Of a stretch of 36,150 bases of DNA, positions 1 to 36,150 are shown one piece after another (position 1 is the first letter of the stretch; the number at the start of each line of letters is the position of its first letter). The notes below the pieces were generated by a model. It saw nothing but the letters and a program-made list of their open reading frames with translations. It was not told the DNA's origin and ran no database searches. The stretch comes from Bacillota bacterium (GTDB lineage: Bacteria > Bacillota > Sulfobacillia > Sulfobacillales > Sulfobacillaceae). A program made the translations under genes and the position numbers. The stretch is from NCBI GenBank assembly GCA_023475835.1, contig JAMCVM010000111.1, forward strand, positions 1-36,150, written 5' to 3'.

Positions 1-1578
1 ACCAGGGCAATCTCCACGGGAGCCGTTGAGAGCGACAATGCGGTCTTGGGGCGACAGCCAGTCTACCGCAGGCCCGTCACTATAACTGGTGGTGACGTCG
101 ATATAGGCATGTTCCGTCCACTTGAGATCGACTCCGAGCCAGGGAATCGGGGTGTCCGAGGCGCTGTCTTTAGCGTCATCGTCGGCGAGCGTTTTCCACT
201 GCCGTCGAATTTCGATGCCCGCCGAAGCCAAGGCTTGGTCTAAGGGCAGATCGTCGACCGATTCGATATATCGGGCAAAGAATTCCTCAAACGAGCTTTG
301 GCAAACTTCTTCGACAGTTTCTTGATAGACAGCCTCGGGGAAGCCGATGGATTCGCGCCCATAGCGCTGATATAAAAGCCGCAGGACATCGTCTAAACTC
401 TTTTGACCTTGGCTGCGGCGACGAATCTCCAGGTCTAACAACAGGCCGACCAATTCACCCTTCAGGTAGTAAGAGATCTGACGATTGGGCGAATCGGGAC
501 CGGGACGATAGAATTTGGTCCAGGTTTCAAAACTGGATTGGGACAGACTTTGCACAAAGCGACCGGGACGTTTTTCGTAGGCTTCGATCCGTTCTTTCAA
601 TCGATCCAGATAGTCCTTGAGGGTGTAGAGGCCCGAGCGCAGGAGCAAAATACCGGCATAATAGTCGGTGATGCCTTCCATCGCCCAAAGCAAATGGGTG
701 TGCACTTCCCGATCATAGTCGAAAGGCCCGAGCATTTCGGGATGAATCCGTTTCACGTTCCACAAGTGGAAGAACTCGTGAGCAATGAGACTCAGCACCC
801 GGCGATAGCTTTTTTCGGGCCGAAAACTAAAGCGCTCCATGCCGCAAGTCGTCGAGTTCAAATGTTCAAGGCCGCCGGTTCCATGGTCTGAGAGATGAAA
901 AATGAAAGTATAGTGCTCATAGGGAAGCTCGCCAAACATTTCCCGAGCCGTTTGGACGATGCGTTGCACGTCTTTAACTAACCGATCGGGATCTTCGTTG
1001 CCCTGGCCCCAAAGAGCGATGGTGTGGGTCTTCCCGTCGACGTCGAAATGATAGCTCGGATGGCGACCAATTTCTACCGGCGAGTCAATGAGCACATCGT
1101 AGTTGGCCGCCTGATAGCGATAGGGAGCATCGGGCAGACGACTCAGCCCGGTAGCGACCTGCCAGCCGGGGGGGACGTCAATATCGATGCCGAGGCCAAC
1201 CTGTTGGTAGTCATCAACTAAGAGAAAGAGGTGAGCACCATTCCAGTACGCATGGGTTTGATCAAGGTGGCTTTGGCGGACTCCTTCTTGATAGGCGTAA
1301 ACTTGGTAGCGGATCGTCACCGTACCTGGGACACTCGTTTCAAAATCCCACCGATTTTTGGCGGTTTGAGTGACCAAAAGCGGGCGACGTTCAAACTCCC
1401 CCTCCAAGCCGAATAAGTTTCCCGAGAAGTCGGCCACTTGGTAGGATCCTGGAGTCCATACCGGAAGGCGGAGACGATGTTTGCCGACCGGTAGATTCTG
1501 AATGGTCAGCACGACGTGGTAGATGTGCCGGCCTGGATTGGGAAATGCCACCCGATACGCTATGTTAAGTTGATCCAT
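1..1578 (-). CDS. M61 family metallopeptidase (partial, C-terminus outside window)
   Basis: Reading the minus strand from the ATG at 1578 gives an open frame of 526 codons running off the left edge. AAGGAGG lies at 1584-1590. Residues 267-271 read HEFFH followed by LWNVKRI, and E301 sits in WAMEGITDYY. This is the HExxH plus downstream Glu zinc site with the WNVKRI signature of M61 (glycyl aminopeptidase-like) enzymes. The N-terminal 170 residues resemble the beta-sandwich that precedes the catalytic domain, and the last visible part (LSPQDRIVALNG) looks like the start of a PDZ domain, the usual M61 order. There is no signal peptide, so it is probably cytoplasmic. The family cleaves N-terminal Gly/Ala residues; the substrate here is unknown. 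It is divergent from the small gene at 1700. Family assignment is secure; the biological role is not. Confidence 0.93.
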   Translation of the reverse strand, partial: MDQLNIAYRVAFPNPGRHIYHVVLTIQNLPVGKHRLRLPVWTPGSYQVADFSGNLFGLEGEFERRPLLVTQTAKNRWDFETSVPGTVTIRYQVYAYQEGVRQSHLDQTHAYWNGAHLFLLVDDYQQVGLGIDIDVPPGWQVATGLSRLPDAPYRYQAANYDVLIDSPVEIGRHPSYHFDVDGKTHTIALWGQGNEDPDRLVKDVQRIVQTAREMFGELPYEHYTFIFHLSDHGTGGLEHLNSTTCGMERFSFRPEKSYRRVLSLIAHEFFHLWNVKRIHPEMLGPFDYDREVHTHLLWAMEGITDYYAGILLLRSGLYTLKDYLDRLKERIEAYEKRPGRFVQSLSQSSFETWTKFYRPGPDSPNRQISYYLKGELVGLLLDLEIRRRSQGQKSLDDVLRLLYQRYGRESIGFPEAVYQETVEEVCQSSFEEFFARYIESVDDLPLDQALASAGIEIRRQWKTLADDDAKDSASDTPIPWLGVDLKWTEHAYIDVTTSYSDGPAVDWLSPQDRIVALNGSRGDCPG

Positions 1579-1699
1579 AATATCCTCCTTGGTCCGACGG
1601 TTTCTAGCTGTGAGGCTTCCCACCTCCGAACCTTGGGTTCATCTGACATGGCAATTGCGCTAGCAAAGGCGTAAGATGAAAGTGAAAAGAGGTGAGACG

Positions 1700-1960
1700 A
1701 TGAACCGCACTTGGGTTATCGTAGCTACGGTGATCAACCTTATTGTACCCGGAGTGGGGACGTTGTTGATCGGCAAATTGCGGGCTGGCGTTCTGCAACT
1801 CGGGATCGTAGCGGCTCTATGGATCCTCACATTGATAAGCTTCGGGTTGCTTCACCCAATCTTGTTGCCCATTGCTCTAGCCAACCGGGCTTGGGCGCTC
1901 GCCAGCGGTCTTTTGTCGCTGGCAACCGGCAAACGCGCCAATCGTGAAAGCCTAATTTAA
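1700..1960 (+). CDS. Small hydrophobic membrane protein
   Basis: An 86-residue protein starting at ATG 1700, chosen because AAGAGGTGAG lies at 1687-1696; an in-frame ATG at 1676 would include the ribosome-binding site itself. The sequence is dominated by two hydrophobic stretches, roughly residues 4-30 (VIVATVINLIVPGVGTLLIG) and 33-65, then a basic tail. The N-terminal part with PGVGTLLIGK resembles small TM2-like or DUF5683-like membrane proteins, but I do not recognise a family with confidence. Its stop overlaps the end of the convergent aminotransferase gene by 9 bases. Function unknown. Confidence 0.65.
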   Translation: MNRTWVIVATVINLIVPGVGTLLIGKLRAGVLQLGIVAALWILTLISFGLLHPILLPIALANRAWALASGLLSLATGKRANRESLI

Positions 1961-3106
1961 CACTGCGCCGATTCGGCGGGCGGCCTCTGCCATGCGCTCT
2001 TCGGACTCGGTCAAAGCAATGCGCAGGTAGCCTTGACCATGATTTCCAAAGGCTGTTCCGGGCGCAGTGACAATGTGGGCTTTAGAGAGCAGGAGTTGGG
2101 CCCAAGCGCCGGCAGACCGGGTGTGGGGCAGAGGGCACCAAAGAAAGATGGATCCTTGGGATGGGGGTACGGCGAGACCGACCTCGGAGGCCGCTTGAAT
2201 GAAGGCGTCTCGTCGCTTTTGATAGGTGTCGCGGGTGGCGTCGATATAGCGTTGGTCGAGCCCCAGCGCGGTAATAGCGGCCATTTGAATCGCACCAAAT
2301 TGACTGCAATGCAAATGTTCTTGGAGACGTTCCAGCCAACCGATGATTTCCTGATTGCCCACCGCAAATCCAATCCGCCATCCCGCCATGTTATATGACT
2401 TCGAGGTGGTGGTAAACTCAATGCCTGCCAGCTTGCCCTCTGGGGTGGATAGTAGACTCGGGGCTTGGAGTCCGTCGTAGACGATATCGCCATAAGCCAG
2501 GTCATGGACGAGCACCGTCTGACTTTTGACCGCCCGCCAGGCGGCCTCTGCTAAAAATTCGGAAGTGGCCAAGCGGCCGGTGGGGTTGTTGGGGTAGTTC
2601 AAAAAGGCTAAACGGACGTCGGAATCTATAGCGCCTAGGTCCGGCGTGAAATTGTTCTCGGGACGCAGCCGCCAAGGTATGAGCTGGCCGCCAGCGAGAG
2701 CGACTCCGGACCAATAATCGGGATACCCGGGGTCGGGCATTAAGACCCGGTCGCCCGCGTTGAGTACTGCCAACGAGATTTCTTGCAGCCCGACCTTGCT
2801 GCCGATGCAAATAGCGACTTCACGCTGAGGGTCGACTTCCACCTGATGTCGACGATGGTACCAATCAGCCACCGCTTCTTTGAGAGCGAAGAGCCCACTG
2901 AAGGGGATGTAGCGTTGCATTGCTGGGTCTAGCGCGTGCTCGGCCAGGGTTTGCACAATGGGACCAGGGGTGGGCTGATCGGGATTCCCCTGACCCAGAT
3001 TAATGACATCATGGCCCGCGTCGCGGGCCGCCTGCGCCTCTTGAATCAGGCCGGAAAAGACCTGTTGGGGTAAACGTGAAATACGGTCCGACGGTCGCAA
3101 AGCCAC
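1952..3106 (-). CDS. PLP-dependent class I/II aminotransferase
   Basis: A 384-residue fold-type I aminotransferase. The GTG start at 3106 is supported by AAGGAGG seven bases upstream. Diagnostic residues: YPNNPTG at 171-177, the pyridine-nitrogen Asp in VHDLAYGD near 202, the Schiff-base lysine in TSKSYNMAGWR (K236) with the phosphate-binding Arg following, and a C-terminal GYLRIALTE carboxylate-binding Arg. The SKSYNMAGWRIGFAVGN block is typical of the Bacillus MtnE / LL-diaminopimelate aminotransferase-like group, so likely substrates are amino acids such as methionine-derived or aspartate-family keto acids. Exact specificity cannot be read from the sequence. It stands alone, preceded by a strong dyad at 3176-3220 and convergent with the small membrane gene. 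Confidence 0.92.
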   Translation of the reverse strand: MALRPSDRISRLPQQVFSGLIQEAQAARDAGHDVINLGQGNPDQPTPGPIVQTLAEHALDPAMQRYIPFSGLFALKEAVADWYHRRHQVEVDPQREVAICIGSKVGLQEISLAVLNAGDRVLMPDPGYPDYWSGVALAGGQLIPWRLRPENNFTPDLGAIDSDVRLAFLNYPNNPTGRLATSEFLAEAAWRAVKSQTVLVHDLAYGDIVYDGLQAPSLLSTPEGKLAGIEFTTTSKSYNMAGWRIGFAVGNQEIIGWLERLQEHLHCSQFGAIQMAAITALGLDQRYIDATRDTYQKRRDAFIQAASEVGLAVPPSQGSIFLWCPLPHTRSAGAWAQLLLSKAHIVTAPGTAFGNHGQGYLRIALTESEERMAEAARRIGAVLN

Positions 3107-3175
3107 CTGGGTGCCTCCTTGAGCACGTGTCCAATGTGCGCCAGGAAGATGCCCGGGCGAAGACGGCTATGCAGT

Positions 3176-3220
3176 GACACACGCTCTTTGACTATCTAAT
3201 CAAAGAGCGTGGCTAGTGTC
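3176..3220. repeat. Long imperfect inverted repeat upstream of the aminotransferase
   Basis: ACGCTCTTTG at 3181-3190 is perfectly complementary to CAAAGAGCGT at 3201-3210 with a 10-base loop. An outer GACAC/GTGTC pair (3176-3180 and 3216-3220) extends the dyad. It lies between the small gene ending at 3250 and the aminotransferase start at 3106. No T-run follows on either strand, so it is not a classical intrinsic terminator. It may be an operator, or a stem ending the upstream transcript. Confidence 0.6.
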
Positions 3221-3249
3221 AACGCGTCGCAGAGGACATGCGAATGGAC

Positions 3250-3549
3250 CTAAATAGCGTCCAAATCGAGATAGGTGCCAGAGACCGACTGAATCTCGGC
3301 CACCTGCCGCAGTTGGTCGAAGATGCGATGCACGGCTTCGTCCCCGTCCGCCTCGGCCAAGCCGTCTGGGCTTTGCCATTCGTAAATGCCTACGTATTCG
3401 ATCGGGGTCCCGGAGATCTTGACCACCAAAGGCAATTGGTCGGTCGCGAATCCTCGTCGGTGAAGCGTGGGCCAAATCTTGCCGATGAGAACTTCAGTGG
3501 CTTGCTCTTGACAGGGATGCGGTCGCACATGAACCATCAGTGGATGCAT
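3250..3549 (-). CDS. Small hypothetical protein, possible alpha/beta-barrel monooxygenase-like fold
   Basis: A 99-residue cytoplasmic protein starting at ATG 3549 behind AAAGGAGGGAG. It shows an alternating strand-helix pattern: MHPLMVHVRP at the start, then LPLVVKISGTPIEYVGIYEW, a helix around DEAVHRIFDQLRQVAEI, and a short terminal strand. The size and pattern recall dimeric alpha/beta-barrel (Dabb/ABM) proteins, but no catalytic motif is visible and the assignment is only structural guesswork. It reads toward the aminotransferase with 143 bases and a strong dyad between them, so co-transcription is uncertain. Confidence 0.7.
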   Translation of the reverse strand: MHPLMVHVRPHPCQEQATEVLIGKIWPTLHRRGFATDQLPLVVKISGTPIEYVGIYEWQSPDGLAEADGDEAVHRIFDQLRQVAEIQSVSGTYLDLDAI

Positions 3550-3689
3550 CGCGCTCCCTCCTTTGCCTCAGACCGATTTATCTATAGCTTATTCACCGGT
3601 GAGGCGATTGATACTTCTTGTCAGTCGAGACCGTGAAGGCGGACGCAAATATGCTAGGATCAAAGAAAAACGAGGAAGAAGATGAGAGC

Positions 3690-4610
3690 GTGGCGCGCAG
3701 TGTGTCCTCTATTGTCGTGCTTGGCAGCCTGATTGTCGATTTTCGAGTGCGTCTGCCTCGATCGCCCGAGAATGGAGAAACCTTGGCGGTTTTAGAGTCG
3801 GGAATGTTTGCCGGTGGCAAGGGATTGAATCAGGCGGTCGCAGTGAAACGCTTGGGCGGACGTCCTCATCTCATCGGCCGGATTGGCGATGATCTGTTCG
3901 GAAAGTTTCTTCTCGATGGGTTGCGCAAAGAAAAGATTGCGGTCGAAGGCGTGAGCACGGACCCGGTAGAACCGACGGGAACCGCGATTCCGATTAGCGA
4001 AGGCGAACGCCAATATATTCTTCACGTGCCCGGAGCCAATCAGGGGTTGGTGCCCTCGGAGGTGAGCGCGCGTCTTTCTGCCAAGACGGGGATCGGTTAT
4101 ATGATGTTGCAAGGAGAAGTGAATCGCGAAGCCAATTTAGTGGCCGCCCTGTTTGCCAAAGAGCGGGGCATTAGCGTGATTCTCGATCCCGCGCCGACTC
4201 ACGCTATGAGTGATGATCTCTTACTCTTGGCCGACTATCTGACGCCCAACCAGATCGAGTTGGCCCAGTTGACGAGAAGTCCGATTGCGGAAGACGTAGA
4301 AGAAGCGATTGCTCAGGCAGATTTACTCTTTGCCCGTGAGGCCCACCTGACCGCCGTCATCGCGACCTTGGGACCGTGGGGGGCTTATGTCGCGAGCCGC
4401 CAGGGGCACTTTAGACTGGAGGCTTCCCAGGTTACCGCGGAAGATCCGACCGCCGCCGGTGACGTGTTTAACGGAGCCTTTGCCCTCACCTTGGCTCAGG
4501 GGGGCAGCATCCGCGAGGCGGCCGAGCGTGGAATTGAGGCAGGGACTTACGCCTGTCAGATTAAAGGCGCGTTGCCAAGCATCCCCACCGCCCAAGACCT
4601 GGGATGGTAA
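3690..4610 (+). CDS. PfkB-family sugar kinase (ribokinase-like)
   Basis: A ribokinase-type kinase of 306 residues from GTG 3690, close to the usual family length. The N-terminal PfkB signature is present (FAGGKGLNQAVAV, residues about 40-52). The C-terminal ATP/catalytic signature reads DPTAAGDVFNGAFA with catalytic Asp near residue 258. The DPTAAGD form differs slightly from the common DTTGAGD. The sugar is probably ribose or a related furanose, but PfkB members also phosphorylate nucleosides and fructose derivatives. Start choice: GTG 3690 follows a purine-rich GAGGAAGAA stretch. In-frame alternatives at ATG 3651 and TTG 3618 would translate that stretch into an odd lysine/glutamate-rich leader. 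It is monocistronic in this window. Confidence 0.9.
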   Translation: MARSVSSIVVLGSLIVDFRVRLPRSPENGETLAVLESGMFAGGKGLNQAVAVKRLGGRPHLIGRIGDDLFGKFLLDGLRKEKIAVEGVSTDPVEPTGTAIPISEGERQYILHVPGANQGLVPSEVSARLSAKTGIGYMMLQGEVNREANLVAALFAKERGISVILDPAPTHAMSDDLLLLADYLTPNQIELAQLTRSPIAEDVEEAIAQADLLFAREAHLTAVIATLGPWGAYVASRQGHFRLEASQVTAEDPTAAGDVFNGAFALTLAQGGSIREAAERGIEAGTYACQIKGALPSIPTAQDLGW

Positions 4611-4815
4611 CGGCTCAAATCGGGGGCGGGAGCGAGTGAGCACGTCGAAGGCCCTCCCGGGGTAATGTGCTCGTGTCCCTCCGATCACTTTCCCGAGCAG
4701 GACGATAGAGGCGAACTCGAGTTGCAGGAGATGCCTTCGCTAATTCTGATCGGACCGATGCAGTTCTTTTCGTCGGAATTGCCCCGCTGCCTACGAACGG
4801 TTTGGATGAAGCACG

Positions 4816-4841
4816 GAGCCCGCACACCTTAAGACGGGCTC
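4816..4841 (-). terminator. Hairpin downstream of the beta-propeller gene
   Basis: GAGCCCG (4816-4822) pairs with CGGGCTC (4835-4841) across a 12-base loop, 25 bases beyond the stop of the minus-strand gene ending at 4866. No clear U-tract follows, so it is a weak terminator candidate. The rest of 4611-4865 shows no gene. Confidence 0.35.
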
Positions 4842-4865
4842 TTGGTTGTGGAGTCGAGGCAAACG

Positions 4866-6182
4866 TTACTGGCCGCCCAAGAGTTGAGAGAGTGGTCGGG
4901 CAAAAAACATGCCGGTTTGGGTTCCAAAAAAGATGGTGTTGCCATCGACAAAAGGGACTCCAGGCATAAATCGTCCGCCGGGAAAGTGAACAGAGTGTAA
5001 GACGTGGCCACTGGTCGGATTCAGCACGAATACGGTTCCGCCGGCATCCCCGACTAAGAGACGGTGGTCTACCAAGACCGGAGCCTGAGCCACCCCTTTG
5101 CCGTTTAATGAGTTCGACCAAAGGACCTGGCCTGTGTTCGCACGAACGGCGTAGACGGCATCCGAGACCGACGTGCCGGTATAGATGATGCCGTTTTCCA
5201 GAAGCGGCACGCCTGATTCGTAAAGAGGACCGCTGAACGGTCGTATCCCTTCTCCTACGGTGCGGCTCCAGACCATCTTACCGGTCTGGTCGTTAAAGGC
5301 GAGCAGGACCGAGGTGGAATTGCCGTTGTCGTCATAGACCGCCTGGATGTAGACTTCTTTAAGGTTGGCGACGGGCGAATCATCATCGAGCCCGCCGACC
5401 GCTCGAGTGGGGGTAGACCAGGCGACTTTCATCGTCTTGAGATTGACTGCGTACATGCTATAGGGAAACGCGCCTCCAAAGTACATGGTGTGGTCCACCA
5501 CGGTTGGCGACGACATGCTGACATAACTCGGAATAGCCAGCGACTGCTGGACCTGACCTGTTTTGGGTGAAAGATCTAAGACCTGATCTGCGCCATTGGC
5601 GACATAAAGGCCCTGATCGTAGAGAACGAAGGTGGGCATATCCTCGCCGGCGGTGTGGTAGACCCACTCGGTGACTCCGGTCGTGGCGTTTAACGCCACC
5701 ACTTGATTGACCCCCGTGCCCCGGATGTCAGGGTGAGAGACGACCGGGACCGATGGGAACCTATTGTTGCCTAAGCCAAAGTACACCGTGCCATCCTGAT
5801 AGATGGGGCTGTTCATCATTTGATTGGCAAATGGATGAAACCATAAAGTGTGGCCATTGGTCGGATTGATGGCAATCGCCCCGTAAGGCATATTGATGGT
5901 GTCACCGTAGAGAACGCCATGAATGATGGCTGGGTCCATGATGGAGGCTCCGGATATCGTCCAGTTGGCGGTAAATCCGTGGTTGGCTGCAGTATCGACG
6001 ATTTGAATATGGTTGCTGTTCATCCCAAATTCGGACAACGAATTGAGCCCGATGGGTGTGGTGGCCGCGAACGCAGCGGTCCACGGTCCTGCCGTAAAAC
6101 TGATCAGAGCCAACGCGATGCCCAAACTAATCGCGGGTATGAGGCGATTTCTTACCCCTAGCGCACGCAGTGTCTTTGGCAT
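4866..6182 (-). CDS. Exported PQQ-like beta-propeller repeat protein
   Basis: A 438-residue secreted protein. Residues 1-40 form a signal peptide: positive N-terminus (MPKTLRALGVRNR), hydrophobic core, cleavage near AAFAATTP. The rest is a series of PQQ-type blades recognisable by a repeated TG-x-x-x-W core: NGHTLWFHP, TGVTEWVYH, TGKMVWSRT, TGQVLWSNS and TSGHVLHSV, with intervening VVDHTMYFGG or LLVGDAGGTVFVL strands. This is the BamB/quinoprotein-like propeller fold. No dehydrogenase active-site residues are evident, so it is more likely a scaffold or cell-surface binding protein than an enzyme. The ATG at 6182 has GGGGAG upstream. A possible promoter is TTGCCC-17-TAAATC in the 295-base divergent gap before the RmlD-like gene. 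Confidence 0.85.
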   Translation of the reverse strand: MPKTLRALGVRNRLIPAISLGIALALISFTAGPWTAAFAATTPIGLNSLSEFGMNSNHIQIVDTAANHGFTANWTISGASIMDPAIIHGVLYGDTINMPYGAIAINPTNGHTLWFHPFANQMMNSPIYQDGTVYFGLGNNRFPSVPVVSHPDIRGTGVNQVVALNATTGVTEWVYHTAGEDMPTFVLYDQGLYVANGADQVLDLSPKTGQVQQSLAIPSYVSMSSPTVVDHTMYFGGAFPYSMYAVNLKTMKVAWSTPTRAVGGLDDDSPVANLKEVYIQAVYDDNGNSTSVLLAFNDQTGKMVWSRTVGEGIRPFSGPLYESGVPLLENGIIYTGTSVSDAVYAVRANTGQVLWSNSLNGKGVAQAPVLVDHRLLVGDAGGTVFVLNPTSGHVLHSVHFPGGRFMPGVPFVDGNTIFFGTQTGMFFARPLSQLLGGQ

Positions 6183-6477
6183 GGTACACTCCCCGAAGGA
6201 ACGATTTACATTCAGACTTACACAAGGGCAACTGATTTTCCTGCCGGTTTCAGTCAGATTGTGAAATCTTTGTGGGGTTCATCAAGCGAACGAAGGTGCT
6301 CTGCTTGTCAATGTTCAGCCGATGGCCCACACTTAGAGGCAGCTCTCGCGTGAAGGATCGCTCGAACGGAGTAAAGGGAGATAGTTTTTCCTATGCTGAT
6401 AGTCCTTTCGAGCCCGCAAAAAGACAGATTTAGGTTGTGCAATGAATGGTGATTACAAGACAAGGAGAGAGAAATCG

Positions 6478-7281
6478 ATGAAGCATTTGGTCGTAGGAGC
6501 CTCAGGGCAAGTGGGGAGCCACCTGTTGCGAGCGCTCGAAGAATCTACCCACAGCGTGGTGGGGACCTATCATACTCGAAGCCGTGGGAACTTAATTCCG
6601 CTTAATCTTGAAGACCCGGCAAATATTCGCGCCTTGCTCGCTGAGGTTCAGCCAAACGTGGTCTGGATGCCGGCGGCACTTCCAGATGTTGACCGTTGCC
6701 AACGCGAACCAGAACTTAGCCATCGAGTCAACGTGGAGGCGGTGCAGGCGCTGGCGAGCGAAGCTACGGCCTTCGGCGCACGCTTCATTTTTTACTCGAC
6801 CGACTATGTTTTTGATGGCAGCCAAGGACCGTACCTGGAAGATGATGCGCCAAATCCCCTGCAAGTGTATGGAGCCCACAAACTGGAAGCCGAACGTTGG
6901 CTTATCGCCAACATTCCCGAAGTGCTGGTCATCCGGACGGCCTGGGTTTATAGCCAAGAAGACAATCCGAGAAACTTCACCTTTCGCATAAAGCAACAAT
7001 TGGCCTCGGGGCAACGCTTAAAAGCTGCTACGGATCAGGTATCGACGCCAACTTCTGCTGAAGACTTAGCCCTGCGTTCGCTCAAGGCCGAGCAAGAACG
7101 ACTGAGCGGTATCTTGCATTTAGTCGGGCCGACCCGGCTCAGCCGCTATGAATGGACCGTCAGCTTAGCCCAGGAATTTGGCTATTCGACAGATATCGTC
7201 GACCCCATCTTAACCAAGGAGGTGGGCCTCGCAGCCCTTCGACCATTGAATGGAGGGCTCGTGACCCGGTGGAATGGGTAA
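6478..7281 (+). CDS. RmlD-like NAD(P)-dependent sugar nucleotide reductase
   Basis: A 267-residue extended short-chain dehydrogenase. The Rossmann glycine motif GASGQVG is at 7-13, the STDYVFDG strand at 107-114, and the YxxxK catalytic pair is Y131/K135 in VYGAHK. Overall it matches dTDP-4-dehydrorhamnose reductase (RmlD), which makes dTDP-L-rhamnose; MAT2B-type and other RmlD-like members also exist. The partner genes rmlA, rmlB and rmlC are not in the window, so rhamnose synthesis is not proved. ATG 6478 is supported by AAGGAGA at 6462-6468; an upstream in-frame ATG at 6442 lacks a site. The gene is close to the flagellin glycosyltransferase island but separated by about 3 kb of decayed DNA. 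Confidence 0.87.
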   Translation: MKHLVVGASGQVGSHLLRALEESTHSVVGTYHTRSRGNLIPLNLEDPANIRALLAEVQPNVVWMPAALPDVDRCQREPELSHRVNVEAVQALASEATAFGARFIFYSTDYVFDGSQGPYLEDDAPNPLQVYGAHKLEAERWLIANIPEVLVIRTAWVYSQEDNPRNFTFRIKQQLASGQRLKAATDQVSTPTSAEDLALRSLKAEQERLSGILHLVGPTRLSRYEWTVSLAQEFGYSTDIVDPILTKEVGLAALRPLNGGLVTRWNG

Positions 7282-7339
7282 TCCCATCCCCACCCTAATG
7301 ACCCTGACCCATATCGTCGTGGGGGTTGAGAACTCAACG

Positions 7340-7486
7340 CTATCCTTCTTCGTGGGCGGCTCGCAATATCTCGACGTACAACGGATCGCTCGCTCGAAAA
7401 GGTTCTCTGGCAAGAGCGTCCAACAGCGGTGGAAGACTCTGGACCAATCCGCGCCTGTTTGCTAATCGCAAGAGCCCCAAAGTCCC
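7340..7486 (-). pseudogene. DUF3368 / PIN-domain protein, C-terminal fragment
   Basis: The minus strand here reads GTLGLLRLANRRGLVQSL followed by PPLLDALAREPFRASDPLYV and a short tail ending in a stop. This is the typical C-terminus of DUF3368 proteins (PIN-domain toxin relatives), where GTLGxLLxAKxxGL and PxxxxLxxxGFxxSxxLYxxxL are conserved. The N-terminal half with the catalytic acidic residues is missing: upstream of 7490 no matching frame continues. It is therefore a dead remnant of a toxin-antitoxin locus. No antitoxin partner remains. Confidence 0.6.
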
Positions 7487-7842
7487 CGAGTCATGCGAGG
7501 AGGCCCTTCGATGATCCCCGTGAGTTGCAGTGCCCATGAGCTGAAGACGCTACGATAGGGGCATTTGCATCACTCACACCCCCGAGTTCCAATGAATATG
7601 GCGGCGGTTAAACGGACCGCTCGGCGAGGATCGCTCCCTCGTCGCGGCGTTGCCAGGCTCTACTGAGACCACGGTTGGGACGTATTGGAAGGTGCAGCAA
7701 GACAGCAGCATCGACGCGTTAAAACCGTATGCGGTTCCGAGCGTTAAAGAAGCGCAACATCGGATCAAAAGACTGACCGGGCTCGATTGTGGTATGACCA
7801 TTTCTTCCAGAGGATAGGTCACGGCTCCCGTCAAGTTTGGTT
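7487..7842. other. Stretch without a recognisable gene
   Basis: Frames on both strands are open in places but none has a start with a ribosome-binding site or a recognisable domain. The stretch separates two toxin/defence-type gene fragments and is probably decayed DNA. Confidence 0.5.
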
Positions 7843-8241
7843 CTACCTGCAGCGATTGCGACTCGAGCACGGCAAAGTGGGCCAGGTTCCCGCGAAAGTG
7901 AGGCCAGAGGTCCAGGAACCGTTGCTTGCTGAGGCATGGAACCCGATCTTGGCGGAAGCCCAAAGAGGCAAGCGCCACGCTGGAAAGTCGAGCGGAGCGT
8001 CTAGTCCTGTCAATCTTTTGTCTATCGGACGGACTCGTTGGTCGCGCACACCAAAAACCAGAAATCCGCCCGAAGAATTGGCAAAGCTTGCACATGTCTT
8101 AGCCAAGCGCTCTTTTCCGGCCCGGTCCCGTCTGTCAGGCAACAGCTTCTTGAAGCCCAGCCAAACCGATTCATATCTAGATGACTTAGGCAGGGCGTGC
8201 AATGTATCAAGATTCCAGTCGGACACTTCGCGGGGATCCAT
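7843..8241 (-). pseudogene. AlbA_2 (Schlafen-type) ATP-binding domain protein, broken
   Basis: From ATG 8241 (AAGAGGATG upstream) the frame gives a convincing AlbA_2 N-terminus: WLGFKKLLPD, then KERLAKTCASFANSSGGFLV, then FGVRDQ and RLTGLDAPLDFPA. This is the Schlafen/AlbA_2 pattern (E-x-FK, then FANSxGG-x-[IL]xFGV) of putative DNA/RNA-binding, ATPase-like proteins common in mobile and defence regions. After about residue 85 (near 7985) the sequence loses similarity, becomes arginine/serine-rich and stops at 7843, far short of the usual 200-450 residues. A frameshift or recombination has destroyed the C-terminal part. Confidence 0.6.
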
Positions 8242-8453
8242 CCTGCATCATCCTCTTAGAGTAGCTTTTCACGACCTGCATAAGCGAAAGCACTCGATAA
8301 ACGCTGGGAATCCTTGCCGCAATCCACATTGGATGGGGCGATGCGCTCGCACAAAATTAAGCACATCCTAAATGCAGATACGCCCCGGAGAGTCGAGGAT
8401 TGAGGACCAAAAGTAAACCATCGATTGCGAAGCAGCCGGCAAAGTACTGCATC

Positions 8454-8804
8454 CTACTTGGGCGCTTGGCCCAACGTCCGCAACATGGCGACGACGGCCT
8501 CTTTAAGCGGTGGCAGGTCATGGCCTACGACTTCCCATACAATCTCCAAGTCGAGACCGAGATAGTGGTGAGCCAGGCGGTCTCTCATCCGAGCAATCGA
8601 AGACCATGGAATGTGCGGATACTCGGCCAACAAATCCGCCGGTAGTTCCTTCACCGAGGCCCCAATGACTTCGAGATTGTGCACAATGCCATCCTGTAGT
8701 AGCGGGGACTCAAAAAATTCGCGGGACCCTTCCTGAGCGTACGAGGCGATTCGATCAATACTCTGGAGAATCTGCTCCAGATACGCCTGGGATCGCACGA
8801 TCAC
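8454..8804 (-). CDS. hepT: HepT-type toxin (HEPN ribonuclease)
   Basis: A 116-residue HEPN (DUF86) protein. The catalytic R-x4-H-x-Y motif is visible as RDRLAHHY in the second half, inside the typical all-helical frame (YLEQILQSIDRIASY, then IVHNLEVIGASVKELPADL, then WSSIARMRDRLAH). HepT toxins are RNases restrained by the MntA nucleotidyltransferase, which modifies the tyrosine of this motif. The GTG at 8804 forms a GTGA overlap with the stop of the upstream mntA, and GGGAG lies about nine bases upstream. A GTG at 8816 is also possible but fits family N-termini less well. The stop leaves the usual family length. The unit appears intact and is probably functional. Confidence 0.88.
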   Translation of the reverse strand: MIVRSQAYLEQILQSIDRIASYAQEGSREFFESPLLQDGIVHNLEVIGASVKELPADLLAEYPHIPWSSIARMRDRLAHHYLGLDLEIVWEVVGHDLPPLKEAVVAMLRTLGQAPK

Positions 8805-9088
8805 AACGGAATGCACTCCCGCTGAATTTCTTGGTAAATCACCGGGGCGAGTCCCCGTTCAGACACCACGTCCACCGGACAACCAAGCAACGCCTCCACA
8901 GCAGCCTCGAAACTGAGGAGATCCAGCAGACTGCGTCCCGGGCGCACGTGGACGACGAAGTCGACATCGCTACCCGGGGACGCGGTGCCGCGTGCCTGCG
9001 ACCCAAACACCCGGATATCCGTCACCCCGAACCGGTTCGCCAAGTCCAGTATCTCGGTGCGCCGGTCAGAAATCTCTCGTGGAAGCAA
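8801..9088 (-). CDS. mntA: MntA-type nucleotidyltransferase antitoxin
   Basis: A 95-residue minimal nucleotidyltransferase. The motif FGSQARGTASPGSDVDFVV contains the GSxARG and SDxDF elements of the family. MntA proteins transfer AMP from ATP to the HEPN toxin's tyrosine and so neutralise it. TTG 9088 is preferred because GGGGGTGA sits just upstream and the resulting N-terminus (MLPREISDRRTEILDLANRFGV) begins where relatives do; the frame is open further upstream. The gene overlaps hepT by four bases (GTGA), so translation is coupled. A TATACT -10 candidate lies at 9114-9119 on the minus strand, with only a poorly spaced TTGACT upstream of it. Confidence 0.87.
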   Translation of the reverse strand: MLPREISDRRTEILDLANRFGVTDIRVFGSQARGTASPGSDVDFVVHVRPGRSLLDLLSFEAAVEALLGCPVDVVSERGLAPVIYQEIQRECIPL

Positions 9089-9289
9089 ACTCGGTTCACC
9101 CCCTATGGATCTTAGTATACACACCCAGGAGGCGCGTGAAGTCAAATGATGCGGGAAATTGTCTACTGCGCTTACGGCTCGGAAAGTGTGCCAGGTCCCG
9201 TAAATAAACGCCTTCGCTAGCCTAATCATCGGGTTGACCACCAGTATTCGCCATATAGCTTGCTAATGACCCACCTCTGGGGCCGTTGG

Positions 9290-9970
9290 ATTACTACTTA
9301 ATATGCGATGGTCCGCGTGATGCGCTTTTGCTCCCGCCGCATAGATCGCCCCCCATCACTCAACCGTACCCCATGTGGATCCATGCACCGTTTTCTGCTT
9401 GAACGACTCGACGACTTCCAAAAAAGCGTATTGTGGATGACCATGGCCGTTTTCGTTCAAATTCACCCCCACCACCACCGGATCTTGGTCGGTCCCGCAC
9501 CCGCGTTTGCCCGGTCGATCCTTGGACTACGCCCAGGATTATGACTCGCGCCCCCAAAACAGGTATCGTCAAGTTCCACCAACCTGGCTAACGGATACTG
9601 GGCATTGCGGTCGGTCATGGCCCACTGGATTTATGATGTATTAATCAGGCGGCATCGTATTGCCACCCGAGTGCCCGGCTGAGTGCTAAGGCCGATTTGC
9701 CCTCGGTATCCACGGAAATGAGGAAAATCGCTAAGATCCATATCGGAAACAGCAATTTTGTTCGATGGAAAATCTTTCTGGCCGTGATCGAATCTTGATG
9801 TCGGTACGCACTACACGCATAGAAGGCATGGATGCGACCGGATCGACGCACGGTCCAGCACTGGGTCCCATAGCCCGTCGAAGACACAAAACCCTTCGGC
9901 CACCGCTACCGAAACAGATAGTCCTGGCAATCTTCCTCGGTCCCAAAGTGGTCTTGCCACGGGATTAACC
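9290..9970 (-). pseudogene. Decayed IS1595-type transposase
   Basis: Pieces of one transposase can be read in order on the minus strand, but in different frames. The N-terminal segment reads HFGTEEDCQDYLFR then RWPKGFV. Next comes a zinc-ribbon/helix region (ITARKIFHRTKLLFPIWILA, then GKSALALSRALGWQYDAA). Then AMTDRNAQYPLARLVELDD with the first catalytic Asp in ELDDTCFGGA, and after a shift KRGCGTDQDPVVVGVNLNE. This is the domain order of IS1595-family DDE transposases. There are several stops and at least two frameshifts, and the C-terminal third is missing after about 9300. The zinc-ribbon cysteines are mostly lost. I could not identify terminal inverted repeats. The locus is a dead relic. 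Confidence 0.72.
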
Positions 9971-10286
9971 TCGCCGTATTCCCCGTCCCTAGACACCCAA
10001 ATTCCGCCCGATTTTACCATCTGTTCGTCCGCTTCGGACCACATCCCTGACTGCATCGGGCATGTATGTCTGGCGTTGACTCATATTCGGGTGCGGGAAG
10101 CGAAAGGCTTCGCCATGGCCTTCGGTGGAGAACATGACGCTTTTTAGTCCGCTGATGCTTGTTTCGCCGGGAATTGATCCTAGAAATTTGGCGATGGCCT
10201 CTCTTGATCGGTATATTGGTAATCATCAACAACCTGAAATGCTGTCTCAGAGGTCGGTGAAATGGACATTGCGAGGGGATAGGACG

Positions 10287-10934
10287 ATGGACATCGCTTT
10301 GGTCAAGCATCCCGGTTATCTCCACGTTCAGCCTTTTGAGGAAGTGGTTGAATCCGTCAAATGGGGTCTGGAACAACTGGAACAACTGGAACAACTGGGA
10401 ATGCTAGGGCCTACTTTGGAAAATCAGATTAGACCTCAGGTGCCGACTATTTTATTTGGAGCAAACCTGTTAAGTTCAGAGCAGATTCGAGCGCTACTAG
10501 ATTCCGTGATCCCCTATAATCTCGAACAGTTAGATCCAAGCTCTCCTTGGTTTCCTAGTGAACGATTCCATGCTTTATCAAAACGTTCGATGCTATGGGA
10601 TTATAGTTTGAGCAATCTATCGGTATGGAAAGCATCGGGACTGAGAAAAGTCGTGCACCTTCCTAATCGGTTGCGCTCCGGTTCTAACCCGAGTGGAGCG
10701 TTGCTCCCCCGATATCGAAGTCCTATTTTATGGATCAATAGACCGGAGAAAAATTCCGCAGGTGCCGTAGAATACGCCTCCGATGAGCACTTCGTGGCGA
10801 CGTGTCGACGGCTAGTCAAGGCCGAGGACGAACTTGCAAAGATGAGCAAGAACGGGTTTGAGTGGTTTAGAAGGCGAAATATTACAAAGATTCGGAAGCA
10901 AGCAATAGCTGAGAGCTATCCAGTAGTGCCGTGA
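10287..10934 (+). pseudogene. CgeB-like glycosyltransferase paralogue, frameshifted and internally deleted
   Basis: From ATG 10287 (AGGGGATAGG upstream) the product aligns with the intact glycosyltransferase at 15705-16553. VPTILFGANLL is identical, followed by SEQIRALLDSVIPYNLEQ and SPWFPSERFHALSKR in parallel positions. At about 10664 the similarity jumps to the next frame, which reads IGCAPVLTRVERCSPDIEVL and then FYGSIDRRRK, matching the paralogue's IGYAPILSQIDR and FYGSINPRR. It then stops. The original frame resumes similarity at AVEYASDEHFVATCRRL (paralogue: IVFSTYDHLVESCLAI). About 70 residues of the C-terminal nucleotide-sugar domain are absent between these points. The continuous 215-codon frame is therefore accidental and the gene is almost certainly non-functional. 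Confidence 0.8.
10368..10394 (+). repeat. Three tandem 9-bp repeats (CTGGAACAA)
   Basis: CTGGAACAA occurs three times head-to-tail, followed by a partial CTGGGA. It encodes LEQ-LEQ-LEQ where the intact paralogue has a single LKQLG. This is a small slippage expansion inside the glycosyltransferase pseudogene. Confidence 0.9.
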
Positions 10935-11094
10935 GTTTGGTTGGTGGCGACTTAACGACGCGATATCTACGATTGGGTCATTAAGAGTGTTGATGTGATT
11001 TGAGCCTTGGAGTCACGTGGCCCATCTTAATCGGGTGATGGTGCGCAGGAGGCGATGAGCAGATTGTGACGCTCGATTGGACAGGAGGATTGCG

Positions 11095-12345
11095 GTGAAG
11101 GAACCTGGGGGTTTGTCGCTAGCCATGATAGTCAAAAACGAGGAAATGTTTTTGGCTGATTGTCTACGGTCGGTGCAAGACGTGGTCGACGAGATGGTGA
11201 TCGTCGACACGGGATCCACCGACGCTACGATTGAGATCGCTCGCAGCTTTGGCGCTCGAGTGATTGAGATTGAGTGGCCTCACGACTTTTCCAAAGCCAG
11301 GAACATCGGGTTAGACGCGGTGTCGATGCCGTGGGTATTAGTGATGGATGCAGACGAGGAATTGGTTGCAGACGATGCCGACAAGCTTCGACAAGCGGTT
11401 TTTCACCCGACTGCGGACGCTTATAACATTCGGATCGTTTCGGTGATGGAAAGGGCAGAAGATATCAGTGAAAGCTACGTGACGCGGGTGATGCGGGCCC
11501 ATCCCGCTTTACGGTTTCGAGGCGCCATCCACGAGCAACTTTTCAATGCGATTGTGGATGCGGGGATGTCACTTGGCCAACTCGATGTGCGCCTCACTCA
11601 CAAGGGATATCTCGGCTCAGTCATGCAACAACGCAACAAACAGGAGAGAAATCGAATCTTGTTAGAGGAGGAAGTCACTAAACACCCTGACGACTTCTAT
11701 ATGTTATGGCAATTGGCGCAGACTTATTTTGGCACGGCCCGGTATGACGATGCAATTAAAATTTCTCAGCGGGCATTGAAGCTTTCATCTCCGAATAGTC
11801 CGTTGTGGGTGCTGGCAATGACCACGTATGCGCGATCGCTGCTGCAGGCAGGCCAACCAAAAAAGGCTCGGAGAGTACTCCAGGAAGGGCAATTGGCTCA
11901 TCCTAAATACACGGATTTTTGGTACTTAGAAGGCGTCGTCTTATTTCAAATGAAAGCCTGGGGCCAGGCCGAGGCTTCTTTTCGTCGGTGTCTCGACATT
12001 GGGGAAGCCCAGGGCTATTTGGCTACAGACACCGGTATCGGAGGATTCAAGTCGCTCTACCGCATTGCCCAATGCGAAATCATGCAGGGTGAGGGCAAAA
12101 ATGCCCTGGCCTATCTCTTGATTACGATTAAACAACAGCCGCAATATCGCTCGGCTTGGCGCGCCATCTTTGAAATTTTAATCGGCAGCACCATGGGGGA
12201 GGTGTTGAACACGATTGAACTTAGTGTCGGGCTGGATCAGATCATCAATACTCTTTCAACGTGGCCGCAACTGGACGACAACGAACAGCATCTGTTGGAA
12301 TGTGCCAAGGAGAAGGTCCAAGAGCAAAATCTCGCCGGCGTTTAA
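11095..12345 (+). CDS. Family 2 glycosyltransferase with C-terminal TPR repeats
   Basis: A 416-residue protein starting at GTG 11095, six bases after AGGAGG. The N-terminal GT-A domain shows LSLAMIVKNEE (about 8-17), VDTGSTDAT with the nucleotide-binding Asp, FSKARNIGL and the metal-binding DxD in MDADEE. This is the SunS/YfdH-like GT2 group. From about residue 200 the sequence becomes helical repeats (YMLWQLAQTYFGTARYDDAI, LWVLAMTTYARSLLQAGQPK, FWYLEGVVLFQMKAWGQAEA), typical TPRs for protein-substrate binding. Such GT2-TPR enzymes commonly glycosylate proteins. It is convergent with fliS and sits beside flagellin genes, so flagellin is the likely acceptor (inference). Its last codons form half of a shared hairpin with the fliS stop. 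Confidence 0.88.
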   Translation: MKEPGGLSLAMIVKNEEMFLADCLRSVQDVVDEMVIVDTGSTDATIEIARSFGARVIEIEWPHDFSKARNIGLDAVSMPWVLVMDADEELVADDADKLRQAVFHPTADAYNIRIVSVMERAEDISESYVTRVMRAHPALRFRGAIHEQLFNAIVDAGMSLGQLDVRLTHKGYLGSVMQQRNKQERNRILLEEEVTKHPDDFYMLWQLAQTYFGTARYDDAIKISQRALKLSSPNSPLWVLAMTTYARSLLQAGQPKKARRVLQEGQLAHPKYTDFWYLEGVVLFQMKAWGQAEASFRRCLDIGEAQGYLATDTGIGGFKSLYRIAQCEIMQGEGKNALAYLLITIKQQPQYRSAWRAIFEILIGSTMGEVLNTIELSVGLDQIINTLSTWPQLDDNEQHLLECAKEKVQEQNLAGV

Positions 12346-12356
12346 CCGGCGAGATT
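12328..12356. terminator. Bidirectional hairpin containing both convergent stop codons
   Basis: AATCTCGCCGG (12328-12338) pairs perfectly with CCGGCGAGATT (12346-12356). The seven-base loop CGTTTAA contains the stop codons of the plus-strand glycosyltransferase (TAA 12343-12345) and of fliS (minus strand, 12342-12344). On the minus strand the stem is followed by a short TTTT, so it probably terminates the fliS transcript, and possibly both. Confidence 0.7.
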
Positions 12357-12785
12357 GATGGAGAGCTGAGAAGCCCCTCTTGTTTCAGGTGCGGGTTCAG
12401 GAACGCTAGCATTGGGTCGTTCCGTGCTAAGAAATTTTCGGAGCCCATCGATGAGATTTTGCAGTACGGCGATGCATCCATCTAACTCGGTTGATTCGCG
12501 CCGAACTTGTGCAGAAACAGCTTGTTTCCAACAATACAGGTACAAGTCGCGGAGAGTTTGGGCTTCGTCCGTCGCCACCTGCAGGATATCGGTCAGGCCA
12601 ATCATGATCTCCTGTAAGTGTCTACCGTGCTCCCCCATCGTCGTCCAATCATTGGTCTGAATGGCTTGCTGGCAGTCTTGGGCCGCTTTCAACCCGCCTT
12701 CATATAACAGTAAAACTAAGCGATCCGTGGACGCGGTTTGAATTTGGTTGGTTCGATACTGGAACAAAGCGACTTCATCTTCCAT
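12342..12785 (-). CDS. fliS: Flagellar export chaperone FliS
   Basis: A 147-residue FliS. The N-terminal YRTNQIQTASTDRLVLLLYE matches the conserved FliS start (Y..n.i.tasp..lillLydG), including the tyrosine region that caps the flagellin-binding groove. Helices that follow (GLKAAQDCQQAIQTND, HLQEIMIGLTDILQV, LRDLYLYCWKQAVSAQ) fit the four-helix bundle. FliS binds the C-terminal helices of cytoplasmic flagellin and prevents premature polymerisation before export. It follows fliD by three bases in the flagellin-fliD-fliS order usual in Gram-positives, so the genes are co-transcribed. The C-terminal tail of about 25 residues (PEPAPETRG) is longer than in most homologues. Confidence 0.95.
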   Translation of the reverse strand: MEDEVALFQYRTNQIQTASTDRLVLLLYEGGLKAAQDCQQAIQTNDWTTMGEHGRHLQEIMIGLTDILQVATDEAQTLRDLYLYCWKQAVSAQVRRESTELDGCIAVLQNLIDGLRKFLSTERPNASVPEPAPETRGASQLSINLAG

Positions 12786-12788
12786 GGA

Positions 12789-14294
12789 TTACCCTCCGCT
12801 ACTGCTGGTGTTGTTGTCGGCGTTGAATAGGGCGGTGAGCATCGTATTTTCTTGCGCGTACTTCGCCACTTGGTTGACCCAGTCTCCATATTGCGTGATA
12901 GCCTGGTTCTCTTCTGATTGCATCTGGCTCTTCAGCGAACTAACCTGGTTGCTCACTTGGTTTTCTTGATTGGTGGTATAGGTCATGGCTTGGGAGGTAA
13001 TGCTGTTCGACCCTTGGTAGAAGGCGGGCAAAAGATCTGAGGTGGAACTTCCAGCCAACGATTGATACAGGGACTGAAACAAAGAGGCCACTTGAGTCGG
13101 CGCAGACGACAAGGCGTTGGCCAACGTGGTCTGGTTCAAAGATAAAGAGCCATCACTATTAAATGTGATGCCGATGGAACTCAGGTTTTGATATGTGGTG
13201 TTGCCGGTATCCTGCATGGCGGCCATCGCCTGCGAGACTTCGTTCAAAACGTTTTGCGGCTGACCGGAGATAATGACCTGTTTTGAATTGCTTTGATACG
13301 AATACGAGGCACCGGTGGCTGAGGCCGAAGCTGTCACCGACCCGGGGTCCGCGAGATTGGAAGTGTCACTGACCCACTGATTCCAATCCGTAATGAATTG
13401 TTGCACTGACGAGGTCATGCCTTGAATATTGGGAGAAATGTTCACCGTCGTGGTGCCAGGCGAAGCCACATTTAAGGTTAAGCCCGGAATCACATTGTTA
13501 AAGGTATCCGTACTCGAGGTAATGGCTTGGGAGGCATTGAACGACGAACCGAAGCTAAGTTCGGCTGAACTCGCCGCTTGTACGATATTGCTGGCAGATC
13601 CGCCGGATGCGCCCGTGATCCCGAGATAGTAGAGGGGGCCATTGGTCTGCGTCGTGGAGCCCGAAGGGGCCGTATCCGTGTAAGAGATGGCTTGTCCGGT
13701 GCTGTTGGCACTAATGGAAAGCACCCAGTCGCCGCTCGCTAACTGTTCCACGGACGCGGTGACGCCAATGTTGGGCGTGGAATTGATGCTCTGGGCCAAC
13801 CCATTGAGCGTAGTGCCCGTAGAGGGAATGCTGACCGAGACGGCACTGGAATTGCCAACTTGAATGGTGAATGAGCCCCCGAGGTCGGCACCACCCGTGG
13901 TCAAGGTTTGGGTCGGACTGGTTACGGCCATATTGGCAGAAGAGCCGAGATCTACCTCGCCAGCTGCCAAGCTTCCCACGGTAATTTGGTAGGAGCCCGC
14001 TTGGGCACTGTTGTCTACTGCGGTCGCCACTGAACTGCTACTCGAAGTGGCCGAGAGCTGTTGAAAGGTGCTGGCTAACCCCAGCGTGCTTAGATCGCCC
14101 GACACCGTCCGGGCATCAGATTGCAAAGTACTCCAGGCACTGATTTGGTTGGAGTCAGCGGTCTGTTGACTTTCCAACTGCGACAGTTGATTATTGTCAG
14201 CCTCGGTGATTACGCTGGTAAACGATGCGGGAGTAAAGTCTGACAAAATTTGACCCACGGGGCCCGTATAAATCGACGACCAGTTAATGGACAC
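12789..14294 (-). CDS. fliD: Flagellar hook-associated protein 2 (filament cap) FliD
   Basis: A 501-residue serine/threonine-rich secreted protein of FliD type. The N-terminal part contains the FliD_N coiled region (LSQLESQQTADSNQISAWST, then LQSDARTVSGDLSTLG) and the QITVGSLA segment. The C-terminal part contains FliD_C features (LSSIGITFNSDGSLSLNQTT, then long coiled coil VSNQVSSLKSQMQSEENQA, ending in MLTALFNADN). FliD caps the growing filament and guides flagellin folding. Start: GTG 14294 has GGGAGGTG nine bases upstream; the longer in-frame GTG at 14306 lies inside that ribosome-binding site. It follows the flagellin gene after a terminator-like hairpin and precedes fliS. Standard N-terminal motifs such as SGLASGLD are not seen; the N-terminus is divergent. 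Confidence 0.93.
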   Translation of the reverse strand: MSINWSSIYTGPVGQILSDFTPASFTSVITEADNNQLSQLESQQTADSNQISAWSTLQSDARTVSGDLSTLGLASTFQQLSATSSSSSVATAVDNSAQAGSYQITVGSLAAGEVDLGSSANMAVTSPTQTLTTGGADLGGSFTIQVGNSSAVSVSIPSTGTTLNGLAQSINSTPNIGVTASVEQLASGDWVLSISANSTGQAISYTDTAPSGSTTQTNGPLYYLGITGASGGSASNIVQAASSAELSFGSSFNASQAITSSTDTFNNVIPGLTLNVASPGTTTVNISPNIQGMTSSVQQFITDWNQWVSDTSNLADPGSVTASASATGASYSYQSNSKQVIISGQPQNVLNEVSQAMAAMQDTGNTTYQNLSSIGITFNSDGSLSLNQTTLANALSSAPTQVASLFQSLYQSLAGSSTSDLLPAFYQGSNSITSQAMTYTTNQENQVSNQVSSLKSQMQSEENQAITQYGDWVNQVAKYAQENTMLTALFNADNNTSSSGG

Positions 14295-14322
14295 GGAACG
14301 GTTCACCTCCCATCCATCAAAG

Positions 14323-14360
14323 AACCGGACGCCGAGAACTCACGCTCCCAGCGCCCGGTT
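14323..14360 (-). terminator. Partial terminator between flagellin and fliD
   Basis: The arms AACCGGACGCC (14323-14333) and GGCGTCCGGTT-like complement at 14350-14360 form a stem of about ten pairs with one mismatch just after the flagellin stop. On the minus strand the stem ends in TTCTTTG. It probably ends most flagellin transcripts while allowing read-through to fliD-fliS, which explains the large flagellin excess needed. Confidence 0.55.
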
Positions 14361-14366
14361 GGAACC

Positions 14367-15512
14367 CTACGAGAGCAGCTTCAGGACCAGCGATGGCAAC
14401 TGCTGAGCAGTAGTCAACGCCTGAATCCCTGTCTGCTCGAGAATTTGTGTCTGAGCAAACTGACTAGTCACCTGCGCCATGTTCGCATCCATGATACTGG
14501 CCTGCGAGGATTGCAAATTGGTGCCCTCTGTCTGCAAGTTGGTTAAGGTGTAGTTAATCTGGTCGATTTGTGAACCCACGGCACTCTGGGCATTGGTCAA
14601 CATGGAAAGGGCCGACCCAGCCTGCGTGATGGCGTACTGTGCACCAGCGGTTGAGCTGAAGTTTAGGCTGTTAAGTCCAAGCGTGGCGCTTGAGAACGTG
14701 CCAAAGCTGGTCTGGAGCGCATCTCCGGTGCCTTGAGTCGGACCGGTCTGAAATGTATATTGAGTTCCGCCCTTGACGGTAAAGGCAGTGGTAGCTGTGG
14801 CTGCACTACTGGCAAGAGCAGTTTGATTAACATTAATGACAAAGCTGTCCGAACCGGTAGAATTGCTTCCCGAGACGAGTTGGAGAGCGATCGTGCCACT
14901 CTGCGAACCCATGTTCGCTATGGTTCCGGAGGCGATTGTCGCTCCGCTGGAGTTTGTAATTGAAACGATGTCGGATCCTGTGGTGGTCGCGTACTGGACA
15001 GAAACCGTATACGCTCCAGCGGCCAGCCCGCCACTATCTGCCCCGATATTGATCCCAGTGACGACGCTCGACGAAGCGACTGAACTGACGGTTGGACCTT
15101 GGTTAAGGACGAACTGATTGTTATAGTTTAGCGTTGTACCCACATTGTCTAAGGATACTAGCAACTGACTAACTTGATTCTGAATGTCCTGGGTATCCTG
15201 AGCGTTGTTGGTGCTGTTCGAGGCTTGGACAGCTAACTGCTGAATTTGTTGAACGATCTGAATATCGGTCTGCATACCACCGTTAGCAGTGTTTAAAAGA
15301 TTCGAGGCTTCGGTGGCGTTGCTCGTGGCTGAGTTGATGGCACCGAGTTCTCCTGACATCAGGTTGGAAATGGCTAAACCGGAAGGATTGTTCGAAGGAG
15401 AGTTGATTTGATATCCTGTTGACATCTCCTGCTGCAAGCTGTTCAAGGTATTCTGGGTGTTGCTGAGGGAATTTTCCGCAAACAAAGCGGAAACGTTGGT
15501 GTTGATATACAT
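14367..15512 (-). CDS. hag: Flagellin
   Basis: A 381-residue flagellin. The conserved N-terminal D0/D1 helices begin MYINTNVSALFAENSLSNTQ and continue with LNSLQQEMSTGYQINSPSNN and PSGLAIS. The C-terminal D1/D0 part includes YAITQAGSALSMLTNAQSAV, GSQIDQINYTLTNLQTE and the end LTTAQQLPSLVLKLLS. The central 150 residues are Ser/Thr/Gly-rich and variable, with many possible O-glycosylation sites. The ...PSNNPSGLAIS form replaces the common SAADDAAGLAI. ATG 15512 has AAGGAGG eight bases upstream. It is the first gene of the hag-fliD-fliS unit and has its own promoter and structured leader. The upstream genes are glycosyltransferases on the same strand. Confidence 0.96.
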   Translation of the reverse strand: MYINTNVSALFAENSLSNTQNTLNSLQQEMSTGYQINSPSNNPSGLAISNLMSGELGAINSATSNATEASNLLNTANGGMQTDIQIVQQIQQLAVQASNSTNNAQDTQDIQNQVSQLLVSLDNVGTTLNYNNQFVLNQGPTVSSVASSSVVTGINIGADSGGLAAGAYTVSVQYATTTGSDIVSITNSSGATIASGTIANMGSQSGTIALQLVSGSNSTGSDSFVINVNQTALASSAATATTAFTVKGGTQYTFQTGPTQGTGDALQTSFGTFSSATLGLNSLNFSSTAGAQYAITQAGSALSMLTNAQSAVGSQIDQINYTLTNLQTEGTNLQSSQASIMDANMAQVTSQFAQTQILEQTGIQALTTAQQLPSLVLKLLS

Positions 15513-15518
15513 CGCTTT

Positions 15519-15557
15519 ATCCTCCTTGATTTTTAGAGCCCAACATCCTGTCGGGCT
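15519..15557 (-). promoter_or_regulatory. CsrA-type binding hairpin plus Shine-Dalgarno in the flagellin leader
   Basis: On the minus strand 15557-15537 folds into an eight-pair hairpin (AGCCCGAC / GTTGGGCT) with loop AGGAT. The core ACAGGATGT matches the CsrA SELEX consensus (RUACARGGAUGU), with GGA exposed in the loop. The second GGA is in the Shine-Dalgarno AAGGAGGAT at 15519-15527. Bacillus subtilis hag has the same arrangement of two CsrA sites. No csrA or fliW gene lies in this window. Confidence 0.6.
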
Positions 15558-15575
15558 TTAGTGGTTCTATAAGTG

Positions 15576-15605
15576 ATTGTAGACCTCGGAGTATGATAGA
15601 GCCAA
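15576..15605 (-). promoter_or_regulatory. Candidate flagellin promoter
   Basis: Minus-strand TTGGCT (15605-15600) and TACAAT (15581-15576) are separated by 18 bases and would start transcription near 15569, giving a leader of about 57 nt containing the CsrA-type hairpin. No good sigma-28 match (TAAA / GCCGATAA) was found, which is unexpected for flagellin. Confidence 0.4.
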
Positions 15606-15664
15606 AAAATAAGAAGGTATTTGTGAGAGAAAAATTTCGAATGGCCCACGATTTGAAATGGCTG

Positions 15665-15701
15665 AGACGAACTCGCAATGAGAAAACGTGCGAGTTCGTC
15701 T
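15665..15701. terminator. Perfect 13-bp hairpin after the CgeB-like glycosyltransferase
   Basis: AGACGAACTCGCA (15665-15677) and TGCGAGTTCGTCT (15689-15701) form a perfect stem with an 11-base loop, three bases beyond the glycosyltransferase stop at 15705. There is no U-run on the minus strand, so it may end or stabilise the upstream transcript. It separates the glycosyltransferase genes from the flagellin promoter. Confidence 0.6.
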
Positions 15702-15704
15702 TAA

Positions 15705-16553
15705 CTATAGTCCAGATGCAAGCAGGGCTTGGCGCACAATGGGCTCGATGGCATGTTGTTGCATAATGGAGAATCCTCGTTCGCCCACGTCGGTTAGGGT
15801 TTTTGAATCATGCACTATGGCTAGGCAAGACTCCACCAGGTGGTCATAGGTCGAAAAAACGATCGCATTTTCGAAATCCGGGTCGACTTCGGTCTTGTCG
15901 TCGCGCTCGGAGACGACCGGGATTCGGTTAGCCAAAAGATAACTGATGCGAACAATCTCGAGGATACTGGTGGCATAATAATGGATGTTCAGGGCGATTT
16001 TAGCACGGGCGATGGCTTGGTCTCGTGCTCTGCCATAGACTCCGAATATTGCCTCCACCTCTAATCCTTCGTGCCGCAAAGCGTCCAAAATCGCTTGCCG
16101 CCTTGGATTGATTGATCCATAGAACACCACGTCGCAACAAGGCGTGGTGCGATCGATTTGGCTCAAAATCGGGGCATAGCCGATGGGAACGTAGACTCCC
16201 TGGCTTACTCCGTATCGCTTCCACTCATCCAAGTTTCTTTGACTATATTCCCAGAAAATCTTTCGCTGGGAAAAAGCTGTGAACCGTTCTTGTGAAAACC
16301 ATGGGGAATCTACGGCGACTTGTTCCAAATTATAAATGATGACCGAATCGGGCAGAGAAACAATTTGTTCGGGAGTGAGCAAGTTGGCACCGAACAAGAT
16401 GGTGGGCACGCTGGGATGGATTTGATTGACAGGGATTTCCACCTGATAGCCAAGCTGTTTTAACCCCCAGATGATGGTGCTAGCCACGTCGTCGAATGCG
16501 CCCACATGAGCATAGCCTTCCGGCTTCAGCCTCGCTACATCAACTCTCAACAC
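15705..16553 (-). CDS. CgeB-like family glycosyltransferase
   Basis: A 282-residue GT-B type glycosyltransferase. The N-terminal half binds the acceptor (VPTILFGANLLTPEQI at 49-64, YNLEQ, FWEYSQRNLDEW). The C-terminal half carries VFYGSINPRR at 143-152 and, near 196-216, the SILEIVRISYLLANR and PVVSE motif, which contains the nucleotide-sugar-binding glutamate pattern of CgeB and spore-maturation-type glycosyltransferases. GTG 16553 has AAGGAGGT upstream. It lies between the fusion glycosyltransferase and flagellin on the same strand, with 214 bases before it and a strong hairpin after it. A degenerate paralogue exists at 10287. Likely role: adding sugars to flagellin (context inference); donor sugar unknown. 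Confidence 0.85.
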   Translation of the reverse strand: MLRVDVARLKPEGYAHVGAFDDVASTIIWGLKQLGYQVEIPVNQIHPSVPTILFGANLLTPEQIVSLPDSVIIYNLEQVAVDSPWFSQERFTAFSQRKIFWEYSQRNLDEWKRYGVSQGVYVPIGYAPILSQIDRTTPCCDVVFYGSINPRRQAILDALRHEGLEVEAIFGVYGRARDQAIARAKIALNIHYYATSILEIVRISYLLANRIPVVSERDDKTEVDPDFENAIVFSTYDHLVESCLAIVHDSKTLTDVGERGFSIMQQHAIEPIVRQALLASGL

Positions 16554-16767
16554 CGTATCAACCTCCTTGAGAAGCGTGTCTTTCGATAAAGTGAAAATCC
16601 CCTTGCCATAGCTTTCTCGGAAAACTTAGCTTGGCATGGACACTGTTCGCCGAAGTCATGATTTAAAGGAATTAAAGAGCAGAAAAATCTTAGTTTCTGG
16701 GGTATTTGTGGCTATTTAGAATCTCAGAACAGTCCCCTAAGAGATCTTAGCCAGGCCATCTTTTGGG

Positions 16768-18363
16768 TTACCTCGAGCCAGAAGCCGAGAGTTCTTCGGG
16801 TAAGGTCAAGGAGGACTTGCGCCCGATCCCAGTTTGGGTCTGTTTGATCCGGCAAATGAAGAGAATTTGGTATACCTCGGACAGGCCACCGTCTAACCAG
16901 TTTCTAGTCAATACGTTATTGGCGGAAGAAATTTCGGCGGGCCTAGGAAGGACCACGCCTTGAGCGGATTCTACTTCAAGGGACGCGGCTTGAATCATTC
17001 GAAGCGCGGACTGGGGGGTAAAAAATCGCAGATGCGTAGCGTCGAGGATCCCAGAGTCTTCATATCGCCATTCACCCTGTAAAAGCGGCAGGATGACACT
17101 CCAGTGAGCGACATTAGGGAGACTGATGATTATTCGGGAGTCCGGCGATACTTCAAGTTTCTGATGGAGACGCCTGAGAAATTCCCAGGGGTTAAGCATA
17201 TGCTCGAGAACATCGGCCAGGATAATACAATCAAATGAGTTGTCATTTAATTCCTCTAAGATCTCCTCCGCTCGACCGACATAGACCCGGTCCAATAGTT
17301 TGGCCGCTTCTCGGGCAGCTCGGGGGTGCATTTCGACGCCAGTGACATGGCAAAGCTGACGCGACTTGATGGCTTCACCGAGTTTCCCCGTTGCACACCC
17401 TATATCTAGAATCGAATGGGACTGAGGGGGAATGATAGCGAGCAACTCCTGGCGCACATGGCGAAAATACTGGGCTTGGATGCCGGGTACGCTCGTGGTG
17501 ATTTCTAAGAGGGCTTTCATACGGTGGCCATAGGTGTCTCTAGAGAAGGCTTTGTCTTTGGCCCTAGCAGTTATTTGGGACAGTTCTTGGTTAGACATTG
17601 CGCTCACACGGAGCAATGCTTGGGCCGCATCGTCTGTTGTTTGATAGCCAATGTAGTCTCGCCCCTCCTCGAAGAGTTCTTCCATGCCACTGGCCTTTAC
17701 ATTTTTAGTGACTAAAATGGCGCCGGCGGCCATGGCCTCAAAGACCCGCATGTTAATGTCATCACGAATGGGTGGGTTGAGCACTGCTTTGCTGGAACCA
17801 TAGATCTCATACATGTGTTCTGGCGTTGCTTGGCCAATGAAGTTTTTCCCAATGTTCTTGACTTTGTTGATGGTCTCCGTTCGGTCGCCGGAAGTAGGAC
17901 CCTGCCAGTGGCCGACAAAGGACCAGTCAAACTCTTTGGCTGAGGGAACAGCGAGCGTTGGATCGGCCGCTAATGGAAGCCACCATACGTTGAGGATGCC
18001 TGCCTCCTTTAAGGCATCTGCTCCCGGTTTCTGAGCGACGAATACCCAATCATAACCGTAAGCGCGTTCAATATCTCGCGCCAAGTTGAGGTGGGTATCG
18101 ATGACCCACCACGCCCGAGGATAGAGGGTATTGGGGATAAGATAATCGAGCCCGTCATCGATGTGTAGAAAGAGGTCATAGTCTTCTTTGGCTGTAAAAG
18201 CTAGTCGATCGGGCAAGATGTGCGTCGTTGCGCACATCTTTGATAAATATTTGAAACAATAGCGCCCCGTGGTGTCTGAACGCGGACGGTCATCGTAGAT
18301 TAAAGCGATCCGAAAGTGAGAATCGGGCACGAACTCTGCTGTGGGGACCAATAAGGGATGCAT
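16768..18363 (-). CDS. Glycosyltransferase-methyltransferase fusion protein
   Basis: A 531-residue two-domain protein. Residues 1-290 are a CgeB-like glycosyltransferase (FRIALIYDDRP, FDWSFVGHWQGPTSGDR, then YGSSKAVLNPP and NMRVFEAMAAGAILVT at 204-219). Residues 300-531 are a class I SAM-dependent methyltransferase of the Methyltransf_23 type: motif I ILDIGCATGKLGE at 318-330, CIILADVLEHMLNPW at 379-393, and RIIISLPNVAHW. It probably transfers a sugar and O-methylates it or the same glycan. ATG 18363 follows GGAGGTG at the right distance. The next gene on the strand is the CgeB-like enzyme, then flagellin, so it is part of the flagellin modification island (inference). Confidence 0.9.
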   Translation of the reverse strand: MHPLLVPTAEFVPDSHFRIALIYDDRPRSDTTGRYCFKYLSKMCATTHILPDRLAFTAKEDYDLFLHIDDGLDYLIPNTLYPRAWWVIDTHLNLARDIERAYGYDWVFVAQKPGADALKEAGILNVWWLPLAADPTLAVPSAKEFDWSFVGHWQGPTSGDRTETINKVKNIGKNFIGQATPEHMYEIYGSSKAVLNPPIRDDINMRVFEAMAAGAILVTKNVKASGMEELFEEGRDYIGYQTTDDAAQALLRVSAMSNQELSQITARAKDKAFSRDTYGHRMKALLEITTSVPGIQAQYFRHVRQELLAIIPPQSHSILDIGCATGKLGEAIKSRQLCHVTGVEMHPRAAREAAKLLDRVYVGRAEEILEELNDNSFDCIILADVLEHMLNPWEFLRRLHQKLEVSPDSRIIISLPNVAHWSVILPLLQGEWRYEDSGILDATHLRFFTPQSALRMIQAASLEVESAQGVVLPRPAEISSANNVLTRNWLDGGLSEVYQILFICRIKQTQTGIGRKSSLTLPEELSASGSR

Positions 18364-18561
18364 TCAATCACACCTCCGAAGCGATTTTAATGAGACACCG
18401 TTGTAACCTAGAAGCATTCGCGGTGTTGGCACGTTTTCCTCTAACTGGACCCATGTTTTGTACTCATCGGACGACTTGCGCAGAGCAAAGATAACCTGAG
18501 TGACGGGTTGCGTGAGGGCAAATCGGTCTCGAATTATAATTAAGTAAGTATACTGGCCCAT
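18364..18561 (-). CDS. Possible 65-residue protein directly upstream of the fusion glycosyltransferase
   Basis: An open frame from ATG 18561 encodes MGQYTYLIIIRDRFALTQ, then a hydrophilic helix, ending at 18364 right before the next gene's ATG. Codon use looks plausible and the stop abuts the downstream start, as in operons, but no ribosome-binding site precedes ATG 18561 and I recognise no family. It could be a gene fragment or just leader sequence. Confidence 0.28.
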   Translation of the reverse strand: MGQYTYLIIIRDRFALTQPVTQVIFALRKSSDEYKTWVQLEENVPTPRMLLGYNGVSLKSLRRCD

Positions 18562-18579
18562 GTATTCGGAAATGCGGCC

Positions 18580-18598
18580 GCCAATCGTGGAGATTGGC
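18580..18598. promoter_or_regulatory. Operator-like dyad in the divergent control region
   Basis: GCCAATC (18580-18586) and GATTGGC (18592-18598) are perfect inverted repeats separated by GTGGA. The dyad lies between the divergent fusion glycosyltransferase and histidine phosphatase genes, beside an AT-rich stretch (18533-18554) that could hold promoters. No regulator gene is adjacent. Confidence 0.4.
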
Positions 18599-18698
18599 AG
18601 TGCGATCGAAAGACGCATCGATGCCAAACATTCCATCATGGGTATTTTTCTCAGATCCCTACCATGGCGAGATGAGCTCCCCAAAGGAGATGCCAATA

Positions 18699-19289
18699 AT
18701 GCACCGGATTATTTTCATTCGCCACGCCGAAGTGGATCTCGATCCTTCAAAACCTTCGTCGGAATGGCGATTGAAGGAGACGGCTAATGAATCCGTGATT
18801 CGCTTGGTTAGCCAAACGGCGTGGGACGGAGTCGTCCGAATATATCACAGCCCAGAGGTCAAGGCGGTCGCTACCGCCGAGATCGTCAGCCAATGGACCG
18901 GCATCGAATGCCGGGGCTGCTCAGATTTGCGCGAGGTGGAGATGGGCGTAGGCTTTCTTTCACGAGAAACATTCTTACAAAAGGTGGCGAACTATTTGGC
19001 TAGGGTACCAGATGCCGACTGTGAACCGTATGCTCAGGCTGAGGCGCGTATCGTGGGAGCAATGAAAGCTCTGATTCCAAAGTGTGGTTCGCATTCATTG
19101 GCCGTCGTTTCTCATGGAAGAATTCTCAGCCTGCTGTTCGGATATCTCTTCGCTCGAGCCGTCACCCTCAACGAATGGCAAGGCATCAGGACACCCGATC
19201 TGGCGGTACTTAATTTAGATGACGGACGCATCGAATCGGGGTTTTTTGCAGGCGAGCGCTTAGCCCGTGGGTTGGGCGCCATCGAGTAG
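18699..19289 (+). CDS. Histidine phosphatase superfamily protein
   Basis: A 196-residue phosphoglycerate-mutase-like phosphatase. The N-terminal RHAE (residues 8-11, in IIFIRHAEVD) carries the phospho-accepting His; the usual RHG is here RHA. The second half carries VVSHGRILSLLFG with the second catalytic His, and SDLREVEMGVGF contains the acidic proton donor region. Members act on sugar phosphates, nucleotides or phosphoproteins; the substrate is unknown. ATG 18699 is eight bases after AAAGGAGA; upstream in-frame ATGs lack sites. It is transcribed away from the flagellin island and converges on the MFS gene. Confidence 0.85.
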   Translation: MHRIIFIRHAEVDLDPSKPSSEWRLKETANESVIRLVSQTAWDGVVRIYHSPEVKAVATAEIVSQWTGIECRGCSDLREVEMGVGFLSRETFLQKVANYLARVPDADCEPYAQAEARIVGAMKALIPKCGSHSLAVVSHGRILSLLFGYLFARAVTLNEWQGIRTPDLAVLNLDDGRIESGFFAGERLARGLGAIE

Positions 19290-19368
19290 GGAGACGGCCG
19301 AATAAAGGGGGCTAGAGGAAATCTGGGGTGTCGTCTCAGAAAAGATGGATAGAGCCCGCGGGAACGCG

Positions 19369-20730
19369 TCACCCTCCGGCAGACCGTCTAAGACCCAGAT
19401 CAGATGGCTCTTTAGCGTGGATGGGAAATCCCGACAGCACCAAAAAGCCTAAGAGCGCTGCTGTTGTCAAGATGATGATATGGGCACTGGGGCTCAGAAC
19501 CATCAGACTGACCACCGCGGAGGCGGTGATGCTGCCGATGTAGCGAAAGGTCGAATAAATGCCAGATGCCGTTCCCGCCATGGCGGGGTTCACCGACTCC
19601 AAAATCGTCGCCTGCATGGTGACGGTACCAATGCCGGCTCCGATGCCAGCGATGATGAGGCCTGGGAGAAGATAGGCCATCTCAGAAAAATGGCTCAGGC
19701 CAAAGTACCAGAGCACGACTAACAGATCAAATGAAAACGCTACACTGATGATACGCCGAGGTCCTAGTAGGCGACCAATGCGTCCTCCAAGATAGGACGT
19801 CAGCGACATCGCAAACGAAAAGACGAATAGCAACAGACCCGTGGTGGTCGTCGAGTCACCGTGACGGCTTAGGTAGACAGGCAGGTATAAGAGCGTGCTG
19901 TACATGAAGAAGTTCGTGGCCAAGATAGCCAGGTTAGAATTGATCACGGGCGGCCGGCGGAAAATGGCAAAGCGGACGACGGGGTCCTGGGAATGGGTCT
20001 CGGCCCAGAAAAATACGGCTAGGAGAACGAGAGCAAGCACAATAAACAGGACCTGAGTCGCAGAAAAATGAGCCGCTTTATGCGGAACGGATAGGGCGAA
20101 GAGAGCAAGAAAGCCGGCTAAGCTAAGGGCCCCCCAATAGTCGATGGGACGACGGCCGGAGGGAGCATCGGGGGGCAGGTGCTTGGCGCCTATAATCAGA
20201 GCGAGGGCCACGATCGGCGCATTGATCCAAAACATATACGTCCAGCCCCCTAGGTGAATCAGGGCGGCTCCGACCAAAGGGCCCAAGGCCGCTCCCATGC
20301 CTTGCACGAGACCCACCGTTCCCAAAGCGTGGCGAAGGCTTTCGCCACGGAACAGTTGGCGCAAGAGCGCCATAGCGCTAGGTACCACCAAGGCCCCACC
20401 CAACGCTTGACCCGACCGAAACAGAATCAGGGCGAGCAAGTTCGGCAGGGACGCAGCCGCCACCGAGCAGAAAAGAAAAATGAACAGGCCCAACAGCAAC
20501 AGACGACGTCTGCCAAAGAGATCGCCGAGCTTGCCGGATATAGGCTGTAGCGCGGCCATGACCACCAAATAGGCGGTAATGACCCATACCACGGAGGGCT
20601 CAGGCACCCGAAGGGCCTGGGCTACGGGTTCCAGGCCCACCGCGATCATGGTCGAATTCAAAGGAATTAACACGACTGCCAAGATAATTGCCAGGACTGC
20701 CCAGCGAGAGGGCTCTTCGTGTCTAGCCAT
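19369..20730 (-). CDS. MFS exporter, DHA2/EmrB-QacA type
   Basis: A 453-residue multispanning membrane protein. Motif A reads GKLGDLFGRRR after the second helix, and the antiporter motif C region reads GLVQGMGAALGPLVGAAL in helix 5. The N-terminal pattern (LNSTMIAVGLEPVAQAL, then VVWVITAYLVVMAALQPISG) is that of drug:proton antiporters of the DHA2/EmrB branch; 12-14 helices are likely. Its start overlaps the stop of the phosphotransferase C-terminal gene by eight bases, so it is translationally coupled to it. Context suggests export of an antibiotic or of the phosphorylated compound. An analogous MFS gene accompanies the rifampin-phosphotransferase-like yvkC in Bacillus subtilis (recalled). 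Confidence 0.9.
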   Translation of the reverse strand: MARHEEPSRWAVLAIILAVVLIPLNSTMIAVGLEPVAQALRVPEPSVVWVITAYLVVMAALQPISGKLGDLFGRRRLLLLGLFIFLFCSVAAASLPNLLALILFRSGQALGGALVVPSAMALLRQLFRGESLRHALGTVGLVQGMGAALGPLVGAALIHLGGWTYMFWINAPIVALALIIGAKHLPPDAPSGRRPIDYWGALSLAGFLALFALSVPHKAAHFSATQVLFIVLALVLLAVFFWAETHSQDPVVRFAIFRRPPVINSNLAILATNFFMYSTLLYLPVYLSRHGDSTTTTGLLLFVFSFAMSLTSYLGGRIGRLLGPRRIISVAFSFDLLVVLWYFGLSHFSEMAYLLPGLIIAGIGAGIGTVTMQATILESVNPAMAGTASGIYSTFRYIGSITASAVVSLMVLSPSAHIIILTTAALLGFLVLSGFPIHAKEPSDLGLRRSAGG

Positions 20731-22345
20731 CGGCTACAGCAATGCCAGTGGTCCCATTAACCGCAACGCGCTCTCCATCGTGAAAAACATGGGTGGCTTC
20801 CCGGGTGCCCACGATGCAAGGGATTTGATATTCCCGAGCGACCGTGGCTGCGTGTGACAAGATGCCGCCTGTTTCCGTGACCACGGCTCCGGCGATCGCG
20901 AAAAGGCCGGTCCAAGAGGGTGCGGTATTACGGCAGACTAAAATATCGCCGGGTTGGACCTTGAAAAATTCCTCGGGTCCGCGCACGATCCGAACCAATC
21001 CGACCGAGCTTCCGGGAGAGGCGGCAAAGCCCCGAACCTCTCGGGTGGCGCCCTCTAGGCTGGGCGAACCAGCACCAAACACACGCGTGGACACAAAATC
21101 GGGCCGGTCCGCCGAGGCATCGCTGTCTCGACCCAGGTGCGGGGTAGGGGTCTCGGCAAACTGGAGGTCGAGAGTGCGCCTCCGGGTCTCGAGGACCTCG
21201 TCGAGATGCGGTAAAACGTCACCGCGAAGCGTTGATAGCAATTCATCCAAATAGAAAAAGAAGACGAGATCGCGCTCGCCAATCAGATCGTGTGCCACCA
21301 GCCAATCGCCAATCCGCAAACAGAATTGACGGCTTCTCGCCGGCAGCATGGCGTCAATGTAAAAGTGATGGTCCTCATCAATTGACCAGACTTCCAAAGC
21401 TTTTTCGTGAGATTGGGCTAAAGCGTTGCGCAAGCTGGGATCATTCACCCGGGCGAGCATTGCTTCGACCCGTTGCTCTCGAGTGGTTACGACCTGTTGC
21501 CAATGACGATCAAAATCAAAATCTTGATGGACATATCCTTTAAGCACGGTCAGGCAGTATTCGGGATTTTCTCGCCACGTTTCGTATAAAAATTCGTGGA
21601 CATAGACTGTGCGCCAGCCGTAGATCGCGAGATATTCTGCCAGGGCTTGGCGAAATGGCGCGGTGGCAGGATCTTGGACTAGAGCGGGATACACCCGGTC
21701 CTCGTCAAAGGCGCGAAGGACCGCAGGGGAACGTTTTGCTATCGCCGCAAGATTCCACAAAGCCCGATCCTGTTCCAGCGACTTATTCATCACTCCGGTG
21801 AGCAGTTCATAGGCTTCGAGGGGATTTCGGTCCGGAAAGGCTGTCCGGTAGGTCTGTTCGAAGTCCAGACCGGCAACGTTGCGAGGCAGGACAATGCGAA
21901 AATGGAGGTCCCAAAATTTGCGGTAGATTTCTTGGAGTCGTTCGAGTCCGCGAATAGCGTCGGATGCCGTGGCCATATGGGTGCTGAAACCATCAATTTC
22001 ATCGTGGAGCGGCCAAATATCTTGGTTCAGCACCTGTTGGAATTGGTTTTGTTGAGTGCCTAGAAGAGGTTCGACCACGGCTCGATGTTCTTGGAGAAGC
22101 GTCTCAGGGTCGCCTTCAGCCGGGACCACGGATTGATAAAAATAGCCTTGGTGAATTTTAGCGATAAACTGGCGCATGGGAGCTTTTAACGCCTCCATTG
22201 CCAGCCGAGTGCCCTCAGTCATGGCAGGGATCATATACGAAGCATACAGCGGCGACAGTGGATGGCTGAAGTGCAAGCCATCTTGGCTCCATCCACGTTC
22301 AGCCAAGTCGTGTTCGGAAAGGGTAATTTCTTCTTGAATGCTCAT
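20723..22345 (-). CDS. Rifampin-phosphotransferase-like protein, substrate and phosphohistidine domains
   Basis: A 540-residue protein equivalent to the C-terminal two thirds of rifampin phosphotransferase / PEP-synthase-like enzymes. The long helical middle domain (about 30-400) corresponds to the substrate-binding domain. The C-terminal swivelling domain has GDILVCRNTAPSWTGLF and the phosphohistidine motif TGGILSHAATVAREYQIPC with H498. In this family ATP phosphorylates the histidine, and the beta-phosphate is then transferred to the antibiotic. Here the ATP-binding part is a separate gene directly upstream, joined by an ATGA overlap; 296 plus 540 residues give about the usual 870-residue single-chain length. 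The true substrate is unproved; rifamycin is only the best known example. Confidence 0.85.
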   Translation of the reverse strand: MSIQEEITLSEHDLAERGWSQDGLHFSHPLSPLYASYMIPAMTEGTRLAMEALKAPMRQFIAKIHQGYFYQSVVPAEGDPETLLQEHRAVVEPLLGTQQNQFQQVLNQDIWPLHDEIDGFSTHMATASDAIRGLERLQEIYRKFWDLHFRIVLPRNVAGLDFEQTYRTAFPDRNPLEAYELLTGVMNKSLEQDRALWNLAAIAKRSPAVLRAFDEDRVYPALVQDPATAPFRQALAEYLAIYGWRTVYVHEFLYETWRENPEYCLTVLKGYVHQDFDFDRHWQQVVTTREQRVEAMLARVNDPSLRNALAQSHEKALEVWSIDEDHHFYIDAMLPARSRQFCLRIGDWLVAHDLIGERDLVFFFYLDELLSTLRGDVLPHLDEVLETRRRTLDLQFAETPTPHLGRDSDASADRPDFVSTRVFGAGSPSLEGATREVRGFAASPGSSVGLVRIVRGPEEFFKVQPGDILVCRNTAPSWTGLFAIAGAVVTETGGILSHAATVAREYQIPCIVGTREATHVFHDGERVAVNGTTGIAVADG

Positions 22346-23232
22346 GCACGAATCACTCCTTTAAGGGCAATGGGACGCATTTGCAGACAGTAGAGTTGCT
22401 GCTCTTCGAATGCCCATTCAATGTCCACGGGAAATCCAGCTAGGTTCTCTAAGAGGAGGGTCAGGCGATAGACCGCATGGACCTGGTCTGCGCTCAAGGA
22501 AAAGCGCGATCGCATCCCCTCCGGAGTGTCTAGAGTTTTTGTACCGCCTTCACTGGCGGGTCGGATCATACATTCCTTTTCCCCGAGGATTTGTTGAATC
22601 TGATCCGTCTTCTTATCGATCAGATAAGTATCCGGGGTTACGATGCCCGAGACCACCGATTCTCCCAGGCCATAGGCCGAATTAATGACGACCTGGTCAG
22701 CGCCGGTCACCGGATTTAGGCTAAAACTTACGCCTGCCGAGTCTGCTGGGACCAGGGCTTGCACAATGACTCCCATATGCCCGTGACCAATGGCTAAACC
22801 TTTTTTTCGGGCGTAAGTATGCGCGTGCTGATTGGCCTGAGACGACCAGCAATGTAAGATTGCCGACAGGACCTGGTGGTAGCCTACGTCCAAGACCGTA
22901 TCGTATTGGCCAGCGAAGGAGGCTTCGGCCAGATCTTCAAATATCGCCGAAGAGCGCACAGCAAATCGCGTCGACAATGGGAATCGCGCTAAAGCCTGGC
23001 TGACCTGAGCGGAAATCGCGTCCGGAAGCACGCGGTCCGTCATTTCTCGGTCACTGTCTGACTTAGCTAAATCGAAAGAAAATGTCTCCAGGAACTCCCG
23101 ATGGGCCCGGGTTGACAACACAAAACCTGGAGGGACGCTAATCCCATGGTGCAATAGGTAAGATAACGCAGCCGCTTTGCCGCCGACTTCGGCCACTTCT
23201 AAAGGACCTTGGTGTAATTCGACGATGTACAT
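22342..23232 (-). CDS. Rifampin-phosphotransferase-like protein, ATP-grasp domain
   Basis: A 296-residue PEP/pyruvate-binding (PPDK_N) ATP-grasp domain as a stand-alone protein. Typical features in order: GGKAAALSYLLHHGISVPPG near the N-terminus, STRFAVRSSAIFEDLAEASF followed by AGQYDT, then GVSFSLNPVTGADQVVINSA and YGLGESVVSGIVTPD, and a final VDIEWAFEEQQLYCLQMRPI. These match the first domain of PEP synthases and rifampin phosphotransferases. Length and end point coincide with the domain boundary of the single-chain enzyme, and the stop overlaps the next start (ATGA), so the two proteins are made together and presumably associate. The ATG at 23232 follows GTGAGGT. Confidence 0.87.
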   Translation of the reverse strand: MYIVELHQGPLEVAEVGGKAAALSYLLHHGISVPPGFVLSTRAHREFLETFSFDLAKSDSDREMTDRVLPDAISAQVSQALARFPLSTRFAVRSSAIFEDLAEASFAGQYDTVLDVGYHQVLSAILHCWSSQANQHAHTYARKKGLAIGHGHMGVIVQALVPADSAGVSFSLNPVTGADQVVINSAYGLGESVVSGIVTPDTYLIDKKTDQIQQILGEKECMIRPASEGGTKTLDTPEGMRSRFSLSADQVHAVYRLTLLLENLAGFPVDIEWAFEEQQLYCLQMRPIALKGVIRA

Positions 23233-23341
23233 AGACTGACCTCACTTTGAACGTCATGATTTTGAGTCCATTCGTACGACGGGGCTAGGACGGGAGCGAT
23301 GGATTTCCCCGATCGGTGCCAACTCAAGCAAACCTCCTAAC

Positions 23342-23358
23342 CGTTAACGAAGTTAACG
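23342..23358. promoter_or_regulatory. Perfect 17-bp palindrome, candidate operator
   Basis: CGTTAACGAAGTTAACG is a perfect dyad (CGTTAAC-GAA-GTTAACG) 110 bases upstream of the split phosphotransferase operon, followed by a further TTTTAAC. It overlaps a weak TTGTTA-17-TTAACG promoter-like pair on the minus strand. The form suits a TetR- or MarR-type repressor, but no regulator gene is in the window. Confidence 0.5.
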
Positions 23359-23958
23359 TGATTTTAACAATTCGCGGCGCAATGGTAAATTCCTGCCCAA
23401 AAGACTCTTGACAACAAGGATCGGCCAATATTGGCAGACAAGGACAGGGACCGTCCAGGTTTCAACCAACCGCCTAGGATTGGAGAAGCGGACATCTTGC
23501 TGCCAAGGTGCCAACGGTTGGCGTTTTGACCGCCCCTTGCGACGGCCGTTGTGATTTACTACAGGCTGAACGCTGTCCTAAAACGCGACCACCGCGTGCT
23601 TCGCAACAGGTCCCCATAGGCTAAACTCTCTGACGCCATCCTCCAGGGGAGGCGATACTTGGTGCGAGACCGCGTAGTTTCTTCGATGCACGGGCCGAGG
23701 CTGGGGGCCTTCTCTCTTAAACCGGGGGCGATAGTGAAAGCGCTGGTTTTCATCCCGTCCCCTCTGATCTGCTGAGGCCCCGCGTCAAGTTTTGAAGGAA
23801 ATTCACGTCCTTGGCCGACCTGATGGCAAACCCGCTCATCAACGGATTTTGGCCGGGCCCCACTGCTTGAAATGAAGTATCGGGTTCGCCGAATATTTGG
23901 AATGAGCCCCATCTTGTCCATCCTGGAGGAAAGTGACCGGCTCATGTCCATACCCGTC
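23359..23958. other. 600-base stretch without a confident gene
   Basis: An open minus-strand frame at 23559-23951 ends ...LAYGDLLRSTRWSRFRTAF plus two residues, with codon use like a real gene, and could be the remnant C-terminus of a transposase, but no start with a ribosome-binding site and no family could be recognised. The remainder shows nothing beyond the palindrome at its right-hand side of the divergent phosphotransferase promoter. Confidence 0.35.
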
Positions 23959-23987
23959 TTTACCCCAGCGCGAGGCTAAGGTACACT
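23959..23987 (+). promoter_or_regulatory. Candidate promoter of the btuCD riboswitch transcript
   Basis: TTTACC (23959-23964) and TACACT (23982-23987) are separated by 17 bases. Transcription would start near 23994, exactly where the riboswitch P1 stem begins at 23996. The fit to sigma-A consensus is 4/6 in each box. Confidence 0.5.
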
Positions 23988-23995
23988 CAAACCAA

Positions 23996-24165
23996 CCGAA
24001 CCCGATTGGTGTATAACAGGGAATCCGGTGAAAATCCGGAGCGGCACCCGCCACTGTAACCGAGGAGTCGACCAGGCCACGAGTCAACTCGGAAGGCCTG
24101 GTCTCAGGCGTCTTTAGACGAGACGATGATTCGGCAGTCAGGAGACCTACCAAGAGGAGATTCGG
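23996..24165 (+). promoter_or_regulatory. Cobalamin (adenosylcobalamin) riboswitch
   Basis: Conserved elements appear in order: GGGAATCCGGTGAAAATCCG (24020 onward), GCGGCACCCGCCACTG (24041 onward), and the B12 box CAGTCAGGAGACCTACC at 24135-24151. The closing P1 stem can be drawn: CCGAA (23996-24000) with TTCGG (24161-24165), and TTGGT (24006-24010) with ACCAA (24149-24153). It precedes btuC, so cobalamin binding should reduce expression of the B12 transporter genes. Confidence 0.95.
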
Positions 24166-24175
24166 GCGTGCCTGC

Positions 24176-24235
24176 GGGTTGTCGGGCCGCTCGTGCATGG
24201 CCTGTCGCCCTCTCGCGTAACCAAGACTGAGAGGG
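24176..24235 (+). promoter_or_regulatory. Riboswitch expression platform with anti-Shine-Dalgarno
   Basis: CCCTCTC (24208-24214) is perfectly complementary to GAGAGGG (24229-24235), the Shine-Dalgarno of the GTG start at 24242. The same CCC can instead pair in an alternative GC-rich hairpin, GGGTTGTCGGGCC (24176-24188) with GGCCTGTCGCCC (24199-24210). The two folds exclude each other, and there is no U-run, so control is probably at translation initiation. Confidence 0.65.
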
Positions 24236-24241
24236 ATAGCG

Positions 24242-25273
24242 GTGACCGGATTAAAACGAAAAGACCCAGCAAGACTTCCCGGCGAGCGACCCAAGTCGGC
24301 TTCAGCCTGGATCTTGTGGTTGGTCGCGCTCGTAGTTTCGATGGCGCTGGGGCTGGTTCATGGATCCACGGTGATCACTATGCCTCAGGTGTGGCATGCC
24401 GTGCTGCATCCTGCCTCAGGCATTATCGCGGTCATTATTTGGGAGATTCGCTTTCCGCGCATCGTGGCCGCCGCCTTGGTCGGGGGAGGCTTGGCGGTGG
24501 CCGGTGCGGTGATGCAAGCCTTGTTGCAAAATCCGTTAGCGGACCCCTATATTGTTGGCGCCTCGGCCGGGGCGGGGCTAGGGGCCATCGGGGCGGAAAC
24601 GGTGGCGCCGCAAATGGCCCTAATGGCACCGGGGGCGTTCATCGGGGCGCTGATCGCGGTCTTTTTTGCCTGGAGCCTGTCCCGCGGTCGAGGGCGGTCG
24701 CCCATGCTGACCTTACTGTTAGCGGGCTATGCCTTAAGCGTGCTCTTTTCCGCAGTGTCTACCTACCTGATGTTGCAAAATCAAACGTCGCTGTCCACTA
24801 TCTTTGCTTGGGAACTCGGTGGCATTCACGGGATGGTTTGGGCCAAGGTGCGCGTGGCCACCGTCATCATGGCGGTGTCGGGCCTGATCCTCGTCCCCCA
24901 AATCAAGACCATGAATGCGCTCTTGCTGGGTCAAGATGTGGCCCATGGGGTGGGGGTTCCGGTTCGCCTTAGCCAGGCTTTGCTTCTCCTATCAGCTAGT
25001 CTGTTCACGGCAGCCGCGGTCTATTTGAGTGGGCTGATTGGGTTTGTAGGGCTGGTCATACCGCATTTGGTGCGAAGACTCTCAGGCCCCGAACATGAAC
25101 GTTTGATACCGTTTAGTTTTTTAGCTGGCGCGACCTTTATGGTCCTGGCCGATACCCTGGCGGAGCACCTGCCACCGTTAGGGATCGTACCCGTCGGCCT
25201 TATCACCGCGTTTTTGGGGGGGCCTTATTTTCTCTACGTTCTGGCGCGCCAACAGGGCCGGCGTTTCTTTTGA
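24242..25273 (+). CDS. btuC: Vitamin B12 ABC transporter permease (FecCD family)
   Basis: A 343-residue FecCD/BtuC-type permease with about ten hydrophobic segments. Family blocks include IRFPRIVAAALVGGGLAVAG, AVMQALLQNPLADPYIVG and ASAGAGLGA, the cytoplasmic coupling region GLIGFVGLVIPHLVRRLSGP, and a C-terminal PVGLITAFLGGPYFLYVL. The GTG start at 24242 has GAGAGGG six bases upstream, inside the riboswitch-controlled region. The family also includes iron-siderophore permeases, but the cobalamin riboswitch directly in front argues for B12 or another corrinoid as substrate. It is followed 64 bases later by the ATPase gene. No binding-protein gene is present next to it. Confidence 0.92.
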   Translation: MTGLKRKDPARLPGERPKSASAWILWLVALVVSMALGLVHGSTVITMPQVWHAVLHPASGIIAVIIWEIRFPRIVAAALVGGGLAVAGAVMQALLQNPLADPYIVGASAGAGLGAIGAETVAPQMALMAPGAFIGALIAVFFAWSLSRGRGRSPMLTLLLAGYALSVLFSAVSTYLMLQNQTSLSTIFAWELGGIHGMVWAKVRVATVIMAVSGLILVPQIKTMNALLLGQDVAHGVGVPVRLSQALLLLSASLFTAAAVYLSGLIGFVGLVIPHLVRRLSGPEHERLIPFSFLAGATFMVLADTLAEHLPPLGIVPVGLITAFLGGPYFLYVLARQQGRRFF

Positions 25274-25337
25274 GGAGTGAGCCCGACGCCGGTCGTATCG
25301 AGGGAACCCGAGCCATCGAGAAAGGAGGACAGAGGAC

Positions 25338-26126
25338 ATGCCCGAACGCATGCGTTTAGAACAGGTGGATTTTCATTGGCCCGGGTCGGATAGGGCCCTT
25401 GCTGAAATTTCGGGAACGATTCAAGAGGGAGTATGGCTCGCTGTGATCGGACCCAATGGAGCCGGCAAGACGACCTTGCTTCGACTCCTGGCCGGCTTGG
25501 AACAGCCTAAGCACGGTCAAATCCTGGTAGGTGGGCAGTCGCTTTCCGCCTACTCCAGCCGCGAACGTTCCACGCTCATTGCCCTGATGCCGCAAGCGAT
25601 AGGGCCCTTGTTTGATTTGAAAGTGCATACCGTAGTGGAAATGGGCCGGATCGGCCGCTATCGCTTTTGGGACCATCTGATGCGCCTTCAGCCCTCCCAT
25701 CGCCATGCGGTCGAGGAAGCCCTATGGGCCACCGATACGTTAGACTTAGCCGATCGCAATTTCACCGAACTTTCGGGAGGAGAATCCAGAAGAGTGCTGC
25801 TGGCCATGGTCTTAGCCCAAGAAACGCCTATTTTGCTGCTGGATGAACCGACCGTATATTTAGACCCGGGTCATGCCAGCGATTTGCTCAACCGGGTGGA
25901 GAGTCTGGTGCGCGAACAAAAAAAGACCGTCGTCATGGCATATCACGACTTGAGTACGGTCGCGCTATATTGCGATGAAATATGGGCAATGGACCGAGGC
26001 CGCGTCGTCATGTCAGGAACGGCCTCGGAGGTGGTGCTAGACCCGCGCATGAAAGAATTGTATGCGCTCGACTTTCTTTCTCTAACCCATCCCACCAGGC
26101 AGCGCCCAGTGTTGTTGCTGCCGTGA
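25338..26126 (+). CDS. btuD: Vitamin B12 ABC transporter ATP-binding protein
   Basis: A 262-residue ATPase of the FecE/BtuD group. Walker A is GPNGAGKTT at 38-46, the signature LSGGES is at 145-150, Walker B is LLLDEP at 166-171 and the switch histidine is H203 in AYHDLS. ATG 25338 follows AAAGGAGGA. It should power BtuC-mediated import of corrinoids, and it shares the riboswitch transcript (64-base intergenic gap, no terminator seen). Downstream lies only a weak palindrome (GCGCTTAAGCGC, 26132-26143) before the convergent phosphatase gene. The family assignment is firm; the substrate rests on the riboswitch. Confidence 0.92.
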   Translation: MPERMRLEQVDFHWPGSDRALAEISGTIQEGVWLAVIGPNGAGKTTLLRLLAGLEQPKHGQILVGGQSLSAYSSRERSTLIALMPQAIGPLFDLKVHTVVEMGRIGRYRFWDHLMRLQPSHRHAVEEALWATDTLDLADRNFTELSGGESRRVLLAMVLAQETPILLLDEPTVYLDPGHASDLLNRVESLVREQKKTVVMAYHDLSTVALYCDEIWAMDRGRVVMSGTASEVVLDPRMKELYALDFLSLTHPTRQRPVLLLP

Positions 26127-26210
26127 TGCGAGCGCTTAAGCGCACTTGGCCGGTACGAATGATTCTGAAGGCGTGCCGTTTGGTTGTCAGGTGGCGTGAA
26201 AGCTCAGATG

Positions 26211-26840
26211 CTAGCCGTCAGCGGCTGGGGGCTGGGGCAAGGAGCCCAAAGACACCAACCAGCGCCCGTTGGGAGTGCGCTTTAGATGCAGCAAGGCAAT
26301 ATTGGGACTCGAGATACGCCGCGCCGATCCTCCAGGGGCATCCAACACCACCAGCATCACTCCTTTTAAGCAGTCGGCGTGCGTGGTGGCCACCATCAGC
26401 CCGGAAGGACGCCCTTCGAAAAAGCGATCGAGTCCGGCCAGCACGCGCCGGCCGACGCCTAAAATTGATTCGCCTTGAGGTGGCGGCGAATTTTCAGGAT
26501 CTTGGCTCCAGGCGGCAAAGCGGGTAGCATCGCTCACTTTGAGTTCGTCCAAGACCAAGCCGTCCCATAGTCCCATATTGAGCTCGACAAGTTCAGGCAA
26601 CACCAAAGGTTCCATGGCCAATCGTTGGGCTAACGGAGCCATGGTTTCTCGGGCGCGCAACAAGGGACTCGAGGCCAACCACGTAATCGGAAGCGAGTGG
26701 AGATAGGAAGCCACGTGTTGGGCTTGGATTTGACCTTTGGAACTCAGCGGCGGATCCCAGCTCTGATAGGCAAAGCGGCCGCTGAGATTGGCCATGCTTT
26801 CTCCGTGGCGCACTAAAATGACGTCTTGAACCGTGGACAC
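26211..26840 (-). CDS. Histidine phosphatase family protein
   Basis: A 209-residue phosphoglycerate-mutase-like phosphatase. The catalytic RHG is in VILVRHGESMAN (R11, H12), the acid/base Glu is in ELVELNMGLWDG, and the second catalytic His is in VATTHADCLKG. GTG 26840 is chosen because AGGGGG lies six bases before it; a TTG at 26888 is in frame but has no site. It ends the small operon that starts with the PilZ gene (45-base gap). Proximity to btuCD hints at an alpha-ribazole phosphatase (CobC) role, but the genes are convergent and the sequence gives no clear support over other mutase-like phosphatases. Confidence 0.85.
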   Translation of the reverse strand: MSTVQDVILVRHGESMANLSGRFAYQSWDPPLSSKGQIQAQHVASYLHSLPITWLASSPLLRARETMAPLAQRLAMEPLVLPELVELNMGLWDGLVLDELKVSDATRFAAWSQDPENSPPPQGESILGVGRRVLAGLDRFFEGRPSGLMVATTHADCLKGVMLVVLDAPGGSARRISSPNIALLHLKRTPNGRWLVSLGSLPQPPAADG

Positions 26841-26884
26841 AATGAACCCCCTAAATCCTCGATATTCCCTCTGCGCTTGGTCAT

Positions 26885-27637
26885 TCAATCGTAGCGATGC
26901 TGGTTAAAGAATTGGGTCCAACGATCGAGCGCCTCATTTTCCAGTGGAGGATTCCACAAGGATACCACATCGTAGCCTGAGCTGGCTTGAAAGGGAACCA
27001 GCGCTTTGGCCGAACGCAGGACTTCCGCCGAGTGGGTCAACCAAGAGGTTTCAGAGTCCAGGCTTACCTCTAAGCGGAGCATCGTGCCAGGGTTGATTAG
27101 CTGTGGGGAGAAAAAGCGAACGCCAGAATAAGAAATGTCTCGGGTGATGCTTGGTTGAGTAGGGGTGGGAGGCGCCGCCGACAGGTCGGCGGGCTCTTCA
27201 TCGGCTGGGTCCAAAAGTAATTGAAAACGGGCCGGAACTTGGGTCTTGGCCCGTGCTTCACGCCGTCGGTTATGGCGCCGAGCTGGTCCCAAATAGAGGA
27301 CTTCTAAGGCGACCACGGGATCGAGCACTTCGCGAATTTCGATGGGGTATTCCCAGAGATGTTCATTTTGACCCCACCAAAGGCGTACGACCGATCCGGT
27401 ATCTCCCCAGGCATTAGTCACTTCGCCGTGGTCATCACGCATCGCGTCGAGATAGTCGACATCGCCTTTTCGAAGGACGATTCGACTGAAGTAGACGGCT
27501 TTGGGTTGCGAACCGCCGTGCGTATCTTGGAAACTGACTTGGACCACAGACTTCACCGGGGGCAAGTGGTCGCCGGACTGGGCGGTTGAGAGGGCGCGGC
27601 TGGGATCCGCTGCCTTTCGCCTCCGTCCCGATGCCAT
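26885..27637 (-). CDS. PilZ-domain protein (c-di-GMP receptor, YcgR-like)
   Basis: A 250-residue protein. The C-terminal PilZ domain has the two cyclic-di-GMP motifs: RxxxR in NRRREARAK (residues about 123-130) and DxSxxG in TRDISYSGVRFF (167-172). The preceding 110 residues form the beta-rich N-terminal YcgR-like flagellar-brake domain (VVQVSFQD, SVVRLWWGQNEHLWEY). Such proteins couple c-di-GMP to flagellar motor braking, consistent with a motile organism. ATG 27637 is supported by GAGGAGGAAATG; the longer frame from 27694 has no site. It is followed by the histidine phosphatase gene on the same strand. Flagellar function is inference from domain type. Confidence 0.85.
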   Translation of the reverse strand: MASGRRRKAADPSRALSTAQSGDHLPPVKSVVQVSFQDTHGGSQPKAVYFSRIVLRKGDVDYLDAMRDDHGEVTNAWGDTGSVVRLWWGQNEHLWEYPIEIREVLDPVVALEVLYLGPARRHNRRREARAKTQVPARFQLLLDPADEEPADLSAAPPTPTQPSITRDISYSGVRFFSPQLINPGTMLRLEVSLDSETSWLTHSAEVLRSAKALVPFQASSGYDVVSLWNPPLENEALDRWTQFFNQHRYD

Positions 27638-27805
27638 TTCGCATTTCCTCCTCATGTAGCGATGGGTGGCCAAAGCCACCCCAGCATAGGCCATGTGAGA
27701 GCCATGATCGGAGGATGAACCGCATCCCCCGGTTAAAGCCTCATGATGGAGAGTATTCGACCTCAGAGGAGAAGATCCTGCAATGTTGGGCCGGGGATTG
27801 GTCCG

Positions 27806-28219
27806 CTAGGCTGCTTGAAAAAGATAGAAGAAAATCACGAGACCGGCGGCCACCACGATGACTCCCATAATCGTCGGCATTTTCGAATGTGCAAGGGGAA
27901 GCCCCTGTTGCAGGCGAACGGTCACGCGATGGTAGTGGAGAGCACCGGCGGCGATAAAGAGAATGCCGCCTCCCACCATGGTCAGGCCGAGACGATTAGG
28001 GCCGAATTGGGTGTGGGCGGCAATTTTGAGGTATAGGCCAAACTTGGCGACCACGAAGCCAAACGCCATCAGCGCAATTCCAGTGCGCATCCAAGCCAAA
28101 AAGGTGCGTTCATTGGACAGGATGGTTCCGGGATCGGGTGCGGGGGGCATTGAGGGCTCGCGGAGATCACGATGGGCTGGCAAGACTTCGGGTAATTTGG
28201 ACGATTTCTTGGTTGACAT
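27806..28219 (-). CDS. DUF202 family membrane protein (YidH-like)
   Basis: A 137-residue protein with the DUF202 signature NERTFLAWMRTGIALMAFGF followed by three hydrophobic helices (about residues 45-70, 77-95 and 115-135). The first 30 residues are hydrophilic and proline-rich. ATG 28219 has GAGGTG upstream and lies 53 bases inside the end of the preceding secreted-protein gene, so the two are probably co-translated. Function of the family is unknown. Confidence 0.85.
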   Translation of the reverse strand: MSTKKSSKLPEVLPAHRDLREPSMPPAPDPGTILSNERTFLAWMRTGIALMAFGFVVAKFGLYLKIAAHTQFGPNRLGLTMVGGGILFIAAGALHYHRVTVRLQQGLPLAHSKMPTIMGVIVVAAGLVIFFYLFQAA

Positions 28220-28538
28220 GGATCAGCACCTCGTATTCGGTCTCTTGACGTCGTCTCAAGGTCGAGTGGCGGGCAGTCTCCACTGGGCTGTTGGTCTCTC
28301 CAATCATGTCCGCCAATGACTTTAACACCGTGAACAAAGGAAGGGTCGCAGACCTTCCTGCCATCACCTCGGTGTTGTATTGCGCTAAAAGATGCCTGGT
28401 GTTGGCTAACACTCGCGCGTCTTGTTGACGAATAGATCGGGTGGCTGAAGGTACTTGCCCTTTGGCTTGGGCCCATACCACCGTCGAGCTGGCCAAGAGT
28501 ACGCTAAGACTGCCCACCAATGCAATCACTCTGCGCAA
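28167..28538 (-). CDS. Small secreted protein of unknown function
   Basis: A 123-residue protein with a clear signal peptide, MRRVIALVGSLSVLLASSTV then VWAQ, probably cleaved at about residue 24. The mature part is mostly helical with heptad-like leucines (VLANTRHLLAQYNTEVMAG, LFTVLKSLADMIGE, YEVLIHVNQEIVQITRSL). The start is TTG at 28538, ten bases after AAGGAGG. No family is recognised; it shares an operon with the DUF202 gene through a 53-base overlap. Upstream, TTGGGTCTC is directly repeated at about 28553-28570. Confidence 0.65.
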   Translation of the reverse strand: MRRVIALVGSLSVLLASSTVVWAQAKGQVPSATRSIRQQDARVLANTRHLLAQYNTEVMAGRSATLPLFTVLKSLADMIGETNSPVETARHSTLRRRQETEYEVLIHVNQEIVQITRSLASPS

Positions 28539-28673
28539 ACCTAAAGCCTCCTTGGGTCTCTTGGGTCTCTTGGTTTTGTATCGACATTGCCTAGGATTCC
28601 ACGCGGATGGGTATTTATGCCTCTCGGAAGAGGGGTCGCCAAGGATACCGGCAGGAAGAGGCCGCGGTGCACT

Positions 28674-31094
28674 TTACAAGGATCGCACCACGTACCACCG
28701 TGCTGGCCCGCCCAGGACGTTAAGAGTAAGGGGATGTCGGCTTGGCGGGAAGGCAGCCGATTGCCCCGGGCTTAGGAACGCAGCATATCCCGGTCCTGCC
28801 ACCGAGGGCAGGTGATCGTGAGCTAACGCAGCTGGAGCGGGTTGGAGGGGAACCAAGACAGGGGTCGCTTTTGCATCAGTGCTGAGCCGAATGACCGTGC
28901 CATCGCCAAACGAGAGTTCCTGCGGCTCATTGAGTTCGGTGGCAAGAAGGGTCAGTGTTTGATTGGAGACGTTCCAGTCGGTGAGCCCGTCCGCCGTCGT
29001 AAAAGTATCCACTAGCCCATCGAGTTGAAAGTCCGCCCGGCTTTGGTCGCGCGCGCCTTCAAACAGCGGCAGTACTGCGCCTTGGCGGATGAAGAGCGGA
29101 AGTTCGGCTAAGGGAGCATCGATTTCAGTGAAACCGGGCCCATAAAAAATGGTGCCCTGCCACCAATGGCGCCAGCCGCCCGGTGGGATCCAAACTCGCT
29201 TTTTAACCGCGTGGGGCTCGACCACCGGAGCGACCAAGAGATCCGAGCCAATGAAGAATTGGCTTTTTAGGGACCAAGCCTGATCCTGATCGGGATAGTG
29301 GAGAAAGAGAGCGCGTGCGATGGGCCATCCCGCTTGCGACGCTTTTCGTGCCAGGGCGTACCAATACGGCCCTAGAGCGGCGTGTAACCGCGCGTAGCGG
29401 GTGTATAAGGCAAGCGTTTCAGCGTCTTTTTGAAAGTGCCAGTTGCGAGGGCGGGCGGTGCCATGATGCGTGCGCATCACTGGGCAGAGAGCGCCCAACT
29501 GCAGCCAGCGGCAGAAGAGTTCCTTGCTGGTCGGTGGAGTTAGGCCAAAGCTCATGTAGCCTGCGATATCGGTTCCCCAATAGGGGAAGCCAGAGAGGCT
29601 GGCAGAGAGCAGTTGAGGAACGACCGAGGCCAGTCCGTCCGCTCTATCCCAATCGGTGTCGGAATCGCCTCCCCACATGACGGACACCGTCGACTGTGAA
29701 CCTAAGCTCGCGGACCGGGTGAAATAGACAAAGTCGCCATCAGGACGCTCGTGTTGCCAGAATTGTTGATGCAAGGCTTGCCACCACCGTGGATACCGAT
29801 TGTGACTCTCCCAGCCCGAAGAGCCATCAGCCAGACGACTGTGGACGGGAAGATATTCGCCAAAGTCGGCCATCCAACCGTCAAACCCCAAGGTTAACGC
29901 CGGCTGGAGCAAGCGCTCTTTCACCCAGGCGCGAGTCCTTTCTTGGCTAAGATCCAGTTCCCCATGGGCGATGCCTAAGATGTTGATGGTGACGGGGCAG
30001 CCTTGGTCATCCAGCACCAAGTGCTGATATTTGCGCGCTTCTTCATAAAGTGGGCTGTGACGGGTGATCTCTGGGCAAAAGTATCCAAGCAGCCGAAAGC
30101 CTTGGCGATGAAGGTCCTCGGATAAGGTTTCGATACCGGGATACTGGTCGCGATTGAGTTGATGGCTCAAGGGACGCATCCAGAATCGGCGGTGATTCTG
30201 TTGAGATCCCGTCCAGTCTTCGGTCCAAACCGCTGAGGAGGGAATCCGCTGGCAGCGAAGAAACTGGGCCAGGGCCCGCACCTGATCTTCCCCACCGACG
30301 CTGTCGTTCCAAGGCGCGAACACCCACGGAGGGACTAGACTGGGTCGGCCAATGATGGCACTCGATTCCGTAAGAGCTTCGAGCGGATGATCGTAGGAAA
30401 TGATGTGCCCTCGGGTGGATGGCTGCCAGATGCTGGCGTAAAGGCTTGCCCTCCGACGCTGAAAACGCACCATGCTATCGGCTTCCAACCAGGCGACATA
30501 GCCCTGATTCGACATCCACCAGGAGAGAGGGGCGGGACTGGTGTAACCGCCTTTGGGGATGGGTACTCGGCCCGTCCATCGAAGCCAAGGCGAGAGCGGG
30601 CCCAATCCCACCGCCCCTTCTTCTACCCACGTGTCGAATCGAGCCTTGGCGGCAATGGGGTGGGAGCGCTGACCAAATCCCTGCAAAATTTCTCGGCCGT
30701 TGGATTCAAATCCCCAACCGAGCCGTTGAAAGCCCGGCCGACACCCTATCATCTGCCAAGTTAAGTGATGCGGCGCGTCCCAATGAAAGTGGAGGCAGAG
30801 GTCGACCTGAGCAGGCGCGTATCCCAGTTCGAGAAAGCGATCCTCGCCGATGGTGCGATCGCTGACCACATAGCGCATGGGCAGGCGCTGAAGATTGTGG
30901 TCGCGAAAGAAGTCCCAGGCAATCAGGTGGTGGACTCGAACGTGCGCCACCCGGGCTACCGAGAGGGTGGAAGCGGTCCAGCGCATGACAGCTTGTCCGC
31001 CGCGAGAAATCGTAATGCGAAGCGGGTGGGGAACGACGCTGACGGTAATCGGCGGCGGGCGCCGGGGATTGGACCGGGGAGTAATGGCGCTCAT
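28674..31094 (-). CDS. GH31 glycoside hydrolase (alpha-glucosidase / sulfoquinovosidase-like)
   Basis: An 806-residue cytoplasmic GH31 enzyme. The nucleophile is D410 in GWMADFGEYLP and the acid/base D477 in MWGGDSDTDWDRADG, followed by GFPYWGTDIAGYMSFG. The MADFGEYLP form and the 67-residue spacing between the two Asp residues equal those of E. coli sulfoquinovosidase YihQ (D405/D472, recalled). Residues at several YihQ sulfonate-pocket positions are also present: W-T-E-D-W, R302-x-x-W305 and Y513. It hydrolyses alpha-linked sugars; which sugar is uncertain. ATG 31094 overlaps the antiporter stop (ATGA), so it is translated from the antiporter transcript. It is larger than YihQ because of an extended N-terminus and a C-terminal beta-domain. 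Confidence 0.88.
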   Translation of the reverse strand: MSAITPRSNPRRPPPITVSVVPHPLRITISRGGQAVMRWTASTLSVARVAHVRVHHLIAWDFFRDHNLQRLPMRYVVSDRTIGEDRFLELGYAPAQVDLCLHFHWDAPHHLTWQMIGCRPGFQRLGWGFESNGREILQGFGQRSHPIAAKARFDTWVEEGAVGLGPLSPWLRWTGRVPIPKGGYTSPAPLSWWMSNQGYVAWLEADSMVRFQRRRASLYASIWQPSTRGHIISYDHPLEALTESSAIIGRPSLVPPWVFAPWNDSVGGEDQVRALAQFLRCQRIPSSAVWTEDWTGSQQNHRRFWMRPLSHQLNRDQYPGIETLSEDLHRQGFRLLGYFCPEITRHSPLYEEARKYQHLVLDDQGCPVTINILGIAHGELDLSQERTRAWVKERLLQPALTLGFDGWMADFGEYLPVHSRLADGSSGWESHNRYPRWWQALHQQFWQHERPDGDFVYFTRSASLGSQSTVSVMWGGDSDTDWDRADGLASVVPQLLSASLSGFPYWGTDIAGYMSFGLTPPTSKELFCRWLQLGALCPVMRTHHGTARPRNWHFQKDAETLALYTRYARLHAALGPYWYALARKASQAGWPIARALFLHYPDQDQAWSLKSQFFIGSDLLVAPVVEPHAVKKRVWIPPGGWRHWWQGTIFYGPGFTEIDAPLAELPLFIRQGAVLPLFEGARDQSRADFQLDGLVDTFTTADGLTDWNVSNQTLTLLATELNEPQELSFGDGTVIRLSTDAKATPVLVPLQPAPAALAHDHLPSVAGPGYAAFLSPGQSAAFPPSRHPLTLNVLGGPARWYVVRSL

Positions 31095-32299
31095 GGATTG
31101 AGTCCCAGCCGTTCCACCCACCATCTGGTCGTGGCGCCTTGCACTAAAATGGTCAGCAGAACGGCCAAAAAAACCATTGCGGAGAGCGTCTTCGCACCCG
31201 GGACTTTAGCGGCAGCAAAGATCCCGGCCAGTGCTGCCGGCATGACTCCGGTTTCGCGGACCCAGGAGACAAAGGCCATGTCCTTGAGCGTCCAGTGTCC
31301 CCGGCGGTCTAGAGGTAGACAAAGCATGACCGTGAGGGGACGAGAGATGAACATGAATATGGCGATGAGGATGAGCCCTGGAACCAAAATATGCGACACC
31401 TGGCCGAAGTCGACTTGTGAGCCTAATAAAATGAAAATGAGCATGCGAATGACCGTCGCGTTGGTGAAGAGATAGTTTTCGTGGGCGAGGCCGCGTTCGT
31501 CCGACAGGGTGCGAGCATAGCGGTGGCGATTGCCACTGACAATGCCTGCCGTGAAAGCGGCCATAAAGCCACTCGCGCCCAGGCGAGTGGCTACGGCATA
31601 ACTCACCAACATAATCACCAGCGAAATGATGGCGGGATGTTCCAAGGAGTCGAGAACAATGTGGCGGTACCGACGTTGGGTTAATAGGGCGTTTAGGGCG
31701 TAGCTGCACAAAGCACCGATCAAGAGGCCTCCCAGCAGCAAGCGGAAAAACTGAACGGTGGCTACACCAAAATGGGCTTGGCCACTGTCGATCACGCCCA
31801 AGAGCAAAAGGCTCAAGGCCGATGACGTCGCATCGTTAAACGCCGACTCGGCCTCGACCAGCCTAGCTAGAAGAGGCTTGAGGCGGATCTGGCGAAAAAG
31901 AGGGATGATGGTGGCAGGATCGGTGGAGGACAAGACGGCAGCCATTAACCAGGCCAAAATCCATCGACTGCCCAGGAAAACATGAATCGCCAGGGCCATG
32001 ACTACAGCCGTGATGAGGACGCCCATGGTGGATAAAATGGCGGTGCCTCTCCAGATTTTCGCTAACATGGTAAGATCCAGACTGCGTCCACCTTCGTAGA
32101 GCATAGCCAGTGTACCGATGGTAAAGAGGAAGTCGGACATGCCACTGGTCGGCGCGATATGAAATGCGTCGATCCCTTGCGGCCCCAACAAAATGCCAAC
32201 GACCAAGAAAAATAAAATATCGGGGAGGTTGAGCCAACGCGCCACAAGTTGAGCCGCCAACCCTCCGGCCAAGGCGACCAAAAGACCCTGGATGACCAA
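31091..32299 (-). CDS. Cation:proton antiporter (CPA1, NhaP-like)
   Basis: A 402-residue membrane protein with about 12 hydrophobic segments. CPA1 landmarks: LPDILFFLVVGILLGPQGI near the start, LSSTDPATIIPLF with the conserved TDP, ESAFNDATSSALSLLL with the acidic-ND motif (FND in the transport core), and VSWVRETGVMPAALAG near the C-terminus. It should exchange monovalent cations (Na+ or K+) for protons, relevant to pH homeostasis. Start: TTG 32299 fits family N-termini; upstream in-frame sequence to 32455 is hydrophilic and probably untranslated. A 12-codon upstream ORF (ATG 32337 to TGA 32302) ends two bases before it. It is coupled to the GH31 gene by an ATGA overlap. Confidence 0.85.
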   Translation of the reverse strand: MVIQGLLVALAGGLAAQLVARWLNLPDILFFLVVGILLGPQGIDAFHIAPTSGMSDFLFTIGTLAMLYEGGRSLDLTMLAKIWRGTAILSTMGVLITAVVMALAIHVFLGSRWILAWLMAAVLSSTDPATIIPLFRQIRLKPLLARLVEAESAFNDATSSALSLLLLGVIDSGQAHFGVATVQFFRLLLGGLLIGALCSYALNALLTQRRYRHIVLDSLEHPAIISLVIMLVSYAVATRLGASGFMAAFTAGIVSGNRHRYARTLSDERGLAHENYLFTNATVIRMLIFILLGSQVDFGQVSHILVPGLILIAIFMFISRPLTVMLCLPLDRRGHWTLKDMAFVSWVRETGVMPAALAGIFAAAKVPGAKTLSAMVFLAVLLTILVQGATTRWWVERLGLNP

Positions 32300-32345
32300 G
32301 TTCAGACTCGAGCTTCCGATGCCACTCCCTCCTTCATTGCTTTCT

Positions 32346-32351
32346 ATTATA
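32346..32351 (-). promoter_or_regulatory. -10 element of the antiporter-glycosidase operon
   Basis: A perfect TATAAT on the minus strand would start transcription near 32339, only a few bases before ATG 32337 of a short upstream ORF. The -35 region (TCAATA at 17 bases) is poor. Confidence 0.45.
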
Positions 32352-32465
32352 GTACGAGCTGACAGCGCTATTGATGAAGAGGATTGACAGTATCGACTCC
32401 GATCCGCCACGATAGAATCATCGGTTTGAGTGAGCGGCATCTCAAAAACAGTCACAGGGGGATTT

Positions 32466-33299
32466 ATGGACGAGGGGTCGGTGAGTCCAAATGCGGTGGC
32501 CGTCGAAGGTCAGGGCTTGTGGAAGGGATTTTCCACCAAAAAATGGGTGGGTACCAAGCGCCAAGTGACTCGCTCGTATGCGCTCAAAGGCGTCGACCTC
32601 GCGGTCAAACGCCGGGAAATTTTGGGGATTTTAGGGCCCAACGGGTCGGGCAAGTCGACGCTGATTCGGTTGATGGCGACCCTCCTCATTCCGGACCAGG
32701 GATGGTTGAAAGTTTTCGGCCTCGATGTGATACGAGATCGCCAACGGGTGCGCCGATTGATCAATCGGGTGTCGGTAGAAGCAAGTTTTTTCAAGAAACT
32801 TACGGCACGAGAGAATTTAGCGTACGCCGCTGGGCTGTATGGAGTGTCCAACGCGAAGGCACAAGTCGAGGCGACACGGATATTAGCCTCTTTAGGGCTT
32901 CAACGTGACAAGCTTGAAGTGCCCTTAGAGACTTTGTCTCGCGGTCAACAGCAAAAAATTGCGATTGCGCGGGCTCTTTTGACTTCGCCTACGTTGATGT
33001 TGTTGGACGAACCGACCACCGGACTCGATCCCACGTCGCGGCGCGACGTGCAGGAATTTGTATTGAATGTCCGACGCGAGCATGACTCCACGATGGTACT
33101 TTGTACCCATGACATGGCTGAAGCAGAACGCTTGTGCGATAGGATCGCCATTATTCATGAGGGTCGGATCATAGCCGTCGGGACTCCGGCCGATTTGATT
33201 GCTTCCTATGCCAGCGGTGGAGGCTTGGAAGATGCCTTTTTTCACATCACCGGACTCGACCAAGAACGACTTCGAGCCGAAGCCGAGGGAGATGGGTAA
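32466..33299 (+). CDS. ABC exporter ATP-binding protein (ABC-2 type)
   Basis: A 277-residue ATPase of the DrrA/NatA-like class. Walker A is GPNGSGKST (57-65), the signature LSRGQ (157-161) replaces the canonical LSGGQ, Walker B is LMLLDEP (177-183) and the switch His is in LCTHDMAE. ATG 32466 has AGGGGG upstream. Its stop overlaps the permease start (TAATG), so ATPase and permease form one exporter. Possible substrates are lipids, polysaccharide or drugs; nothing in the sequence decides. It is divergent from the antiporter gene across 166 bases. Confidence 0.92.
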   Translation: MDEGSVSPNAVAVEGQGLWKGFSTKKWVGTKRQVTRSYALKGVDLAVKRREILGILGPNGSGKSTLIRLMATLLIPDQGWLKVFGLDVIRDRQRVRRLINRVSVEASFFKKLTARENLAYAAGLYGVSNAKAQVEATRILASLGLQRDKLEVPLETLSRGQQQKIAIARALLTSPTLMLLDEPTTGLDPTSRRDVQEFVLNVRREHDSTMVLCTHDMAEAERLCDRIAIIHEGRIIAVGTPADLIASYASGGGLEDAFFHITGLDQERLRAEAEGDG

Positions 33300-34108
33300 T
33301 GAGTCCAACTGGTCGGGAACTTCATGCGTTATGGTCAGTGGTTCGGCGAAACTTCCATTTGGTTCGCCGCTACCTCGGATGGGAACTTGTGTTTCTGTTT
33401 TACAATGTGATCAATACGCTAACCATCGCGTTGATTGCCTTTGCCCTGCCGCCGGCCGACCGCGATCGCACCATTATTTACTTGACCATCGGGGCGCTTT
33501 TGTGGAACTTTCTTTCGATTCTGTTCCAAGAGGTGGCGTCCTCGGTATCCTGGGAGCGGTGGGAAGGCACGATCGAATATAGTTTTATGGCTCCGATTCA
33601 CCGTTTGACCTACTTGGCGGGTGTGTGTATGTATGCGGTTCTCTATGGGGTATTGCGGACGATCGTCATTTTGGTAGCCGTCGCACTGTTCTTTCACATT
33701 CATTTAGCTCGAGCGGACTGGCTCGGCGCAGCCATGATCTTGGCCGGATCGAGCCTGCCCTTTATTGGCTTGGGGCTGATTGGCGCGGTGTTGCCGCTTT
33801 TGTCTACCGAACGTGGGGCACAGGCGACACAAGTGATTCAGGGAGTCATCTTATTGGTGTCAGGCATCTATTATCCGATTAGTGTCTTACCCGGCTGGAT
33901 TCGCTGGATGTCTCACCTGTCACCGGCTACCTATACCTTAGAAGCAGCCCGTCGCGCGATCTTAAACGGGGAGGGACCCTTGCATTTGCTGCCTTTGACT
34001 ATCAAACTCTTTTTGTCTGGTTTAATTTTGGTGCCGCTGGGATTGGCGGTATTTCAACTGGCCGAACACTGGGCGATGCGAAACGGGACTTTGAAGCGCA
34101 GTGGTTAA
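33299..34108 (+). CDS. ABC-2 type transporter permease
   Basis: A 269-residue membrane protein with six predicted helices. The first lies near VFLFYNVINTLTIALIAFAL, and the C-terminal part contains the ABC-2 pattern with a YYPISVLPGWIRWMSHLSPA segment typical of the family (the short cytoplasmic coupling region before the last helix). The ATG at 33299 overlaps the ATPase stop by one base. It pairs with the ATPase just upstream to form an exporter. Substrate unknown. Confidence 0.9.
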   Translation: MSPTGRELHALWSVVRRNFHLVRRYLGWELVFLFYNVINTLTIALIAFALPPADRDRTIIYLTIGALLWNFLSILFQEVASSVSWERWEGTIEYSFMAPIHRLTYLAGVCMYAVLYGVLRTIVILVAVALFFHIHLARADWLGAAMILAGSSLPFIGLGLIGAVLPLLSTERGAQATQVIQGVILLVSGIYYPISVLPGWIRWMSHLSPATYTLEAARRAILNGEGPLHLLPLTIKLFLSGLILVPLGLAVFQLAEHWAMRNGTLKRSG

Positions 34109-34116
34109 AGAGCGGG

Positions 34117-35115
34117 ATGGAGAATAGGATGCAGATGCAGCGTATAGGCTTAATTGTCAATCCGATGGCAGGAAGAGATATTCGGCGCTTAGTCGCCAGA
34201 GCTTCGTTAACTTCGTCGACCGATAAGCTGCAAGCAGCGCGGCGGGTTGTCGCTGGGGCAGCCCAAGCCGGCAAGGTGGAGGTGGTCCTCAACGACGATT
34301 GGGAGGGCATGGGACGGGCGCTTCAGGCGGAATATCCCGACGTTATCCGGTTGTTGGCCCCCGACCAGTCCCATCCGACGAGTGTTTCGGGTCGAACTCA
34401 AGTGTGGACGCAAGCGCTGGAAGCTGACGGCGTTTCGGTGATAATGGTTATCGGCGGAGACGGGACTCAACGCAACGCCACCGAAGCCATGCCCGAGATC
34501 CCCCTGTTGGCCCTCGCCGGAGGCACCAACAACGTGGCTTGTTGGCTAGGTGACGAAACCGTGGCCGGATACGCCGCGGCCATGTGGGCGCTAGAGAAAC
34601 CGGCGCTGGAGGACACTGGGACCCAGGTGAAGGTGATTCATGTGCAAACGGAACGCGAAGCGCAAACGTTAGCATTGATTGATGTGGCATTTGTTCGGCA
34701 GCGATACACCGGTGCGCTGGCAGTGTGGAGCGCGTCCGATGTCTCGCAACTTCTGCTGGCGGTCGCGGATCCCGCTCGCCCTGGCTTATCGAATGTCGGG
34801 GGGATGTTGACCCGCCTGACTCCAGAAGAGGACCAGGGCTTGGAGGTGGGGTTGACGCCTTCGGGCGCGTCGGGTCGGTCGGTGCCTGCGGTGTTGGCGC
34901 CAGGACTGATGGCCGTGTTTTCCGTGCAATACGTGGAAAGGATTGCCCTCGGCAAGAGCATTTTCTGGAAAGCCGAAGAGGGGGGGAGCTTGGCTCTGGA
35001 TGGCGAACGCACGGTGGTGATGGCTCCCGGGGAAACTGTGTCGCTGACGATTCGACGCGATGGGCCTTGGTTTTTGCATCCCGGACGCATCCTGGAAAAG
35101 GTCGCTGGTCACTAA
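34117..35115 (+). CDS. ATP-NAD kinase / AcoX-like protein
   Basis: A 332-residue protein of the NAD-kinase/diacylglycerol-kinase-type fold. The N-terminus reads IGLIVNPMAGRDIRRLVA and the nucleotide motif is VIGGDGTQRNATEA, followed by LLALAGGTNNVACWLG. These match COG3199 (AcoX-like, predicted inorganic polyphosphate/ATP-NAD kinases). The C-terminal half is beta-rich. It lies eight bases after the permease stop, so it is probably the third gene of that operon; the link between an exporter and this enzyme is unclear. Start ATG 34117 is used; ATG 34129 is an alternative with a similar purine-rich region upstream. Confidence 0.85.
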   Translation: MENRMQMQRIGLIVNPMAGRDIRRLVARASLTSSTDKLQAARRVVAGAAQAGKVEVVLNDDWEGMGRALQAEYPDVIRLLAPDQSHPTSVSGRTQVWTQALEADGVSVIMVIGGDGTQRNATEAMPEIPLLALAGGTNNVACWLGDETVAGYAAAMWALEKPALEDTGTQVKVIHVQTEREAQTLALIDVAFVRQRYTGALAVWSASDVSQLLLAVADPARPGLSNVGGMLTRLTPEEDQGLEVGLTPSGASGRSVPAVLAPGLMAVFSVQYVERIALGKSIFWKAEEGGSLALDGERTVVMAPGETVSLTIRRDGPWFLHPGRILEKVAGH

Positions 35116-35333
35116 TTGAGAAATTCTGAGAGGCCCATCTAGTGCAGCTCTGACTGCAGGGGACCGAAATCAACAAAGTCGGGGGGTTAGGATGTCCGAA
35201 TGGTGTCGGTCCACGGCGATCTAGCACGATAGGCGGGCGCGTCCAGGGGCCGTTAGGCGGTTGGCCGCTCCGAGTTGCGAACGACCCCCCCGCGGTCAAA
35301 GATGCAGAAGATTGCGGCACGCATATAACCTTT

Positions 35334-35487
35334 CATACATCCTAAGATGAGTCAGGTGGCAGGGCCGGATCCCAACTCTGTGAGGAAAATACCCCTTTGT
35401 TTCTCCACGTGAAGTAGAAACTCTGGGATCATTTTAGGCCATCGCCTCCACTTGGAGAATGGAACCTGACTCATCTTAAGATGCATG
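35334..35487. mobile_element. MITE-like element with terminal inverted repeats and 8-bp duplication
   Basis: The left end (CATCCTAAGATGAGTCAGGT at 35338-35357, extending to 35334) and the right end (ACCTGACTCATCTTAAGATG at 35464-35483, extending to 35487) are inverted repeats of about 24 bp with two mismatches. TAACCTTT occurs as a direct repeat immediately outside both ends (35326-35333 and 35488-35495), the size of a target-site duplication. Inside, GATCCCA (35368-35374) and TGGGATC (35424-35430) form a second inverted pair. The element is too short to code for a protein. The family of its parent transposon was not identified. Confidence 0.72.
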
Positions 35488-36150
35488 TAACCTTTACCTT
35501 CTTGCGGTATTCGGTGAATTGGTCACGCTGTAGTCTGTTAACGTCGGAGTGTGGGTGGCAACGCTTGGGGCGTGTACGCCTCGGTTCCTTTCATAACAGC
35601 CTGTCTTGTCAAGAGCGGCTAAAGCCATTGGGGGGACGATGGGCTCTTGGCAGTGCCTCTTGACGGCCGACAGGGCTCGATTGACACTTCCCTCCCTGAA
35701 GGGAGAGGATTCTTGCGAGGAACCCACTCAGGGGATCTTTACTGCAAAGGGTGAGCCAAACACGCCCTATCCGGTCGCCTATGGCCTTCGGGTACTTGGG
35801 AAAAGCGTTCACCGAATCCTGTTAACGTCTGGGCTTGACGACGCGATCCAGTTTACGCCTCCCCCGATGGGGAAAGCCTACCACCAAACGTATCCAATTT
35901 TCCAAGGGAGAACCGCTGTGTAAGATAGCACGAATGCCGGAAGGTGGTTCGTTGGGGACAAAAACTTTCGCTTAATGGCGAACGGCTGATATCCCCAGGC
36001 TTAGCCTGATATTCCCGCGCTGAAAGGTAGGGGTAAATAACTGCTAAAACAAATCACATGATATCTACGTACATCGCATCATAAGGTGTATAATATGGGT
36101 ATGCTAGTTGCGTGGCGGGGATGTTCCCCGCCGGAGCAAGCCAGCTACCG
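35488..36150. other. Non-coding end of window with hairpins
   Basis: No frame has a start, ribosome-binding site and recognisable domain. A short hairpin CTCCC-TGAA-GGGAG (35692-35705) followed by GGATTCTTGCG resembles the right end of IS200/IS605-type elements, but this is only a visual resemblance. Near the edge, TATAAT at 36089-36094 is followed by GGCGGGGA-TGT-TCCCCGCC (36114-36132), a strong hairpin. A gene or element may start beyond the window. Confidence 0.35.
36114..36132. repeat. Strong 8-bp GC-rich hairpin
   Basis: GGCGGGGA and TCCCCGCC are perfect inverted repeats around a TGT loop, 20 bases after a TATAAT-like box. Function unknown; it could belong to a leader RNA or the end of a mobile element that continues beyond the window. 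Confidence 0.5.

Follow-up and report, generated by a model that had tools for sequence, protein, structure and literature searches.

A 154-bp miniature inverted-repeat element and its candidate IS1595-family partners in a Sulfobacillaceae-type bacterium

The window, i.e., the whole stretch of DNA analysed in this study (36,150 nucleotides), belongs to a 3.8-Mb genome in 246 contigs, which is designated as G000. A Cobalamin riboswitch is found at 23980–24151 (75.9 bits), and an NAD-kinase/DAGK-like gene occupies 34117–35115. The element studied here starts 218 bp past the stop codon of this gene. It is 154 bp long (35334–35487, plus strand) and is directly abutted on both sides by the target-site duplication TAACCTTT, whose identical left and right copies lie at 35326–35333 and 35488–35495 (no strand assigned), so that the element and both duplications span 35326–35495. 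The 24-bp terminal inverted repeats (TIRs) at 35334–35357 (plus strand) and 35464–35487 (minus strand) are paired at 22 of 24 positions, leaving two mismatches, and the same pair is 89% complementary when read in a 27-nt frame. The termini are CATACATCCTAAGATGAGTCAGGT at one end and CATGCATCTTAAGATGAGTCAGGT, on the opposite strand, at the other. An inner inverted pair, GGATCCCA...TGGGATC, is also present. A transposase gene would not fit into the element, and the sole listed ORF of at least 60 aa that touches it (35481–35663) overlaps with its last 7 bases. This anatomy confirms a preliminary description of the window, which claimed a 154-bp element resembling a miniature inverted-repeat transposable element (MITE), with TIRs of about 24 bp and an 8-bp duplication.

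The whole window was examined by a joint scan, which accepted any 8-bp direct repeat whose copies, 60–2500 bp apart, directly enclosed 24-bp inverted repeats with no more than 8 mismatches. The element site, with 2 mismatches, was the single match. When 40 shuffles of two-base blocks were scanned under the same rule, one match was obtained in total. A chance inverted repeat flanked by a chance direct repeat can therefore arise, as it did once in the 40 shuffles, but this explanation is refuted by the dispersed copies and the empty site described below, and we regard its probability as negligible.

Other copies, for which the preliminary description had proposed a search, were found at eight further loci in G000 and in the same-genus genome G001. 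In G000 there are ten matching places at nine loci, the window included: those in the window, C162, C65, C158, C95 (two partial copies), C204, and C200 match at 92–99%, and those in C148 and C195 match at 79–80%. G001 possesses three copies or part-copies: one in C103, truncated where the contig ends, one in C363, and a split one in C149. Matches to this first family occur in 7 of the 61 genomes searched, including G000, and those beyond G000 and G001 are end matches of 24–48 bp. An exact-pattern scan of viral contigs for the element gave no matches. A second family, 152 bp in length, has ends closely similar to those of the first, whereas its inner sequence is largely different. Its members are found in C117, C59, C127, and C170 of G000, along with C141 (partial) and C194, and ten matches are present in G001. 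Among the 34 genomes of the bacterial family, second-family matches were detected in seven (G000, G001, G008, G026, G027, G033, and, weakly, G030). The C95 locus of G000 (L033, 923–1288) holds a 366-bp composite of two partial copies that share one orientation, with other sequence and 10 consecutive Ns between them. One perfect duplication, TTATTTAA, is common to both partial copies, and the composite may have arisen through a nested event or be an artefact of the assembly.

A homologous locus without the element is present in G001:C186. The flanks of the element, joined with one TAACCTTT, align with this locus at 1142 of 1235 columns, the junction is gap-free, and the empty site carries a single target copy, TGACCTTT. 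This locus, which is the kind of element-free allele that the preliminary description had proposed to compare, shows that the element was inserted in the lineage of G000 or, with lower likelihood, that it was precisely lost in G001. Two more target sites have unoccupied relatives in G001, which need not be orthologous. The relative of the C158 site, in G001:C69, carries a single exact TTGCAAAA and is identical at 123 of 151 columns, in a match that extends 17 bp past the junction. The C148 site, whose flank is repeated sequence, is unoccupied at two places in G001:C20 (118/154 and 117/155 columns). These two copies of the C148-surrounding repeat are located at approximately 350–420 and 1640–1720 of L161 (G001:C20), about 1.3 kb apart. 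Because copies are present at eight other loci and the unoccupied locus of G001 carries the target once, the element is a real insertion.

The flanks of the related elements were compared for duplications. Among 13 elements in G000, a count that includes the 366-bp C95 composite and leaves out C194 (7/8) and C141 (partial), the duplication is perfect in 7, matches at 7/8 bases in 3, and matches at no more than 4/8 in the other 3. Across all loci examined, 33 short elements were counted without any being dropped, among them L093 and L154, whose ends are poor, and the inner one of the C95 copies; the C95 composite itself is beyond the length range of this count. Matching flank bases reach 8/8 in 12 of these elements and 7/8 in 7, and 14 have 6/8 or fewer. 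Of the mismatched left–right pairings of short elements that served as the control (n = 1056), 0.09% reach 8/8 and 0.47% reach 7/8, together about 0.6%. The target of the 23 insertions with 7–8/8 (19 short and 4 IS-length) is A+T-rich and roughly palindromic, with a CATT-N4-AATG-like consensus derived from counts over both strands with no background control.

The inner inverted pair had led to the suggestion that the whole element may fold as RNA. The pair is indeed present and the predicted fold is strong on both strands (z −5.2 on the plus strand and −8.0 on the minus strand), which, together with the position of the element downstream of the NAD-kinase/DAGK-like gene, would be in keeping with a structured regulatory RNA or terminator retained for that gene. 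However, changes on both sides that keep the pair were observed for just 1 of the 45 predicted pairs in a set of 11 sequences, compiled without G001:C149, which is split, and without the outer C95 piece, and the homologous locus of G001 has no element. Likewise, no Rfam match was obtained at the element at the gathering threshold, and a consensus scan of 35000–35700 found no promoter or terminator, i.e., no sigma-70-like or terminator-like site, within the element. Inverted-repeat elements tend to fold well. By visual inspection of the alignment, C148, C195, and G001:C363 no longer have the inner pair, and one of the 45 pairs covaries; the fold is therefore mainly a consequence of the inverted repeats. 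A conserved structured RNA was thus rejected on the grounds of almost no covariation and no Rfam match, and the regulatory RNA or terminator reading is very unlikely.

A DDE element with matching ends, the third item that the preliminary description had proposed to look for, is present in the same genome. This insertion sequence (IS) of 1213 bp (G000:C222:1588–2800) has two ends that match the first 23 bases of the left TIR at 22/23 and 20/23 positions. It contains an ORF of 337 aa with zinc-ribbon and DDE domains, which matches PF12762 (4.8e-18), PF12760 (2.8e-11), and NF033547, the IS1595 family transposase (4.6e-43). The listed start codon of the ORF is inside the terminal repeat, so that translation may actually begin at a more internal position. 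The resemblance of the C222 IS to the element is confined to the terminal 23 bp, and its flanks show no duplication (5/8). A relative that is 83% identical over residues 1–108 begins in C183; its matched frame contains one TAG, and the contig end truncates it. A further IS1595-type protein, intact at 307 aa, is encoded in C104; the 5′ end there is similar, and no 3′ end was found before the contig end. Transposase relatives at E ≤1e-20 occur in 22 of the 61 genomes. A broken IS1595-type transposase fragment is also found within the window (9627–9998, minus strand), sharing 52% identity with the C222 protein across residues 24–147.

Ten IS-length elements with such ends were found in the bacterial family. 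Perfect 8-bp duplications flank four of them, all outside G000 (L055 and L117 in G001, L127 in G031, and L129 in G020), compared with none of 90 mismatched pairings; L127, like L064, L067, and L154, has one end with 7/24 mismatches. The remaining six, the C222 IS included, match at 3 to 5 of the 8 flank bases. Ends starting with CAT and 8-bp duplications are not unique to IS1595, and the ISPepr1 group of IS4 has CAT ends. The element could accordingly be a MITE mobilised by another DDE family that makes 8-bp duplications, such as that group, with the similarity to IS1595 ends due to convergence. Against this, several elements carrying IS1595 transposase genes have closely similar 24-bp ends, and perfect 8-bp duplications flank 4 of the 10 IS-length elements; we give mobilisation by another family very little credence. 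Judging from the shared ends, an IS1595-family IS is the likely driver of the element, which bears out the earlier assignment to a DDE family making 8-bp duplications and specifies that family. In another arrangement, at L103 752–3924 (G006:C153), IS1595-type ends separated by 3173 bp and flanked by a perfect 8-bp duplication (TATCCAAA) enclose an inner 1199-bp IS-like unit; this is a possible composite element.

Some IS1595-family ISs resemble the element beyond the repeats. The left part of the element (35334–35377, plus strand) is similar to the 3′ ends of L101 (79.5% over 44 columns), L116 (78.6% over 42 columns), and L103 and L106 (84.6% over 39 columns each), and is also matched by an apparent 5′ end, L028 (79% over 43 columns). 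The right part (35429–35487, minus strand) is similar to the 5′ ends of L102 (80.3% over 61 columns), L127 (70% over 60 columns), and L130 (67% over 58 columns), and several other IS 5′ ends match it in the terminal repeat only. The G001 IS with the well-matching 3′ end (L101) has a 5′ end that matches in the terminal repeat only. Both a matching 5′ end (L102) and a matching 3′ end (L116) are present in G019:C63, approximately 6 kb apart, and the way in which the transposase fragments are ordered leads us to take them as one split element. A single IS matching both sides of the element beyond the repeats was not found in G000, and the IS-end comparison yielded no source for the middle of the element (about 50 bp). 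The resemblance of the two sides to IS 3′ and 5′ ends fits an internal deletion, although it does not prove one; the 5′ ends that match in the terminal repeat only, the L028 match to the left part, and the sourceless middle speak against it. The element would probably have arisen in this way from an IS1595 relative, retaining roughly 40 and 60 bp of its 3′ and 5′ ends, respectively.

The element is short and has no transposase gene, its TIRs are accompanied by a duplication, its copies are dispersed, and there is evidence of its insertion, all of which characterize a MITE. On account of this repeat-bounded anatomy, the near-identical dispersed copies, the 8-bp duplications, the unoccupied locus in a same-genus genome, and the ISs with similar ends in the same genome, we consider it highly probable that the element is a MITE moved in trans by an IS1595-family transposase. 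The transposase would bind the 24-bp ends and join the element into an A+T-rich, roughly palindromic, CATT-N4-AATG-like site through cuts staggered by 8 bp, and repair of the resulting gaps would generate the 8-bp duplication. We think that the element has no function for its host, and to our knowledge none is known. Retention of the promoter-side end of the parent IS might make the element family a spreading regulatory cassette that brings transcription signals to new sites. We consider this improbable; the consensus scan revealed no sigma-70-like site within the element, and promoters of other types lie beyond such a scan.

The closest known counterpart is a MITE of the archaeon Haloquadratum walsbyi linked to ISHwa6, a member of the IS1595 family, for which Table 4 of PMC3852290 lists a length of 165 bp, 7 copies, a 25-bp inverted repeat, and an 8-bp direct repeat. 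According to that paper, such MITEs have mainly terminal repeats in common with their ISs. By description rather than by sequence, the ISHwa6-linked MITE and the 154-bp element have nearly the same design and are both linked to IS1595, although the host of the latter is bacterial. Because an IS1595-linked MITE with an 8-bp duplication had thus been published, the term "undescribed" used in the preliminary description could hold for the sequence family at most, and not for the kind of element. The C222 partner protein has the zinc-ribbon and DDE domains of IS1595-family ISs, which are usually flanked by 8-bp duplications according to PMC8101967; the 154-bp element, in contrast, has no transposase gene. 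Eukaryotic Merlin elements are described in the same source as having a related transposase domain and 8- or 9-bp duplications; they have terminal GG, whereas the ends of the 154-bp element begin with CAT. Although the element is of an ordinary kind and leaves the understanding of how such elements work unchanged, the known MITEs are extended by two families, of 154 and 152 bp, whose ends closely resemble each other and for which there are candidate autonomous IS1595 partners, and empty sites show that the element inserts. The two families would be of use in repeat annotation and in following transposition in Sulfobacillaceae-type bacteria of the group to which the window belongs.

Two other dispersed repeats were observed in the window downstream of the element. 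The first, at 35680–36000, is up to about 320 bp long and has 36 matches in G000 at E ≤1e-5, itself included, as well as matches in other genera of the bacterial family. The second, at 36029–36150, has 28 matches in G000, also including itself, several of which are near contig starts, and the contig of the window ends inside this repeat.
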